Below, one piece after another: positions 1-62,210 of a stretch of 62,210 nucleotides of DNA. How positions within the stretch are numbered: position 1 is the stretch's first letter; each line of letters opens with the position of its first letter. The stretch covers positions 1 through 62,210 of the forward strand of contig JAGRGB010000067.1 of NCBI GenBank assembly GCA_020445745.1, in the 5' to 3' direction. The notes beneath the pieces are model-generated. The model did no database searches. It was not told where the DNA came from and worked only from the letters and a program-made list of their open reading frames with translations. The position numbers and the translations under genes are program-made. Source of the stretch: Rhodocyclaceae bacterium (lineage in GTDB: Bacteria; Pseudomonadota; Gammaproteobacteria; Burkholderiales; Rhodocyclaceae).

Positions 1-1065
1 CACCGCCCGGATCGCCCCCTCGAACTCGTCGACGCGGGTGCCGGCCGGCACCCAGCCCGCCTCGATGTGGGCTTGGGCGACGCGCCTGTAGTCGCGCTTG
101 AAGAAGGCCAGGAAGTTCTGCGCGAGGTAGTTCTTGTCCACCTCGTTGAGAGTGCCCATGATGCCGAAGTCGAGCGCGATGTAGCGGCCGTCGCGGTGCA
201 CGAAGATGTTGCCCGGGTGCATGTCGGCGTGGAAGAAGCCATCGCGGAAGACCTGGGTGAAGAAGATCTCGACGCCGGCCCGCGACAGCGCCGACAGGTC
301 GGTGCCCTGGGCGCGCAGCGCCGGCGTCTGGGAGATCGGCACGCCGCGCATGCGCTGCATCACCATCACCGACCGACTGCAGTAGTCCCAATACACTTCC
401 GGCACCAGCAGCAGCGGGGAATCCTTGAAATTGCGCCGCAGTTGCGAGCAGTTCGCCGCCTCGCGGCCGAGATCGAGTTCGTCGTTGAGATGCTTGGCGA
501 ACTCGGCGACCACCTCCCGCGGCTTCAGCCGGCGCCCCTCGGGCCACAGCTTCTCGAGCAGGATCGCGGCCGCCTCGAGCAGCGACAGGTCGTGGGCGAT
601 GACCCGCTCGATACCCGGCCGCAGCACCTTGACCGCGACCTCGGTACCGTCCGGAAGCGCCGCGAAATGCACCTGGGCGACCGACGCCGAGGCCACCGGC
701 GTGCGTTCGAAGCCGACCAGCACCTCGTCCACCGGCTGCCCGAACGCGTCCTCGATGACCGCGATCGCCTGGGCGGTCGGAAACGGCGGCACCCGGTCCT
801 GCAGGGCCGCCAGTTCGTCGGCGAGATCCGGCGGCAGCAGGTCGCGGCGGGTCGACAGCATCTGCCCGAACTTGACGAAGATCGGGCCCAGCGATTCGAG
901 CGCACGCCGCAGCCGGATCGCCCGCGGCTCGCGGAACTTGCGCCAGAAGAAGAAGAAGTGCCACACCGCCGGGAGCCGCCCGCTCGGATCGGCGTCGAGC
1001 ACCAGCTGGTCGAGTCCGAATCGCAGGCCGACGGTGACGATCTTGGCGAGACGCAGCAGGCGCAC
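1..1065 (-). CDS. ubiB: UbiB/ABC1-type atypical kinase, partial
   Basis: UbiB is a protein-kinase-like membrane-associated ATPase needed for aerobic ubiquinone biosynthesis. Reading the minus strand gives 355 codons with no stop. The N-terminal KxGQ-type segment ([11 protein letters not shown]), the Ala-rich ASVAQVH loop, the AVKVLRPG lysine motif and the catalytic FHADMHPGN and LDFG motifs are all visible. The C-terminal membrane part lies beyond the left edge. I chose the GTG at 1065, which gives the usual MRLLRLAK-type start; no strong ribosome site supports it, and in-frame coding continues a little upstream without a better start. The gene is divergent from argS, with 267 bp between them. 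Confidence 0.93.
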
Positions 1066-1300
1066 GGCAGGGGCTTTGGCGGGGAAAGGCGGAATTGTGC
1101 CCGCAAAGGCCCTGCGGGGGGAAATCGCGCCACCCGTGGGGCAATCGGGAATATGACGCCGAAGTGTGGACGGCGGATCTTGCTGTTCGCCGCGCAACTG
1201 CTTCAATACAGTCACCGCGGGGTCGGTCGGCCGCACACGACGCCAGGTCGGGAACTCCCGGCCGACGTCAGTTCGCGGCGTCGCCCCACAGCGGGTACTG

Positions 1301-1306
1301 TACAAT
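1301..1306 (+). promoter_or_regulatory. Candidate -10 box of argS
   Basis: TACAAT lies 26 bases before the argS ATG in the ubiB-argS intergenic region. No good -35 hexamer is present at 16-18 bp, so this rests on the -10 alone. Confidence 0.4.
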
Positions 1307-1332
1307 TACGGGTTTTCCAAAGTTTCCGCCCG

Positions 1333-3066
1333 ATGAGTTCCGAGCCCAAAATCCTGCTGGCAGACCTGCTGCGTCGGGCACTCGCCAGCGTGGCGCCCTC
1401 CCATGCCGACACGGCGATCGTGCTCGAACGGCCGAAGCAGGCCGGTCATGGCGATTTCGCGAGCAATCTAGCGCTCCAGCTCGCCAAGCCGCTGCACCGC
1501 AGCCCGCGCGACCTGGCCGCGATGCTGATCGCCGAGCTGCCGGCCTCGCCACTGATCGAGGCCTGCGAGGTGGCGGGCGCCGGATTCATCAATTTCCGCC
1601 TCGCCAGTGCCGCCAAGACCGGCGTCGTGGCCTCGGTGCTGGCCGCCGGCGACGATTACGGCCGCGGCGCCAACCGCGGCTGCCGGGTGCAGATCGAATT
1701 CGTCTCGGCCAACCCGACCGGCCCGCTGCACGTCGGCCACGGCCGCGGCGCGGCCTATGGTGCGTCGCTGGCAGCGGTGATGGAATTCGCCGGCTTCGAC
1801 GTGTCGCGCGAGTACTACGTCAATGATGCCGGCCGCCAGATGGACATCCTCGCGCTGTCCACCTGGCTGCGCTATCTCGCCGAGTTCGGCGTGCTGGTGC
1901 CGTTTCCGGCCAACGCCTACCGGGGCGACTACGTGCTGGCGATGGCCCACGAGATCGCTGCCGGCCACGGCGATCGCTTCGCCCGGGTCAGCGCCGCCCA
2001 GGTGCTGGCCGACGCACCGGACGCGACCCAGGACGGCGAGGCCCGCCTCGACGCGCTGATCGGCAATGCCAAGCGACTGCTCGGCGAGGACTGGCACTGG
2101 ATCCACGATTTCGCACTGACCGAGCAACTCGGCGACGGACGCGAGGACCTCGAGGAATTCGGCGTGCGCTTCGATTGCTGGTTCTCGGAGAAGAGCCTGT
2201 TCGACACCGGACTGGTCGAGCGCTCGGTCCGCGAACTCGAGCGCCGCGGCCACATCTACGTGCAGGACGGCGCCCGCTGGTTCCGGTCGACCGACTTCGG
2301 CGACGAGAAGGACCGCGTGGTCCAGCGTGAAAACGGCCTGTTCACGTATTTCGCCTCGGACATCGCCTACCACCTGAACAAGTACGAGCGCGGCTTCGAC
2401 CGCATCGTCGACATCTGGGGCGCCGACCACCATGGCTACATCCCGCGGGTGCGCGGCGCGATCACCGCCCTGGGCCTGCCGCCGCACAAGCTGGAAGTGG
2501 CGCTGGTGCAGTTCGCGGTGCTGTATCGCGGCGGCCAGAAGACGTCCATGTCCACCCGCTCGGGCGAGTTCGTGACCCTGCGCGAACTGCGCAACGAGGT
2601 CGGCAACGACGCCTGCCGCTTCTTCTACGTGCTGCGCAAGAGCGACCAGCACCTGGATTTCGACCTCGATCTGGCGAAGAGCCAGAGCAACGACAACCCG
2701 GTCTACTACGTGCAGTACGCCCACGCCCGCGTCGCCAGCGTGCTGCGGCAATGGGGCGGCATCGCCGCGGCGCTGGCGGAGGCGCCGCTGACCGCGCTGG
2801 CGAGCGAGCGCGAACTCGCCCTGTGTGCCCGCCTCGCGGCCTTCCCGGAGGTCGTGGCGTCGGCCGCCGACGACTACGCCCCCCACCAGATCGCCTTCTA
2901 CCTGCGCGAGCTCGCGGGCGAGTTCCACAGCTGGTACAACGCCGAACGCATGCTGGTGGATGACGAATCGGTGAAGCTCGCGCGCCTCGCCCTGGCCTCG
3001 GCAATCCGTCAGGTACTCGCCAACGGGCTCACCCTGCTCGGCGTGTCTGCGCCGCAGACCATGTAA
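1333..3066 (+). CDS. argS: Arginyl-tRNA synthetase
   Basis: This class I synthetase charges tRNA-Arg with arginine in the cytoplasm. The 577-residue protein has the usual family length. It shows the N-terminal Arg_tRNA_synt_N domain, the HIGH-type motif HVGHGRG near residue 137, the degenerate KMSKS-equivalent region (KTSMSTRSG) and the C-terminal anticodon-binding DALR domain ending in LTLLGV. The ATG at 1333 is chosen because the long upstream open frame is antisense to ubiB and not protein-like. The SPOR-domain gene follows 15 bp downstream and is probably co-transcribed. Confidence 0.97.
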   Translation: MSSEPKILLADLLRRALASVAPSHADTAIVLERPKQAGHGDFASNLALQLAKPLHRSPRDLAAMLIAELPASPLIEACEVAGAGFINFRLASAAKTGVVASVLAAGDDYGRGANRGCRVQIEFVSANPTGPLHVGHGRGAAYGASLAAVMEFAGFDVSREYYVNDAGRQMDILALSTWLRYLAEFGVLVPFPANAYRGDYVLAMAHEIAAGHGDRFARVSAAQVLADAPDATQDGEARLDALIGNAKRLLGEDWHWIHDFALTEQLGDGREDLEEFGVRFDCWFSEKSLFDTGLVERSVRELERRGHIYVQDGARWFRSTDFGDEKDRVVQRENGLFTYFASDIAYHLNKYERGFDRIVDIWGADHHGYIPRVRGAITALGLPPHKLEVALVQFAVLYRGGQKTSMSTRSGEFVTLRELRNEVGNDACRFFYVLRKSDQHLDFDLDLAKSQSNDNPVYYVQYAHARVASVLRQWGGIAAALAEAPLTALASERELALCARLAAFPEVVASAADDYAPHQIAFYLRELAGEFHSWYNAERMLVDDESVKLARLALASAIRQVLANGLTLLGVSAPQTM

Positions 3067-3081
3067 TCGACGGAAGCGGCC

Positions 3082-3660
3082 ATGAGCGAGAAGCGCAAGT
3101 CCCGCGCCAAGGCGCAATCCAAACCGGGCACCGCCGGCGGCATGCTGTTCGGCATCTTCATCGGGCTGATGCTCGGTGCGGTGGTGGCGGTGCTGGGCGC
3201 CTGGTACTTCACCGAGAACGCGCCGTTCAAGACCGACGGCCGGGTCCACGACGAAGAGCCGGTGCGCGGCAGCGAAGGGGGGCCGGTGGCGCTGCCCGGC
3301 CGCCCGGGCGGCAAGCCGGTGGAGAAGCCCCAGTTCGATTTCTACAAGATCCTGCCGGAAGGCGAGCGCGCGGTCAGCGCGGGGCCGGCGGAATCCGCCC
3401 CAGGCCGCGTGGACGAGGCCCCCAAGGCGCGACTCTACCTGCAGGCCGGCGCCTTCGAGAACCCGTCGGAGGCCGACAACGTCAAGGCACGGCTGGCGCT
3501 GATGGGCGTCGAGGCCGCGGTGTCGCGCGCCGAACTCGGCGACAAGGGCACGGTGCACCGGGTCCGCATCGGCCCGTTCGCCAACGAACGGCTGCTCGAC
3601 GCAGCGCGCCGGGAACTGGCCGACGCCGGCATTCCGACCGTGCCGATCCGCTCCCAGTAG
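3082..3660 (+). CDS. SPOR-domain membrane protein (FtsN-like)
   Basis: The 192-residue protein has a short basic cytoplasmic tail, one transmembrane helix at about residues 15-38, a Pro/Gly-rich periplasmic linker and a C-terminal SPOR domain (about 113-190, beginning ARLYLQAGAF). SPOR domains bind denuded septal peptidoglycan, so a cell-division role like that of FtsN is likely. It is much shorter than Escherichia coli FtsN and lacks an obvious FtsN essential helix, so I do not assign ftsN. Its place between argS and dsbA is a conserved arrangement in related betaproteobacteria, as far as I recall. Confidence 0.88.
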   Translation: MSEKRKSRAKAQSKPGTAGGMLFGIFIGLMLGAVVAVLGAWYFTENAPFKTDGRVHDEEPVRGSEGGPVALPGRPGGKPVEKPQFDFYKILPEGERAVSAGPAESAPGRVDEAPKARLYLQAGAFENPSEADNVKARLALMGVEAAVSRAELGDKGTVHRVRIGPFANERLLDAARRELADAGIPTVPIRSQ

Positions 3661-3721
3661 GTCTCTTTGCGCAAGGCCGGGTTAGGATCGGTAAAGCTGC
3701 GGAACCCGGGACCGCGCCCCA

Positions 3722-3760
3722 CACTCACACCCACCGCATCGCACTCACACCACCGCATCG
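3722..3760. repeat. Tandem direct repeat upstream of dsbA
   Basis: Two near-identical 19-20 bp copies lie head to tail (3722-3741 and 3742-3760). Each begins CACTCACAC and ends CCGCATCG, and the second copy lacks one C. A third partial GCATCG follows just before the dsbA ribosome site. Confidence 0.7.
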
Positions 3761-3782
3761 TCTCGCATCGGAGGAAATTCGC

Positions 3783-4415
3783 ATGGATCGTCGTCAAGCG
3801 CTCAAGAACGTGGCCGTACTGGCCGGCCTCGCCGCCACCGGTGGCAGGGCATTCGCCCAGGGGCGTTCCTACAACACGCTTGACCCGGCCCAGCCGACCG
3901 AGGACGCATCGCGGATCGAGATCATCGAGTTCTTCCATTACGGCTGCCCCCACTGCCGCGACTTCGATCCGCTGCTCGAGGCCTGGCTGGTCAATCTGCC
4001 GGGCGACGTCACTTTCAAGCGCGTGCCGGCGATCTGGGGCAACGCCAAGCTCAAGCAACTTGCCCGCCTGTATTACTCCGCCGAGGCCACCGGCGACCTG
4101 CACACGCTGCACGGCGAGGTCTTCGCCGCCTTCCAGACCTCCAAGATTCCGCTCGACACCGAGCCCGGGGTACGGGACTGGGTCGCCGGCAAGGGCCTCG
4201 ATGCCGACAAGTTCATGGCCGCCTACAAATCCTTCGGCATTCAGTCGAAACTGGCGCGGGCCGAGCAGCTGGCCCGCAACTTCCGTGTCCAGGGCGTGCC
4301 GACGATGGCCGTGGACGGCAAGTACACGACCTCGGCGTCGCTCACCGGCAGCCACGAGAACACCCTCAAGGTGATCGACGAGCTGATCGCCAAGGTGCGC
4401 GCCGAGCGCGGCTGA
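3783..4415 (+). CDS. dsbA: Thiol:disulfide interchange protein DsbA
   Basis: DsbA oxidises cysteine pairs in newly exported periplasmic proteins. The 210-residue precursor has a signal peptide of about 26 residues ending AFAQ and a thioredoxin-fold domain with the CPHC active site near residue 57. The cis-Pro loop (VQGVPTMAVDG) is near residue 178. A strong GGAGGA ribosome site at 3770-3775 fixes the start. The signal peptide opens MDRRQALK, a twin-arginine-like RRxxLK motif, which is odd because DsbA is normally exported by Sec/SRP. An SDR gene follows closely. Confidence 0.95.
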   Translation: MDRRQALKNVAVLAGLAATGGRAFAQGRSYNTLDPAQPTEDASRIEIIEFFHYGCPHCRDFDPLLEAWLVNLPGDVTFKRVPAIWGNAKLKQLARLYYSAEATGDLHTLHGEVFAAFQTSKIPLDTEPGVRDWVAGKGLDADKFMAAYKSFGIQSKLARAEQLARNFRVQGVPTMAVDGKYTTSASLTGSHENTLKVIDELIAKVRAERG

Positions 4416-4434
4416 AGCGACGGTCGGGCAAGCG

Positions 4435-5220
4435 TTGACGAGCACCACGCCGCGCCCCCGCGGGGTCGTCATCACCGGCGCCTCGAGTGGTATCGGCGCG
4501 GCGCTGGCACGGGCATGTGCGGCGCGCGGCGACCGCCTGGTGCTGCTCGGGCGCGACCGCGAGCGCCTCGATGCGGTGCGCGCCTCGCTGCCGGTCGACA
4601 GCACCGGACTGATCGCCGATGTCGGCGACCTCGCGGCGATGCGGGCGGCGGCGGACGATATCCGGCACCATTTCGGCACGCCGGATGTGGTGATCGCCAG
4701 TGCCGGCGTCTCGATCGGCACGCTGGCCGGCGACGGCGACGACCTGCTCGCCCTCGAACGCGTGCTGCGCACCAACGTGCTCGGCATCGCGGCCAGTTTC
4801 CAGCCCTTCGTCGCGGCGATGCGCGAGCGCGGCAGCGGCACCCTGGCCGGCATCGCCTCGGTGGCCGGGCTGCGCGGCCTGCCCGGCGCCGGCGCCTACA
4901 GCGCGTCGAAGGCGGCTGCGATCGCCTTGCTCGAATCGATGCGGGTCGAGCTTCACGGCAGCGGCGTCCGGGTCGTGACCCTGGCGCCCGGCTACATCGA
5001 CACCCCGATGACCCGCGTGAACCCTTATCCGATGCCTTTCCTGATGGACGTCGACAAGGCCGCCTCGAAGCTGCTGTCGCTGATCGACCGGCAGCGCAGC
5101 TTCGCCATCGTGCCGTGGCAGATGGGCGTCGCGGGCAGGCTGATGCGCCTGCTGCCGGACAGCGTCCACGACCGCCTGTTCGCCCATGCCGGCCGCAAGC
5201 CGCGCGGCCTTCCGCTCTAG
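4435..5220 (+). CDS. SDR family oxidoreductase
   Basis: This classical short-chain dehydrogenase of 261 residues probably uses NAD(P)H. The Rossmann motif TGASSGIG is near residue 13, the NxxG-type region reads ASAGVS, and the catalytic YSASK lies near residue 157 with an upstream Ser in ASVAGL. The start is TTG at 4435, 19 bp after dsbA, and no in-frame ATG offers an alternative N-terminus. The C-terminal part (FAIVPWQMG, RLLPDSVHD) resembles SDRs acting on lipid-like or quinone-like substrates, but the substrate cannot be told. Confidence 0.88.
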   Translation: MTSTTPRPRGVVITGASSGIGAALARACAARGDRLVLLGRDRERLDAVRASLPVDSTGLIADVGDLAAMRAAADDIRHHFGTPDVVIASAGVSIGTLAGDGDDLLALERVLRTNVLGIAASFQPFVAAMRERGSGTLAGIASVAGLRGLPGAGAYSASKAAAIALLESMRVELHGSGVRVVTLAPGYIDTPMTRVNPYPMPFLMDVDKAASKLLSLIDRQRSFAIVPWQMGVAGRLMRLLPDSVHDRLFAHAGRKPRGLPL

Positions 5221-5354
5221 GCCGCGGCCCTCGCCAGCCGCGCGCCATGGGGCTGGCGGCGAATGCGATCCGAACGATCCGGTTCGCCACGCCGGCCTTC
5301 ACGGGCGCAGGCGATCGGCACGCGGCGTGTTTGCGATCCGGCGCGATCCGCGGT

Positions 5355-7628
5355 CTACACCAGCGAGCGTTGCTCCGCCTGGCTGGCGGCCTCCCGCAGT
5401 TCCTCGAAACTGCGCTCGAGCCCTCCCATCGCGTGGCTCGCCGCGGAGCCGTCGTGCCTGCGCAGCGCAGCCTCGATTCGTCCGCAATCCTCGGCGGCGG
5501 CTTCGGCGCCGATCACCGCGAGGCTGGACTTGAGGCGATGCGCGGCGTAGCGGGCCTTGGCGAGGTCCCCCGAGGCGAGGCCGGAACGGATCATCGGCAG
5601 GTCACATGCCGCCTGCTCCCAGACCACGTTCAGCAACTCGGCCCAGAGCTGCAGGTCACCGCCCAGGTCGGCGACCGCCCGGTCGCGCGCCAGCGCGACC
5701 GGGCCGCGCGGCGCGGACACCTCGCCGACGCCGGCGACCGGGCTGGCGCCCGGCCCGAGGCGTGCCAGCAAGGCCAGCAGGTCGGCCGAGCGCACCGGCT
5801 TCGACAGGTAGTCGGTCATGCCGTGGGACAGGCATGCCTCGCGGATTCCCTCCATGGCATGGGCGGTGAGGCCGATCACCGGCACGTCCGCGCCGGCCGC
5901 ACGGATCCGCTCGGTCGCCTCGAAGCCGTCCATGCCGGGCATCTGGACGTCCATCAGGACGACATCGAACGGCATCGCGAGGGCCTTTTCGACCGCCGCC
6001 TCGCCGTCGCCGACCACGCACACCTGATGCCCGGCGGACGTCAGCGTGTGGCGCAGGTAGACCTGGTTGACCTCGGCATCCTCGGCGAGCAGCACATTCA
6101 GCGGACGGGCGACGACCGCCGTGTCGTCGGCCTGCAGCTCGGCAGCGGCCTCTTCGCTGGCGACGCCGAGCGGCAGCCGAAAGCGGAAGGTACTGCCCTG
6201 CCCGGCGCGGCTCTCCACGCCGATCGTGCCCTGCATCAGTTCGCACAGGCGGGCGCAGATGGTCAGGCCGAGTCCGGTGCCGCCGAACTTGCGTCCGATC
6301 TCGGCGTCGCTCTGGGTGAAGGCCTCGAAGATCGACTGCTGGCGTTCCGGGGCGATGCCGATGCCGGTATCGCGCACCGAGATCTCCAGTTGGATGCCGC
6401 CGGGCTGCTCGCCCGCCACCGCGGCAACAACCGTGACGCCGCCTTCGGTGGTGAACTTCAGGGCGTTGCCGACCAGGTTGATCAGGATCTGGCGGATCCG
6501 TGTCGGGTCACCCAGCAGCCAGCGGGGCAGCCCGGGGCCGCGTTCGAGGCGCAGCGCCAGGCCGCGCTGGCCGGCCTGCCAGCGCAGCGGCTCGAGCGTC
6601 TGCTCGAGCAGCGCGGCGAGATCGAACGGAATCGCCTCGATCAGGAACTTGCCAGCCTCGATCTTCGAGAAATCCAGCAGATCGTTGATGATCACCAGCA
6701 GGCCTTCCGCCGAAGCATGAGCCATCTCGATGAAGCGCCGCAGCTCGCCGTCCTCGGCCCGCTGCAGCGCGATCTCGGTCATCCCCAGGATGCCCGCCAT
6801 CGGCGTCCGGATCTCGTGACTCATCATCGCCAGGAAGGAGGCCTTGGCCCGCTCCGACGCGGCCGCGGCATCCCGTGCGGCGGCCAGTTCGCGCTCGTGG
6901 AGGATCCGCTCGGTGATGTCGCTGCAAGTCAGCACGCGACCGCGCACCTGCTGCTGCATCAACAGCGGCCGCGCGCGCACGCGGATGCTGCGGCCGTCGG
7001 CCAGTTCCACCTGCCGCTCCACCTCCTCGGCGTCGATCGACAGCAGGCTCCGCCACGGCGATCGCCCGTCAGCCGGCCGACACATGCGCACCATGTGGCG
7101 CAGCACCGCGCGATCGCTGCGCATCGCCGATCCGTGCAGCGCCCACAGCTCGGCAAAGCGGTGATTGAAATTCATGATCGCGCCGTCGAGCTCGAGCACC
7201 AGCAGCCCCTCCGCCGTGGACTCGAAGATCGCCCGCAGCAGCGACGTGGACGCTTCGAGTTCGTCGGCGGCGGCGCTCGCCGCCCGCGCGTCGCCGGCGC
7301 GCAGCGCCAGCATCACGGCGCCGTCGTGCGCGAACACCGAGATCGACTTGGTCACCGGCAGCATCTCGCCGTCGCCACAGGCCATCATGCCGTCGACCTC
7401 GTTCAGCGGCGTCACCCGCCCGGCGGACACGTCATCCCAGTAGAAGGCGTCCTGCAGCGCGCATTCGATATCGGTTATCGGTCTGCCCACCAGCGCCTCG
7501 CGCGGGTAGCGCAGCGCGCGCAGCGCGAAATCGTTGGCTTCGACGATGCAGCAGTCGGCGGCGCTGACCAGCAGCAGGATCTCCCCGCTCGCCGCCAGCA
7601 GCGACTCGGATGCCCGGCCGCCATTCAC
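5355..7628 (-). CDS. Hybrid sensor histidine kinase with receiver and HPt domains
   Basis: The 757-residue soluble phosphorelay protein has no transmembrane segment. In order it shows two PAS-like domains (about 10-120 and 130-245), a HisKA domain with the phospho-acceptor His in MMSHEIRTPM, and a HATPase_c domain (NLVGNALKFT, DTGIGI, GGTGLGL). A receiver domain with Asp in VVLMDVQMPG and a C-terminal HPt domain with His in AAHRLKSS follow. All phosphotransfer residues are present, so the full relay could run in one chain. The GTG start at 7628 overlaps the stop of the HD-GYP gene (GTGA), which implies translational coupling. The input signal is unknown. Confidence 0.93.
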   Translation of the reverse strand: MNGGRASESLLAASGEILLLVSAADCCIVEANDFALRALRYPREALVGRPITDIECALQDAFYWDDVSAGRVTPLNEVDGMMACGDGEMLPVTKSISVFAHDGAVMLALRAGDARAASAAADELEASTSLLRAIFESTAEGLLVLELDGAIMNFNHRFAELWALHGSAMRSDRAVLRHMVRMCRPADGRSPWRSLLSIDAEEVERQVELADGRSIRVRARPLLMQQQVRGRVLTCSDITERILHERELAAARDAAAASERAKASFLAMMSHEIRTPMAGILGMTEIALQRAEDGELRRFIEMAHASAEGLLVIINDLLDFSKIEAGKFLIEAIPFDLAALLEQTLEPLRWQAGQRGLALRLERGPGLPRWLLGDPTRIRQILINLVGNALKFTTEGGVTVVAAVAGEQPGGIQLEISVRDTGIGIAPERQQSIFEAFTQSDAEIGRKFGGTGLGLTICARLCELMQGTIGVESRAGQGSTFRFRLPLGVASEEAAAELQADDTAVVARPLNVLLAEDAEVNQVYLRHTLTSAGHQVCVVGDGEAAVEKALAMPFDVVLMDVQMPGMDGFEATERIRAAGADVPVIGLTAHAMEGIREACLSHGMTDYLSKPVRSADLLALLARLGPGASPVAGVGEVSAPRGPVALARDRAVADLGGDLQLWAELLNVVWEQAACDLPMIRSGLASGDLAKARYAAHRLKSSLAVIGAEAAAEDCGRIEAALRRHDGSAASHAMGGLERSFEELREAASQAEQRSLV

Positions 7629-8935
7629 GATCCGCTTCCCGCCCTGCCGGTGGCCGGATCGAAGTAGTAGGTGACCCGCTTGCGGGGACTGAGATAGTCG
7701 AACACCTGCCTCGGCAACTGGTTCGGCCGCACCGCCTTGGCGATGTTCACGCTGGTTTCGTCGTCGAGATCGACGATGATCGCTTCCTCCTTGGGCACCT
7801 CCGGATCGTGGACCATGACCACCGGCCTCAGCGGCCGGGCGGAATTGATCGACAGCACCATCGCGAAGGCCTCGTTCGACAGCCGCACCACGGTCCCCGG
7901 CGGGAACACGCCGAGAATGTGGATCAGTGCCTTCAGGAGCTGCTCGTCGTAATGGCGGCGATGCTTGGCGTACATCAGCGACAGCGCTTCATGGGGCGTG
8001 ATCGCGTTGGCCGGATTGGCCGGATTGCACAGGTTGTCGTAGTCGTTGACCAGGCCGACGAGGCGCGCCAGGCGCGGGATCGCCTCGCCCTTCAGGCCCT
8101 TCGGGTAGCCGCTGCCGTCCATCCGCTCATGGTGCGCGGCGATGACCTGCAGGACCGGCTCTGCAAGGCCCGCGTTGCGGCCGTGTTCGACGCCGTAGCT
8201 GCAGTGCTGGCGGAGGAATGCCTCCTCGGCACGGGTCAGCGGATCCTTCTTGAGCAGGATCTTGTCGGGAACGTCGACCTTGCCGATGTCGTGGAACAGC
8301 GAAGCCAGGCCGAGCAGCTGCAGCACGCCACCGTCGAGCCCGAGGGCCTTGCCGAGCAGCAGCGCGAGCATCGCGACGTTCAGCGAATGGTAGTAGACCT
8401 CCTCGCCGGAGACCTTGTCGTTCATCAGGTGGACCATCACGTCGCGGTCCATCATCAGCGAATCGGTGAGCTGGCCGACCAGCCGGCCGGCGCTCTCCAC
8501 GGCCCTGGGGGGATCGGCGAACACGGTCCGTGACAGCTCCCGGCAGACCGTCGCCGCCTCGAGGAATTCCCGCTCGCAGGCGTTGATGCGGGTGCGGATC
8601 CGGCGATTCTTCTCGACCCGCGAGCGCTTCTCTTCGAGCGCCGCGTCGCGCGCGGCCTGGGCCTCGTCGTCGGCATCGACATCGGACGCATCGTCCGAAG
8701 CCTTCGCCGGCCCGTCCGACTCGCCGGCATCGTCGCCGGCGGCGACCTGGCTGCGCGCCGGGTCGATCCGGATCCGCTCGATGCCGAGCGAACGCACCTG
8801 GCGCAACTGATCCGCATTGCGGATCATGAAGTTGTTGAACGGGAACGGATGTTCGAGCCAGGACAGCTCGAGGTGGATGAAATGCCCCACCCTGAGCTGC
8901 TCGTTCAAGACGTAGTCGGTCGGTGTACCGGCCAT
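7625..8935 (-). CDS. HD-GYP domain cyclic-di-GMP phosphodiesterase (DUF3391 N-terminus)
   Basis: HD-GYP enzymes hydrolyse cyclic-di-GMP. The protein (436 residues from the ATG at 8935) has an N-terminal DUF3391 module (LRVGHFIHLEL, PFNNFMIRN), an acidic linker and a catalytic HD-GYP domain. HDIGK, the HCSYGVEHG helix, HHERMDGSGYP and the later VNDYDNL segment look intact, so activity is expected. An upstream GTG at 8995 is an alternative start; neither start has a clear ribosome site. It lies between cobU and the hybrid kinase on the same strand, and the kinase start overlaps its stop. Confidence 0.92.
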   Translation of the reverse strand: MAGTPTDYVLNEQLRVGHFIHLELSWLEHPFPFNNFMIRNADQLRQVRSLGIERIRIDPARSQVAAGDDAGESDGPAKASDDASDVDADDEAQAARDAALEEKRSRVEKNRRIRTRINACEREFLEAATVCRELSRTVFADPPRAVESAGRLVGQLTDSLMMDRDVMVHLMNDKVSGEEVYYHSLNVAMLALLLGKALGLDGGVLQLLGLASLFHDIGKVDVPDKILLKKDPLTRAEEAFLRQHCSYGVEHGRNAGLAEPVLQVIAAHHERMDGSGYPKGLKGEAIPRLARLVGLVNDYDNLCNPANPANAITPHEALSLMYAKHRRHYDEQLLKALIHILGVFPPGTVVRLSNEAFAMVLSINSARPLRPVVMVHDPEVPKEEAIIVDLDDETSVNIAKAVRPNQLPRQVFDYLSPRKRVTYYFDPATGRAGSGS

Positions 8936-9009
8936 CGCGAGTTGTGCAATTGCTCCACTGTCGACAATCCGGTTTATCGGCGTCGCGGGGGGCACCTTGA
9001 GGTAGGCGG

Positions 9010-9558
9010 TCAGCGCGGCTTGAGCTCCAGCTCGAGCCCGGCGACCACCAGGGTCACCCGATCCGCCAGGGCCGCGACGCACTGGTTCAGGCGCCCCGCC
9101 TCGTCACGGAACAGGCGGCCCAGCGGGGTCTCCGGCACGACACCGAAGCCGACTTCATTGGCCACCAGCAGGACCCGGCCGGGGAGATCGGGCAGGCAGG
9201 CCAGCAGCGCCTCCCGCTCGTCGACCAGCCACGTCAGTTGGCGCAGGTTGCGGGGCCGGCTGGCGTCTTCGCTGCGTGCCATGCAGTTGGACAGCCACAG
9301 GGTCAGGCAGTCGACCACCAGCACGCGCCCGGGCGCGGCCTGCCGGCGCAGCGTCCCGGCCAGCCGCAGCGGCGCCTCGACGGTATGCCAGTGACTCGGG
9401 CGGTCGCGGCGATGCTGTTCGATGCGCTCGGCCATCTCGGGGTCGAGCGCCTCGGCGGTCGCCACCACCACGATCTCTCGCCCGTCGTGGGCTGCGCGCT
9501 GCTCGGCGCACCGGCTCTTGCCCGAGCGTGCGCCACCGATGATCAGTTCACAAGCCAT
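9010..9558 (-). CDS. cobU: Adenosylcobinamide kinase / adenosylcobinamide-phosphate guanylyltransferase
   Basis: CobU phosphorylates adenosylcobinamide and transfers GMP to it, an entry step of nucleotide-loop assembly of cobalamin. The 182-residue protein has the Walker A motif GGARSGKS at the N-terminus, the VDCLTLWLSN segment and NEVGFGVVPE, all typical of CobU. The ATG at 9558 follows an AAGGAG ribosome site. It is divergent from the cobalamin riboswitch and btuB. Its partners cobT, cobS and cobC are about 25 kb away in this window. Confidence 0.95.
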   Translation of the reverse strand: MACELIIGGARSGKSRCAEQRAAHDGREIVVVATAEALDPEMAERIEQHRRDRPSHWHTVEAPLRLAGTLRRQAAPGRVLVVDCLTLWLSNCMARSEDASRPRNLRQLTWLVDEREALLACLPDLPGRVLLVANEVGFGVVPETPLGRLFRDEAGRLNQCVAALADRVTLVVAGLELELKPR

Positions 9559-9659
9559 CTGCGCTCCTTGCCGGCGATCGCCGGGCGGCATCGCCGACCG
9601 ACCTTCAGTTTGAGCAATTGCGCCTTTTGCCGCAATGCAAAAAACGCCTCCGGCTCTGG

Positions 9660-9665
9660 TATCAT
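9660..9665 (+). promoter_or_regulatory. Candidate extended -10 for the B12 riboswitch transcript
   Basis: TATCAT preceded by TGG lies about 30 bases before the riboswitch core. The -35 region is poor, so an extended -10 promoter is only a guess. Confidence 0.3.
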
Positions 9666-9689
9666 CCGCGTCGCACCCGAAGTCCGGGT

Positions 9690-9900
9690 GCGTGTGCTTG
9701 CCAGGTGCCCCGCGACCCTTCCGGCGCGGGGTTAAACGGGAAGCAGGTGCGCGGCGGATCGCCGCAATTCCTGCGCTGCCCCCGCAACGGTAGGTGGAAC
9801 ACGGGTCCATCCAACCGCCACTGGATCGTGCCGATCTGGGAAGGCGATGAACCCGAGGCCTCGGTCGAAGCCTCATCCACGAGCCCGGATACCGGCCTGC
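9690..9900 (+). promoter_or_regulatory. Cobalamin (B12) riboswitch
   Basis: The 5' leader of btuB contains the conserved cobalamin aptamer elements in the correct order. These are a GCCAGGTGCC start (about 9700), TTAAACGGGAA (9732), GCTGCCCCCGCAACGGT (about 9776), CACTGG, GGGAAGGCGA (about 9840) and the B12 box GCCCGGATACCGGCC ending near 9896. Adenosylcobalamin binding is expected to repress the downstream btuB operon. The whole 9559-10075 region has no protein gene. Confidence 0.96.
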
Positions 9901-9909
9901 GGCACTGGT

Positions 9910-9941
9910 GGCGGACGCGCTGCGCCAAGCTCGCGTCCGCC
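9910..9941 (+). promoter_or_regulatory. Stable inverted repeat after the B12 aptamer (expression platform candidate)
   Basis: A perfect 10-bp stem, GGCGGACGCG (9910-9919) and CGCGTCCGCC (9932-9941), with a 12-base loop begins about a dozen bases after the B12 box. There is no T run after it, so it is not a normal intrinsic terminator. It could be a switching or Rho-linked structure. Confidence 0.5.
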
Positions 9942-10075
9942 GGCAGCCTTGGAGCCGCGGGGAAGCGGCGCCGGCGTGCACAGCGTCCGTGCTCCGGCCC
10001 CCGATCCCGTGGCCCTCGTCACCTTTTGCGTGGGTCGTGCGCGGGTGCGCCAGCGGCCCTGGGGGAACCTGAATC

Positions 10076-12040
10076 ATGCTTCTTCGCCTGGAAGGCGCGG
10101 CATTCGCCGCGCTTCTCGTGATGCCGGCCGCAGTCGCGGCGACGACACCGCAACGCGCGGACGCGGTGATCGTCACCGCATCCCGCTTCGCCAACGACGA
10201 GCACGGTGTGCCCACCCATGTGTCGGTGATCGACCGGCGCGAAATCCAACGCAGTCCGGCGGTTTCGATTCCGGACCTGCTGAAGGGCCGGGCCGGGATC
10301 GACAGCCGCCCGCTGTACGGCCCCCTCGGCCTCGACGCGACCGTCGACATGCGCGGCTTCGGCGACTCCGCGACCAGCAACACGCTGGTGCTGATCGACG
10401 GCGTCCGACTCAATCCGGTGGACGCCAGCGGCATCGACTGGTCGGCGATCCCGCGTGAGTCGATCGAACGCATCGAGATCATCCGCGGCAGCGGTGCGGT
10501 GCTCTACGGCGACCGGGCGGTCGGCGGCGTGATCAACATCGTCACCGACAAGTCCGCCCGCCCCTACCGCCACGTCGAGATCGGTGTCGGCAGCTACGAC
10601 TACCGGGACATCTCGCTTGCCGCGCGGGGTGGTGTCGATGCATTCAGCTACCAGGCGGCGGCGTCGTGGGCCGAGACCGACGGCTGGCGCGACAACAACG
10701 ATGCCGACCGCCGCGCAGCCAATGCCCGGCTGGGCTGGTTTTTCGGCGACGACAGCGAGCTGTTCGTCAATCTCGCGGCCTTCGGCGACAGCACCGGCCA
10801 GCCCGGCTCGATCGCCGAGGCGGACTATCGGACGCGCCCGACCTTCGCCCGCACGCCCGACGATCGCGGCCGCAGCGAGGGCTACCGGCTGCGGCCCGGG
10901 CTCAGCCACCGCCTCGGCGAGACGCTCGACCTGGCCATCGAGAGCGGTGTCGAGCACCGGCGGACGGTGTTCGAGTCGCCGTCGTTCGGCTCGCAGCGCG
11001 ACAGCGACACGGTATTCGTGACGCCTCGGCTGCGTTGGCGGCACGATCTGGCGACACTGCCCAGCGAGACCGTGTTGGGCATGGACTGGTACCACGCCGA
11101 GGTGGAAGCGGATACCGACAGCAGCTTCACCGGCGTCAACCGCCAGAGCGGGCGTCAGATCAGCCGCGCGGTATACCTGCAGAACACCTCCCGGCTTTCA
11201 GCGGCGCTCCAGCTCGCCGTCGGCTTCCGCCGCCAGGAAGTGGACCAGCGCGCGACCGACCGGCAGGCCGCCCTGTCCGGACAGGCCACCCGCTCGCGCA
11301 ATGCCCACGAAATAGGACTCGCCTGGCAGGCCAGCGAGGCCCTCAAGCTGCATGTCCGCAGCGGCCGGGTGTTCCGCTTCGCCAATACCGACGAGCTGTT
11401 CGGCTTCGACCCGGAGACCTTCGCCTCGGTCTTTGCCGGCGACCTCAAGCCCCAGCAGGGCGACAGCCACGAGCTTGGTGCCAGCTACCGCCGCGGGCCG
11501 CTCGATGTGCACATGGCGCTGTTCCGTCTCGATCTCGAGGACGAAATCGGCTTCAACAGCGAGACCTTCGCCAACGAGAACTTTGCCGACACCCGGCGCC
11601 AGGGCGTCGAGGTCGAGGCCGGCTGGCAGCTGGACGAAGCGCTGCTCCTGCGCCTCGCCCTGACCCGACAGAGCGCCGAGTTCCGCGAGGGTCAGTGGTC
11701 GGGCAATCAGATTCCGCTGGTGCCTTCCTACCAGGCGTCGCTGACCGCCGCATGGGACGGCGGCGGCGCCGGCCGGTGGTCGGCGATCGTGCGCGACGTC
11801 GGCGAGCGGCGCTATTCCGGCGACTTCACCAACAGCCGCAAGCGGCTGTCCGGCTATACCACCGCGGATCTGACCGCCGAGTGGCAGGTCGACGCATGGT
11901 CGGTGAAGGCCCAGGTGCTGAACCTGTTCGACCAGCGCTACGCACCGTTCGCGCTGTACTCGAGCTTCCGCGACGACTTCTTCTACTTTCCGGCCGACCC
12001 GCGCAGCGTCTTCGTGAGTGCGCGCTACCGCTTCGACTGA
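10076..12040 (+). CDS. btuB: TonB-dependent outer-membrane receptor, BtuB type (vitamin B12)
   Basis: The 654-residue receptor has a signal peptide of about 21 residues, a TonB box-like DAVIVTASR, a plug domain (RGFGDSATSNTLVLIDG, then the GSGAVLYGDRAVGGVINIVT signature) and a long beta-barrel. It ends in an aromatic C-terminal strand (VSARYRFD). It should carry cobalamin across the outer membrane at the expense of TonB. The cobalamin riboswitch directly upstream and btuC-btuD downstream give the substrate. It is slightly longer than E. coli BtuB. Confidence 0.94.
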   Translation: MLLRLEGAAFAALLVMPAAVAATTPQRADAVIVTASRFANDEHGVPTHVSVIDRREIQRSPAVSIPDLLKGRAGIDSRPLYGPLGLDATVDMRGFGDSATSNTLVLIDGVRLNPVDASGIDWSAIPRESIERIEIIRGSGAVLYGDRAVGGVINIVTDKSARPYRHVEIGVGSYDYRDISLAARGGVDAFSYQAAASWAETDGWRDNNDADRRAANARLGWFFGDDSELFVNLAAFGDSTGQPGSIAEADYRTRPTFARTPDDRGRSEGYRLRPGLSHRLGETLDLAIESGVEHRRTVFESPSFGSQRDSDTVFVTPRLRWRHDLATLPSETVLGMDWYHAEVEADTDSSFTGVNRQSGRQISRAVYLQNTSRLSAALQLAVGFRRQEVDQRATDRQAALSGQATRSRNAHEIGLAWQASEALKLHVRSGRVFRFANTDELFGFDPETFASVFAGDLKPQQGDSHELGASYRRGPLDVHMALFRLDLEDEIGFNSETFANENFADTRRQGVEVEAGWQLDEALLLRLALTRQSAEFREGQWSGNQIPLVPSYQASLTAAWDGGGAGRWSAIVRDVGERRYSGDFTNSRKRLSGYTTADLTAEWQVDAWSVKAQVLNLFDQRYAPFALYSSFRDDFFYFPADPRSVFVSARYRFD

Positions 12041-12047
12041 GTCGGCG

Positions 12048-13025
12048 ATGCCCCCCCGCGCCTCGGTGTTGCTGGCATTGCCCGCGCTTCTGCTGGCCGG
12101 GCTGGCGGCGCTGGCGTGGGCCCTGGCGTCGGGAGAAACGCATGCCGACTGGTCGAGCGTGGCCGACGCGCTGGCCGGCGGCACGGCCTTCGATGCGGCG
12201 GTGATCCGCGAACTCCGTCTGCCGCGGGCGGTGGCCGCCTACGCCGGCGGCGGCATGCTGGCGGTTGCCGGTGCGCTGATGCAGGTGCTGCTTCGCAATC
12301 CGCTCGCCGACCCGTACGTGCTCGGTGTCTCGGGCGGCGCAGCAGTCGGCGCGCTGGGCGCCTTGAGCCTCGGCCTGTCGGCGCTGAGCGCCGACGCCTG
12401 CGCCTTCGCCGGCGCCCTGGCAGCGATGCTGCTGGTGTTCGGACTGGCGCGCGGCGACGGCTCGTGGACCCAGACCCGGCTGCTGCTGACCGGCGTCATC
12501 GTCGCCGCCGGCTGCGGCGCGGTGGTGACCCTGATGCTGTCGATGGCCCACGACGCCCGCGTCCATTCGATGCTGTTCTGGCTGATGGGCGACGCCTCCG
12601 CGGCCGGGCGGCCGTGGCCGGCGCTGGTGCTGCTGGCGCTGGCCGTGCTGGCCTGCCTGCCGCTGGCCCGTGACCTCAACGTGCTCGCCCGCGGCGCCCT
12701 CGGCGCCCGCGCCCTGGGCGTCGCCGTCGAACGGCTGCGGCTGGTGATCTACCTGCTCGCCTCGCTGCTGACCGCGGTCGCGGTGACGATGATCGGCACC
12801 GTCGGCTTCGTCGGCCTGATCGTGCCGCACCTGGTACGCCTCGCGATCGGCAACGACCAGCGGGTGCTGCTGCCGGCGTCGGCGCTGGCCGGCGGCGCGC
12901 TGCTGGTACTGGCCGACACCGCGGCGCGGCTGGTGCTGTCGCCGCTGCAGTTGCCGGTGGGGGTGCTGACGGCGCTGATCGGCGTGCCGGTGTTCCTGTT
13001 CCTGCTGGCGCGGCACTACCGATGA
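12048..13025 (+). CDS. btuC: Cobalamin ABC transporter permease
   Basis: This FecCD/BtuC-family inner-membrane permease has about ten hydrophobic helices in 325 residues. Family landmarks are visible: LRLPRAVAAYAGGGMLAVAGALMQ near the N-terminus, RNPLADPYVLGVSGGAAVGA, and FVGLIVPHLVRL near the C-terminus. I start at the ATG at 12048 (MPPRAS), 7 bp after btuB; an upstream start at 12018 would overlap btuB and adds nothing family-like. The stop overlaps the btuD start by 4 bp. Confidence 0.94.
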   Translation: MPPRASVLLALPALLLAGLAALAWALASGETHADWSSVADALAGGTAFDAAVIRELRLPRAVAAYAGGGMLAVAGALMQVLLRNPLADPYVLGVSGGAAVGALGALSLGLSALSADACAFAGALAAMLLVFGLARGDGSWTQTRLLLTGVIVAAGCGAVVTLMLSMAHDARVHSMLFWLMGDASAAGRPWPALVLLALAVLACLPLARDLNVLARGALGARALGVAVERLRLVIYLLASLLTAVAVTMIGTVGFVGLIVPHLVRLAIGNDQRVLLPASALAGGALLVLADTAARLVLSPLQLPVGVLTALIGVPVFLFLLARHYR

Positions 13026-13810
13026 CCTCTTCCGCCCGCGACACCCCCGCGCTGCTCGAAGCCGAGGCCCTGGCGCTACGGGCCGGCGAACGCTGGCTGT
13101 GCTCGCAACTGGCGCTGCGCCTGACCGCCGGAGAATGCGTGGTGGTGCTCGGCCCCAACGGCTCCGGCAAGACCACCCTGCTGCACACCCTGGCAGGCCT
13201 GCGCGAGCCGGGCGCGGGCGTGGTTCGCCTGCAAGGCCTCGCCTACCGCGAGCGCAGCCCCCGCGACAACGCCCGCCTGCGCGCCCTGCTGCCCCAGATC
13301 CAGGTCGAGCAGTTCTCGTGTTCCGTGCTCGAGGCCACCCTGGTCGGTCGCCACCCGCATGTCGGCCGCTGGTCCTGGGAGAGCCGCACGGATCTCGCCA
13401 TCGCCCACGCCGCGCTGACCCGCGTCGGCATCGATGCATTGGCCGGGCGCGACATCCTCAGCCTGTCCGGCGGCGAGCGCCAGCGCGTCGCGATCGCCGC
13501 GCTGCTGGCCCAGCAGCCCTCGCTGTATCTGCTCGACGAACCCCTCAACCATCTCGATCTCAGATTCCAGATCCAGGTGCTGGAGCTGTTTCGCGAACTC
13601 GCCCGCGATGGCGCCGGTGTGGTGATGGTGGTGCACGACATCAACCTGGCGGCACGCTACGCCGACCAGGTCGTCCTGCTCGATGGGCGCGGCGGCGTGC
13701 TCGCCGGCCGGGCGCGGGAGATCCTGCAGCCCGGGCGACTGGCGGATGCCTTCGGCCACCCGCTGATCCGTGCCGAAGTCGACGGCCACACGGTTTTCGT
13801 GCCACGCTGA
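13022..13810 (+). CDS. btuD: Cobalamin ABC transporter ATP-binding protein
   Basis: The 262-residue ATPase powers BtuC. It has Walker A GPNGSGKTT, a Q-loop (LLPQIQ), the signature LSGGERQR, Walker B LYLLDEP and the H-loop VVHDINLAARYAD. The ATG overlaps the btuC stop (ATGA), so the two are translationally coupled. No BtuF-type periplasmic binding protein is encoded beside it or elsewhere in the window, so that subunit must be encoded elsewhere or is missing. Confidence 0.95.
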   Translation: MTSSARDTPALLEAEALALRAGERWLCSQLALRLTAGECVVVLGPNGSGKTTLLHTLAGLREPGAGVVRLQGLAYRERSPRDNARLRALLPQIQVEQFSCSVLEATLVGRHPHVGRWSWESRTDLAIAHAALTRVGIDALAGRDILSLSGGERQRVAIAALLAQQPSLYLLDEPLNHLDLRFQIQVLELFRELARDGAGVVMVVHDINLAARYADQVVLLDGRGGVLAGRAREILQPGRLADAFGHPLIRAEVDGHTVFVPR

Positions 13811-13929
13811 GCGAGCCGCCCGCCGGCCGGCTTGTGCTATTCTGCCGCTTCCGGTCTCCATCCTCGCGACCGCCCCGGCATCGTGCCGCAATGCCGTTCC
13901 GGCGTGCCGACTGCGCCACCGACCCTGAC

Positions 13930-15381
13930 ATGAACGATTACCTCAAGGCCGTCCCGGCAGAGCCCGTCGAACCGCCCCCCCGGCTGGAGGCTGCGTTTGC
14001 CGCGGCGTCACCCTGGCTCGCCGACGGAAGCAGCGAGCTGCCCCAGTTGCTGGCACCACCGCCCGTCGAGGCTGCGCCCGAAGCGCTGCCGGAAGACGTC
14101 GCCACGGCGCAGGCGCCACCGCCGCCGGAGGCGCCCGCCGCCGACACCGACGAGGTGGACGACGAGCGCGCCGGCGCCTATGCCGGCGACGACGGGGAGG
14201 CGACGACGACCAGCCCGATCGTCGCCACGATCGAGGTCTTCGGCGCCGCCGACGGCGACGCCTGGCCAACCTTCGAAGCCGATCTGCTGCTTTGCAGCGA
14301 CGCGCTGTCGCCACCGGCGACGCCCGGCTGCGCGGTCGAGCTTCTGCCCTCGACACTGCCCGAGCTGGACGCCCGGCTCGGTGCCGCCGGTGACTGCCGG
14401 GTTGCCATCGCGATCGCCGGCGACCCGCTCTCGGTCGGCCCGGGGCGTCGCCTGCTGGCGGCACTGGGCCCGGAGCGGGTGTGCCTGCACGCCGCCGTCG
14501 GCCCGCTGCAGGCAGCCCTCGCGCGCATCGGATTCGGCCTGGGTGACGTGCACCTGCTCGACCTCGATCTGCTGGGAGCAGAGGGTGTGCTGGCGCGCCT
14601 GCGCCGCGGACGCCTCTACGCTTTCATGCCCGGCCAGTTCGGCAGTCCGGCGGTCGGACGGCTGCTGGAGCAGGCCGGCCTCCATCAGGCCCGGGCGTGG
14701 CGCGTCGCCGCCGATCCGGCGGTGCCGGTCGAGGCCTTGCTGGCCTTCGAGTTGAGCGATCGTCCGGCACCGGACCCGGACAGCGGATTCGTCATCGCCT
14801 ACACCGTCGGCGCCGACGGCAGCAGCCGGGAGTGGCCGGGGATTCCAGCCGCCGAATTCGAGGCCGCCCTCCCGGAGGCGGCCAGGCTGCTGGCGCTGGC
14901 CTGGCTGCAGCCCGGTGACGACGACAGCGGCTGGTCGGTCGAAGGCGAGGAACCGGCACTGGCGCTCGACTGGTCACGCGAGCGGCCGGAGGCCAGGATC
15001 CATTGCGTCGGTGCCAGTGCCGACCGGCTGGCGCACCTGGCCCGGAGCCATCTCGCCGGACACGGCCTGACCGCGGTGGACGACGGCAGCTTTCGCAGCC
15101 TGTCGTCGCTGCCCGAGCCGAACGTGGTGTTCCTCAGGGCCGGGCCGGAGTTCACCCAGCAGGTGCGCACCGCGTTCGATCGCCTGCGACCGTCGGGGCG
15201 CATGGTGGTGGCCGCCGAGGGCGAACAGTCGCGCCTCGAGCTGATGCAGTTCGCCCACCGCCACCGCCCGGCATTGTGGCAGGACCTGACGGTCAGCGCG
15301 GGCGACGGCGCCGGCCGCTTCGAACTGGCCGCTGCCCGGAGCGTGCGCCTGATGGGATGGCTGAAGGCCGCACGCGGCTGA
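13930..15381 (+). CDS. CbiE-CbiT (CobL)-like protein, probable pseudoenzyme
   Basis: This 483-residue protein would normally be called hypothetical. Residues 1-95 are Pro/Ala/acidic low-complexity sequence. Residues 97-275 line up by eye with CbiE, the precorrin-6Y C5-methyltransferase half of CobL: AIAGDPLSVGPGRRLL at 161-176 matches the GDPL motif, followed by the LQxAxARxG helix at 193-201. Residues 320-475 resemble CbiT, with PEPNVVFLRAG at 395-405 and DRLRPSGRMVV at 417-427. The CbiT glycine-rich SAM loop (DxGxGxG) is replaced by SVEGEEP at 336-342, and the CbiE N-terminal glycine motif is also missing. The frame is intact and cobA follows 20 bp later. This is inference from motif reading; a different origin is possible. 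Confidence 0.6.
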   Translation: MNDYLKAVPAEPVEPPPRLEAAFAAASPWLADGSSELPQLLAPPPVEAAPEALPEDVATAQAPPPPEAPAADTDEVDDERAGAYAGDDGEATTTSPIVATIEVFGAADGDAWPTFEADLLLCSDALSPPATPGCAVELLPSTLPELDARLGAAGDCRVAIAIAGDPLSVGPGRRLLAALGPERVCLHAAVGPLQAALARIGFGLGDVHLLDLDLLGAEGVLARLRRGRLYAFMPGQFGSPAVGRLLEQAGLHQARAWRVAADPAVPVEALLAFELSDRPAPDPDSGFVIAYTVGADGSSREWPGIPAAEFEAALPEAARLLALAWLQPGDDDSGWSVEGEEPALALDWSRERPEARIHCVGASADRLAHLARSHLAGHGLTAVDDGSFRSLSSLPEPNVVFLRAGPEFTQQVRTAFDRLRPSGRMVVAAEGEQSRLELMQFAHRHRPALWQDLTVSAGDGAGRFELAAARSVRLMGWLKAARG

Positions 15382-15401
15382 ACCGCTGCAGTTCGAAGGA
15401 C

Positions 15402-16241
15402 ATGGCGGACGACGCGATCATCAGGATTCCGGAGCGTTTCTCGCGGGGGTCGGCGGTCGCCGGCACGGTCTATCTGATCGGCGCCGGGCCGGGCGCGGTC
15501 GAACTGCTCACGCTGCGCGCCGCGCACCTGCTCGGCGAGGCCGACGCCGTGGTGCACGACAACCTGGTCGGCGAGCAGGTCATGGAGCTGGTAGCGGCCG
15601 ACGCCGCTCGCTTCTATGTCGGCAAGAAGGCCGCCGACCATGCCCTGCCGCAGACCGCCATCAATGCCCTGCTGGTCCGGCTGGCGCGCGAAGGCCGGCG
15701 CGTGGTACGGCTCAAGGGCGGCGACCCCTACGTGTTCGGTCGCGGCGGCGAGGAGGCTGAGGACCTGGTTCGCGCCGGCGTCCCCTTCGAAGTGGTTCCG
15801 GGAGTCACCGCAGCGTCGGGAATCGCCGCCTACGCCGGCATTCCGCTGACCCATCGCGACCACGCCCAGGCGGTGGTGTTCGCCACCGGCTACCTCAAGG
15901 ACGGCTCGGTCGCCCTCGACTGGCCGATGCTGGCGCGCCCCCGGCAGACGGTGGTGATCTACATGGGCATCACGCGTCTGGCGGAAATCTGCGTGCAGCT
16001 GGTGGACCACGGTTTGCCGGCCGGCACCCCCGCCGCCGTGGTCCGCCACGGTACCCGTGCCGACCAGCGGGTGCTGACCAGCACCCTTTCCCGCCTGGCC
16101 GGCGACGCCCGCGCCGAGGGCATCAAGCCGCCGGCACTGTTGATCGTCGGCGATGTGGTCGGTCTGCAGGGCCGCCTCAACTGGTTCGCGCCGGAGCCCC
16201 CCGGCGACGGATCGGCCAACGAAGGTGGTTGCGATGCTTGA
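15402..16241 (+). CDS. cobA: Uroporphyrinogen-III C-methyltransferase
   Basis: CobA/SUMT methylates uroporphyrinogen III at C2 and C7 using SAM to give precorrin-2, the branch point to sirohaem and cobalamin. The 279-residue protein has the N-terminal VYLIGAGPGAVELLTLRA, RLKGGDPYVFGRGGEE and EVVPGVTAASG motifs typical of active enzymes, in contrast to the degenerate neighbour upstream. GAAGGA at 15395-15400 supports the ATG at 15402. It lacks the CysG dehydrogenase domain. Its last 8 bases overlap the TerB-like gene. Confidence 0.95.
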   Translation: MADDAIIRIPERFSRGSAVAGTVYLIGAGPGAVELLTLRAAHLLGEADAVVHDNLVGEQVMELVAADAARFYVGKKAADHALPQTAINALLVRLAREGRRVVRLKGGDPYVFGRGGEEAEDLVRAGVPFEVVPGVTAASGIAAYAGIPLTHRDHAQAVVFATGYLKDGSVALDWPMLARPRQTVVIYMGITRLAEICVQLVDHGLPAGTPAAVVRHGTRADQRVLTSTLSRLAGDARAEGIKPPALLIVGDVVGLQGRLNWFAPEPPGDGSANEGGCDA

Positions 16242-16686
16242 CGCGATCCGCGACTTCTTCCGCAACTCTCTGGCGGCGCCGCAGGCCGATCCGGGCAATG
16301 ACGACCGGCGCCTGCAGCTGGCCACCGCGGCATTGATGCTCGAGATGAGCCGGGTCGACGGCGAGGTCGCCGAGGCCGAGGAGCGGGCGATGCGCAACGC
16401 CCTCGAGCTGCGATTCGGCCTGAGCGGCGAGCAAGTCGGCGAGTTGTTGGCGCTGGCCGAGGCCGAAGCCCGCGAGTCGTCCGGCGACCATGCATTCACG
16501 TCGCTGATCAACAAGGGTTTCTCGGCCGAGGAAAAGGTCCGGGTGATCGAATTCATGTGGCAGATCGCCTATGCCGACGGCCACGTGGACGCGCACGAGA
16601 ACCATTTCATGCGCAAGCTCGCCGACCTGCTCTACATCTCGCGTGCGGATTACGCCGCGGCCAAGAAACGGGCGCGCGAGGGCTGA
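16234..16686 (+). CDS. TerB-like (tellurite resistance family) protein
   Basis: This 150-residue, all-helical protein has the TerB pattern: two half-repeats each with an acidic helix (MSRVDGEVAEAEE near 50 and IAYADGHVDAHENHF near 115). Such proteins are soluble and bind metal through the acidic residues, and their exact function is unclear. The ATG at 16234 lies inside the end of cobA with an AAGGTGG ribosome site, so translation is probably coupled. No other ter genes are nearby, so tellurite resistance itself should not be assumed. Confidence 0.85.
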   Translation: MLDAIRDFFRNSLAAPQADPGNDDRRLQLATAALMLEMSRVDGEVAEAEERAMRNALELRFGLSGEQVGELLALAEAEARESSGDHAFTSLINKGFSAEEKVRVIEFMWQIAYADGHVDAHENHFMRKLADLLYISRADYAAAKKRAREG

Positions 16687-16696
16687 AGCCGGCGCC

Positions 16697-17113
16697 TCAG
16701 TCGAGCATCGCGACGACCGTCACCGGCTGCCAGAAGTCCACCGTGCAGTCGGACTTGCCGTAGCACATCGAAAAACTTGCCAGCTGTTCCATCAGGCCCG
16801 GGTCCTCCGGATGATTGAACATCGGAATCACCACCTCCGCGCCGACGATCGATTGCTCGGCGCGGATGATGTCCCGCACGTTGCCCGGCAACGGCTGCGC
16901 ACCGGGCACGGCCGCGGCGATGCGCACCGAGCGCTCGGCGGCGTCGGCATCGACGGCAGCCATCCGCAGCACGCAGCGCATGGTGGTGTCGTTGTTGTAC
17001 CAGCACAACCAGCGGGTCTGCTGCGGCGTCGCCGAGAACGCCGGCGAGCAGGCAATCACCGCAGCGACGAAGATCAGTACCAGAGACAGTTCACGCGCCA
17101 GCTTCTGCATCAT
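16697..17113 (-). CDS. Exported Cys-containing protein of unknown function, behind a c-di-GMP riboswitch
   Basis: I do not recognise this 138-residue protein. It has a clear signal peptide (about 27 residues, cleavage after PAFSA). The mature part is about 111 residues with four cysteines (in WLCW, MRCV, SMCY, SDCT), which could form two disulfides. The ATG at 17113 is chosen because GAGG lies 6-7 bases upstream; starts at 17110 and 17119 are also in frame. It ends 10 bp from the convergent TerB-like gene. The cyclic-di-GMP-I riboswitch about 75 bp upstream suggests a role in surface, biofilm or motility behaviour, which is inference only. Confidence 0.8.
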   Translation of the reverse strand: MMQKLARELSLVLIFVAAVIACSPAFSATPQQTRWLCWYNNDTTMRCVLRMAAVDADAAERSVRIAAAVPGAQPLPGNVRDIIRAEQSIVGAEVVIPMFNHPEDPGLMEQLASFSMCYGKSDCTVDFWQPVTVVAMLD

Positions 17114-17187
17114 TTCCATCCTCGTCGAGGCGGAACCCGATTCGGACGGCGAGACGCGGAGGCGAGCGCGGACGCGAGCGCGTTCGC

Positions 17188-17282
17188 ATGGGTACCCCGG
17201 CAATCCCGCTGTCATAGAACCGAAGTCCCTTAGACCGGTGACTTTGCGCCCCCGCCTTTCGGTCGGGTTTGCCCTTTTCGGG
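17188..17282 (-). promoter_or_regulatory. Cyclic-di-GMP-I (GEMM-I) riboswitch
   Basis: Read on the minus strand, the segment carries the GEMM-I signature in order. It has GGGCAAACC (17274 downwards), a stem capped by a GAAA tetraloop (CCGAAAGG), CGCAAAG, CACCGGTCTAAG (tetraloop receptor region), a P3 stem capped by TTCG, GACAGCGGG and the closing ATTGCCG. A short P1 can pair CCCG upstream with CGGGG downstream. It lies 5' of the exported protein at 16697-17113 with about 75 bases of GC-rich leader between. The 17114-17443 interval contains no convincing protein gene. Confidence 0.92.
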
Positions 17283-17443
17283 TGGCTGTCCACCGCTTGC
17301 GCCATCTCCGGCCAAGCCTTGCGGCAACCCTCCCTGCCTGCTTTCGGCGAGCACCCGGGCAAGACCTGGATGACTGCCTGAAACCTGCTTTCGGCAATCC
17401 GCCGGCGCCCTTGAAAGGCGTCTGGCGGCGGCCGTGAAGTCGA

Positions 17444-18163
17444 TCACGAGGACATATCGTCGAGCACGATCGTGACCCGCTTGTTGCGCCGGCCCTCGCT
17501 GCGGATGCGGCTGACGCGAAGGCCGCCGATCTCGCCGGTGCGACGCACATGGGTGCCGCCACAGGGCTGGTAATCGACACCTTCGATGCGGATCGTGCGC
17601 ACCGCGCCGTGGCCCCGTGGCGGCTGCACCGACATCGTGCGCACCAGATCCGGCCGCGCCTCGAGTTCGCCCTCGGCGATACTGCCGGCCTCGACCAGCA
17701 GGTCGGCGGCGACCAGGTCGGCCAACCGACGCTCGATCGTCGCCCTGTCGAGCCGCGACATGTCGATGTCGAAATCGAGATGGGCCTTGTCGTCACTGAT
17801 GCGGCCGCCGCTGACCGCGGCCGGCACCACCGCGCACAGCAGGTGCAGGGCGGTGTGATAGCGCATCAGCCGATGACGTCGCGGCCAGTCGATGCGGGCC
17901 TCGACACGGCTTCCGGCGGCGGGCATCGGCGAGGCGCTATCCACCCGGTGCAGGATTTCACCGGCGCCGCCCTTGACGGTGTCGACGACCACGACTCGCG
18001 AACCGTCTGCGCAGCACAGTTCGCCACGGTCGCCCGGCTGACCGCCGCCGGTCGGATAGAATACCGTGCGGTCGAGCACCACCTGGCCGTCTGCGCTGCG
18101 CACGACCTTGGCGTCGCAGCGCTCGGCGTAGGCGTCGTCGTGGAAAAGCGCGATCGTCGTCAC
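17444..18163 (-). CDS. AlaX-type alanyl-tRNA editing protein
   Basis: This free-standing editing-domain homologue of AlaRS probably hydrolyses mischarged Ser- or Gly-tRNA-Ala. The 239-residue protein has YPTGGGQPGD near residue 38, the zinc-site HTALH near 108, and the second zinc half CGGTH near 205. It has no tRNA synthetase core. The GTG start at 18163 overlaps the stop of the upstream AEC carrier by 4 bp, so it is translationally coupled to it. The 160 bp after its stop, before the riboswitch, hold no gene. Confidence 0.9.
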   Translation of the reverse strand: MTTIALFHDDAYAERCDAKVVRSADGQVVLDRTVFYPTGGGQPGDRGELCCADGSRVVVVDTVKGGAGEILHRVDSASPMPAAGSRVEARIDWPRRHRLMRYHTALHLLCAVVPAAVSGGRISDDKAHLDFDIDMSRLDRATIERRLADLVAADLLVEAGSIAEGELEARPDLVRTMSVQPPRGHGAVRTIRIEGVDYQPCGGTHVRRTGEIGGLRVSRIRSEGRRNKRVTIVLDDMSS

Positions 18164-19062
18164 TGCGCTCCTGTCATCGCCGGGGCTTCGGGAAGGGCGA
18201 GGGCCAGCGCTATCGACAGCGTCAGCAATGACGCGAGATTGCCGATCAGCACGATCGAGGCGACCTTCTCGGGTTCCTGCCCGTAGCGTTCGGCGAAGAT
18301 GTAGTTGAGTACCGCCGGCGGCAGCGCGCTGTAGACCAGCAGCATGGCCTGCTGGCGCGCCGGCAGTTCGATCGCGGCGATCACCAGCGACGCCAGCGCC
18401 ATCCCCATCACCGGCCGCATCACCGCACCCGCGACACCGAGCCGGATCTCGCCGATTCGCGAATCGGTCAGCCGCACGCCGAGAGCGAACAGCATCAGCG
18501 GAATCGAGATGTCGCCGAGCATGCGCACCGCCTGCATCAGCGGCGGCCAGACGACGATGCCGGAGAGGCCGATCGCCAGCCCGACGAAGGTCGCCCATAC
18601 GGACGGAACGCGCCACACCGAACGCAGGCGCACCGAATGATCGAGCAGCCAGGCCCCGAACGAAAAATGCAGCAGGTTCGAGACCATGAACATCACCACC
18701 GCCGGTGCCAGCGCGTCATCGCCGAACGCGAGCACCGCCAGCGGCAAGCCGAGATTGCCCGAATTGCCGAACATCATCGGCGGCACCAGGGTACGCGGAT
18801 GCTGGCCCATCAGCCGCGCGGCCAGCCACGTCACCAGCCCGCAACCGGCCATCACCAGCACGGTCGCCAGCGCCAGCGGGAGAAACGCCGCGACGTTCAC
18901 CGACCGCCCGGCCAGCACCGCGATCACCAGCGCCGGCACGAACACGTCGGTGTTCAGCCGGTTGGCATGGCTGAGGTCGGGACGCATGCGACGGCCGACG
19001 AAAAAGCCCAGCGCGGCGATCGCGAACAGCGGAAAGAGAATCGAGACGATGCGGATCAGCAT
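18160..19062 (-). CDS. AEC family transporter (auxin efflux carrier type)
   Basis: This inner-membrane carrier of 300 residues has about ten hydrophobic helices in two five-helix halves. The N-terminal LFAIAALGFFVGR, GNSGNLGLPLAVL in the first half and SALPPAVLNYIFAERYG in the second half are typical of the family. Bacterial members move malonate, malate or other organic acids, but the substrate cannot be told here. I start at the ATG at 19062 rather than 19092, because the hydrophobic first helix then begins at once. It is coupled to the alaX-like gene and follows hslU by 54 bp, a gap filled by a GC-rich inverted repeat. Confidence 0.88.
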   Translation of the reverse strand: MLIRIVSILFPLFAIAALGFFVGRRMRPDLSHANRLNTDVFVPALVIAVLAGRSVNVAAFLPLALATVLVMAGCGLVTWLAARLMGQHPRTLVPPMMFGNSGNLGLPLAVLAFGDDALAPAVVMFMVSNLLHFSFGAWLLDHSVRLRSVWRVPSVWATFVGLAIGLSGIVVWPPLMQAVRMLGDISIPLMLFALGVRLTDSRIGEIRLGVAGAVMRPVMGMALASLVIAAIELPARQQAMLLVYSALPPAVLNYIFAERYGQEPEKVASIVLIGNLASLLTLSIALALALPEAPAMTGAQ

Positions 19063-19116
19063 GCCGGCGCGCGCCCGCGCAGCGGCGCACACCGGCCGCC
19101 GGCGGCCGGCTGCCGG

Positions 19117-20451
19117 CTAGAGCACGTAACGCGCAAGATCCTCTCGCTGGGCCAGCGTCTCGAGCCGCGCGTCGACGTAGCCGGCATCCACCGATACCGG
19201 GCCGACACCGGCCTTGCCGGCGTCGAACGACAGCTCCTCGAGGAGGCGCTCCATGACCGTATACAGGCGACGGGCGCCGATGTTCTCGGTCTTCTCGTTG
19301 ACCTGGTAGGCGATCTCGGCGAGCCGGCGGATGCCCTCGTCAGTGAACCCGAGGGTGACGCCGTCGGTCGCCAGCAAGGCCTGGTACTGGCGCGTCAGGC
19401 AGGCATCGGTGGCAGTCAGGATGCGTTCGAAATCGTCCACCGACAGGGAGTCGAGTTCGACCCGGATCGGGAAGCGCCCCTGGAGCTCGGGAATCAGGTC
19501 GCTGGGCTTGGACAGGTGGAAGGCGCCGCTGGCGATGAACAGGATATGGTCGGTGCGCACCATGCCGTACTTGGTCGAAACGGTGGTGCCCTCGACCAGC
19601 GGCAACAGGTCGCGCTGGACACCCTGGCGCGACACGTCGGCGCCGTGGCTGTCGCTGCGCGCGGCGACCTTGTCCAGTTCGTCGAGAAACACGATGCCGT
19701 TCTGTTCGACCGCGAGCACTGCCCCGGCCTTGATCTCCTCGTCGTTGACCAGGCGTGCGGCCTCCTCGTCGGCGAGGGCCCTGAGGGCGTCGGCGATCTT
19801 CATCTTGCGCATCTTCTTGCGCCCGCCACCCATGTTCTGGAACATCCCCTGGATCTGCTGGGTCAGCTCCTCCATGCCCGGCGGGGCGAAGATCTCGGCC
19901 GCCATCGCCGGGCTGGCCAGCTCGAGCTCGATCTCCTTGTCGTCGAGTTCGCCCTCGCGCAGCTTCTTGCGGAATTTCTGCCGTGTCGCGCCATCCGTTG
20001 CCGCTGCCGGTTCCTCGCCGAAGCCGACCGGCCGCGCCTGCGGCAGCAGCGCATCCAGTACCCGGTCCTCGGCCGCATCCATCGCTCGGTCGCGCACCTG
20101 CTGCATCGCCCGTTCGCGGTGCTCCTTGACGGCGATCTCGGCGAGATCGCGGATGATCGTGTCCACGTCGCGGCCGACGTAGCCGACCTCGGTGAACTTG
20201 GTGGCCTCGATCTTGATGAACGGTGCCTGGGCGAGGCGCGCCAGGCGGCGCGCGATCTCGGTCTTGCCGACACCCGTGGGGCCGATCATCAGGATGTTCT
20301 TCGGCGTGATCTCGGAGCGCAGTGGCTCCGCGACCTGGGCTCGCCGCCAGCGATTGCGCAAGGCGATCGCGACTGCCTTCTTGGCGCGATCCTGGCCGAC
20401 GATGTGCTTGTCGAGTTCGGAGACGATCTCCGGGGGGGTCATCTGGGTCAT
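19117..20451 (-). CDS. hslU: ATP-dependent protease ATPase subunit HslU
   Basis: HslU is the AAA+ unfoldase that feeds substrates into the HslV peptidase. The 444-residue protein has the N-terminal [15 protein letters not shown], Walker [11 protein letters not shown], the GYVGRD pore loop, the intermediate I-domain, Walker [10 protein letters not shown] and the C-terminal tail ending in L that docks into HslV. I use the ATG at 20451; 20442 is an equally possible in-frame start. It lies 68 bp downstream of hslV on the same strand. Confidence 0.97.
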
Positions 20452-20519
20452 GGTCGTGCTCGGATGCATTCGGCAGGCCAGGCGCCTGCCGACGAATGGT
20501 GGTACCGGGGGGCCAGGGC

Positions 20520-21059
20520 TCAGTCCTCGATCAATTCGATGACGTGGCTCTGGTTGGTGTAGATGCACAGGTCGCCCGCGATGGCGAGCGATTTCGCGAC
20601 GATCGCCTCGGGCGGCAGGTCGGTGTTCTCCAGCAAGGCCCGCGCCGCCGACTGGGCATAGGCGCCACCGCTGCCGATCGCGACGATCCCCTGCTCCGGT
20701 TCGAGGACGTCGCCGTTGCCGGTGATGATCAGGGAATTGTCGCGGTCGGCGACCGCGAGCATCGCTTCGAGCCGCCGCAACATGCGGTCGGTCCGCCAGT
20801 CCTTGGCGAGTTCCACCGATGCACGCAGCAGATTGCCCTGATGCTTGTCGAGCTTTGCCTCGAAGCGCTCGATCAGCGTGAACGCGTCGGCGGTGCCGCC
20901 GGCGAAGCCTGCCAGGATGCGATCCTGGTAGATGCGCCGCACCTTGCGCGCACTCGCCTTGACCACGATGTTGCCCAGCGTGACCTGCCCGTCGCCGCCG
21001 AGGGCGACCCGGTGGCCGCGACGCACCGACAGGATGGTGGTGCCGTGATACTGTTCCAT
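20520..21059 (-). CDS. hslV: ATP-dependent protease subunit HslV
   Basis: HslV is the proteasome-like threonine peptidase of the HslUV complex. The 179-residue precursor begins [10 protein letters not shown]; removal of the first six residues exposes the catalytic Thr of [23 protein letters not shown] and [14 protein letters not shown] are typical. It is 28 bp downstream of the double-STAS gene and 68 bp before hslU, so the three are likely one transcript. Confidence 0.97.
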
Positions 21060-21087
21060 GAAACCGTCCGCATGACGGCCGGGCCTG

Positions 21088-22245
21088 CTAGCGGCGGGGC
21101 ACCAGCTCCGACACCTGGTGCACCCCCATGACGCGCAGCAAGGCCGCGACCATGTTGTTCACTTTCTTGAAGGTCACCAGCTTACCCTGCGCCTGCAGGT
21201 TCGCGAGAACGTTGAACAAGGTGCCGGCAGTGGCGAAATCGATACGGCGCAGGCGGGAGCAATCGACATCGATCATCGTGCGCTTCGATGCGAAGGCTGC
21301 CAGATCCTTGATCTGCTGCTGCCCGCCCGACGAGATTTCTCCCTCGAGGCTGAAATCGTCCTTCCTGCCCGACGATATCGACTGCGGCGGCGCCTTGGCC
21401 ACCGGCGCAGACGCATCCGGCGCCCGCGCCGGATCCCAGGAGGGCGGCGACTCCTCGAACGTGATCGCATAATCGATCGCGTACTGCTCGAAATTATCGA
21501 ATTCTCCGCTGCGTTGCAACAATTCGAACAGCAGCAGCCACGACTCCTGGCGTTCGCGGCGCCCGCAGGCGACCTGCTTGAGGAGCATGGTGGCCAGCGT
21601 CGGGCAGTTGAGCAGCGACACCGGGACGCGGTCGTCGGCCAGCCGTCGCAGCACGTCGCGCAGCAGCTTGCAGCCCTTGTCGTCGGCGCTGCGCAGGCGC
21701 CCGAGATCGATCTTGATGCTGCCGTTTTCGCGGGCGAACTCGACGAGCTTGCCGAATTGCACTTCGACCTGACCCGACAGGCTGCCATTGAGAGCGACCG
21801 TCGGCGTGGCATCCACCGGCGCCTCGTCGCGCGGACTCGACAGATCCTCCCATTGCGGAGGCGATTTCTCGAAGCGTGAAGCGTAGGTCGCACCGCGCTG
21901 GTCGAAGCGCTGGCGGTCACCGGCCAGGCGATGCAGGTCCAGCAGCATCAGCCACAGCCCTTCGCCGGCCTCGTCGCCGACGGCACCGTCGAGGGTGGCC
22001 TCCAGCACCTGGGCCGCCTCCTCGTCCTGCCCTGCCGCGAACAGCATCGCGGCCTCTTCCGCGACCGCCAGCAAGGCGTCGCCACCTTCCAGCACCTGCA
22101 CCTTCTCGGCGCACTGGGCGAGTGCCCATGCGTCGCCGCCACCACTGAAATCGAGCGCGGAAAGTTCGGACGGCGGCCCCGCCTGGTTGCGGTTGCCGTC
22201 TGCCTTAGCGGATGTTTCGGGCTTCTTGCCGCCGAACAGGGTCAT
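21088..22245 (-). CDS. Protein with two STAS-like domains
   Basis: The 385-residue soluble protein has an N-terminal FGGKKP tail, an alpha-helical segment (about 40-130), a first STAS-like domain (about 155-235, [20 protein letters not shown]) and a helical linker. A second STAS domain (about 300-385, [21 protein letters not shown]) follows. The repeated helical segments share [11 protein letters not shown] and [11 protein letters not shown], so the whole unit looks duplicated. STAS domains usually act in anti-sigma-antagonist switches or lipid-asymmetry systems. ATG 22245 is preferred over GTG 22251 because GAGG is correctly spaced. It leads the hslVU transcript. Confidence 0.82.
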
Positions 22246-22468
22246 TGCCACGCCTCGAGGTCCGTCGCCGCAGCGAACGGGATCGGTTGCACTAGCTTAG
22301 CATTCCTTAGGGACCGCACAGCGGACTAATTCCGCGATACTGACGCACCATCCCCTCTCGGATTGTACACCCGCGACCCGGAAAAACCTTTGCAGCACGT
22401 ACCGAAGGACCATTACCTCCGGTGACAAATACGGCAACGGCGGCGAAAGGTGAAGCTTCTTTATCGGT

Positions 22469-22474
22469 TAGAAT
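22469..22474 (+). promoter_or_regulatory. Candidate -10 box of ybgC-tol operon
   Basis: TAGAAT ends only 7 bases before the ATG at 22482. If it is used, transcription would start at or next to the start codon, giving a leaderless mRNA. Confidence 0.4.
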
Positions 22475-22481
22475 CCGCGCC

Positions 22482-22922
22482 ATGTCAGCCCCCCGGACAC
22501 ATTCCGCCGCCGGTTCCGAGCAGGAATTCCGGATGGCCGTCCGGGTATATTTCGAGGACACCGACGCCGGCGGGGTGGTGTATTACGCCAACTACCTCAG
22601 GTTCTGCGAACGCGCACGTACGGAATGGCTGCGGGCCAAGGGATTCGGCCAGCAGGCCCTGATCGACGAGTCCGGAATCGCTTTCGTCGTCCGCCGATTC
22701 ACCGCAGACTACCTGGGATCGGCGCGGCTCGACGACGAACTCGAGGTCGTGACGTCGATCGAGCGCATCGGCGGCGCAAGCATCGATTTCGTGCAGGCCA
22801 TCGTGCGCGGGCAGGTCCGGTTGTTCACGTCCCGCGTGACGGTGGCGTGCATCGACCTGGCGAGACACGCGGCCACTGCCATCCCGGGCCCGATCCGGCG
22901 ACGGCTGTCTTCCCCCAACTGA
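22482..22922 (+). CDS. ybgC: YbgC-type acyl-CoA thioesterase of the Tol-Pal operon
   Basis: This hot-dog-fold thioesterase (146 residues) has the family signature VYFEDTDAGGVVYYANYLRFCERARTEW, written here in parts: the catalytic Asp is in EDTDAGG, followed by YYANYL. It is the usual first gene of tol-pal clusters, and the E. coli homologue acts on acyl-CoA linked to phospholipid metabolism. The ATG at 22482 gives a short N-terminal tail. The ATG at 22533 has a better AGGA ribosome site but would cut family residues. tolQ follows 17 bp later. Confidence 0.92.
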   Translation: MSAPRTHSAAGSEQEFRMAVRVYFEDTDAGGVVYYANYLRFCERARTEWLRAKGFGQQALIDESGIAFVVRRFTADYLGSARLDDELEVVTSIERIGGASIDFVQAIVRGQVRLFTSRVTVACIDLARHAATAIPGPIRRRLSSPN

Positions 22923-22939
22923 GAACAAGATAAACGCGC

Positions 22940-23614
22940 ATGGAAGTCACCACCGATCTGTCGATCGTCGCGCTGATCAGCAATGCCAGCGTCCTCGTCA
23001 AGCTCGTCATGGCGCTGCTGCTCGGCGTCTCGCTGGTGTCGTGGTACTGGATCTTTCGCAAGTGGTTCGCGATCCGCAATGCACGCGGCAAGACGCTCAA
23101 GTTCGAACGGGATTTCTGGAGCGGCGGCGATCTCAATTCGCTGTTCCAGAGTGCCGCCAACGACCGTCACAACTCCGGCCCGATGGAACGTATCTTCGAA
23201 TCCGGCTACCGCGAATTCGCCAAGCTGCGCAGCAAGAATGCCGACAGTACCACCACCATCGGCGGCGCCCAGCGCGCGATGCGCGCCACCTACCAACGTG
23301 AGATCGACGACCTCGAGGCCCATCTGGCCTTCCTGGCTTCGGTGGGCTCGGTATCGCCCTATGTCGGCCTGTTCGGTACCGTGTGGGGAATCATGAACGC
23401 CTTCCGCGGGCTCGCCAACGTGACCTCGGCAACACTGGCCCACGTCGCGCCGGGCATCGCCGAGGCATTGGTCGCCACCGCGATCGGCCTGTTCGCGGCG
23501 ATTCCGGCGGTGGTCGCGTACAACCGATTCGCCCACGACATCGACCGACTCTCGGTGCGCCTGGAGAGTTTCATGGAAGAGTTTTCCAACATCCTGCAGA
23601 GGCAGCTTCGCTGA
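22940..23614 (+). CDS. tolQ: Tol-Pal proton channel subunit TolQ
   Basis: TolQ is the MotA/ExbB-type inner-membrane channel protein that, with TolR, uses the proton gradient to energise TolA. The 224-residue protein has three transmembrane helices (about 15-37, 132-155 and 170-192). The cytoplasmic loop and the conserved GLFGTVWGIMNAF and EALVATAIGLFAAIPAVVAYN segments are present. Its stop overlaps the tolR start (TGATG). Confidence 0.96.
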   Translation: MEVTTDLSIVALISNASVLVKLVMALLLGVSLVSWYWIFRKWFAIRNARGKTLKFERDFWSGGDLNSLFQSAANDRHNSGPMERIFESGYREFAKLRSKNADSTTTIGGAQRAMRATYQREIDDLEAHLAFLASVGSVSPYVGLFGTVWGIMNAFRGLANVTSATLAHVAPGIAEALVATAIGLFAAIPAVVAYNRFAHDIDRLSVRLESFMEEFSNILQRQLR

Positions 23615-24018
23615 TGCGCGAGCGCCGCCTGATGAACCAGATCAACGTCGTGCCTTACATCGACGTGATGCTGGTACTGCTCGTGATCTTCATGGTCACC
23701 GCGCCGATGATCCAGGTCGGCGCGGTCGATCTGCCGAGCGTCGGCAAGGCGTCGCAGGTCTCGGTCGACCCGATCGAGGTGATCGTCGCGGCCGACGGCT
23801 CGCTGGCGCTGCGTGAGCGCGGTGATCAGCCCCGCAAGGTGGCAGCCGAAGATCTGATCGCCGAATTGCGGCGCATGCAACAGGGCGATGCCGATCAGCC
23901 GGTGCTCATCGCCGGCGACAAATCGGTGCGCTACGAAGCGGTGCTCGACGTCATGGACCTGCTGCAGCGCGAGGGCATCCGCAAGATCGGCCTGCTGGTG
24001 CAGCCCGGCAAGACTTGA
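23614..24018 (+). CDS. tolR: Tol-Pal proton channel subunit TolR
   Basis: TolR is the ExbD-type partner of TolQ. The 134-residue protein has MNQINVVPYIDVMLVLLVIFMV at the N-terminus, including the channel Asp in YIDVML. A single transmembrane helix and a periplasmic domain ending in GLLVQPGK follow. The ATG at 23614 overlaps the tolQ stop. An internal ATG six codons later is an alternative start. Confidence 0.96.
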   Translation: MRERRLMNQINVVPYIDVMLVLLVIFMVTAPMIQVGAVDLPSVGKASQVSVDPIEVIVAADGSLALRERGDQPRKVAAEDLIAELRRMQQGDADQPVLIAGDKSVRYEAVLDVMDLLQREGIRKIGLLVQPGKT

Positions 24019-24036
24019 CGCACGGGCTCTGCGGTC

Positions 24037-25047
24037 ATGACGCGTTATCCGGCCTCACGGGAATCGGGCAAATGGCCATCCGTCGTGCTGACGGTGCTGG
24101 TGCACGGCCTGCTTGCGGCATTCCTGTTCTACGGCATCCGCTGGCAGGCGCGGCCACCTGCCGTGGTCGAGGTCAGCCTGGTGCCGGCGATGCCGGCGCC
24201 AAGGCAGCCGCAACCAAAACCGATCGAACCTGCCCCGGCGCCCGAAACTACTCCAGCGCCCGAGCCGGAACCGAAGCCGGAACCAAAGCCCGAGCCGAAG
24301 CCCGAGCCGCCCCCGCCGCCCCCGCCGCCGCCGCCGCGCGTGAAACCACCGCCACCGCCACCACCACCGGCCGAGCCGGAGATCGCGACGAAAGCCCCGG
24401 AGCCGAAACCGGAGCCGAAACCGGAGCCGAAACCGGAGCCGAAACCGGAGCCGAAACCGGAGCCGAAACCGGAGCCGAAACCGGAGCCGAAGCCGAAGCC
24501 CGAGCCGAAGCCCGAGCCGAAGCCCGAGCCGAAGCCCGAGCCGAAGCCGAAGCCGAAGCCGGAGCCGAAGCCGGAGCCGAAGCCCGAGCCGAAACCGAAG
24601 CCGGAACCGAAGCCCAAGGGGCCGAGCCGGGCGGAACTGGCGGCCCAGGCGGAACAGAAGCGGATGCAGGAAATGCTCGCCCGCGAGGCCGAGATGGCGC
24701 GCCAGCAGGCCTTGCTGCGCCAGGAGGCGCTGCGCGCCGCGGACGCCCAGCAGGCCGCCTTGCGAAGCCGTGCCGCCGCCGACTATGCGGCCCGGATCCA
24801 GGCCAAGGTCAAGGGCAACATCGTGCTGCCGCCGGGCACCCGGGGCGACCCGTCGGCGCTCTTCCAGGTCGATCAACTGCCGGACGGCACCGTGATCGCG
24901 GTACGCCTGACGCGTACCTCGGGCATCGCTGCCCTCGACAGCGCGATCGAGCGTGCGATCCACCGCTCGAGCCCCTTGCCCAAGCCGACCGACCCTTCGC
25001 TGTTCCGTCGAACGCTGGAGCTGACCTTCTGGCCGCTGCGCAATTGA
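24037..25047 (+). CDS. tolA: TolA with a long Pro-Glu-Pro-Lys spacer
   Basis: TolA spans the periplasm to link TolQR to Pal. The 336-residue protein has one N-terminal transmembrane helix (about 15-33), then a spacer (about 65-200). The spacer is built of PEPK tetrapeptides interrupted by two polyproline blocks ([10 protein letters not shown] near 91-100 and again at 104-111). A short charged helix ([16 protein letters not shown]) and a C-terminal TolA/TonB-type domain (about 255-336, [15 protein letters not shown]) follow. The spacer composition is more like TonB than the Ala/Lys coiled coil of E. coli TolA. Confidence 0.93.
24397..24492. repeat. 12-bp tandem repeat inside tolA
   Basis: Seven perfect copies of CCGGAGCCGAAA (24397-24480) and an eighth with AAG at its end encode PEPK units. 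Less regular relatives of the same unit extend on both sides from about 24255 to 24620. Confidence 0.95.
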
Positions 25048-25084
25048 AAAGCAACGCGATACCACGCCCCGCGAATCACTCGGC

Positions 25085-25090
25085 TATAAT
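25085..25090 (+). promoter_or_regulatory. Candidate -10 box of tolB
   Basis: A consensus TATAAT lies in the tolA-tolB gap, 21 bases before the tolB ATG. No matching -35 is seen at 16-18 bp. It may give tolB-pal-cpoB its own internal promoter. Confidence 0.45.
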
Positions 25091-25111
25091 CGCGCGAACC
25101 GGAAAACCGTT

Positions 25112-26389
25112 ATGAAACATACGCTTTTGGCCAAAACCCTGTTTCTCGTCTGCTGGCTCCTGGCGAGCCTTGCAGCGCATGCCCAGCTGGCCATCGAAAT
25201 CACCGGCGCCGGCGCCAACCGGATCCCGGTTGCGATCGCCCGTTTCGCCGGGGAGAACGCCCTGCCGGCGGCGGTCAGCGATGTGGTGCGCAGCGATCTG
25301 CTGCGCAGCGGCCTTTTCAACCTGATCGAGACCGGCCCGCAGGCGATCGGCGAGGACAGCCTCCCCGATCTGACCAATTTCCGCATCCGCGGCGCCGACG
25401 CGATGCTGGTCGGCTCGGTGACCGAATTGGAAGGCAAGCGCTTCGAGGTCCGCTTCCGCCTGTTCGACACCCAGCGCCAGACCGAGTTGGGCGCCCTCGC
25501 GCTGCGGATGAGCGCGACTCAGCACCGTGCCACCGGCCACCGCATCGCCGATTTCGTCTACGAGAAGCTGACCGGGCTGCCCGGCGTGTTTTCGACCCGC
25601 ATCGCCTATGTCGTCAAGACCGGAAAGCGCTACCGGCTGCAGATTGCCGATGCCGATGGCGAAAACCCGCAAACCGCGCTGGCATCCCTAGAGCCGATCA
25701 TCTCGCCGGCCTGGTCTCCGGATGGCAGCAAGCTCGCCTACGTATCGTTCGAGGCCAAGAAGCCGGTCGTCTACATCCACTCGCTGGCGACCGGGCTGCG
25801 CAGCGTCGTCGCCAATTTCAAGGGCTCGAATTCGGCACCGGCCTGGTCGCCCGACGGCGAGCGCCTCGCCGTCGTGCTCACCAAGGACGGCCAGTCGCAA
25901 CTGTACACGGTCAATGCCGACGGCTCGGGCGTGCGCCGCATCGCGTCGTCGTCGGGCATCGACACCGAGCCGTCGTGGTCGAGCGACGGCCAGTGGATCT
26001 ATTTCACGTCGGACCGCGGCGGCAGCCCACAGCTCTATCGTGTCGCGCCCGACGCTTCGAACCTGCAGCGGATCAGCTTTTCCGGCAGCTACAACGTGAC
26101 CCCACGCCCTTCCCCGGACAACCGCAGCCTGGCCTTCGTCACGCGCAGCGACGGACGCTTCCAGATAGCGGTGATGGATCTTGCCTCGCGCCAGGTGACC
26201 ATCCTGACCGACACCGAACGCGACGAATCGCCGAGCTTCGCGCCCAACGGCCGAATGATCCTCTACGCCACCGAGATCGGCGGGCGCGGCGTCCTGGCGG
26301 CGGTATCCTCGGACGGTCGCGTCAAGCAGAAACTGACGGTCCAGGAAGCCGACGTCCGCGAACCGGCCTGGGGCCCGCTCTCCCGCTGA
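25112..26389 (+). CDS. tolB: Tol-Pal periplasmic beta-propeller protein TolB
   Basis: TolB is a soluble periplasmic protein that binds Pal and TolA. The 425-residue precursor has a signal peptide of about 24 residues (ending AAHAQ), an N-terminal domain (about 25-155) and a six-bladed propeller. Repeated SPAWSPDGSKLAYVSFE-type blades are visible (written in the sequence as PAWSPDG, APAWSPDGE, EPSWSSDGQ, TPRPSPDN). Length and order match the family. Pal follows 31 bp downstream. Confidence 0.96.
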   Translation: MKHTLLAKTLFLVCWLLASLAAHAQLAIEITGAGANRIPVAIARFAGENALPAAVSDVVRSDLLRSGLFNLIETGPQAIGEDSLPDLTNFRIRGADAMLVGSVTELEGKRFEVRFRLFDTQRQTELGALALRMSATQHRATGHRIADFVYEKLTGLPGVFSTRIAYVVKTGKRYRLQIADADGENPQTALASLEPIISPAWSPDGSKLAYVSFEAKKPVVYIHSLATGLRSVVANFKGSNSAPAWSPDGERLAVVLTKDGQSQLYTVNADGSGVRRIASSSGIDTEPSWSSDGQWIYFTSDRGGSPQLYRVAPDASNLQRISFSGSYNVTPRPSPDNRSLAFVTRSDGRFQIAVMDLASRQVTILTDTERDESPSFAPNGRMILYATEIGGRGVLAAVSSDGRVKQKLTVQEADVREPAWGPLSR

Positions 26390-26420
26390 ACCAACCGAAC
26401 GAGAACCACAGGAGTCATTG

Positions 26421-26969
26421 ATGCGCAAACTGTTAGCCGTAACCGCCCTGGCATCCGCTCTGCTGGCGGGCTGCGGGTCCACACCGATGAGCAGCGACCA
26501 GGCCGGCGCCTCGGTCGAGGACCGCAACGCCACGTCAACCGTGCAGACGCCGCCGGTCCAGACCGTCACACCCGGCGCCGACGGCGGGAGCCTCTCGCCG
26601 CTGGCCGAATTGCAGAATCCCGACAGCCCGCTGTCCAGGCGCTCGGTTTATTTCGACTTCGACAGCTTCGTGCTGCGCCAGGAATTCCAGCCGCTGGTCG
26701 AGCTTCACGCGCGATTCCTGCTTGCCAACGCCAGCGTGCGGATGCTGATCCAGGGCAATGCGGACGAGCGGGGCAGCCGCGAGTACAACCTCGCCCTCGG
26801 GCAGAAGCGGGCCGATGCGCTGCGCCGCGGCCTGACGCTGCTCGGTGTTCCCGAGGATCAGATCGAATCCGTCAGCCTGGGCGAGGAGAAGCCCCGTTGC
26901 ATCGACTCCAGCGAGGACTGCTGGGCCGAGAATCGCCGCGCCGACATGCTCTACTCGGGTGAATTCTGA
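26421..26969 (+). CDS. pal: Peptidoglycan-associated lipoprotein Pal
   Basis: This outer-membrane lipoprotein of 182 residues has the lipobox LLAGC at about residues 15-19, a flexible linker and a C-terminal OmpA-like domain. SVYFDFDSF, the peptidoglycan-binding region GNADERGSREYNLALGQKRA and the ending RRADMLYSGEF are typical. An AGGAG site precedes the ATG at 26421; a TTG at 26418 is directly in front and not needed. The stop overlaps the cpoB start by one base. Confidence 0.96.
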   Translation: MRKLLAVTALASALLAGCGSTPMSSDQAGASVEDRNATSTVQTPPVQTVTPGADGGSLSPLAELQNPDSPLSRRSVYFDFDSFVLRQEFQPLVELHARFLLANASVRMLIQGNADERGSREYNLALGQKRADALRRGLTLLGVPEDQIESVSLGEEKPRCIDSSEDCWAENRRADMLYSGEF

Positions 26970-27703
26970 TGGTGGCGAGGACAGCGCGGGCCGCCCTGAT
27001 CGTCGTCGGCCTGGCCGCGACCGGAGCGGCCGCGGCCGGCATGTTCGACGACGAGGAGGCCCGCAAGGAGATCATCCGGCTGCGCGACAACTACGGATCG
27101 CGGCTCGAGCAGCTGGAGACCACGTCGCGCGCCCAATTCGAGCTGGCCAACGAGTTCCAGGCGCTGAAGGCCGAGATCGCCAAGCTGCGGGGGCAGATCG
27201 AGGTGCTGACCTACCAGGTGGATTCCTCGGACAAGCGCCAGAAGGACTTCTATGTGGATCTCGACAACCGCCTGCGCAAGCTCGAGAACGCCGCGATGAC
27301 ACCGTCGGCCGCCGCCAGGCCGATCGACCCGGTGGCCGAGGCACGCGACTACGAAGGGGCTCTCGGCCTGCTCAAGGCCGGCAAGAATCGCGAGGCCGGT
27401 GCGGCTTTCGAGGCCTTCATCGCCACCTATGCCGGCAGCAGCTTCCTGCCCAGTGCATACTTCTGGGCCGGCAACGCGTGGTTCCAGGAACGCGAGGCGG
27501 CGCGGGCCAGCGACCACTATCGCAAGGTCGCGGAGCTGTGGCCCGACGACCCGCGCGCCCCCGACGCGCTTCTCGGCCTGGCCCAGAGCCAGCAGGCGAT
27601 GGGCGACGCCAAGGGTGCCAAGGAGACCCTGGGCCGGATTCTCGAGACCTATCCCGACAGCTCCGCCGCGCAGATGGCCAAGCAGCGGCTCGGCCGCAGA
27701 TGA
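26969..27703 (+). CDS. cpoB: Cell division coordinator CpoB (YbgF)
   Basis: CpoB is a periplasmic protein that coordinates peptidoglycan synthesis and outer-membrane constriction with Tol. The 244-residue precursor has a signal peptide ending near AAAAG. A trimerising coiled coil (about 35-100, rich in RLEQLE and EIAKLRGQIEVL) and a C-terminal TPR domain (about 118-244, YFWAGNAWFQERE and DALLGLAQSQ) follow. It is the normal last gene of tol-pal. The 153 bp before queE have no convincing gene. Confidence 0.94.
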   Translation: MVARTARAALIVVGLAATGAAAAGMFDDEEARKEIIRLRDNYGSRLEQLETTSRAQFELANEFQALKAEIAKLRGQIEVLTYQVDSSDKRQKDFYVDLDNRLRKLENAAMTPSAAARPIDPVAEARDYEGALGLLKAGKNREAGAAFEAFIATYAGSSFLPSAYFWAGNAWFQEREAARASDHYRKVAELWPDDPRAPDALLGLAQSQQAMGDAKGAKETLGRILETYPDSSAAQMAKQRLGRR

Positions 27704-27856
27704 CAGAAAGGTGTCAGCCCGAAACGAGAGGGATCGCTTGAGCACCGGGATAGCCGCACGTCCTGCCCGCACACCTGGCGGACTGCCGGGCGCAGCACGG
27801 GCCGGCCGCCTGTCCGCGCCCCCCGCGCGTGCGCCGACGGATCATCCGGGCCGGGC

Positions 27857-28525
27857 ATGACGGGCGGACGCAAGGTCGACCGCGAGCTGCGCTTGCGGTT
27901 GACCGAAATCTTCGTTTCGCTGCAGGGCGAGTCGACCCGCATCGGCCTGCCGACCGTATTCGTCCGCCTCACCGGTTGCCCGCTGCGCTGCACCTGGTGC
28001 GACACGACCTACGCCTTCGAGGGCGGCGAATACCGATCGATCGGCGAGATCCTCGATGCCGTAACCGCGACCGGCATCGACACCGTTTGCGTGACCGGGG
28101 GCGAACCGCTCGCGCAAGCCGGCTGCCAGGTACTGCTCGCGGCCCTGTGCGACGCCGGGCTGTCGGTGTCGCTCGAGACCAGCGGCGCGCTCGACGTGTC
28201 GGGCGTCGATCCACGGGTTGCGCGAATCATCGACATCAAGCCGCCCGGCTCCGGCGAGGTCGCCCGCAACCGCTGGCAGAATCTCGAGCAGTTGCGCCCC
28301 GGCGACGAATTGAAGTTCGTGCTCGTCGACGAGAACGACTACATCTGGTCGCGCACCCGGATCGACGCCGACGACCTGGCCGGACGCTGTACCATCCTGA
28401 TGTCGCCGGTGCATGGCCGGCTGGATCCCGCGCGGCTGGCCGAATGGATTCTTCGGGATCGGTTGCCGGTACGCATGCAGTTGCAGATGCACAAGCTGAT
28501 CTGGGGCGACCAGCCCGGTCGCTGA
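27857..28525 (+). CDS. queE: 7-carboxy-7-deazaguanine synthase
   Basis: QueE is a radical-SAM enzyme that converts 6-carboxytetrahydropterin to 7-carboxy-7-deazaguanine for queuosine. The 222-residue protein shows EIFVSLQGES at the N-terminus, the iron-sulfur motif CPLRCTWCDT near residue 42, and VTGGEPL. The ATG at 27857 leads into the typical start. queC follows 27 bp later, and placement after cpoB is common in related bacteria. Confidence 0.95.
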   Translation: MTGGRKVDRELRLRLTEIFVSLQGESTRIGLPTVFVRLTGCPLRCTWCDTTYAFEGGEYRSIGEILDAVTATGIDTVCVTGGEPLAQAGCQVLLAALCDAGLSVSLETSGALDVSGVDPRVARIIDIKPPGSGEVARNRWQNLEQLRPGDELKFVLVDENDYIWSRTRIDADDLAGRCTILMSPVHGRLDPARLAEWILRDRLPVRMQLQMHKLIWGDQPGR

Positions 28526-28552
28526 CGCGCCCAGTCCGAAGAGGAACAAGCC

Positions 28553-29263
28553 TTGCTTTCCGCCAACGCCCGCAACAAGCGGCCCGCCGTGATACTGCTC
28601 TCCGGCGGGCTCGATTCGACGACCTGTCTGGCGATTGCCCGTGACCAGGGCTTCCGCTGCCACGCCCTGTCGGTCGAGTACGGGCAGCGTCATGTCGCCG
28701 AGCTGACCGCCTCGCGTCGCGTCGCGAAGGCCTTCGGCGTGCGCGAGCACCGGCTGGCGCGGGTCGATCTCGGTCAATTCGGCGGCTCGGCACTGACCGA
28801 CAACGGCATCGCGATCCCGATGGAAGGGCCGCAGCCCGGCGTCATCCCGGTGACCTACGTACCGGCCCGCAATACCGTGATGCTGTCCCTCGCCCTCGGC
28901 TGGGCCGAGGTCCTCGGCGCCGCCGACATCTTCATCGGCGTCAATGCGATCGACTACTCCGGCTATCCCGACTGCCGTCCCGAATACATCAAGGCCTTCG
29001 AGACCCTCGCCAACCTCGGCACCCGCGCCGGCGTCGAAGGCCAGCGCATCCGCATCCACACCCCGCTGATCGACTTGTCGAAAGCGGAGATCATCGCCCT
29101 CGGCAGCCGCCTCGGTGTCGATTACGGCCTGACCGTGTCGTGTTACCAGGCCGATGTCTCGGGCCGCGCCTGCGGCGCCTGCGATGCCTGTCGCCTGCGC
29201 CACGCCGGCTTCACCGACGCCGGCTTGAGCGACCCCACGCCCTACGCCCATCCCCCGGTGTGA
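28553..29263 (+). CDS. queC: 7-cyano-7-deazaguanine synthase
   Basis: QueC makes preQ0 from 7-carboxy-7-deazaguanine, ATP and ammonia. The 236-residue protein has the PP-loop [10 protein letters not shown] near residue 15 and the C-terminal zinc-binding cysteines in CYQADVSG and [10 protein letters not shown]. The start is TTG at 28553 with GAGG upstream at about 28541; no in-frame ATG is near the family N-terminus. It is probably co-transcribed with queE. Confidence 0.95.
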
Positions 29264-29280
29264 AGTAGCTTGGTGGCGCG

Positions 29281-29309
29281 TTGACCGGTTGCACCCCCCC
29301 AACTATAAT
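29281..29309 (+). promoter_or_regulatory. Sigma-70 promoter of tRNA-Lys
   Basis: TTGACC (29281-29286) and a perfect TATAAT (29304-29309) are separated by 17 bp. They end 15 bases before the tRNA 5' end. Confidence 0.88.
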
Positions 29310-29324
29310 TCGCGCCTCCTCACC

Positions 29325-29400
29325 GGGTCGTTAGCTCAGCTGGTAGAGCAGCGGACTTTTAATCCGTTGGTCGCAGGTTCGAATCCTGCACGACCCACCA
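29325..29400 (+). tRNA. tRNA-Lys (anticodon UUU)
   Basis: The 76-base gene folds as a cloverleaf. The acceptor stem is GGGTCGT (29325-29331) with ACGACCC (29390-29396), then discriminator A and an encoded CCA. The D-arm has AGCTCAGCTGGTAGAGC, the anticodon loop CTTTTAA has TTT at 29358-29360, and the T-arm has GGTTCGAATCC. It reads AAA/AAG lysine codons. Its 3' part is duplicated at 30787-30828 as an attachment-site repeat. Confidence 0.98.
29359..29400 (+). repeat. Attachment-site repeat, tRNA copy
   Basis: This 42-bp segment of the tRNA-Lys 3' end (anticodon loop to CCA) is exactly repeated at 30787-30828. One mismatch precedes a further four matching bases. The pair bounds the mini-island. 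Confidence 0.93.
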
Positions 29401-29405
29401 AAAAT

Positions 29406-29442
29406 CAAGGGCTTACGGTTAAGAACCGTAAGCCCTTGTCGT
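29406..29442 (+). terminator. Intrinsic terminator after tRNA-Lys
   Basis: A perfect 15-bp stem (29406-29420 with 29424-29438) and a 3-base loop are followed by TCGTTTT. This copy belongs to the island side of the attachment site. Confidence 0.88.
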
Positions 29443-29453
29443 TTTCCGGCTCC

Positions 29454-29472
29454 ATGTAGCCCCTATGTAGCC
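29454..29472. repeat. Paired ATGTAGCC repeats
   Basis: ATGTAGCC occurs at 29454-29461 and again at 29465-29472, 3 bp apart. Short direct repeats just inside a tRNA attachment site are where integrase arm-binding sites are expected; this function is inferred. Confidence 0.55.
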
Positions 29473-29508
29473 GCCTTCCTCCACTTGCTGAGGCTCCGAT
29501 TGCCCAGA

Positions 29509-30090
29509 CTAGATCAACTCAGCGGCGTCCCGGAGGCGGAGTGCAGTGGCAGGCAGCCCGCCGCGGTCGAAAGCAGCAGCAAAATCTTCCGCCGTCGCCT
29601 CCGGCCGTCGCCAACCAGCCCGCATCGTCTTGAATGCTGCAATCGTCTGGACTTGGAAGAGATCCCATTGGCTGATGATGAAAGTGTCTGGATGCACCGC
29701 TTCAATGCCAAAGCAGGCCAGAACGTCGTCGGGAAAGTCCTTGAGGTTCGCTGTGACGATGCAATCTGCGTGCCCCACTATTGCTGCCGCCAGTACGTGG
29801 CGGTCCTTCTCGTCGGGAAGATTCAAACTCGGTATCAGGGACGATATCGCCTGCTCGCTAACCTCCCAGTCAGGCACGGCTTCCCGCATGCAACCACGGC
29901 GGTATTCGAGCTTCCCCTCTAGTTCCGGTCGCGCCACCAACAGGTTAGATAACCATTCCGTCTCAATTCGACGGCTCCACTTTGGGGCGTAAAGCCCCTG
30001 TGAAGCCAAGCGCAACAGCGCATCGCACGTGACGATCGGATATAGAACGCATGCATCGAGTAGGGCTGTGTAGTTCGAGTGACCCGCCAT
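29509..30090 (-). CDS. PIN-domain protein, probable toxin RNase
   Basis: The 193-residue protein begins with a PIN-fold strand carrying the first acidic residue (ALLDACVLYP, Asp12). Later acidic positions are in NLPDEKDRHVLAAA and TANLKDFPD, consistent with a metal-dependent RNase of the VapC-like superfamily. The ATG at 30090 overlaps the stop of the upstream DNA-binding gene by one base (TAATG), the classic antitoxin-first toxin-antitoxin layout. It is the only enzyme gene of the mini-island. Toxicity is inferred from family and arrangement. Confidence 0.82.
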   Translation of the reverse strand: MAGHSNYTALLDACVLYPIVTCDALLRLASQGLYAPKWSRRIETEWLSNLLVARPELEGKLEYRRGCMREAVPDWEVSEQAISSLIPSLNLPDEKDRHVLAAAIVGHADCIVTANLKDFPDDVLACFGIEAVHPDTFIISQWDLFQVQTIAAFKTMRAGWRRPEATAEDFAAAFDRGGLPATALRLRDAAELI

Positions 30091-30557
30091 TAGTAGTCTA
30101 GGCCAAGGTCTCGGGCGTTCTTCGCCATCCGGTCGAGAGCATCGGCGCGTTTCACCTTCATTTCGTCAGCGTATCGCCTCAGCTCGTCAAACTGAATCCG
30201 GCGGTGCGAACCAACCTTCCTGCACGCTAGACGACCTTCTTCGATCTCCTTGATCACAAAGGGCCTTGAAACCCTCAGAAAGTTCGCCGCCTCCACGGTG
30301 GACAACTCCTGCTTTTCAGGCACGAGCACAATCGACCGACCTTCGCTCATGAGGCCAAGAAGCTGGCCCATGAGCTTCAGAGCGGACGGAGGCAACTCCA
30401 CCGGCGGAATGCTCCCGTCGTCGGCGGTCACGGTAATCGTGACCGCCCTAGACCTATCCAGGGCCTCCACGATGCACCGCTGCGCCGCCCGTGCCATCTC
30501 CTGGTCCCTTGGGCTCGCCACTGGCTCGACGTTCCTTCGACGCTCGCACGCTTGCAT
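30090..30557 (-). CDS. Excisionase-family HTH protein, probable antitoxin
   Basis: The 155-residue protein has an N-terminal helical part and a C-terminal helix-turn-helix of the excisionase/MerR-like type (about 85-135, STVEAANFLRVSRPFVIKEIEEG then RKVGSHRRIQFDELRRY). Such proteins pair with PIN genes as antitoxin and autorepressor. I start at the ATG at 30557 because AGGGGA lies 7 bases upstream; the ATG at 30572 has no ribosome site. It might also serve as the recombination directionality factor for the island, which is speculative. Confidence 0.8.
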   Translation of the reverse strand: MQACERRRNVEPVASPRDQEMARAAQRCIVEALDRSRAVTITVTADDGSIPPVELPPSALKLMGQLLGLMSEGRSIVLVPEKQELSTVEAANFLRVSRPFVIKEIEEGRLACRKVGSHRRIQFDELRRYADEMKVKRADALDRMAKNARDLGLDY

Positions 30558-30786
30558 TTCTCTTCCCCTCATCGGTCAGCACTGTATGAAGTGAGTTGCC
30601 TTCACTGACAGTCTCTTTAGTCGCATTTAATGAAATAACTGCAGCAAACGCAACGTTTACATGAGGGTCTGACAGCGACTCTTTCACGATGTTGCATTGG
30701 CACATCGACGCCCCTCTCGACCGGCTTTTCCGAAGAACGTTTCCTTCGCTTGATCAATTCCGCTCAACACCGCTTCTAGCTGACTC

Positions 30787-30828
30787 TTAATCCGTTGGTC
30801 GCAGGTTCGAATCCTGCACGACCCACCA
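30787..30828 (+). repeat. Attachment-site repeat, distal copy
   Basis: This is an exact 42-bp copy of the tRNA-Lys 3' end, including CCA, with no 5' half and therefore not a functional tRNA. The surrounding 30558-31045 gap holds the likely promoter region of the PIN module, this repeat and the terminator after it; I see no protein gene in it. Confidence 0.93.
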
Positions 30829-30834
30829 GTAAAT

Positions 30835-30868
30835 CGAGGGCTTGCAGGCAATCGCTGGCAAGCCCTCG
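30835..30868 (+). terminator. Hairpin after distal attachment repeat
   Basis: CGAGGGCTTGC (30835-30845) pairs with GCAAGCCCTCG (30858-30868). Only a short pyrimidine stretch follows. It is probably the original chromosomal tRNA-Lys terminator, displaced by the island. Confidence 0.55.
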
Positions 30869-31030
30869 GTCCTTCCCGGGTTCGTGAACGCTCCTTGCAG
30901 GCGGTCGCGCAAATCGGCCGGGCGCCCGCAAGTGCATGGATTGGCGCTCGCCCGATCGACGCCGGGCGCGACCGCGGTCGGAGTCATTGCCGGTGCCGAC
31001 GGCGGCCGCACCCTGCCCTGGTTTCTGGGA

Positions 31031-31036
31031 TATAGT
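31031..31036 (+). promoter_or_regulatory. Candidate -10 box of the DUF2007 gene
   Basis: TATAGT ends 9 bases before the ATG at 31046, implying a leader of only a few bases. No clear -35 is seen. Confidence 0.35.
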
Positions 31037-31045
31037 CGGCCCGCC

Positions 31046-31372
31046 ATGGGCTGGAAACTGTTGCTCCGTCGCAGCACCCTGATCGAAGCGCAACACTGCG
31101 CCAACCTGCTCGAAGCGGCGGGCATTCGCGCGCAGGTCCGCAATCGCTTCCTCGCCGGCGCGATCGGCGAGATCCCGCCGACCGAAGCCTGGCCCCAGGT
31201 GTGGGTCCCCGAGTCGCAGGACAGCGAGGCCGCGCTGCTGCGCCTGCACGAACTCAGCAGCGAGATGGATCGGTCGGCCCCGGACTGGAGTTGCCCCGTG
31301 TGCGGCGAGCGCATCGAACCGCAGTTCGGCGCGTGCTGGAATTGCGGTCACCCGCGCCCCGCCGGCGACTGA
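31046..31372 (+). CDS. DUF2007 protein with C-terminal zinc ribbon
   Basis: The 108-residue protein starts with the DUF2007 pattern (LLRRSTLIEAQHCANLLEAAGI, then VWVPESQDSEAALLRL). It ends in a zinc-ribbon with CPVCGE and CWNCGH. DUF2007 proteins are called putative signal-transducing proteins, but no biochemical role is established. The ATG at 31046 is the first codon that fits the family. It is convergent with gor, 20 bp apart. Confidence 0.85.
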   Translation: MGWKLLLRRSTLIEAQHCANLLEAAGIRAQVRNRFLAGAIGEIPPTEAWPQVWVPESQDSEAALLRLHELSSEMDRSAPDWSCPVCGERIEPQFGACWNCGHPRPAGD

Positions 31373-31392
31373 CCGGGCTGCGGCCAGATACC

Positions 31393-32748
31393 TCAATCGC
31401 GAGGCGTGCGCAGCAGCACGAACTCCTCCGCGGTCGTCGGATGTACCGCCAGGGTCCGGTCGAGGTCGGCCTTGGTGGCTCCCATGGTCACCGCCACCGC
31501 AAGCGCCTGCAGGATTTCCGCAGCGTCCGGACCGATCATGTGGGCGCCGAGCACGCGGTCGTTCGAGCGATCGACGACGACCTTCATGTAGGCCCGCTCC
31601 GAGCGGCCGGAAATGGTGTTCTTCATCGGCCGGAATCCGGCCTCGAAGACTTGGCAGTCGTGGCCTCGCGCGCCGGCGTCGGCCTCGGACAGGCCGATCG
31701 TGGCGATCTGCGGTTGCGAGAACACCGCCGTGGCGATCAGCGAATGATCCACCGCCTGCTCGCGCCCGCCGAATTCGGTATCGGCAAAGGCGCGCCCCTC
31801 GGCGATCGCCACCGGTGTCAGATTGGCCCGATCGGTGACGTCGCCGACCGCGAAGATGCTCGCCACCGAGCTGCGGGAGAAGCGGTCCACCTCGATCGCA
31901 CCGTTGCGACCGCGGGTCCTGACGCCGACCGCGTCGAGGCCCAGGCCGGCCGTGTTGGGATGGCGCCCGAGGGCCGCAAGCACGGCGTCGGCGACGATTT
32001 CTCGCCCCTCGCCGTCGATCGCCGCGAAGCTGCTGCCTCGGCGCTCGATCCTCACCGGCGCGAATCCGGCCTGCAGGCGGATGCCACGGCCGTCCATCGC
32101 CTCGGCAAGGCGTCGCCGGATGTCCTGGTCGAAGCCGCGCAGCGGCAGGTCGGCACGATAGGCCAGCGTGACGTCACTGCCGAAGCCACGGAAGATACCG
32201 GCGAATTCGACGGCGATGTAGCCGGCCCCCAGCACCAGCAGGTGGTCCGGCTGGCGCTCGAGATCGAGCAGGCGGTCCGAGTCCAGAGCCAGCTCGATAC
32301 CCTCGATCGGCGGATGGCTGACCCTGCCGCCGGTGGCGATCAGGATCCGCCCGGCGGTGATCCGGCGGCCGTCGACCTCGACCGTGTGGGGATCTACGAG
32401 GCATCCGCGACCCTCGATCAGGCGAACGCCGCCATCAGCCAGCATCCGCCGGTAGATGCCCTCGAGGCGAGCGGTTTCGGCGTTCTTGGCGGCGACCAGC
32501 GCCGCCAGCTCGAATGTCGGCCGGCCGAAACGCCAGCCATAGGCACCCGCGTCTTCGAGCGCCTCGCCGAACTGGGACCCGTACATCAGGATCTTCTTCG
32601 GCACGCAGCCACGGATCACGCAGGTACCGCCGACCCGGCTGCCCTCGCAGATCGCCACCCGCGCACCGTGGATTGCGGCGCGACGGCTGCCGGCGACGCC
32701 GCCGGAACCGGCACCGATGGTGAGCAGATCGAAGTCGAACCGGGACAT
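31393..32748 (-). CDS. gor: Glutathione-disulfide reductase
   Basis: This NADPH-dependent flavoprotein of 451 residues has the FAD motif IGAGSGGVAGSRRA, the redox disulfide GGTCVIRGCVPKK, a second nucleotide motif (LGAGYIAVEFAG), the ATG motif and the C-terminal HPTTAEEFV with the catalytic His. The NADPH-binding region has Arg-containing sequence (TLAYRADLPLRGFD), as in glutathione reductases. It reduces oxidised glutathione in the cytoplasm. Trypanothione-type or other disulfide reductases are less likely. Confidence 0.92.
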   Translation of the reverse strand: MSRFDFDLLTIGAGSGGVAGSRRAAIHGARVAICEGSRVGGTCVIRGCVPKKILMYGSQFGEALEDAGAYGWRFGRPTFELAALVAAKNAETARLEGIYRRMLADGGVRLIEGRGCLVDPHTVEVDGRRITAGRILIATGGRVSHPPIEGIELALDSDRLLDLERQPDHLLVLGAGYIAVEFAGIFRGFGSDVTLAYRADLPLRGFDQDIRRRLAEAMDGRGIRLQAGFAPVRIERRGSSFAAIDGEGREIVADAVLAALGRHPNTAGLGLDAVGVRTRGRNGAIEVDRFSRSSVASIFAVGDVTDRANLTPVAIAEGRAFADTEFGGREQAVDHSLIATAVFSQPQIATIGLSEADAGARGHDCQVFEAGFRPMKNTISGRSERAYMKVVVDRSNDRVLGAHMIGPDAAEILQALAVAVTMGATKADLDRTLAVHPTTAEEFVLLRTPRD

Positions 32749-32913
32749 CGGAAACCCTCCATCACGGCCGCTGCGCCCAGGACACAGGCCCGCGCGGCAA
32801 TCGGCTGCGGATCAAGTCGTTCGGAAGGCGCGCTGGCTTGCGCGCTAAACTGGAGCCAATATACGTGGGGACGAGGCATCCGCGCGAATACTTACCGCAA
32901 CGGAGGAGAATCG

Positions 32914-33528
32914 ATGCGCCTGGCAGCCCATGCAGCACTGATCGCCGCCACCGGCATGCTGGCACTGCCACTGGCGGTCGGCACGGCCCATGCCGACGAG
33001 CGCAGCGTCCGCCAACTGGTCGAGGCGCGTTGCCAGAACTGTCACGGCATGGAGGGCCAGAGCAGCAGCCCGAATTATCCGAAGCTGGCCAGCCAGAACG
33101 CCGAGTACCTGCAGCGTCAGTTGTTCAACTTCAAGCTCGGCAAGCGGCGCAACGCAGAGATGAAGGCCCAGGTCGCGGACCTCAGCGCGGCCGAAGTCCA
33201 GGCCCTGGCCAACTACTTCAGCAGCAAGCCGATCATCGCCGACATCGCCTTCGATCCGGCCCTCGCGGACAAGGGACGCGAGATCTACCTGAACGGCAAT
33301 CCGGTCACCGGCGTCACCGCCTGTGCCACCTGCCACGGGCCACGGGCCCACGGCGCGCTGTTCCTGCCACGGCTCGCCGGGCAGCACGCGAGCTACATCG
33401 AGCGCCAGATCCACGCTTTCATCGATCGCACCCGCCAGACGCCGGACATGGTCATGCACTCGGTGGTGGCAACCCTGGCCGAGGACGAGATCATCGCCCT
33501 CGGCCAGTACCTGAGCGGGCTCGAATGA
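32914..33528 (+). CDS. Di-haem cytochrome c4-like protein
   Basis: The 204-residue periplasmic electron carrier has a signal peptide ending AHADE and two haem sites, CQNCH (40-44) and CATCH (137-141). Each is followed by the c-type helix pattern (YPKLASQNAEYLQRQL and LPRLAGQHASYIERQI). The two-domain repeat fits cytochrome c4, which shuttles electrons to terminal oxidases or denitrification enzymes. A strong GGAGGAGAA site precedes the ATG. Confidence 0.93.
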   Translation: MRLAAHAALIAATGMLALPLAVGTAHADERSVRQLVEARCQNCHGMEGQSSSPNYPKLASQNAEYLQRQLFNFKLGKRRNAEMKAQVADLSAAEVQALANYFSSKPIIADIAFDPALADKGREIYLNGNPVTGVTACATCHGPRAHGALFLPRLAGQHASYIERQIHAFIDRTRQTPDMVMHSVVATLAEDEIIALGQYLSGLE

Positions 33529-33549
33529 GCCCGCCGGGCGGGGCCGGCG

Positions 33550-33987
33550 CTACATCACTTCGGACAAGCCCTCGCGCAACATCAGATCCTGCTCGAATTG
33601 CAGGACGTCGAGCCCCAGCGCGTCACGTGCCGACACCAGCCCGATCGGTTCGCCGGCATCGCCGACCACCGGCACATGGCGGAAGCCGCCCTCGAACATC
33701 ATGTGCAGGGCGTGGGCGAAGGGTTTGTCGGCAGTGATCGTCACCGGATCAGGGGTCATCACGTCGGACACCGTGGTGGCCGACGGATCGCCGCCCGTGG
33801 CGACCACCTTGAAGACGATGTCGCGCTCGGTGCAGATCCCGACCAGCGCCCCGTTGTCGACGACCAGCACGGCACCTTCGTTGCGCTGTTCCTTGAGCAT
33901 TCGGGCTGCGTCACACACCGAAGTGTCGGTCGGTGCGGTGACGAACGGCTTGTTCTCGATGACGCTCTTTACGGGACGATCGGGCAT
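33550..33987 (-). CDS. CBS-domain pair protein
   Basis: The 145-residue protein consists of two CBS motifs (GAVLVVDNGALVGICTERDIV and GFRHVPVVGDAGEPIGLVSARDAL). These form a nucleotide-binding Bateman module without a fused enzyme. Such stand-alone modules sense adenine nucleotides or NADH and regulate partner proteins that cannot be identified here. The ATG at 33987 follows an AGGAGG site. It is convergent with the cytochrome gene and divergent from cobT. Confidence 0.9.
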   Translation of the reverse strand: MPDRPVKSVIENKPFVTAPTDTSVCDAARMLKEQRNEGAVLVVDNGALVGICTERDIVFKVVATGGDPSATTVSDVMTPDPVTITADKPFAHALHMMFEGGFRHVPVVGDAGEPIGLVSARDALGLDVLQFEQDLMLREGLSEVM

Positions 33988-34093
33988 TGCGTGCCTCCTA
34001 TAGACGCTTTTGCCGGCGGAACGGACGGCAGGCGAATCCGGCGGACGTTCGCCGCGGAAGTGATACCATTCGCCGCCCGATCCAGCCCGGCAC

Positions 34094-35134
34094 ATGCAGA
34101 TGGAATTCTCGATACCAGCGCTCGACGACGCGCTCGCCGAAGAGATAAAGCAAAAAATCCGCCAAAAGACGAAACCCCCGGGCAGCCTCGGCATGCTCGA
34201 ACAACTGGCCCTGCAGGCGGCATTGATACAGGGCACCTTGGCGCCCTCCCTCGAACATCCGCAAATGCTTGTATTCGCTTCCGATCACGGCGCGGCCGCG
34301 GCGGGCGTGTCGGCCTACCCGCAGGAGGTCACCTGGCAGATGGTCGCCAATTTCCTGGCCGGCGGGGCGGCGATCAACGTCTTCGCGCGCCGCTTCGGCC
34401 TCGGACTGACCGTGGTGGACGCCGGCGTGGCGCACGATTTTGGTGCCGTGGCCGGCCTGACCGGTGCCAAACTGGCGCACGGCACGGCCAGCTTCATCGA
34501 CGGCCCTGCGATGAGCCGCCGGCAGTGCGAGAGCGCGATCGCGCAAGGTCGCGCCATTGCCCACCGGCTGGCGGCCTCCGGCTGCCGCGTGGTCGGCCTC
34601 GGCGAAATGGGCATCGGCAACACCGCATCCGCGTCACTGCTGACCCACTGCCTGGTCGAGGCGCCGCTGGACGAAGTGATCGGCCGTGGCACCGGCCTCG
34701 ACGACGTCGGTTTCGCGCGCAAGCGGGCGCTGCTCGAACGGGCCCTCGCGCGTGGCGGCCGGCCGCGCGAGGCGCTGGACGCGATCACCGAGTACGGCGG
34801 CTTCGAGATCGCGATGCTGGCTGGTGCGATGCTCGGCGCGGCCGAGCGGCGCCTGCTGATCCTGATCGACGGCTTCATAGTCACCGCGGCACTGCTGGCG
34901 GCTCACGCCATTGCACCTGCGGTGCTCGACTATTGCGTGTTCAGCCACTGCTCGGCGGAGGCGGGCCATGCCCGCCAGCTCGCCCACCTCGGCGCCAGCC
35001 CGCTGCTCCAGCTCGGCCTGCGCCTCGGCGAAGGCACCGGCGCCGCGCTCGCCTTCCCGCTGCTGCAGGCCGCGGTGGATTTTCTCAACGACATGGCGAG
35101 CTTCCAGCAGGCCGGCGTCAGCGGCCGCGCCTGA
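34094..35134 (+). CDS. cobT: Nicotinate-nucleotide-dimethylbenzimidazole phosphoribosyltransferase
   Basis: CobT makes alpha-ribazole phosphate, the lower-ligand donor for cobalamin. The 346-residue protein shows [32 protein letters not shown], the long [16 protein letters not shown] segment and the C-terminal catalytic-Glu loop ([13 protein letters not shown]). The start is the ATG at 34094, with an alternative at 34100. It heads cobT-cobS-cobC. Confidence 0.95.
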
Positions 35135-35143
35135 CGTGCATCG

Positions 35144-35914
35144 ATGCGCTACCAGGTCGAACTGTTCCTGACCGCGGTCGCGTTCTTTACCCGCATTCCG
35201 ATCCCTGCCGCCGTTCCCTGGTCACCGCAGCGGCTGAACCAGTCGGCGCGCTATTTCCCGTGGATCGGATGGCTGGTCGGCGGTGCCGCCGCGGCAGTGC
35301 TGGGGCTGGCGCTGCAGGTGCTGCCGGTGAGCGTGGCGGTGGTGCTGTCGATAGCGGCGACACTGCGGCTGACCGGCGCCTTCCACGAGGACGGCTTCGC
35401 CGACGCCTGCGACGGCCTCGGCGGCGGCTGGCAGCGGGACGAGGTGCTGCGGATCATGAAGGATTCGCGCATCGGCAGCTACGGTGCGGCCGGGCTGGCG
35501 CTGATGCTGCTCGCCAAGGCCGCGGCGCTGATCGAGCTGACGGCCCTCGCGCCGTCGCTGGCGGCGCTGGCGCTGGTCGCCGCCCATGCGCTGTCGCGGC
35601 TGGCCTCGACCGCGCTGATCCACCGCCTGACCTACGTGCGCGACGACGACAGCGCCCACGCCAAGCCCCTAGCCCACTGCCTGCAGCGCGGCGAGCTGCT
35701 GGTCGCGGCGGCCGGAGGCCTGCTGCCGCTCGCGCTGTTGCCACCCACGGCGGCACTGGCAGCGCCATTCACGGCATGGCTCGTCACCGCCTGGTTCGCC
35801 CGATTGCTGCGCCGCAGACTGGGCGGCTACACGGGTGACTGCCTCGGCGCGGCCCAGCAGCTCACCGAGCTGGCCAGCTACCTGGCGATCCTCGCGGCAT
35901 GCGGCTCTTCTTGA
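35144..35914 (+). CDS. cobS: Adenosylcobinamide-GDP ribazoletransferase (cobalamin synthase)
   Basis: CobS is the membrane enzyme that joins adenosylcobinamide-GDP and alpha-ribazole (phosphate). The 256-residue protein has the N-terminal [19 protein letters not shown], and the metal-binding motif [19 protein letters not shown] near residue 80. Several hydrophobic helices and the C-terminal [16 protein letters not shown] follow. It starts 9 bp after cobT and overlaps cobC by 16 bp. Confidence 0.95.
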
Positions 35915-36444
35915 TCCGCCACCCCCGCCCCGACGTGCCGGCCGGCATCTGCTACGGGCGCAGCGATGTCGGCCTGGCCGCGCCGGTAGACGCCGAAGCG
36001 CGACGCCTGGCCGGGCTGCTGCCTTCCGGCTGCGCGTTCGTCAGCAGCCCCCTGCGGCGGGCGCGCCTGCTCGCCGAAGCCCTCGGCCCGACACGGCTCG
36101 AACCGCGCCTGTCCGAGATGGATTTCGGCGACTGGGAGCTTCGCCCGTTCGACGCCCTGCGCGACGAACTCGACGCATGGGCAGCCGACCCGCTCGGCTT
36201 CCGCCCACCCGGCGGCGAGAGCGCCGCGCAGATGGCGGAACGCGCCCGCGCGGCAGCCGCTGAACTGCTGGATCACGGCGCCACGGTGGCGATCGTCGCC
36301 CATGGCGGCCCGCTGCGGGCCATTGCCGGCGACCTGCTGGGGCTGCCGGCGGCACGCTGGCTGGCGCTCGATTTCGACTTCGCGGCGCTGACCGAGCTTC
36401 GGGTCGAGCCCTGGGGCACGACGCTGCGCGCCTTCAACCGCTGA
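35899..36444 (+). CDS. cobC: Alpha-ribazole phosphatase family protein
   Basis: This histidine-phosphatase-fold protein (181 residues) has the phosphohistidine motif IRHPRPDV at the N-terminus, which is the variant usual in CobC-like enzymes. [21 protein letters not shown] and the second catalytic His in [10 protein letters not shown] are present. It removes the 5'-phosphate from alpha-ribazole phosphate or from the cobalamin phosphate product. Position at the end of cobTS makes the assignment firm. Coding overlaps cobS by 16 bp. Confidence 0.92.
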
Positions 36445-36547
36445 GCGGCGTCGCCACCGACGGCACCGCCGTGTCATCGCCGCAACAAATCTCACGGCCG
36501 ATCGGCAATGGCGGGACCGGAACCGGTCCTGGCGCGCCAAGCTCCCG

Positions 36548-36553
36548 TATACT
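36548..36553 (+). promoter_or_regulatory. Candidate -10 box upstream of the DSP phosphatase-msbA operon
   Basis: TATACT lies in the 256-bp gap between cobC and the phosphatase gene, with a long leader of about 140 bases after it. Evidence is the hexamer only. Confidence 0.3.
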
Positions 36554-36700
36554 CCGATCCTTCGGGCGATACGGAGCTGGCGAAGCAAAGTTCGCAGCAT
36601 CGGTCGGACAGCCGCTTCGGGGGGGCGCATCCGGACGGCCCCGCCAAGAGGTCGCGGCGCCACCTGCAGATCCGTCCGTCGACAACGCGACCCGCAGCCC

Positions 36701-37372
36701 ATGCCCAAAGGCCCCAAGACCCTCGACACCAAGACCCGCCGGCTTTTCGCCTGGCTCGACATGCACCTCGTCGACCATGGCTGCGTGCGGGCGGTCTACA
36801 ACAATTTCCACGTGCTCGGCGGCGGCATGTACCGCTCGAGCCAGCCCAGCCCACGCCAGATCCGGCGCTACAAGGACCGCTACGGCCTGAAGAGCATCAT
36901 CAACCTGCGCGGGGTACACGACTACGGCTCCTTCCTGTACGAGGACGAGGTCTGCGCCGAGCTGTCGATCGCGCTGCACAACGTCAAGCTCTACTCGCGT
37001 ACGCCGCCCTCGGTAGAAGAGGTGCACGCGATGGACGACTTGTTCCGCACGATCGCCTATCCGGCGCTGATGCACTGCAAGTCCGGGGCCGACCGCGCCG
37101 GCCTCGGCGCCGCGCTGTATCGCATCCTGCGCCTCGGCCACCCGGTGGGACAGGCAGTCAGCGAACTCGACTGGCGCTACGGCCACTTCAAGCAGGCCAA
37201 GACCGGCGTCCTGGACTTCTTCTTCGCGCAGTACCTGGTGGACAATGCACGGCAGCCGACCCCCTTCATGCAGTGGGTTGACACGGTCTATGACGAAGAG
37301 GCATTGAAGTCCCAGTTCCACGAGGAAGGCTGGGCCAGTCTGGTGGTGGACAAGGTACTGCATCGCGAATGA
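36701..37372 (+). CDS. DSP-like protein phosphatase
   Basis: The 223-residue cytoplasmic protein has the Cys-phosphatase signature HCKSGADRAG (Cys126, Arg132) of dual-specificity/DSPn or SQR-phosphatase-like enzymes. The upstream YRSSQPSPRQIRRY and GLKSIINLRG segments are typical of bacterial eukaryote-like DSPs. The general-acid Asp may be in VHDYG near residue 74. It overlaps msbA by 4 bp and thus leads a large LPS gene run. The natural substrate could be a phosphoprotein, a phosphosugar or a phospholipid. Confidence 0.88.
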   Translation: MPKGPKTLDTKTRRLFAWLDMHLVDHGCVRAVYNNFHVLGGGMYRSSQPSPRQIRRYKDRYGLKSIINLRGVHDYGSFLYEDEVCAELSIALHNVKLYSRTPPSVEEVHAMDDLFRTIAYPALMHCKSGADRAGLGAALYRILRLGHPVGQAVSELDWRYGHFKQAKTGVLDFFFAQYLVDNARQPTPFMQWVDTVYDEEALKSQFHEEGWASLVVDKVLHRE

Positions 37373-39150
37373 AGACCTCTCTGGCGCTCTACAGGCGGCT
37401 GCTGGGTTCGATTCGCCCCTATCGACGAGTCGTGGTGCTCTCGGTGCTGGCGATGATCGTCGCCGCGGCGCTCGAGCCGGTGCTGCCGGCGCTGTTGAAA
37501 CCGCTGGTGGACGAGAGCCTGATCAACAAGAACGAGACCGCCCAGTGGCAGATTCCGCTGTTCCTGCTGACGGCATTCCTCGCCAAGGGCCTGGCCGAGT
37601 ACGGCGCCAGCGTGTCCAGCCAGTGGATCGCCCACAAGGCCATCACCGATCTGCGCCAGCAGGTGTTCCGCCACCAGATGCACCTGCCGCTGGCAACCCA
37701 CCTCGGCGAGTCCGGCGGCCGCATGCTGTCGCGCATCCTGTACGACATCCCGCAGGTCGGTTCGGCGCTGTCCAACGCCTGGATCATCGTCATTCGCGAC
37801 ACCATGGTGATCATCGGCCTGACCGGCTACCTGGTCTACACTGCCTGGGAGCTGACGCTGATGATCGTCGCCATCGCGCCGCTGGTGGCCTGGCTGATCC
37901 GCATCGCCAGCCGCAAGCTGCGCGGTTCGAACCGACAGATGCAGGAAACCACCGGCGAGCTGACCGGAGCAGTCGAGGAATCGCTCGCCGGCATCCGCGA
38001 GATCAAGCTGTTCGGCACCCATGACCACGAGGATCGCCACTTCGCCGGCATCGCCGAAAGGCTGCGCCAGCAGACCATGCGCACGGTGCGGGTGTCGGCC
38101 GCCAACGTGCCGATGGTCCAGGTGCTGGCGGCGGCGGCAGTGTCCGCGGTGATCTGGACGGCGACCGCATTGTCGGCCCAGGACAAGCTGACGCCGGGCG
38201 AATTCGTCGCCTTCGTGACGGCGATGTCGATGCTGTTCGAGCCGATCCGCCGGCTGACCAACATCAACGCGGTGATCCAGCGCGGGCTCGCCGGCGCCCA
38301 GAGTATCTTCGAACTGCTCGACATCGCGCCCGAGGCCGACACCGAGAGCGGCGAGCGGGCACCGGCGCGCGGCGCGATTCGCTTCGACCGGGTGTGCTTC
38401 CGCTATCCCGGTCAGGAGGATTGGGCAATCGAGGATCTCAGCCTGGAGATCGCCCCCGGACGCACGGTCGCGCTGGTCGGCGCATCGGGCAGCGGCAAGA
38501 CCACGCTGGTCAATCTGATCGCCCGCTTCTTCGAGCCCGAGCGCGGCCGCGTCCTGCTCGACGACGCCACGTTGTGCTCGCTGCCGCTCGGCTGGCTGCG
38601 CGGACAACTCGGCTGGGTCGGACAGCAGGTGGTGCTGTTCGACGACACGATCGCCGCCAACATCGCCTACGGCCAGCCCGACACGTCGCGCGACGACATC
38701 GTGCGGGCCGCCCGCGCGGCCCACGTCTGGGAGTTCGCCGAGAAACTACCCGATGGTCTGGACACCCGGGTCGGCACCAACGGCAGCCAGCTCTCCGGTG
38801 GCCAGCGCCAGCGCGTCGCGATCGCCCGCGCGTTTCTGAAGGACGCCCCGATCCTGCTGCTCGACGAGGCGACCTCGGCGCTCGACAACGAATCCGAACG
38901 GGCGGTCAAGGACGCCCTCGTCCAATTGCGCCGCAACCGCACGGTGCTGGTGGTCGCCCACCGCCTGTCGACGATCCGCGACGCCGACGAGATCGTCGTG
39001 CTCGAGCACGGTCGCATCGTCGAGCGCGGCAGCCACGACGAGTTGCTGGCCGCCGGCGGCAGCTACGCCCGGCTCCTGAAGAGCGGCGACGACGTGCTCA
39101 CCGACATGCCGTCACCACCCACCTCGGTCGTGGAGCCAGGCGGCCCATGA
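37369..39150 (+). CDS. msbA: Lipid A export ATP-binding/permease protein MsbA
   Basis: MsbA is the ABC flippase that moves lipid A-core across the inner membrane. The 593-residue half-transporter has an N-terminal six-helix ABC_membrane domain (about 1-310). The ATPase domain has Walker A VGASGSGKTT, LSGGQRQRVAIARAF, Walker B ILLLDEATSALD and the H-loop VVAHRLSTI. Family length and the context of glycosyltransferases support MsbA over other exporters. The start overlaps the phosphatase stop and the stop overlaps the next gene (ATGA). Confidence 0.94.
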   Translation: MKTSLALYRRLLGSIRPYRRVVVLSVLAMIVAAALEPVLPALLKPLVDESLINKNETAQWQIPLFLLTAFLAKGLAEYGASVSSQWIAHKAITDLRQQVFRHQMHLPLATHLGESGGRMLSRILYDIPQVGSALSNAWIIVIRDTMVIIGLTGYLVYTAWELTLMIVAIAPLVAWLIRIASRKLRGSNRQMQETTGELTGAVEESLAGIREIKLFGTHDHEDRHFAGIAERLRQQTMRTVRVSAANVPMVQVLAAAAVSAVIWTATALSAQDKLTPGEFVAFVTAMSMLFEPIRRLTNINAVIQRGLAGAQSIFELLDIAPEADTESGERAPARGAIRFDRVCFRYPGQEDWAIEDLSLEIAPGRTVALVGASGSGKTTLVNLIARFFEPERGRVLLDDATLCSLPLGWLRGQLGWVGQQVVLFDDTIAANIAYGQPDTSRDDIVRAARAAHVWEFAEKLPDGLDTRVGTNGSQLSGGQRQRVAIARAFLKDAPILLLDEATSALDNESERAVKDALVQLRRNRTVLVVAHRLSTIRDADEIVVLEHGRIVERGSHDELLAAGGSYARLLKSGDDVLTDMPSPPTSVVEPGGP

Positions 39151-40208
39151 ACGCGGCCGATCGCCCGCCAGAGAGCTCAGCGGTGAGCCGCGTCGCGCTG
39201 TATTTCGTCGCGTCGCCGCTGCAGTATCTTGCCGCGCGCCGCATCGCGGTGGATTTCGAAGCCGGCGCCCGCCAGGTGCTGGTGTGGTACAAGCGCGGCG
39301 TCACGCCGGTGGTACGGCAGCAGGACTGGGACGCCGCCGACTACCTGGCCTGGCCGCGCTGGGAACCACTGCCGGGCCCGTTCGGCCGGCACCGCAGGCT
39401 GCGTGCCAACATCCGTCAGGTCGCGGCCCTGGTCGGCCGCTGTGACGATCTGGTGATCCACAGCGCGGTGTTCGACACCGAAGCCATCAACTACTTCCTG
39501 CGGGCCCTGCCAAAGGCCTGCGGTGCGGCGGCGATGCGTGCCCGCATCCTGCCCGACGGCATCATCAGCATCCGCCGCTATCCGCTCGGCCGCGCCAAGC
39601 GGATAGCCCAGTACCTGCGCAAATTGCGCCGGCTGGTGGCCCCGGAGCTCGACTACTGGTGCTTCGGCGGCGACCGCATCGGCTCGGATGCCCCGTTCTG
39701 CGATCGCATCTACGTGCTGCCCGGCCTGCCCCACGAATATCCCGAGGCGAAGACCGTGCGGCTGCCGCCCCTGGTCGCCGCAGCTACGCAGGCGGCCGCG
39801 GAAGGCGGCCCGCGGCGGGCCCTGCTGATCGGCCAGCCGCTGGCCGGCACCGGTCTGCTGAGCGGCGCCGACCGCGACGCGGTAGCCACCGAGATGCGCG
39901 ACTGGCTGACCCGCCACGGCATCACCGAGGTCGATTACAAGGGTCATCCGAAGGACCCCGCGCGCGAACTGTCGATGCCGGGCGACCGCATCCTGGAACT
40001 CGACGAGCCCCTCGAAGTGTGGATGAGCCACACCCCCTACGCCGCGGTGCTCGGCGTGCGCTCGTCGGCGCTGCTGTTTGCGCGACAACTCTATGACCGG
40101 CAGACCCCGGTGCTGGCCTTCGGTTGGCAACGGGTGCGCTTCAAGTCGGAGGCGGAACGGCGCGACATGGAACGCACCTTCAGCGCCTGTGGGGTCGAAC
40201 TCGAATGA
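39147..40208 (+). CDS. Sialyltransferase/polysialyltransferase-like glycosyltransferase
   Basis: This 353-residue protein resembles the GT52 / alpha-2,8-polysialyltransferase-like group. Its N-terminus reads ALYFVASPLQYLAARR, matching the family SPLQ-type opening. The C-terminal half carries DYKGHPKDP, matching the HP motif that binds the CMP-sugar, and GVRSSALLFARQLY. No sialic-acid synthesis genes are visible here, so the donor could be another CMP-ulosonate such as Kdo. Coupled by ATGA to msbA and to the ligase gene. Family placement is by eye. Confidence 0.65.
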   Translation: MNAADRPPESSAVSRVALYFVASPLQYLAARRIAVDFEAGARQVLVWYKRGVTPVVRQQDWDAADYLAWPRWEPLPGPFGRHRRLRANIRQVAALVGRCDDLVIHSAVFDTEAINYFLRALPKACGAAAMRARILPDGIISIRRYPLGRAKRIAQYLRKLRRLVAPELDYWCFGGDRIGSDAPFCDRIYVLPGLPHEYPEAKTVRLPPLVAAATQAAAEGGPRRALLIGQPLAGTGLLSGADRDAVATEMRDWLTRHGITEVDYKGHPKDPARELSMPGDRILELDEPLEVWMSHTPYAAVLGVRSSALLFARQLYDRQTPVLAFGWQRVRFKSEAERRDMERTFSACGVELE

Positions 40209-41503
40209 GGGCCTGGGCATGGAACCGCGAGCACCGGGTGGCGACGCGGCGGATGCCGTTGCCGCTTCCGCTGCCGGCGCTGGTCGCCTGCCTTGCCGTG
40301 GCGCTGATGATGATCTCGCCGGCAAGCGCCGGCGCACTGCTGCTGGTGCTCGCCCTGTGGGGCATCGTGGCGACCCTGCAGGGGCCGCCGGCGACTGCGG
40401 ACGAACGCGAGTGGGCATGGCTCAGCCTGGTCATCCCGGGTGCCTACCTGCTCAACATGGCGGTCAATGGCTGGGCCATGCATCTGCTCGACCGGCCGAT
40501 GCACCTGGCCTACGGCGTGCTGCTCGCGCTGCTGTTGTCGCGCGCCGGTCTGCCGATGCGCCCGTTCGCGCTGGCGGCGATCGTCGCGGCGCTGGCCGCC
40601 GGCACGATCGCCCTGTATGAAGGCATGATCCTCGGACAGCCCCGGGTGTTCGGCCTTGGCGGTCGATGGAACGCCGTGCCGTTCGGCAACTTCTCGCTGC
40701 TCGTCGGCAGCGTCGCGCTGGCCGGTGCGCTGGCCTGCCGCGATCGGGCGCGCCGTCCCGGTCGATGGCTGGCTGCCGGCGTGCTGGCCTTCGCCGCCGG
40801 CACCTACGCGTCGATGATGTCCGGCTCGCGCGGTGGCTGGCTGGCCCTGCCGGTGCTGGTGCTGATCGCCAGCCACGCCAGTCGCGGCATCCAGCGCCGC
40901 CACCGGATGATGATCGTCGGTGGCCTGCTCGTCGCCGCGCTGGCCGCGTTCTCGGCCTCGGATTCGGTGCGCCAGCGGCTCGCCAGCGCGATCGGCAACG
41001 TCGCCGCCTTCGTCGACGCGCCGAGCGAACTCGACAACATGGACAATGCCAGCGGCATCCGGCTGGCGATGTGGCGCTGGGGGATCGGCCGTTTCGCCGA
41101 ACGGCCATGGACCGGCATCGGCTACGCGAACTTCTCCGAACAGCGCGCCGCCGCGGTCGCCCGCGGCGAGATGCCCGCCCATTTCGACGACCTTGCCAAT
41201 CTCCACAACGAGATCATCTCCAGCCTCGCCTTCGGAGGGCTTCCGAGTGCGGCTGCGCTGTTGGCCTTCTGGGCCCTCGGGCTGCGCTTCTTCCTGCGCC
41301 GGCTGTACGCCAGCGAGGAGGCAGCGCCGCGCTTCTTCGCCACCGCCGGCCTGCTGGCCCTGCTCGGAACCGCCCTTTTCTCGATGACCGAGGGCCTGTT
41401 CGGTACCCGCGCCGGCACCTACGGCCTGACCCTGATGCTGGCCTTGCCAGCCGGAGCGCTGTGTCACCTGGCGCGCACCGAAGCACCGGAGGCCCGTTCG
41501 TGA
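40205..41503 (+). CDS. waaL: O-antigen ligase (WaaL/Wzy_C family)
   Basis: The 432-residue inner-membrane protein has about ten to twelve hydrophobic helices and a large periplasmic loop. The Wzy_C motif regions are present: SGSRGGWLAL, RPWTGIGYANF and the conserved LHNEIISSLAFGG. Such proteins attach O-antigen to lipid A-core or polymerise glycans; ligase is preferred because it sits with core-type transferases. It starts at the ATG at 40205, overlapping the preceding stop (ATGA), and its stop overlaps the next GTG. Confidence 0.82.
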   Translation: MRAWAWNREHRVATRRMPLPLPLPALVACLAVALMMISPASAGALLLVLALWGIVATLQGPPATADEREWAWLSLVIPGAYLLNMAVNGWAMHLLDRPMHLAYGVLLALLLSRAGLPMRPFALAAIVAALAAGTIALYEGMILGQPRVFGLGGRWNAVPFGNFSLLVGSVALAGALACRDRARRPGRWLAAGVLAFAAGTYASMMSGSRGGWLALPVLVLIASHASRGIQRRHRMMIVGGLLVAALAAFSASDSVRQRLASAIGNVAAFVDAPSELDNMDNASGIRLAMWRWGIGRFAERPWTGIGYANFSEQRAAAVARGEMPAHFDDLANLHNEIISSLAFGGLPSAAALLAFWALGLRFFLRRLYASEEAAPRFFATAGLLALLGTALFSMTEGLFGTRAGTYGLTLMLALPAGALCHLARTEAPEARS

Positions 41504-42558
41504 CGGCCGACCCGAAGGCACCCCGCACGGTGATCGTCCATCATCGCAGCGGCATCGGCGATCTGGTCTGGCACGTCCCGTATTTCCGTGCCGTCGCGGC
41601 CACCAGTCGCGACGGCAAGGCGACGGTCATCGCCCGGCCGTCGTGCTGCGCGTCGGACATCCTGAGCGCCGAACCCAGCATCGAAGCGGTGATCGAGTTC
41701 GATCGCCGGCCGCGCCCGGGAGAGCGCCGACGCGGCCGCCACGACGGCTGGCGGGCGCAATGGCGGTTCGCCGCGGAGTTGCGCGGCCGGGGCTTCGAAC
41801 GGGCGGTGATCTTCTCCGGACGGATGCGATACGGGCTGATCGCATGGCTCGCCGGGATCCGCCAGCGGGCCGGTTTCGGCTTCACCGCCGGCGAGCGCCT
41901 GTTCCTCAACCAGCCGCCTTTCATCGAGCCCCATCGCGGCCCGGGCAACTGGGTCTATCCGGAGGCCACCGCCTTCGCCATCGCCCACGGCTTCGTAGCC
42001 GAGCCCCAGCTGCCGCGCCTGTACGTGCCAGAGGCATTGCGCGAGGCCATAAGCGAGCGCCTGCAGGCACTGCCGCGGCCGCGCTATGCGCTCGCGATCG
42101 GTGCATCGGAGCCACGCAAGCGCTGGCCGATCGCGCACTTCGCCGAACTCGCACGGGGGCTTGCCGAGCGCGGCTGCGGCGTGGTGCTGCTCGGCGGCGC
42201 TGCCGAGGCCGACGATGCCGAGGCGATCCTGAGGGCGGTGCCCACCGGGCTGCGCAGTGCGGTGAACGTCCTCACCGAGCACTCCGTGCTGTGCAGCGCC
42301 GCGGCACTCGCGGTCAGCGACTTTTGCGTCGGCAACGACACCGGCATGCTCAACGTCGCCGCGGCGGTCGAATGCGCCAGCCTCGGGCTGTTCGGCGCGA
42401 CCCGGCCGCTGACCCACGACCCGCAGCTGCATGCGATCGAGGGCGAGTCGATGGACTTGATCGAATCCGGCCACGTGCTGGCCCGGCTGGCGCTGCTCGG
42501 CGCCCCGGGCTTCGCCGGGCCGCCGATGCCGACGCCGCCGAGCGAGGACAGACCATGA
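41500..42558 (+). CDS. GT9-family heptosyltransferase-like protein
   Basis: The 352-residue protein has the GT9 fold: IVHHRSGIGDLVWHVPYFRAV at the N-terminus, AIGASEPRKRWPIAHFAELARGL, and the GNDTGMLNVAAAV donor-site motif. Such enzymes add heptose or related sugars from ADP-linked donors in LPS core. The start is GTG, overlapping the ligase stop (GTGA). The ATG of the next gene overlaps its own stop. The exact sugar is unknown. Confidence 0.85.
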   Translation: MTADPKAPRTVIVHHRSGIGDLVWHVPYFRAVAATSRDGKATVIARPSCCASDILSAEPSIEAVIEFDRRPRPGERRRGRHDGWRAQWRFAAELRGRGFERAVIFSGRMRYGLIAWLAGIRQRAGFGFTAGERLFLNQPPFIEPHRGPGNWVYPEATAFAIAHGFVAEPQLPRLYVPEALREAISERLQALPRPRYALAIGASEPRKRWPIAHFAELARGLAERGCGVVLLGGAAEADDAEAILRAVPTGLRSAVNVLTEHSVLCSAAALAVSDFCVGNDTGMLNVAAAVECASLGLFGATRPLTHDPQLHAIEGESMDLIESGHVLARLALLGAPGFAGPPMPTPPSEDRP

Positions 42559-43571
42559 GCGCGGTCGAACCGCCGAACCCGGGACACTCGGCGCCTGGCG
42601 CCGAGCGTCCGACGGCACCGCGCTTCAGTGTCGTGATCCCGCTCTACAACAAGCGCGCCCACATCGGCAGGGCAGTGGCGTCGGTGCTCGGCCAAGGCGT
42701 CCGCGACCTCGAACTGGTCGTCGTCGACGACGGTTCGACCGATGGCGGCGGCGATGTCGTGGCCGCCATCGACGATCCGCGCCTGCGGCTGCTGCGCCAG
42801 CCCAACCAGGGTGTTTCCGCGGCCCGTAACCGGGGCATCGCCGAGACCACCGGCCCCCACATCGCGCTGCTCGACGCCGACGACGAGTGGGCGCCCGGCT
42901 TCCTGGGCGAGATCGACGCGCTGGTCGGCGAATTTCCGCAGGCGATCATCCATGCCACCGCCTACCGGCTGGCAGCGGGCGGACACAGCCGCCCGATGTC
43001 GAACTGGAAGGCCATGGGGGGCGGCCCCGAACACCGGCTGATCGACTACCTCGACTGCCTGGCACGTGACGTCTTCCCGTTCTCGGCCAGTTCGGTGTGC
43101 GTCGGGCGAGTGGCGTTCGAACGCGCCGGCGGCTTCGAACCGGGGCTGGCAGTCGGCGACGACGTGCTGATGTGGATCCGGCTCGCGCAACAGGGCATGG
43201 TGGCTTGGAGCAACGCCGAACTCTCGTTCTATCATCGCGATGCGGAGAACCGCGCCCTCGAGCATCCGCTGCGACTCGAGCGCGAGCTCGACTTCCTGGT
43301 CCACCTCGTCGCGCACTGCCGCGGCGACTGGCACGACAGCGCTGCCGTGCCGGCGCTGCGGCGATTCGTATCCAGCAAGATCGCCGGCACCGCCGCCCGA
43401 CTGCTGCGCGGCGACGATCCGGCCCGCGCCCGCCAGTTCCTCGACTGCAATCGCGACCTGCTGCTGTACCGCCACGCGTTGCGGTTGCAGGCCCGCCTGC
43501 TCCGCCATGGCATCGCCCGCCGCCTGGCCAGCCGAACGCGCGCGGACACCGACCGCGGGGGCCGGCGCTGA
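42555..43571 (+). CDS. GT2-family glycosyltransferase
   Basis: This GT-A glycosyltransferase of 338 residues has FSVVIPLYNKRAHIGRAV, VVVDDGSTDGG and the DxD-type LLDADDEW near residue 110. The C-terminal part has HPLRLERELDFL and a long helical region. It acts in the cytoplasm on nucleotide-sugar donors. The acceptor is probably a growing core or surface oligosaccharide. ATGA overlap with the previous gene and TGATG overlap with the next. Confidence 0.88.
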   Translation: MSAVEPPNPGHSAPGAERPTAPRFSVVIPLYNKRAHIGRAVASVLGQGVRDLELVVVDDGSTDGGGDVVAAIDDPRLRLLRQPNQGVSAARNRGIAETTGPHIALLDADDEWAPGFLGEIDALVGEFPQAIIHATAYRLAAGGHSRPMSNWKAMGGGPEHRLIDYLDCLARDVFPFSASSVCVGRVAFERAGGFEPGLAVGDDVLMWIRLAQQGMVAWSNAELSFYHRDAENRALEHPLRLERELDFLVHLVAHCRGDWHDSAAVPALRRFVSSKIAGTAARLLRGDDPARARQFLDCNRDLLLYRHALRLQARLLRHGIARRLASRTRADTDRGGRR

Positions 43572-44293
43572 TGCAACGACGCGTCTTCGTATTTTGGACC
43601 GGAAGCAATCCGATGTCGCCGGCGCGGCAGCGTTCACTCGCGGCGATGACCGCCACCGACTGCCCGGTGGTGCTGGTCACCGCGGAGAACCTGCACGATT
43701 ACATCGCCGCCGACGAGATCCACCCGGCCTACCCGTATCTCAACCTCGCCCACCGGGCCGACTACCTGCGCTGCCACTTCATGTTGCGCCATGGCGGCGG
43801 TTATGCCGACCTGAAGCCGGTCGGTGCTTCCTGGCGCGCGGCCTTCGACAGGCTGGAAGGCGACGCCGAGCTGTGGGCAGTCGGTTATCCGGAGATCGGG
43901 CCACGCGGCGTTGCCAACCTCTACCAGTCGAGCCGCGTCCTCGGCACCGGCGCGCTGGCCCAGGCCCGTGCCTGGCTCGAGTGGAAGCAGCTGCGCCGCA
44001 ACCACCGGCGACTGATCGGCCTGTGCGCCTTCGTCTTCCGGCCGGACACACCGCTGGCGCGCAGCTGGTGGGCCGAACTCAACCACCGCCTGGATCGCCT
44101 GCTTCCGGCCTTGCAGGCGAATCCGGCCCGCTCGCCCAGGGAGCGGCCGGGCGAGTTGGTCGATGGCTCGCCGTCGCGCTATCCGGTTCCCTGGACCCAC
44201 CTGCTCGGTGACATCTTCCATCCGCTGGTGGCGCGCCACCACCGCCACGTCGATCGCAGCCTGCCGGCGCCGGGCTTCACGGACTACCTGTAG
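43571..44293 (+). CDS. Capsular-polysaccharide-synthesis (GT32-like) protein
   Basis: The 240-residue protein resembles the Caps_synth/GT32-like group. The FVFWTGSNPM opening, the AHRADYLRCHFMLRHGGGYADLK segment (given here in parts: HRADYLR, RHGGGYAD) and the late PYPVPWTHLLGD-like region support this. In the family the GGxYxD segment leads to a metal-binding DxD-like pair; here the second acidic residue is replaced (ADLKP). It may be weakly active or use a different metal site. It is inside the coupled glycan operon. Confidence 0.65.
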   Translation: MQRRVFVFWTGSNPMSPARQRSLAAMTATDCPVVLVTAENLHDYIAADEIHPAYPYLNLAHRADYLRCHFMLRHGGGYADLKPVGASWRAAFDRLEGDAELWAVGYPEIGPRGVANLYQSSRVLGTGALAQARAWLEWKQLRRNHRRLIGLCAFVFRPDTPLARSWWAELNHRLDRLLPALQANPARSPRERPGELVDGSPSRYPVPWTHLLGDIFHPLVARHHRHVDRSLPAPGFTDYL

Positions 44294-44302
44294 GCAGCGG
44301 CG

Positions 44303-45373
44303 ATGCGCATCCTGCAAATCCTTCACAACCACAAGGCCGGCGGCGCCGAAAACCACCTCGCCGCGCTGTGCGAAGGGCTCCGCGCCCGCGGCCACGGAAT
44401 CGAGTTTGCCGGCGCCGCGAGTTCGCGGGTCGCCGAGATGATGGGCGCGGCGGGCTTCCCGGTGCACGACCTGGACTTTCGCGGCCACTACGATCTGCCG
44501 GCGTTGATCAGGCTGGTGGCGCTGGCCCGCCGCAAGCGCTTCGACCTGATCCACACGCACCTGGTGCGCGCCGCCCGCTACGGCCGACTGGCCGCCCACG
44601 CCAGCCGCACGCCGCTGACCTGTACCGTGCACGACCTGCTGAGCTGGCGCCACTACCCACGCCGGCACCGCATCATCGCGGTCTCCGACGCGGTGCGGCG
44701 GAACCTGATCGACAAGGGCTTCGAAGCCGAGCGCATCCGCGTGATCCACCCAGGCGCGCGCGACTGCAGCCTCGGCGAGGGCACCGCCGAGGCTCGGGCC
44801 GAGGCCCGCGCCGAACTCGGCCTCGACGACGGCACCACCGCGATCGGCATCATCGGTCGCGTCGCCGAGGTCAAGGCCCACGATGTCGCCATCGACGCCA
44901 TCGGACAGCTGGCCGCGCTCACCGCACGGCCCTTCCGTCTCGTCGTCGTCGGCCCTCTGACCGGCTGGGGCCGGGACCTTCAGGCGCGCTGCGCACGGCC
45001 CGAGGTGAGCTGGCTGGGGGCGCGCCAGGATATTCCACGCCTGCTCGCGGCGATCGACATCTGCATCCAGCCCTCCCTCAGCGAGGGCATGCCGCTGGCG
45101 CTGATGGAAGCCGCGTCGGCCGCCAAGCCGGTGATCGCGAGCCATGTCGGCGGCGTGCCGGAGATCATCGAGGACGAGCGCAGCGGCCTGCTGATACCCC
45201 CGCGCTCGGCTGGCGGACTGGCAGCCGCCCTTGCCCGGCTGATCGAGCGGCCGGCCGAGGCCCGACGGTTCGGCGAGTGCCTGCATGGCCGTTTCGCCAG
45301 GGATTTCTCGCTGGCGGTGATGGTTCAGCGAACCGAGCAGCACTACTGCTCGATGCTCGGGGGCGGACCATGA
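44303..45373 (+). CDS. GT4-family glycosyltransferase
   Basis: The 356-residue GT-B enzyme has LHNHKAGGAENHLAAL at the N-terminus, HTHLVRAARYGRL, and the C-terminal donor site. The donor site reads QPSLSEGMPLALMEAASAAKPVIAS, with the EGMPLALMEA portion holding the E-x7-E motif. It is retaining and cytoplasmic. It follows the Caps_synth-like gene by 9 bp and overlaps the next gene by 4 bp. Confidence 0.9.
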   Translation: MRILQILHNHKAGGAENHLAALCEGLRARGHGIEFAGAASSRVAEMMGAAGFPVHDLDFRGHYDLPALIRLVALARRKRFDLIHTHLVRAARYGRLAAHASRTPLTCTVHDLLSWRHYPRRHRIIAVSDAVRRNLIDKGFEAERIRVIHPGARDCSLGEGTAEARAEARAELGLDDGTTAIGIIGRVAEVKAHDVAIDAIGQLAALTARPFRLVVVGPLTGWGRDLQARCARPEVSWLGARQDIPRLLAAIDICIQPSLSEGMPLALMEAASAAKPVIASHVGGVPEIIEDERSGLLIPPRSAGGLAAALARLIERPAEARRFGECLHGRFARDFSLAVMVQRTEQHYCSMLGGGP

Positions 45374-46404
45374 AGCGGGTGCTGATCGTACGCAGCTCGG
45401 CGATCGGAGACGTGGTCTTCGCGTCGCCGTTCGCGGCGGCGCTGAAGCGCTGCCATCCCGATGCCCATCTGGCGTGGCTGGTCGAGCCCGGAATCCACGA
45501 ACTGATCGAGGCGGACCCCGCGATCGACGAATTGATCCTGTGGCCGAAGGGCGAATGGCGCCGACTGTGGCGCGAGCGCAGGCTGGTCGAACTGGCGCAG
45601 ACGGTGCGGACCTTCGCCCGCGAGTTGCGCGGACGGCGTTTCGATACCGCGATCGACCTGCAGAGCCTGCTCAAGAGCGGGCTGCTGACCTGGATGTCGG
45701 GCGCCGCGCGGCGCATCGGCCTGGGCTCGCGGGAAGGCAGCCAGTGGCTGATGACCGAGGTGGTCGCGAAGGGTGGCGAGGAGCGGCGGATCAGCTCGGA
45801 ATATCGCCACCTCGCCGAGCAGCTCGGTTTCGACACCACCGACTTCCTGCCGCGCCTGCACGTCGCGCAACCGGTCGCCGACCGGGTGCACGCGTTGCTT
45901 GCCGAGCACGGGCTGGCAGCCGGCGGCTACGCGGCGCTCGCGCCGTTCACGACGCGACCGCAGAAGCACTGGTTCGAGGACGCCTGGCGGGCGCTGCTGC
46001 CGCGGCTGGCGACCGAGCTCGGCCTGCGCCCGGTGATCCTCGGCGGTCCTGGCGACCGGGCCGCCGCCGAACGGATCGCCGCGGCCGAGCCGCGGGCGGT
46101 GGTGCTCGCCGGCGACACGCGGCTGCCGGAGGCAGCGGCGCTGATCCGCGACGCAGCCCTGTTGATCGGCGTCGATACCGGCCTCACCCACATGGGCATC
46201 GCCTTCGCACGGCCGACGGTCGCGCTGTTCGGGTCGACCCGGCCCTATCTCGACACCGGCCGCGACAATGCCCGGGTGATCTGGCTCGGACTCGAGTGCT
46301 CGCCCTGTCGGCGCCGGCCGACCTGCAACGGCGCCTTCACCTGCCTGCGTGACATCTCGGCCGACGCGGTGCTGCGCGAGGCCGCCCAGGTGCTCGGGCG
46401 ATGA
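45370..46404 (+). CDS. LPS heptosyltransferase, WaaC-like (GT9)
   Basis: The 344-residue GT9 enzyme resembles heptosyltransferase I. It has VLIVRSSAIGDVVFASPFAAAL, WLVEPGIHELIEADPAI, the acceptor-side DLQSLLKSGLLTWMSGA (RRIGLGSREG follows) and VDTGLTHMGIAFARPTVALFG. It ends with a Cys-rich CSPCRRRPTC stretch common in the family. It probably adds the first heptose to Kdo2-lipid A. It overlaps both neighbours by 4 bp. Confidence 0.86.
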   Translation: MKRVLIVRSSAIGDVVFASPFAAALKRCHPDAHLAWLVEPGIHELIEADPAIDELILWPKGEWRRLWRERRLVELAQTVRTFARELRGRRFDTAIDLQSLLKSGLLTWMSGAARRIGLGSREGSQWLMTEVVAKGGEERRISSEYRHLAEQLGFDTTDFLPRLHVAQPVADRVHALLAEHGLAAGGYAALAPFTTRPQKHWFEDAWRALLPRLATELGLRPVILGGPGDRAAAERIAAAEPRAVVLAGDTRLPEAAALIRDAALLIGVDTGLTHMGIAFARPTVALFGSTRPYLDTGRDNARVIWLGLECSPCRRRPTCNGAFTCLRDISADAVLREAAQVLGR

Positions 46405-47492
46405 AGGTGCTTCACGTCGAGTCCGGACGCTTCCTGTACGGCGGCGCCCGACAGGTGCTCTATATCCTCGAGGGCCTGCAGGCGCGGGGCGTGCAGAACC
46501 TGCTGGCCTGTCCGCCCGGCAGCGACATCGGGGCTGCCGCCGGCGACGCCGCCCGGGTATTCGAGCTGCCGATGCGCGGCGACGCCGACGCCGGCCTGGT
46601 GCTGCGCCTGCTGCGCCTGATCCGGCGCGAGGCCCCGGACCTCGTGCATCTGCACAGCCGCCGTGGCGCCGATCTGTTCGGCGGCCTCGCGGCCCGCCGG
46701 GCGGGCCTGCCGTGCGTGCTCTCGCGCCGGGTCGACAATCCCGAGCCGCGCTGGCTGGTGGCCCTCAAGTACCGGCTGTTCGATCACGTCGTCACGATCT
46801 CCGAAGGCATCCGCCAGGTACTGCTCGGCGAGGGCCTGCCGGCGGACAAGGTGAGCTGCGTGCGCAGCGCGATCGACCCGACGCCGTATCTGGCCGACTG
46901 CGACAGGGCCGCGATGCGGCGCGCCCTGGGCATCGCCGAGGATGCGCCGGTGGCGGCGATGGTCGCCCAGCTGATCGAACGCAAGGGTCATCGCCACGTG
47001 CTCGCGGCGCTGCCGCGGGTGCTCGAGCGCCATCCCGGCCTGCACCTGCTGATCTTCGGCCGCGGCCCGCTCGAAACATGGCTGCGGCAGGCGATCGCGG
47101 ACGCCGGCCTGGCGGCTCAGGTACACCTGATGGGCTTCGTGGACGACCTGCCGGCCAGGCTGGGCTGCATCGACGTGCTGCTCCACCCGGCCGACATGGA
47201 GGGCCTCGGCGTGTCGCTGCTGCAGGCCGCCGCCGCCCGCGTGCCGATCGTCGCCAGCCGCGCCGGCGGCATGCCCGAGGCGGTCGAGGACGGAGTCAGC
47301 GGCGTGCTGATCGCGCCCGGCGACGTGGACGCGCTGGCGGCGGCGACCAACCGACTGCTCGACGACGCCGCGCTGCGGGCATGCATGGGCGAGGCCGGCC
47401 GCCGCCGCGTACTCGCGGAGTTTTCCGTGGACAAGATGTGCGAGGGCAATCTCGCCGTGTATCGCCGGCTGCTCGGGACGCCGAAGACATGA
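46401..47492 (+). CDS. GT4-family glycosyltransferase
   Basis: The 363-residue GT-B enzyme opens VLHVESGRFLYGGARQVLYIL. It has HSRRGADLFGGLAA and a donor site with HPADMEGLGVSLLQAAAARVP (the acidic E-x7 pattern is in part relaxed to Q). RAGGMPEAVEDG follows. It is probably a core or outer-core hexosyltransferase. Coupled at both ends by 4-bp overlaps. Confidence 0.88.
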   Translation: MKVLHVESGRFLYGGARQVLYILEGLQARGVQNLLACPPGSDIGAAAGDAARVFELPMRGDADAGLVLRLLRLIRREAPDLVHLHSRRGADLFGGLAARRAGLPCVLSRRVDNPEPRWLVALKYRLFDHVVTISEGIRQVLLGEGLPADKVSCVRSAIDPTPYLADCDRAAMRRALGIAEDAPVAAMVAQLIERKGHRHVLAALPRVLERHPGLHLLIFGRGPLETWLRQAIADAGLAAQVHLMGFVDDLPARLGCIDVLLHPADMEGLGVSLLQAAAARVPIVASRAGGMPEAVEDGVSGVLIAPGDVDALAAATNRLLDDAALRACMGEAGRRRVLAEFSVDKMCEGNLAVYRRLLGTPKT

Positions 47493-48559
47493 AATCGATG
47501 CACCTCATCGGCAGCAAGCACATGGGCGGCGCAGAGCGCTGGTTCGCCCGCTTCCTGCCGGCGATGCAGCGCCACGGCGAGACCGTCGAGGCGGTGGTGC
47601 GGCGCGACTCCGACATCGCCCGCCAGTTGCCGGCCGGGCTGCCGACCCGGCTGCTCGGCTTCCGCACGGTGTGGGATCCGCTGTCGCGCTTCGAGGTGTC
47701 GCGGCTGCTGGCGGCCAGCGACGCACCGATCGTCCAGACCTACATGGGCCGCGCGACACGGCTGACGCACCTGCCACGCGGCGGCGGGCGGGTCCACGTG
47801 TCCCGCCTGGGCGGCTACTACAAGCTCGATCCGTTCGTTCATGCCCATGCCTGGGTCGGCAACACCCGCGGCCTGTGCGACTGGATGGTGCGCGGCGGGC
47901 TGCCGGCCGCGAAGGTGTTCCACATCACCAACTTCGCCGACCCCGCCCGCGACGTCGCGACGGCCGAGCTCGACGCGCTGCGCCACCGCATCGCGCTCGC
48001 GCACGACGACCTGCTGATGGTCACCGCCGGCCGACTGCTGGACGTCAAGGGCCACCGCTACCTGATCGACGCGCTCGCCCGGCTGCCGGTCGCTGTGGGC
48101 GGTCGCCGCCTGCGGCTCGCCATCCTCGGCGACGGCGACCTGATGACATCGCTCGCCGACCAGGCCCGCCAGGCCGGCGTCGCCGACCGCGTGCTGCTCG
48201 CCGGCTGGCAGCAGGATCCGGCGCCGTGGTTCCGGCTGGCGGACCTCGTGGTGTTTCCGAGCCGCGACCCGGAGACCCTCGGCAACGTCATCCTCGAAGC
48301 CTGGGCCTATGGGCGGCCGCTGGTATGCACGGCCTTTCGAGGCGCCCGCGAAATCGCCCGCCACGGCGACGACGCCTGGGTGGTGCCGTGCGACGATGCC
48401 GCCGCGCTGGCCGACGGCATCCGCGCCGTCGTCGGCGACCCGGAACTGCAGGCGCGAATGACCGCCGCCGGACTGCGGCGCATCGACGAGGACTTCGGCG
48501 AAGCCGCGGTGATCGGTCAATATCGTGCGTTGTACGCCGATTTGCTGGACAATCGGTGA
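47489..48559 (+). CDS. GT4-family glycosyltransferase
   Basis: The 356-residue GT-B enzyme opens MHLIGSKHMGGAERWFARFL and contains MVTAGRLLDVKGHRYLIDAL. A donor-site SRDPETLGNVILEAWAYGRPLVCT segment carries Glu in PETLG and ILEAW. It is close in type to LPS core transferases such as those adding glucose or galactose. It ends one base before the deacetylase ATG, continuing the coupled run. Confidence 0.88.
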   Translation: MKSMHLIGSKHMGGAERWFARFLPAMQRHGETVEAVVRRDSDIARQLPAGLPTRLLGFRTVWDPLSRFEVSRLLAASDAPIVQTYMGRATRLTHLPRGGGRVHVSRLGGYYKLDPFVHAHAWVGNTRGLCDWMVRGGLPAAKVFHITNFADPARDVATAELDALRHRIALAHDDLLMVTAGRLLDVKGHRYLIDALARLPVAVGGRRLRLAILGDGDLMTSLADQARQAGVADRVLLAGWQQDPAPWFRLADLVVFPSRDPETLGNVILEAWAYGRPLVCTAFRGAREIARHGDDAWVVPCDDAAALADGIRAVVGDPELQARMTAAGLRRIDEDFGEAAVIGQYRALYADLLDNR

Positions 48560-49372
48560 ATGGACGGTGCCGGCATCAACATCCTGATGTATCACCAGGT
48601 CGGGCGCTTCGAGCCGATGAAGGCCCATCGCTCGACCTATTGCGACCATCGTCGCTTCGCGTCCCAGATGCGCTATCTGAAGCGCTTCGACTACACCGTG
48701 CTGTCGCTGCCGGACGCCCTCGCCCGGCTGCGTGGCGAGCGCCCGATCCCGCCGCGGGCGGTGGTGCTGACCTTCGACGACGGCTACGAGAATTTCTACG
48801 AGTACGCGTGGCCGGTGCTGCAGGCCCACGGCTACCCGGCGATGGTCTATCTGATCTCCAGCATGCTCGGCCAGCCGTCGCGCTGGTTCGCGGCCGACGG
48901 CCGCGACACGCCGCCGCTGATGAGCGCCGCGCGGGTGCGTCAGCTCCGGGCCGAGGGCGTCGATTTCGGCGCCCATTCGGTCAGCCACGTGCGCCTCGCC
49001 AAGCAGCAGGACACCGCCCAGATCCGCCAAGAGGTGTTCGATTCGAAGGCGACTCTGGAGGACGTGCTGGGCGAAGCGGTGCCCCACTTCTGCTACCCGT
49101 ACGGCAGCCACGACCGCCGCGTCGTCGACGCGGTGGCCGACGCCGGTTATGAGTCGGCCACCACCTGCGTACGCTCGCCGGCGACGGTCGCCGACGACCC
49201 GCTGACGCTGCCGCGCAAGGCGATCTCGTTCGGCGACAACCTGATCGGCTATTTCTGGCGCCTGCACGTCAAGAACACGTCCAAGGTACCGGTGATCCGC
49301 CGCGAGGGCATGAGCTTTGCCGCCCGCGAACTCGCGGCCGGCGACGCCAGCACCGACCCGGTCGGCGGCTAG
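48560..49372 (+). CDS. Polysaccharide deacetylase (NodB domain)
   Basis: The 270-residue protein has the CE4 motifs VLTFDDGYENFYE (metal and catalytic Asp) and GAHSVSHVRL (metal His pair). The arginine-type FCYPYGSHDRR and the late PRKAISFGD follow. It opens NILMYHQVGRFEP, as in LPS-cluster deacetylases. There is no signal peptide, so it may act at the cytoplasmic face on a lipid-linked sugar. It is the last gene of the run and meets hupE-like head to head over 4 bp at their 3' ends. Confidence 0.9.
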   Translation: MDGAGINILMYHQVGRFEPMKAHRSTYCDHRRFASQMRYLKRFDYTVLSLPDALARLRGERPIPPRAVVLTFDDGYENFYEYAWPVLQAHGYPAMVYLISSMLGQPSRWFAADGRDTPPLMSAARVRQLRAEGVDFGAHSVSHVRLAKQQDTAQIRQEVFDSKATLEDVLGEAVPHFCYPYGSHDRRVVDAVADAGYESATTCVRSPATVADDPLTLPRKAISFGDNLIGYFWRLHVKNTSKVPVIRREGMSFAARELAAGDASTDPVGG

Positions 49373-50115
49373 CCCGCCGAGCCGGCCCCAGCGAAGGTCG
49401 TGAGCAGCATCAGGTTGCCGATCGCCACCGCGGCGACGCCGGTCCAGCACCGCGACCGGCGGGGGAAATCGCCGTCGAAACCGGTGGCCAGTGCGGCCGC
49501 CAGGATGCCGACGCCGAGAACCACGACGCCCGCCGTGATCGACAGCCCAACCAGGTAGGCGATCAGCGGGGTCGGTTCGCAGCCGACGACGGCAGCCGCG
49601 AGCGCGAAACCATGGAACAGTGCCGCGAAGCCGACCAGGCCGACCAGCGGACTTCGCCGGACATCGCGCATCGACAGGGCTGCGGCCCCGGCGCCGATCA
49701 GCGTCAGTACGCAATACAGGCCGGCCAGCGGTACCACGAGGCCGGACACCGCCGCGATCACGCCCGCCAGGATGCCGACTGCCAGGGCCGCCGCGGCATC
49801 CAGCCGGAGACGCGGCGGGCAGTCCACCAGCAGCATGCCGACCGTGAGCAGGAAAAAGAAATGGTCCAGGCCGATGAAAGGGTGTGCGATGCCGGAGACG
49901 AAGCCTTCCAGCAGGCTGCCTGGCGTGGCGCCGTCCAACATGTGGTGGGCCCGCGCCAGCGGCGACGCGAACAGGCCGACGGCCGCCAGTGCGGGCGCGG
50001 CGAGCCCCTTCGGACGTGCGCCGCGGCGGCGCCCGCGCCTGCTTCCCGCCAAACCCGCCGTGCCGCGCCCGCGGCCAGGCGGAACGGCCACCGTCGTCGA
50101 ACCCGGACGTCGCAT
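49369..50115 (-). CDS. HupE/UreJ-family protein (Ni/Co transport type)
   Basis: The 248-residue membrane protein has the HupE signature HPFIGLDHFFFLLTVG in the first helix after a signal-like N-terminus. About six helices follow, including GFAALFHGFALA. The family members are secondary nickel or cobalt permeases, and cobalt would fit the B12 genes of the window. No cobalamin riboswitch precedes it. The N-terminus from 50115 is unusually Arg-rich, so the true start may be further in. It is convergent with the deacetylase. Confidence 0.82.
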   Translation of the reverse strand: MRRPGSTTVAVPPGRGRGTAGLAGSRRGRRRGARPKGLAAPALAAVGLFASPLARAHHMLDGATPGSLLEGFVSGIAHPFIGLDHFFFLLTVGMLLVDCPPRLRLDAAAALAVGILAGVIAAVSGLVVPLAGLYCVLTLIGAGAAALSMRDVRRSPLVGLVGFAALFHGFALAAAVVGCEPTPLIAYLVGLSITAGVVVLGVGILAAALATGFDGDFPRRSRCWTGVAAVAIGNLMLLTTFAGAGSAG

Positions 50116-50283
50116 GTTCCCGCGCTTGAAGATCCCTCGCGTCAGACTATGGGGCGAAATGCCGGAAACGCCAATGCGCCGATGACGGGGCTGCGCCAGT
50201 CTGTCACGGCGCAACGAATTTCGCGCGCGACGGGCCCGCGACGCGGGGTCCCACCCGGCCGCCGGTTCGGGCGGCCACCACCA

Positions 50284-50682
50284 TCACCCCCCGCCGGGCA
50301 GCAACACCAGCACCCACACCGCACAGGCATTGGCGATTGCCAGCAGCACCGCCGCACTGCCGATGTCCTTGGCCCGCTTCGACAGCGGATGGCGTTCCTC
50401 CGACACCCGGTCGACCACCGCCTCGATCGCCGAATTGAGCAGTTCGACGATCAGCACCGACAGCAGGCTGCCGACCAGCACGGCCCGCTCGATGCCGCTC
50501 TCGCCGAGCCACAGCGCCAGTGGCGCCAGCACCACGAAGGCCAGCACCTCCTGACGAAATGCCGCCTCATGGGCGTAGGCCGCGGCCAGCCCCGACCGCG
50601 AGTAGCCGAATGCTCGCAGGATGCGGGCCATGCCGTCGTCTCGCTTGTAGCCTCGGTCACCACCTGGATCGCCCTGCGTCAT
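50284..50682 (-). CDS. dgkA: Diacylglycerol kinase
   Basis: DgkA phosphorylates diacylglycerol released by envelope glycan synthesis. The 132-residue protein has three transmembrane helices and the family core: RILRAFGYSRSGLAAAYAHEAAFRQE, the catalytic-region LLNSAIEAVVDRVSEERHPLSKRAKDIGSAAV (given in parts: LNSAIEAVVDR, KRAKDIGSAAV) and the last helix. I start at 50682, which has AGG at a fair distance. The ATG at 50733 is possible but adds non-family sequence. Confidence 0.92.
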   Translation of the reverse strand: MTQGDPGGDRGYKRDDGMARILRAFGYSRSGLAAAYAHEAAFRQEVLAFVVLAPLALWLGESGIERAVLVGSLLSVLIVELLNSAIEAVVDRVSEERHPLSKRAKDIGSAAVLLAIANACAVWVLVLLPGGG

Positions 50683-50990
50683 CGAACCTGCCCCCTGTCC
50701 CCACGCCAACCAGTGGTCTGCTCCGTCAATCAAGGGACATCACGAAAGTGATGGATCGGGCCTCGTGGCAAGGCTCGGGCCCCGGCGATAGCCGGGACCA
50801 TCGGGCGGACCAGCGACGCCGCCACCGGGCGCGAGGCGCGCTTTCGTGTTCCGGCATTTGCGAAGCGGACCACTAGCATACCGCCGTCGCGATCGCGGCG
50901 ATCGCCGGTGCGGCGGCGGCCGCGCCATTCGCCACGGCGGGCCGGCCACCGCGGATGACCGCACGTAGGATACAGGCTAGCATCGTGCCC

Positions 50991-51428
50991 ATGCCGAACC
51001 ACCTCGCCGACCTGTCGCACGCGATCCAGCTTGCGGTCGCACCGGTCTTTCTGTTGACCGGCATCGCCACGCTGATCAACGCGATGAACACCCGCCTCGG
51101 CCGCGTCGTCGACCGCCGCCGGGTCGTCAACAAGCGCGTACAGGAAGGCCTTGCCGAGGCCGGGCGCCAGGCCGCCGAGATCGAACTGGCGATCCTCAAG
51201 CGCCGTGGCCAGCTGATCTACACGGCCCTCTTCTGCGAGGTGCTGAGCGCGCTGCTGGTGTGCCTGGTGGTAGCCGGTGCCTTCCTCGGCACGCTGGTGC
51301 GCATCGACCTGGCGATCGCCGTCGCGGTCGGCTTCGTCGCGGCGATGCTGTCGATGATCGGTGGACTCGGCCTGTTCCTGCGCGAGGTCTATCTGGCGGT
51401 GCGCGCCCACACCCACTGGGAACCCTGA
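50991..51428 (+). CDS. DUF2721 membrane protein
   Basis: The 145-residue protein has two or three transmembrane helices: an N-terminal one (LAVAPVFLLTGIATLINAM), then a cytoplasmic basic segment (RLGRVVDRRR). A C-terminal hairpin (FCEVLSALLVCLVVAGAFLG and AVAVGFVAAMLSMIGGLGLF, here read in parts) follows. It matches DUF2721, a family of unknown function. The ATG at 50991 gives the family start (HLADLSHAIQLAVAP). Confidence 0.85.
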   Translation: MPNHLADLSHAIQLAVAPVFLLTGIATLINAMNTRLGRVVDRRRVVNKRVQEGLAEAGRQAAEIELAILKRRGQLIYTALFCEVLSALLVCLVVAGAFLGTLVRIDLAIAVAVGFVAAMLSMIGGLGLFLREVYLAVRAHTHWEP

Positions 51429-51464
51429 ATCCGGTCGCCGCGAGCGCCGTCGGAGTCGGCGCGC

Positions 51465-51511
51465 GAAAAAGCCAGGGCGGGCTACGACCACCGTCGGCAC
51501 CCGCCCTGGCT
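51465..51511 (-). terminator. Intrinsic terminator of the TEG-repeat gene
   Basis: AGCCAGGGCGGG (51470-51481) pairs with CCCGCCCTGGCT (51500-51511). On the minus strand the stem is followed by a run of T. It lies just after the stop of the TEG-repeat gene and may also end DUF2721 transcription from the other side. Confidence 0.85.
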
Positions 51512-51528
51512 GACCGGGATGTGGCGAT

Positions 51529-51819
51529 CTACAGGGCGCCGCCCACCAGATCGCCTTCGGTCGTGAACGCGTAGCCTGCGCCGTCGTCACGATCGCTGCC
51601 GGCGGCAACCGCGAAGTGGTCGGCGAACAGCCGGTCGTGGATGTCGCCCTCGGTGACGAAGGCATGGCGGACACGGTCCGGACTCCGCATTGCCGTGGTG
51701 CCGGCGCCAAAGGATGCCAGCAGGCGGTCCTCGATGCTGCCCTCGGTGTCGAATGCCGCTGCCGAGCCCGCCAGCCCGACCGAAAGGACGAGGGTGGTGA
51801 TGATCTGCTTGCCGTTCAT
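51529..51819 (-). CDS. Small exported TEG-repeat protein of unknown function
   Basis: I do not recognise this 96-residue protein. It has a signal peptide (about 22 residues, ending GSAAAF) and a mature part of about 70 residues. The mature part contains three imperfect repeats built on F-x-TEG-x-(I/L): FDTEGSIEDRLL, FVTEGDIHDRLF and a shortened FTTEGDL at the very C-terminus. AGGAG precedes the ATG at 51819, and a strong terminator follows, so it is a free-standing expressed gene. Confidence 0.78.
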   Translation of the reverse strand: MNGKQIITTLVLSVGLAGSAAAFDTEGSIEDRLLASFGAGTTAMRSPDRVRHAFVTEGDIHDRLFADHFAVAAGSDRDDGAGYAFTTEGDLVGGAL

Positions 51820-51929
51820 GGATGTTCTCCTTGGGTTGTCTTGGGCGGGGCATATTCGCTTGCCCTCGGCCAATAGACGGCCCAAGCGGCATCACCTTAC
51901 GAACCTCGCGGCCACTCGCTCCGCAGGAC

Positions 51930-52850
51930 TCAACCCGGGGGCAGCGGACGGCGCACCCGCAGCCGGCCGCTCCGCCGGGGCTGCCCGCCGACCATCGCCC
52001 GACGCAACTCGTGCAGTTCCAGGCGGAGCGCAGCCAGCTCGCGGCGAACGCCTTCCTCGGTCTCCGGCAACTGGGCCAGCGCCGCGTGCTCCTGCTCGCT
52101 GACCCGGTCCATCGCATTGACGATGATCGCGATGAACAGGTTCAGCATCGTGAACGTGGCGACCAGGATGAACGGGATGAAGAACGCCCAGGCGTAGGGG
52201 AAGGTGGCCATCACCGGGCGGGCGATACCCATCGACCAGCTCTCCAGCGTCATGATCTGGAACAGCGTGTACAGAGACCGGCCGATCGAGCCGAACCACT
52301 CGGGGAAATCGCCGGCGAACAGGCTGGTGGCGATCACCGCGAACACGTAGTACAGGATCGACAGCACCAGCGCGATCGACGCCAGCCCGGGGATCGCTGC
52401 CAGCAGCGCACCGACGACCCGGCGCATCGACGGCACCATCGTCAGCAGGCGCAGCACGCGCAATACGCGCAGGGCCCGCAGCACGGCGAACGGGCCGCTC
52501 GCCGGGAACAGCGCGATCGCGACCACGGCGAAATCGAAGACGCTCCACGGATCCCGCCAGAACCGGCGGCCATGGACGTACAGCCGCGCCACGATCTCGG
52601 CGACGAACACCGTCAGGATCAGCCGGTCGAAGGCGACGATCAGCGATCCGGCGGCCGCCATTGCGGCCGGCCACGTCTCCAGGCCGAGCAGCGCGGCATT
52701 GACGATGATCAGCGCGACGATCCCGCGCTGGAAGGCGGGCCGCGCCAGGACCCCCTGCAGTCGTTGGCGCAGCAACGTCCCGGCAGCGGCCTCGCGGATC
52801 AGCATGCCGGCCGCCCCCGTGCTGCGACGGCTCGACGAGTGGATGGTCAT
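51930..52850 (-). CDS. NaChBac-type voltage-gated ion channel
   Basis: The 306-residue channel has the six-helix voltage-gated plan. S4 carries Arg at 125, 128, 131 and 134, the usual every-third spacing. The pore loop has TLESW at 201-205, the bacterial sodium-selective filter. S5-S6 and a cytoplasmic coiled-coil-like tail (DRVSEQEHAALAQLPETEE in part) follow. The ATG at 52850 overlaps the stop of the HPF-like gene (ATGA). It probably passes sodium, although calcium is not excluded. Confidence 0.92.
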   Translation of the reverse strand: MTIHSSSRRSTGAAGMLIREAAAGTLLRQRLQGVLARPAFQRGIVALIIVNAALLGLETWPAAMAAAGSLIVAFDRLILTVFVAEIVARLYVHGRRFWRDPWSVFDFAVVAIALFPASGPFAVLRALRVLRVLRLLTMVPSMRRVVGALLAAIPGLASIALVLSILYYVFAVIATSLFAGDFPEWFGSIGRSLYTLFQIMTLESWSMGIARPVMATFPYAWAFFIPFILVATFTMLNLFIAIIVNAMDRVSEQEHAALAQLPETEEGVRRELAALRLELHELRRAMVGGQPRRSGRLRVRRPLPPG

Positions 52851-53197
52851 TCCGGCACGAGCAGTTGCGCGACACGTCGGCGCGAGGCGAGGATGCCGCG
52901 TATGCGGCCGAGCTGGCGCCCGAGCGCGAGCCCCGCACGGCTCGCCGAGCGGCTGACCGCGAGGTAGAGATCCTCTTCCCGGTCTTCGACGACGATGTCG
53001 GGCATGCCGCCGAGGCGCAGGTGCACCCGGCAACACTTGTCGACGCCGCCGCGCGGCCCGTTGTCGTCTCGAAGCCGCACGTCGACACTGCTGATGCGGT
53101 CGCGATAGCGGCTCAGCGCGAACAGGACGCGCCGTTCGACATGCCGCCTGAGCGCAGCCGTGAGCGTGAAATCGCGGGCCTGGATATCGAGTTCCAC
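52847..53197 (-). CDS. HPF/RaiA-like ribosome-associated protein
   Basis: The 116-residue protein matches the S30AE/HPF fold: LDIQARDFTLTAALRRHVERRV, RISSVDVRLRDDNG and VEDREEDLYLAVSRSASRAG. HPF dimerises or hibernates ribosomes. Here the C-terminal extension seen in long HPF is absent. I start at the GTG at 53197 because AGGAGG lies just before it; the ATG at 53215 would bury that site. It is coupled to the sodium-channel gene. The 237 bp upstream to the next gene are strikingly AT-rich around 53250-53300 and contain no gene. Confidence 0.88.
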   Translation of the reverse strand: MELDIQARDFTLTAALRRHVERRVLFALSRYRDRISSVDVRLRDDNGPRGGVDKCCRVHLRLGGMPDIVVEDREEDLYLAVSRSASRAGLALGRQLGRIRGILASRRRVAQLLVPE

Positions 53198-53434
53198 GGG
53201 ACCTCCTGCAATCATCGGGTTTCCAATGGCATCGATGTTAGGACAGGCAGCAGATCAATAAAAACAGAATATTTTTCCATTAATGTGCGAAAAATTCGGA
53301 CAATTCCCGCACCGGCAGCGCCCGCCCGGGCTGCGACGGCAGGAGAATTCAACAGAAAACGCTAATATCATGCACGCAAGGACGCACGGACTCTGCGCGC
53401 CCTGCACCGCCTGCCAACCGCCAGAGACACGCCC

Positions 53435-54562
53435 ATGCCCCAGATCGTCGTCATCGGTGCCGGCTTCGCCGGCCTCACCGCGATCCGCGAGATCCGCAAG
53501 CGCGACCGCGAGGTCGCCATCACGCTGGTGGCACCGCGCAAGCAGTTGCACTACCTGCCGGGCATCATCTGGATCCCGTCCGGGCTGCGCCGGCGCGAGG
53601 ACCTGGTCGTTCCGCTCGACCGTTTCCTCGAGCGCATGAACGTACGATTCCACGAAGCCCAAGTCACCGGCCTCGCCGATGGCGGCCGGCGGGTACTCAC
53701 CGATGCCGGCGAACTCGCCAACGACGCGCTGCTGATAGCCTGCGGCGGCCGATTCATCCGCAAGCTGCCCGGCATCGAGCACGCCGTCACGCCGTGCGAG
53801 GGCATCGCCGCCGGTGAGCGGATCCGCGACCGGCTGCGGGAAATGACCGGCGGCACGATCGCCGTCGGGTTCGCCGGCAATCCCCAGGAGCCCTCGGCCA
53901 TGCGTGGCGGACCGATGTTCGAGTTCCTGTTCGGCATCGATCGTCAGCTGCGACGCGAGGGTCGCCGCGAGCGCTTCGAGATGGTGTTCTTCAGTCCGGC
54001 CGAAAAACCCGGCAATCGGCTCGGGCCGCGCGCCGTCACCAGCCTGCTCGACGAAATGGGGCGGCGCGGCATCGCCACCCACCTCGGCCACAAGATGAAG
54101 GGGCTCGAGGCCGATCGGGTGCACACCGAGGGCGGCAGCATCGGCGCCGACCTGATCCTGTTCCAGCCCGGCATGACCGGAAACGCGTGGTTCGACGCCA
54201 CCGACCTGCCCCGCTCGCCCGGCGGTCTGGTCAGTGCCGACCGCCACTGCCGCGTCGCCGGTTTCGAACGGGTCTACGTGGCGGGAGACTCCGGCAGCTT
54301 TCCGGGCCCGGACTGGATGCCCAAGCAGGCCCACATGGCCGACCTGCAGGCCGCGGCCGCCGCCCGCAACATGCTCGCCGAGTTGAACGGCGAGCCGGCG
54401 GAAGCCACGTTCCGGACCGAACTGATGTGCATCGTCGACAGCCTCGATGCCGGCATGCTGGTCGCCCGCAGTGAGCGCCGCAACATCGTGCTGCCGTCAT
54501 CGCCGGTGTTCCACTGGATCAAGCGCGGTTTCGAGCGCGCCTACCTGCGCCGCTACCGGTAG
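53435..54562 (+). CDS. Sulfide:quinone oxidoreductase-like FAD flavoprotein
   Basis: The 375-residue flavoprotein has the FAD motif VVIGAGFAGLTAIREI at the N-terminus. A second region has FVYVAGDS-type sequence (VYVAGDSGSFPG near 285), and KQAHMADLQAAAAARN is typical of SQR-like enzymes. Cys occurs in TPCEGIA and LMCIVDS, possible redox residues, but the classical SQR Cys triad cannot be confirmed by eye. The substrate may be sulfide or an organic compound. The next gene is the halohydrin-dehalogenase-type SDR, 66 bp later. Confidence 0.8.
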   Translation: MPQIVVIGAGFAGLTAIREIRKRDREVAITLVAPRKQLHYLPGIIWIPSGLRRREDLVVPLDRFLERMNVRFHEAQVTGLADGGRRVLTDAGELANDALLIACGGRFIRKLPGIEHAVTPCEGIAAGERIRDRLREMTGGTIAVGFAGNPQEPSAMRGGPMFEFLFGIDRQLRREGRRERFEMVFFSPAEKPGNRLGPRAVTSLLDEMGRRGIATHLGHKMKGLEADRVHTEGGSIGADLILFQPGMTGNAWFDATDLPRSPGGLVSADRHCRVAGFERVYVAGDSGSFPGPDWMPKQAHMADLQAAAAARNMLAELNGEPAEATFRTELMCIVDSLDAGMLVARSERRNIVLPSSPVFHWIKRGFERAYLRRYR

Positions 54563-54628
54563 CACATCGGCGCTGGCGCGCGGCGCGCCGGCGGCGCGCT
54601 GCTGGCGACGACAAGGACCGAGGCGACC

Positions 54629-55303
54629 ATGGATCTGCAAGGCAGACGTGTACTGATCACCCAGGCGGACGCATTCATGGGCCCGGCGCTGTGCGAGGTG
54701 TTCGCCGAACAGGGCGCCGAGGTGATCGCCAGCACCGATGATCCGTCGCCCGCGGATGCGATGGCCGGCATCGTCGGCGCAGCCGGCGAGTTCGACACGC
54801 TGGTCGCCAACCTGGCCATCGCAGCGCCGACCACACCTGCCCTCGACGTCGGCGACGACGAATGGCGGCGGGTGTTCGCGATGCTTGTCGATCCGCTGCC
54901 GCGGCTGGTGCGCGCGGCGGTGCCCGGCATGATCGCCCGCGGCGGCGGCCGGATCCTAGTCATCGGCAGCGCCTCGGCACTGCGCGGCATTCGCCGTGCA
55001 TCGACCTACAGCGCGGCACGCGGCGCCCAGCTTGCCTACGTCCAGGCGGTCGGCGTCGAACTGGCGAGCCAAGGTATCCGGATCAACGCGATCGCCCAGA
55101 ACTTCGTCGACAACCCCACCTACTTCCCGCCCCAAGTCCAGCACGATCCCCGCTTCCGGCAACGGCTGGCCCGCGAGGTACCGCTCGGGCGCCTGGTCTC
55201 GGCGCGGGAGCAAGCGCATCTTGCCGCCTATCTGTGCAGCGACGCCGCCGACTGCTTCGTCGGCCAGGTGTTTCCGCTGTGCGGCGGCTGGGTGCAACGC
55301 TGA
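54629..55303 (+). CDS. Halohydrin dehalogenase-type SDR protein
   Basis: This 224-residue SDR lacks the cofactor glycine motif and carries both halohydrin-dehalogenase signatures. T-x4-F-x-G is at T11, F16, G18 (TQADAFMG). S-x12-Y-x3-R is at S114, Y127, R131 (YSAAR, with Arg where SDRs have Lys). The late PTYFPPQV and GQVFPLCGGW segments also fit. Known enzymes split vicinal haloalcohols to epoxides without NAD(P)H. By motif it would not be a normal dehydrogenase; activity is inferred. Length fits the family (about 225-260). Confidence 0.8.
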   Translation: MDLQGRRVLITQADAFMGPALCEVFAEQGAEVIASTDDPSPADAMAGIVGAAGEFDTLVANLAIAAPTTPALDVGDDEWRRVFAMLVDPLPRLVRAAVPGMIARGGGRILVIGSASALRGIRRASTYSAARGAQLAYVQAVGVELASQGIRINAIAQNFVDNPTYFPPQVQHDPRFRQRLAREVPLGRLVSAREQAHLAAYLCSDAADCFVGQVFPLCGGWVQR

Positions 55304-55324
55304 GGGCGGAGATCCGGACCGCCG

Positions 55325-55900
55325 TCAGCGGCGCAGCAATCTGACCGCCTGCAGTGCGGCTGCGACGTTTTGCTCAGGCCCGAATCCCGAGATCGCCGCG
55401 GCGATGCGCCCGTCCGGTGCCACGACGAAGGTCGTCCGTTCCGTGAATCCGTGGCCGATCGCTTCGCCCCGGGTGTTGCGGTAGCCGGCGCCGCCGCTGC
55501 TGACGGCGAGATCGAAGGCCTCGGCGATGCGGCCATCCGCATCGGACACCACCGGGAACTTGCCGGCGCAATAATCCGGGTCGGCCGAGAAGGCCTGCAG
55601 GCGGTCGATGCCGTCCAGCGACACGCCGACCACGCTGGCGCCGGCCTCGGCGAAACGCTCGTGCTCGCGGGAGAATGCGCGGGCCTGGATGTTGCAGCCT
55701 GACGTATAGGCAGCCGGGTAGAAGTAGACGACGACGGCGCCATGGCGGCGCGCCGCGGTCAGATCGAATGCGATCTCCTTGCCGTCGAGGGCGGCAGCGC
55801 CCTCGAAATCGGGTGCAGCGGCTCCCACGGGTAGCGCGGCGCCGGCCGGCGCCGCAAGGCTGGCGGCCGCGAGCAGGGTGGCCAGGGTCTGTCGGGTCAT
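55325..55900 (-). CDS. Exported peroxiredoxin
   Basis: The 191-residue protein has a signal peptide (about 21 residues, ending PAGAAL) and an AhpC/TSA-type thioredoxin fold. It shows APDFEGAAALDG, the peroxidatic motif PAAYTSGC and GVSLDGIDRLQAF. It should detoxify peroxides in the periplasm. A further Cys lies in DPDYCAGKF. It is convergent with the SDR and divergent from the permease. The 201 bp upstream hold no gene. Confidence 0.88.
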   Translation of the reverse strand: MTRQTLATLLAAASLAAPAGAALPVGAAAPDFEGAAALDGKEIAFDLTAARRHGAVVVYFYPAAYTSGCNIQARAFSREHERFAEAGASVVGVSLDGIDRLQAFSADPDYCAGKFPVVSDADGRIAEAFDLAVSSGGAGYRNTRGEAIGHGFTERTTFVVAPDGRIAAAISGFGPEQNVAAALQAVRLLRR

Positions 55901-56101
55901 GGTGGGGTCTCCGGTACTTGTCGAGCCATTCGAATCGTGCGACTGAGATGACCGCTGCCGTGACGAAGGATTCCCGCGGCCATCGAATAACCTGGCGGAT
56001 GGGGAGCGAGGCCCGGCCCGTCATCCGCGCACGCAGCAATCCCTTGCTCCGGATCAATACGCAATCGTACGGGCGATGCCACACTGGAAGCGCATTGGGA
56101 G

Positions 56102-57151
56102 ATGGCAATGGGCGAACTGGTACGTCGACCCCAGAAGCTGCTGCCGTGGTGCCTTGCGGTGTCGCTCGGCGCCTCTGCATGGCTGCTTGCCTACACGCAC
56201 CTGACCGAGATCGCCGACGCGCTGCTGGCGGCGACCGGGCTGACGCGCGAGACCCGGCTGGGCGAAGCACTGCACTTCTTTCTGTACGACACGCCGAAGG
56301 TGCTGCTGCTGCTCACCGGCATCGTCTTCGTGATGGGCATCGTGCAAACCTTCTTCGCGCCGGAGCGCACGCGGGCGCTACTGTCGGGGCGGCGCGCCGG
56401 TGCCGGCAACGTGCTGGCGGCAATTCTCGGCATCGTCACGCCCTTCTGCTCGTGCTCGGCGGTACCACTGTTCATCGGCTTCCTGTCGGCAGGCGTGCCG
56501 CTGGGCGTGACCTTCTCGTTCCTGGTTTCGGCACCGATGGTCAACGAGGTGGCGCTGGTGCTGCTGCTCGGCATGTTCGGCTGGCAAGTGGCGGCGCTGT
56601 ACCTGGGGCTCGGGCTGGCGGTGGCGATCGTCGCCGGTCTGGTGATCGGGCACCTGCGCATGGAACGCCACCTCGAGGATTGGGTGCAGCAGATCCTCGC
56701 CGGCAAGCACACGAACCGGGGCACGGACGGACTCGACTGGGTGGCACGCTTCGAGGCCGGTGGCGCCCATGTGCGCGACATCGTCGGCCGCGTCTGGCCC
56801 TACGTGCTGGTCGGGATCGCGCTCGGCGCGGGCATCCACGGTTACGTGCCGGAGGATTTCATGGCGTCGTTCATGGGCCGCGACGCTTGGTGGGCAGTGC
56901 CGGCTGCGGTTGTGCTGGGCGTGCCGATGTACACCAACGCAGCGGGCATCATCCCGGTGGTAGAGGCGTTGATCGGCAAGGGCGCGGCGCTGGGCACGGT
57001 GCTGGCGTTCATGATGAGCGTGATCGCGCTGTCGGCACCGGAGATGATCATCCTGCGCAAGGCGCTGAAGCCGGCGCTGATAGCCAGCTTCGCCGGGATC
57101 GTGGCAGTCGGGATTCTGCTGGTCGGCTATGTCTTCAACCTGGTGCTGTGA
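56102..57151 (+). CDS. ArsP/YraQ-type permease
   Basis: The 349-residue membrane protein has about eight to ten helices and the DUF318 permease hallmark TPFCSCSAVPLFIGF near residue 118. FLVSAPMVNEVAL and the second-half VPMYTNAAGIIPVVEAL follow. Family members export organoarsenicals or transport thiosulfate-like compounds. The Cys pair in FCSCS is characteristic. The downstream mini-thioredoxin and the divergent peroxiredoxin suggest a redox link. The start may be 56102 or the ATG two codons later. Confidence 0.9.
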   Translation: MAMGELVRRPQKLLPWCLAVSLGASAWLLAYTHLTEIADALLAATGLTRETRLGEALHFFLYDTPKVLLLLTGIVFVMGIVQTFFAPERTRALLSGRRAGAGNVLAAILGIVTPFCSCSAVPLFIGFLSAGVPLGVTFSFLVSAPMVNEVALVLLLGMFGWQVAALYLGLGLAVAIVAGLVIGHLRMERHLEDWVQQILAGKHTNRGTDGLDWVARFEAGGAHVRDIVGRVWPYVLVGIALGAGIHGYVPEDFMASFMGRDAWWAVPAAVVLGVPMYTNAAGIIPVVEALIGKGAALGTVLAFMMSVIALSAPEMIILRKALKPALIASFAGIVAVGILLVGYVFNLVL

Positions 57152-57202
57152 ACCGGAAAGCGCCGCTGCCGAGAGACCGGGCGGGCAAACTGGAGATCGA
57201 CG

Positions 57203-57439
57203 ATGAAAATGGTCAAGGTACTGGGAAGCGGATGCGCGAAGTGCCGCAGCACGGTCGCGCTGATCGAGCGGGTGGCAGCGGCGCAGGGCGCCGCGATTGC
57301 CCTCGAGAAGGTCGAGGACATGCCGACGATCGCAAGCTACGGGGTCATGTCGACGCCAGCGGTGGTGATCGACGGCAGCGTCGTGCATGCCGGTGGCGTG
57401 CCGACCGAGGGGGCGGTGGCGGCTTGGTTTGGCAGCTGA
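57203..57439 (+). CDS. Mini-thioredoxin family protein
   Basis: The 78-residue protein is a short thioredoxin-fold redox protein with the active site CAKC near residue 11-14 and the cis-Pro motif MSTPAVVIDG. Such proteins often sit next to YraQ/ArsP permeases; the gene is 51 bp downstream of one here. It likely supplies or takes electrons for the permease partner. It has no signal peptide, so it acts in the cytoplasm. Confidence 0.9.
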   Translation: MKMVKVLGSGCAKCRSTVALIERVAAAQGAAIALEKVEDMPTIASYGVMSTPAVVIDGSVVHAGGVPTEGAVAAWFGS

Positions 57440-57469
57440 GCGCTGCCCCGCCGGCGGGCCGCACAGCCC

Positions 57470-59107
57470 TCAGAGTTGCTCGATCACGTCCTTCAGCAGC
57501 CAGGTTCCGACCTCGTTGTACTCGCCGATCTCGGTGCCGAGGCCGAGGCCCGCCGACGCCGTCGCCCCGAGCAGGCGCTCCTGGCCCAGCTCGGGATGGT
57601 AGTAGCTGTACCACATGCCGACGCCGATGCTGACCGCGGCACTGACCGAGGTCGTGAAACCCTGGGCATAGCCGCTCTCGAAGGCGCCCTTCCAGACCCC
57701 GACGGTGACCGCCGCGTCGATGCCGACCGACAGGCCCTTGGAGATGCCACCGGATTCGTAGGGCTTGATCCGGCCTTCCGCGAAATCGATGGCGATGCCG
57801 ATCTCGCCGTTGCCGCCGACGCCGAGCTGCACGTCGCCGCTGAAGCCGATCGAGATCGAGCGGTTGCCAGCTTCGCGGGCGGCGGCCTGGAATGCCCGGA
57901 AAGTCGGCAGCCCGCGCAGGTATTCGTAGGCCTCGCGCCAGCGTCCCTCCTTGAACAGCCGCTTGACGTTGCGGGTGCGGCCACGGCGGATGTCGTCGAG
58001 CAGCGCGGTGGCGAGATCCTTCATCGCGCCGCTGACGAATTGATAGCCGGGCGCGTCGCGCTTTGCTGCCGCCCGGATGTCGAACGGCGGTGCACACAGC
58101 TTGGCCGAGCGGAAGCCGAGCACGCTGGCGAACAGGTTCTTCTCCGGCGGCTGCTTGGCCAGCCGCAGGCCGCGATCGCAGGGCTCGACGGCGCGGCAAT
58201 TGCCGGTATCGATGCCGGCCGCGTGGATGCGCTCGTAGCCCGCCGGGCAGGCCATGCAGCTGCCGCCGCCCCTGGCCATGTGGAACTGGCCCGGCGGGCA
58301 GCCCCAGGCCCGCTTCTGGTACTTGGCGCGCACCCACGGCCCGGTCAGCGACTTGCGCTTGCGGCAGGCCTTGGGGTCGTCCATGCGGCGCGTCGGCGAG
58401 GCCCGCACGTAGCCCTCCGGGCAGGTCCAGCAGGAGCCGCCTTGCAGGGTCGAGAAATAGGATTGCTTGCCCGGACAACCGAGCTTGCGGGCCTTGCCCA
58501 TGTGCTTCGCGGCAATCGTCGCGCACGGCTCTTCGCCCTCGCCGCCGCAACCGCGGGCGCTGGGCTTGCGCGGTTGCGGCCGCGGCGCCGGCAGCACCGC
58601 CACCGGCGGTGGTTTGTCGGCAAGCGCCAGTTCGCGCCGATAGCGCTGCGGATCGTCCAACTCGACCGGGATCAACTGGTAGCGGGCCGCGCCCAGCGCC
58701 ATGCCCACCGCGACGTCGATGCGCTCGCCGTTCAGGCGCCCTTCGAAGCGGCCGGCGAGCGGCAGATCGTCGGCGCCGTAGCGCCCCGGCGCGCTGCGCT
58801 CGAGGTTGCGATAGACCACCATGCCCGGCTGGATCTCGTAGAGCCCGAAGTGCGCCCACGGCTCCAGCGCCCAGGCACGGCCGCGCTCGATGCGGATGCG
58901 CTTGCCGATCGTCGAGATCGTCCACACGCCGTCGATCGCGGAGGCCACGCCCGGCGCGACGTCGGCCTGGCGGGGCAGACTCCCCGGCGGCAGCGAGCCG
59001 GGCTTGTAGGGTGCCGGCGCACAGGCGGCGAGAAACAGCAGGGCAAGTCCGGCGAGCCAGCCGGGCAGCGCGCGGGCCCCACGGGCCGGGACGGAGTAAT
59101 CGGGCAT
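57470..59107 (-). CDS. Large Cys-rich lipoprotein of unknown function
   Basis: I do not recognise this 545-residue protein. It has a lipoprotein signal peptide with lipobox LAAC (Cys29). A beta-rich region (about 55-165), a Pro-rich linker (about 166-185) and a Cys-rich region (about 185-320) follow. The Cys-rich region holds repeated modules of GCP-x-SC-x2-CP-x-GY type, reminiscent of growth-factor-receptor or EGF-like repeats. The C-terminal 170 residues are Gly/Ser-rich with amphipathic strands (SIGFSGDVQLGVGG and KGLSVGIDAAVTVG), which could form a barrel or sheet. It lies downstream of polA on the same strand. Confidence 0.75.
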   Translation of the reverse strand: MPDYSVPARGARALPGWLAGLALLFLAACAPAPYKPGSLPPGSLPRQADVAPGVASAIDGVWTISTIGKRIRIERGRAWALEPWAHFGLYEIQPGMVVYRNLERSAPGRYGADDLPLAGRFEGRLNGERIDVAVGMALGAARYQLIPVELDDPQRYRRELALADKPPPVAVLPAPRPQPRKPSARGCGGEGEEPCATIAAKHMGKARKLGCPGKQSYFSTLQGGSCWTCPEGYVRASPTRRMDDPKACRKRKSLTGPWVRAKYQKRAWGCPPGQFHMARGGGSCMACPAGYERIHAAGIDTGNCRAVEPCDRGLRLAKQPPEKNLFASVLGFRSAKLCAPPFDIRAAAKRDAPGYQFVSGAMKDLATALLDDIRRGRTRNVKRLFKEGRWREAYEYLRGLPTFRAFQAAAREAGNRSISIGFSGDVQLGVGGNGEIGIAIDFAEGRIKPYESGGISKGLSVGIDAAVTVGVWKGAFESGYAQGFTTSVSAAVSIGVGMWYSYYHPELGQERLLGATASAGLGLGTEIGEYNEVGTWLLKDVIEQL

Positions 59108-59231
59108 CGACGCATTCCTGCAAATCAACCAGGCACGTTTAGCATTGCCGCGCGCGCCAAGCAATCCGCGACGACCGGCCGGCGTGACGTGCTTGCTCGC
59201 CGGCGCGCCGTCGCCCGCCACCGAGGCGGGC

Positions 59232-61952
59232 TCAGTGGGCTTCGTCCCAGTTGGCGCCGACTCCGACCTCGGCCAGCAGCGGCACCCGGAGCTCGGCGAC
59301 GCCGGCCATCAGCTCGGGCAGCCGCCTGCGCACGGTGTCGAGTTCGTCGTCCGGCACCTCCAGCACCAGTTCGTCGTGCACCTGCAGGATCAGACGAGCC
59401 CGCAGGTCATCGTCCCGCAACCAGCCCGAGACGGCGATCATCGCCAGCTTGATCAGATCGGCGGCGGTACCCTGCATCGGCGCGTTGATCGCGGCGCGCT
59501 CGGCGGCCTGGCGGCGGCCGACATTGCTGGCGCGGATGTCGGGCAGGTGCAGGCGGCGGCCGAACACCGTCTCCACGTAGCCCTTGTCGCGGGCCTCGCC
59601 GCGGGTGCGGTCCATGTAGGCGGCGACACCGGGGTAGCGGGCGAAGTAGCGATCGATGTACGTGGCCGCCGCCGATCGCTCGATGCCCAGGTTGCGGGCC
59701 AGGCCGTGGGCGCTCATGCCGTAGATCAGTCCGAAATTGATGACCTTGGCGGTACGCCGCTGCTCGGCCGCGACCTCACCCGGCGCGACGCCGAAGATCT
59801 CGGCGGCGGTCGCCCGATGGACGTCCTCGCCGCGGCCGAAGGCGGTGAGCAGGCCCTCGTCGCCGGACAGGTGGGCCATGATGCGCAGTTCGATCTGGGA
59901 GTAGTCGGCGCTGACGATGCGACTGCCGGGCGGGGCGATGAAGGCGGCGCGGATGCGGCGGCCCTCGTCGCTGCGGATCGGGATGTTCTGCAGGTTGGGG
60001 TCCGAGCTGGCGAGCCGGCCGGTGACCGCCACCGCCTGCGAATAGCTGGTATGGACACGGCCGGTGTGCGGATTGACCGACTGCGGCAACTTGTCGGTAT
60101 AGGTGCTCTTCAACTTGGCCAGCATCCGGTATTCGAGCAGCAGTTTCGGCAGCGGATAGTCCTCGGCGAGCTTCTGCAGCACCTCCTCGTCGGTCGACGG
60201 CTGTCCCTTGGCGGTCTTCTTGACCACCGGCAGTTCGAGCTTGCCGAACAGGATCTCGCCGAGTTGCTTCGGCGAGCCCAGGTTGAACGGCTGGCCGGCG
60301 AGCTCGAAGGCCTGCTGTTCGAGGGCATGGAGGCGCTTGCCGATCTCGCCGGACTGGCGCAGCAACAGCTCGCCATCGACCAGTACGCCGTTTCGTTCCA
60401 TTTCCAGCAGCACCGCCATCACCGGCATCTCGATGTCGCGGTACAGCGCCGCCAGCTTCGGCTCGGCGGCGAGCCGCGGATAGAGATGGCGGTGCAGCCG
60501 CAAGGTGACGTCGGCGTCCTCGGCGGCATATTCGGTGGCGCGGTCGATCGCCACCTCGTCAAAGCCGATCTGCTTGGCGCCCTTGCCGCAGACCTCGGTG
60601 TAGGGAATCGTCGCGAGGTCGAGGTGGCGGCGCGCGAGGGAATCCATGTCGCGTGTTCGGTCGCTCTCCAGCACGTAGGATTCGAGCAGGGTGTCATGCA
60701 TGATGCCGCCCAGCCGGATGCCGTGGTTGGCGAGCACGTGGGCGTCGTACTTGAGGTTCTGGCCGACCTTGGCGTGGTCGTCGGACTCCAGCCATGGCCG
60801 CAGCCGCTCGATCACGCCCTCGAACGGCAGCTGTTCCACCCCGTCCTGCGCCTGGTGGGCCAGCGGCAGGTAGGCCGCCTCGCCCGCGGTCACCGCGAAC
60901 GACATGCCGACCAAGCGGGCAGCCAGCGGGTCGAGGCTGGTGGTCTCGGTGTCGAAGGCGGTGAGTTCGGCAGCCCGGATCTTCGCCAGCCAGTCGTCGA
61001 GGGCGGCGGCATCGAGGATCGCGACATAGTCGCGCGCCGCCTCCCGGCCGCCGCCGCCCGCGGCCGGCTCGTCCTCGTCGTCCTCGTCGTCCGCGGTGGC
61101 GGCGTCACCACGCTCGAGCTCGGCCAGCCAGCTGCGGAATTCGAGCCGGCGGTACAGTTCCGCCAGCCGCTCGCGGTCGCGCGCGCCGGGCGACAGCGCG
61201 ACGACCTTGACCGGCAGCGCGACGGCGGTATCGACGGTCACCAGCCGCCGCCCGAGGGGCAGGAAGTCCAGGTGCTTGCGCAGGTTCTCGCCGACCTTGC
61301 CGCCGATTTCGCCGGCGCGCGCGATCAGCGCGTCGAGGTCGCCGAACTGGGTGAGCCACTTGACCGCCGTCTTGGGCCCGCACTTCTCGACACCCGGCAC
61401 GTTGTCGACACTGTCGCCGACCAGCGCCAGGTAGTCGACGATGCGCGCCGGCGGCACCCCGAACTTGGCCTCGACACCGGCTTCGTCGAGCACTTCCTCG
61501 TTCATCGTGTTGACCCAGCGCACGCCAGGCCCGACCAACTGGGTGAGATCCTTGTCGCCGGTCGAGATCACCACCTGCCAGCCGGCCGCGGTGGCCTCGC
61601 GGGTCAGGGTACCGATGACGTCGTCGGCCTCGACCCCGTCGACGCACAGCAGCGGCCAGCCTTCGGCCCGGATCGCCTCGTGCAGCGGTTCGATCTGCAC
61701 ACGCAGTTCGTCCGGCATCGGCGGACGGTTGGCCTTGTACTCCGGGTACCAGTCGTCACGGAATGTCTTGCCCTTGGCATCGAACACGCAGGCGCGATAA
61801 TCCGCCTTGTAGTCGGCGATGAGGCGCCGTAGCATGGACAGCACCCCGCGCACCGCGCCGGTTGGCTCGCCGGCGGAAGTGCGCAGGTCGGGCAGGGCAT
61901 GGAACGCCCGGTAGAGATAGCTGGAACCGTCGACCAGCAGCAGTGTCGGCAT
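59232..61952 (-). CDS. polA: DNA polymerase I
   Basis: This 906-residue polymerase has three parts. The 5'-nuclease domain is at about 1-290 (LLLVDGSSYLYRAFHAL, GVEADDVIGTL). The 3'-5' exonuclease domain (about 320-510) is intact, with FDTETTSLDP and YAAEDADVTLRL. The polymerase domain has DYSQIELRIMAHLSGD, RRTAKVINFGLIYG and the HDELVLEVP motif. I start at the ATG at 61952, which gives the family N-terminus MPTLLLVDG; the upstream in-frame 22 codons do not. It is divergent from the LOG-family gene. Confidence 0.97.
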   Translation of the reverse strand: MPTLLLVDGSSYLYRAFHALPDLRTSAGEPTGAVRGVLSMLRRLIADYKADYRACVFDAKGKTFRDDWYPEYKANRPPMPDELRVQIEPLHEAIRAEGWPLLCVDGVEADDVIGTLTREATAAGWQVVISTGDKDLTQLVGPGVRWVNTMNEEVLDEAGVEAKFGVPPARIVDYLALVGDSVDNVPGVEKCGPKTAVKWLTQFGDLDALIARAGEIGGKVGENLRKHLDFLPLGRRLVTVDTAVALPVKVVALSPGARDRERLAELYRRLEFRSWLAELERGDAATADDEDDEDEPAAGGGGREAARDYVAILDAAALDDWLAKIRAAELTAFDTETTSLDPLAARLVGMSFAVTAGEAAYLPLAHQAQDGVEQLPFEGVIERLRPWLESDDHAKVGQNLKYDAHVLANHGIRLGGIMHDTLLESYVLESDRTRDMDSLARRHLDLATIPYTEVCGKGAKQIGFDEVAIDRATEYAAEDADVTLRLHRHLYPRLAAEPKLAALYRDIEMPVMAVLLEMERNGVLVDGELLLRQSGEIGKRLHALEQQAFELAGQPFNLGSPKQLGEILFGKLELPVVKKTAKGQPSTDEEVLQKLAEDYPLPKLLLEYRMLAKLKSTYTDKLPQSVNPHTGRVHTSYSQAVAVTGRLASSDPNLQNIPIRSDEGRRIRAAFIAPPGSRIVSADYSQIELRIMAHLSGDEGLLTAFGRGEDVHRATAAEIFGVAPGEVAAEQRRTAKVINFGLIYGMSAHGLARNLGIERSAAATYIDRYFARYPGVAAYMDRTRGEARDKGYVETVFGRRLHLPDIRASNVGRRQAAERAAINAPMQGTAADLIKLAMIAVSGWLRDDDLRARLILQVHDELVLEVPDDELDTVRRRLPELMAGVAELRVPLLAEVGVGANWDEAH

Positions 61953-62047
61953 GGGCAAGATCCGTGGCAGGCACCGAAACCGTCGGAGGGGGTCCAAGAT
62001 TCCGGGCGGTTGCGGCAAGAGGCCCCCACGTACACCGCGAGCGAGAC

Positions 62048-62210
62048 ATGAGCGCCAAGGAAAAACTCCCCCGGATGGCCCCGAACGGCACCCAGCCGAG
62101 ATACAACGCCCGCGAGTCGTGGCGGATCTTCGGGATTATGTCAGAGTTCGTCGAGGCCACCGAACGGCTCAACGCGATCCGTCCGGCGGTGTCGATCTTC
62201 GGCAGCGCCC
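62048..62210 (+). CDS. LOG-family (TIGR00730) protein, partial
   Basis: The first 54 codons (MSAKEKLPRM, ESWRIFGIMSEF, AVSIFGSA) match the N-terminus of LOG/TIGR00730 Rossmann-fold proteins. In the family, the SIFGSAR motif is the start of the nucleotide-binding site. Such enzymes are nucleoside 5'-monophosphate phosphoribohydrolases. The gene continues past the right edge, so function cannot be judged further. Confidence 0.8.
   Translation, partial: MSAKEKLPRMAPNGTQPRYNARESWRIFGIMSEFVEATERLNAIRPAVSIFGSA

Follow-up and report, generated by a model that had tools for sequence, protein, structure and literature searches.

Halohydrin dehalogenases (HHDHs) are homotetramers that convert haloalcohols to epoxides and back and need no cofactor. 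They are recognized by two sequence motifs, T-x4-F/Y-x-G and S-x12-Y-x3-R, whose counterparts in SDR enzymes are T-G/A-x3-G/A-x-G and S-x10-14-Y-x3-K (PMC11976700; PMC4989007, section 5). Section 5 of the latter review recounts that 37 database genes were selected by the motif pair and that activity was confirmed for the 19 chosen from them. The same section names HheD to HheD38, of which HheD to HheD6 are verified, and gives the putative HheD19 to HheD38 as 57 to 95% identical to the verified members. PDB entry 7b73 is named as the halohydrin dehalogenase HheD2 in PMC9629495, and PMC5892878 treats the structure of HheD2 as well; relatives of HheD12 are mentioned across marine Pseudomonas (PMC6922532).

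The window analyzed here is the whole 62,210-nucleotide stretch of contig JAGRGB010000067.1 from a Rhodocyclaceae bacterium (assembly GCA_020445745.1). On its plus strand lies a 224-residue open reading frame (54629..55303) that, judged by its sequence, its best PDB relatives, and its place in a tree, very probably encodes a cofactor-free HHDH of the D type. The strand, length, and stop of the frame are those of the first-pass annotation, and both HHDH motifs are found at exactly the residues it had claimed. Motif 1 reads T11-QADA-F16-M-G18 (TQADAFMG; 54659..54682, plus strand) and sits where SDRs have their glycine-rich cofactor loop, and motif 2, S114-x12-Y127-xxx-R131 (54968..55021, plus strand), supplies the catalytic triad. 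A further segment, Q157-N158-F159 (55097..55105, plus strand), aligns with the SDR “PG” motif and, by analogy with the family, is a putative part of the nucleophile pocket. The two motifs occurred together by chance in 26 of 200,000 shuffles of the protein, and the pair is absent from each of the seven other SDR loci examined in the same genome, which represent six distinct proteins (L002 and L005 are the same frame) among 13 other matches there. When the window protein was aligned with 33 of the 80 D-type loci discussed below, Ser114, Tyr127, Arg131, Phe16, Gly18, Q157, and N158 were invariant in all 34 sequences and Thr11 was nearly so.

A phmmer search of PDB sequences ranked 7b73 (HheD2) at the top with 308.8 bits, followed by 8xxb with 278.7 bits and the HheB entries 5b12 and 4zd6 with about 174 bits; the highest-ranking chain described as a 3-oxoacyl-ACP reductase scored 85.8 bits, more than 200 bits below HheD2. 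Pairwise identity to the window protein is 65.5% over 220 residues for 7b73, 59.2% for 8xxb, 43.6% for HheB, 35.6% for HheA2, 31.1% for Escherichia coli FabG, and 29.0% for HheC. Identity alone thus cannot tell HheC from FabG, and it is for this reason that the motifs matter. HheD2, which comes from a gammaproteobacterium, shares both motifs and, like the window protein, shows no C-terminal extension over the aligned region; the two differ by ordinary sequence divergence and in the class of the host. The 8xxb protein likewise has both motifs and falls among the D-type sequences, although it was deposited as an SDR, and it lies in a different D sub-branch from the window protein. HheB has both motifs as well but is of another subtype, with a Tyr in motif 1 where the window has Phe. 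HheC (1pwx) and the more similar HheA2 (1zmo) share the motifs and the triad, and HheC carries a C-terminal extension that the window protein lacks.

In an IQ-TREE analysis of 34 rows, rooted on the SDR rows and built from every sixth of 103 D-type-like loci plus four named ones (L112, whose frame is short at the N-terminal side, was left out), a 99/99 branch splits 27 HHDH or D-like rows from 7 SDR rows, a small sample made up of FabG and six of the 13 other matches of the window's genome, with HheG-type and other SDR families absent and several long end branches present. The window protein lies on the HHDH side, apart from FabG and from the six SDRs of its own genome, within a group of 12 D-type rows with 97/93 support. 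Only 18% of 200 bootstrap trees unite all D rows in one clade that leaves out HheB, which branches beside the deepest D rows (L109 and L111). The sequence search and the tree, the latter a check that the first-pass annotation had proposed, bear out its central claim of a halohydrin dehalogenase, as do the two motifs and the altered cofactor motifs described next. By its 65.5% identity to HheD2 and its place among the D rows, the predicted enzyme is of subtype D, an ordinary additional member of a known subtype from which one protein has already been produced and crystallized.

We compared the former cofactor site in an alignment that set the window protein beside four named HHDHs, 8xxb, and six SDRs (FabG and five from the window's genome). 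Where the six SDRs have TGxxxGxG (the glycine-rich loop), NNAG, and PG, the window protein has TQADAFMG, VANLAI, and AQNFV; HheD2 has TQADTFMG, VINLAI, and AQNFV at the same three sites, and the window residues there resemble those of HheB, HheA2, and HheC as well. With these changes, the protein would be expected not to bind NAD(P)H. The chemistry that we infer for the enzyme is that of the HHDH family (PMC4989007, section 4), transferred residue by residue. Ser114 would hold the hydroxyl of a vicinal haloalcohol, and Tyr127, its pKa lowered by Arg131, would take the proton; the substrate oxygen would then attack the adjacent carbon and expel the halide, leaving an epoxide. The departing halide would enter an anion pocket at the former NAD(P)H site, formed by motif 1 with Phe16 and probably by the loop of residues 157-159. 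In the reverse direction, an epoxide would be opened by halide, azide, cyanide, nitrite, or a comparable anion.

A scan of species genomes with probe peptides gave 498 matching stretches; some relative is encoded in 445, and the best 80 show 69 to 86% identity. By NCBI rank, the best 80 comprise 53 Betaproteobacteria, 11 Gammaproteobacteria, and 10 Pseudomonadota without a class; the remaining 6 are named as other phyla and may be mis-binned. Strains of Thauera, Zoogloea, and Marinobacter are among the carriers. Within the window's own family, a copy is found at E 1e-60 or better in 25 of 199 genomes and 15 of 68 genera, one per genome, a patchy distribution. Both motifs are intact in 99 of 104 D-type-like loci, a set in which some genomes are counted twice through two collections. 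Among the exceptions, the Thr of motif 1 is Ile in L010 (396-1067) and Leu in L021 (6001-6672), and the Phe is Leu in L055 (364-1017); L090, apparently a duplicate entry for the L010 gene, deviates as L010 does, and the L112 frame is truncated. PMC11976700 mentions two natural variants of the Thr; it also reports that in HheC and HheG only similar residues are tolerated there and that HheC allows more freedom at the aromatic position. Strict motif searches would overlook the variant genes of L010, L021, and L055.

Among 72,556 plasmid records, a relative at E 1e-40 turned up in a single one, and this relative is B-like; no D-type copy was found among them. This relative, WP_069709941.1 (L125:2989-3666, on pSA2, NZ_CP017077.1), is 54% identical to HheB, has motif 2 intact, and has Ser for Thr in motif 1. 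It is annotated as an SDR family oxidoreductase and so makes a second unrecognized HHDH-like gene. An EHN epoxide hydrolase gene (1793-2977) precedes it by 11 bases, and pSA2 is typed as conjugative. The classical pairing of an HHDH with an epoxide hydrolase therefore occurs in another type than that of the window.

The surroundings of the D-type genes are varied. Apart from the HHDH gene itself and frames that overlap or adjoin it, no neighbor is widely shared among the frames of the 80 loci plus the window, where clusters reach 6 loci at most; the loci differ in how much flanking sequence they include (813,970 bases across all 80, some of which end soon after the gene), genes were called heuristically as frames of at least 80 residues by third-position GC, and some called neighbors are shadow frames. 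Neighbors of many kinds were listed for 65 of the 81 sequences, the HHDH frame being unrecognized by pattern in the other 16. The largest clusters span 4 to 6 loci, for example, a leucine-degradation set: in L061, L066, and a few others, the D-type gene lies between genes of the methylcrotonyl-CoA carboxylase and HMG-CoA lyase types (families typed in L066 only). We take these clusters to be lineage synteny. As for epoxide hydrolases, a wider sequence pattern that passes its positive control matched six frames in the 80 loci, none of them epoxide-hydrolase-like by eye (one, in L041, is an alpha/beta hydrolase of the HGGPGG kind), and a tblastn search of the same loci with the pSA2 epoxide hydrolase gave no match at E 1e-5. 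In the window itself, an ArsP-type permease gene lies downstream (56102-57151; PF03773, with SaoE as the nearest NCBIfam model, below its cut-off). The permease gene is kept with the HHDH gene and an upstream flavoprotein gene in L009 and L010, where the peroxiredoxin gene that stands between HHDH and permease in the window (55325-55900, minus strand) was not found.

That the protein might instead be a normal SDR oxidoreductase whose cofactor site has degenerated is suggested by the standard models: Pfam matches only SDR families (adh_short_C2, 116 bits), and so does NCBIfam, with 189 matching models of which, among the matches listed, the best 25 all score below their own cut-offs. The first-pass annotation had foreseen that automatic annotation would say SDR, and it had called the dehalogenase hidden; the word is apt for the annotation, since the standard models miss the HHDH, but not for the subtype, since D is already in print (PMC4989007). 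The classical SDR signatures TGxxxGxG and YxxxK are absent, with TQADAFMG and YSAAR in their places, so that the triad Lys is Arg, and each of the three cofactor motifs is altered as in HHDHs. Together with the margin of HheD2 over the top-scoring 3-oxoacyl-ACP reductase chain and the separation from FabG and the SDRs of the same genome in the tree, this makes an ordinary SDR highly improbable, and we retain the D-type HHDH. A different question is whether this HHDH forms a two-gene operon with its upstream neighbor, for example, to open epoxides with sulfur nucleophiles that the neighbor would produce. The neighbor is an SQR-like FAD oxidoreductase of 375 residues (53435..54562, plus strand; PF07992, with NF049943 far below its cut-off at 83.3 versus 525 bits), which we place outside the system. 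The two genes share a strand, with 66 bases from stop to start, and two congeners of the window's genome retain the pair (L009 and L010, apparently G104 and G170 to judge by identity; in G170 the flavoprotein gene is interrupted by a contig break). In the other 78 of the 80 D-type loci, however, the flavoprotein was not detected, although 11 of the 80 hold fewer than 1,200 bases upstream, where a whole neighboring gene could be missed. In two further HHDH-bearing congeners, G049 and G194, it is elsewhere or absent. G049, G008, and G114 carry both genes but on different contigs, and the flanks of roughly 1.5 kb to each side of their HHDH genes (L096, L095, and L106) contain no flavoprotein. Of the 27 family genomes (out of 199) that carry the flavoprotein, 21 are without a D-type HHDH at E 1e-60; carriage is 6 of 25 in HHDH genomes versus 21 of 174 in the others (Fisher p 0.12; size-matched permutation p 0.38). 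The partnership that the first-pass annotation had raised is accordingly rejected on both synteny and co-occurrence, and such an operon seems to us very unlikely.

Alternatively, the enzyme could serve, as HheC does, as a catabolic dehalogenase in a pollutant pathway leading from haloalcohol to epoxide to diol. The first-pass annotation's remark that no other dehalogenation genes were present does not hold if taken genome-wide: a type II haloacid dehalogenase gene over the curated cut-off lies outside the window, on another contig of the same genome (G000:C126:23846-24433). Such genes over the cut-off are found in 17 of 25 HHDH genomes versus 70 of 174 others (Fisher p 0.010) and in 12 of 15 HHDH genera versus 25 of 53 others (p 0.038), as a catabolic role might lead one to expect. 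But HHDH genomes are larger (median of 4.6 versus 3.5 Mb), and the excess loses significance within size classes (17 versus 14.3 expected, p 0.12) and within genera (p 0.80); we therefore make no claim of a shared pathway. The epoxide hydrolase that the pathway would call for was not detected in the 80 loci, many of which have short flanks, and no limonene-type epoxide hydrolase was found in the window's genome; EHN epoxide hydrolases occur in 0 of 25 HHDH genomes versus 8 of 174 others (p 0.60), too rare to tell. The near absence of relatives from plasmids also weighs against this role, which we regard as rather unlikely, though well short of negligible.

A later paper gives the presumed role of HHDHs as detoxification and degradation of haloalcohols (PMC11536340), and the 2016 review notes that other functions cannot be excluded (PMC4989007). 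One such function, which we put forward tentatively and hold to be somewhat less probable still than pollutant catabolism, is that D-type HHDHs are chromosomal, stand-alone epoxide scavengers that would work physiologically in the reverse direction, with endogenous epoxides opened by anions plentiful in the cell (chloride, nitrite) rather than pollutants dehalogenated. This would fit the failure to detect an epoxide hydrolase partner, a widely shared neighbor, or a D-type plasmid copy. HHDHs find use in the synthesis of chiral epoxides and substituted alcohols; further D-type sequences such as this one widen the choice of enzymes. For the biology of the family, a patchy gene with no widely shared neighbor and no epoxide hydrolase detected at its side in 80 loci sharpens the question of natural role; our guess is that, in the cell, the enzyme most likely works alone and with low specificity, clearing haloalcohols or epoxides.
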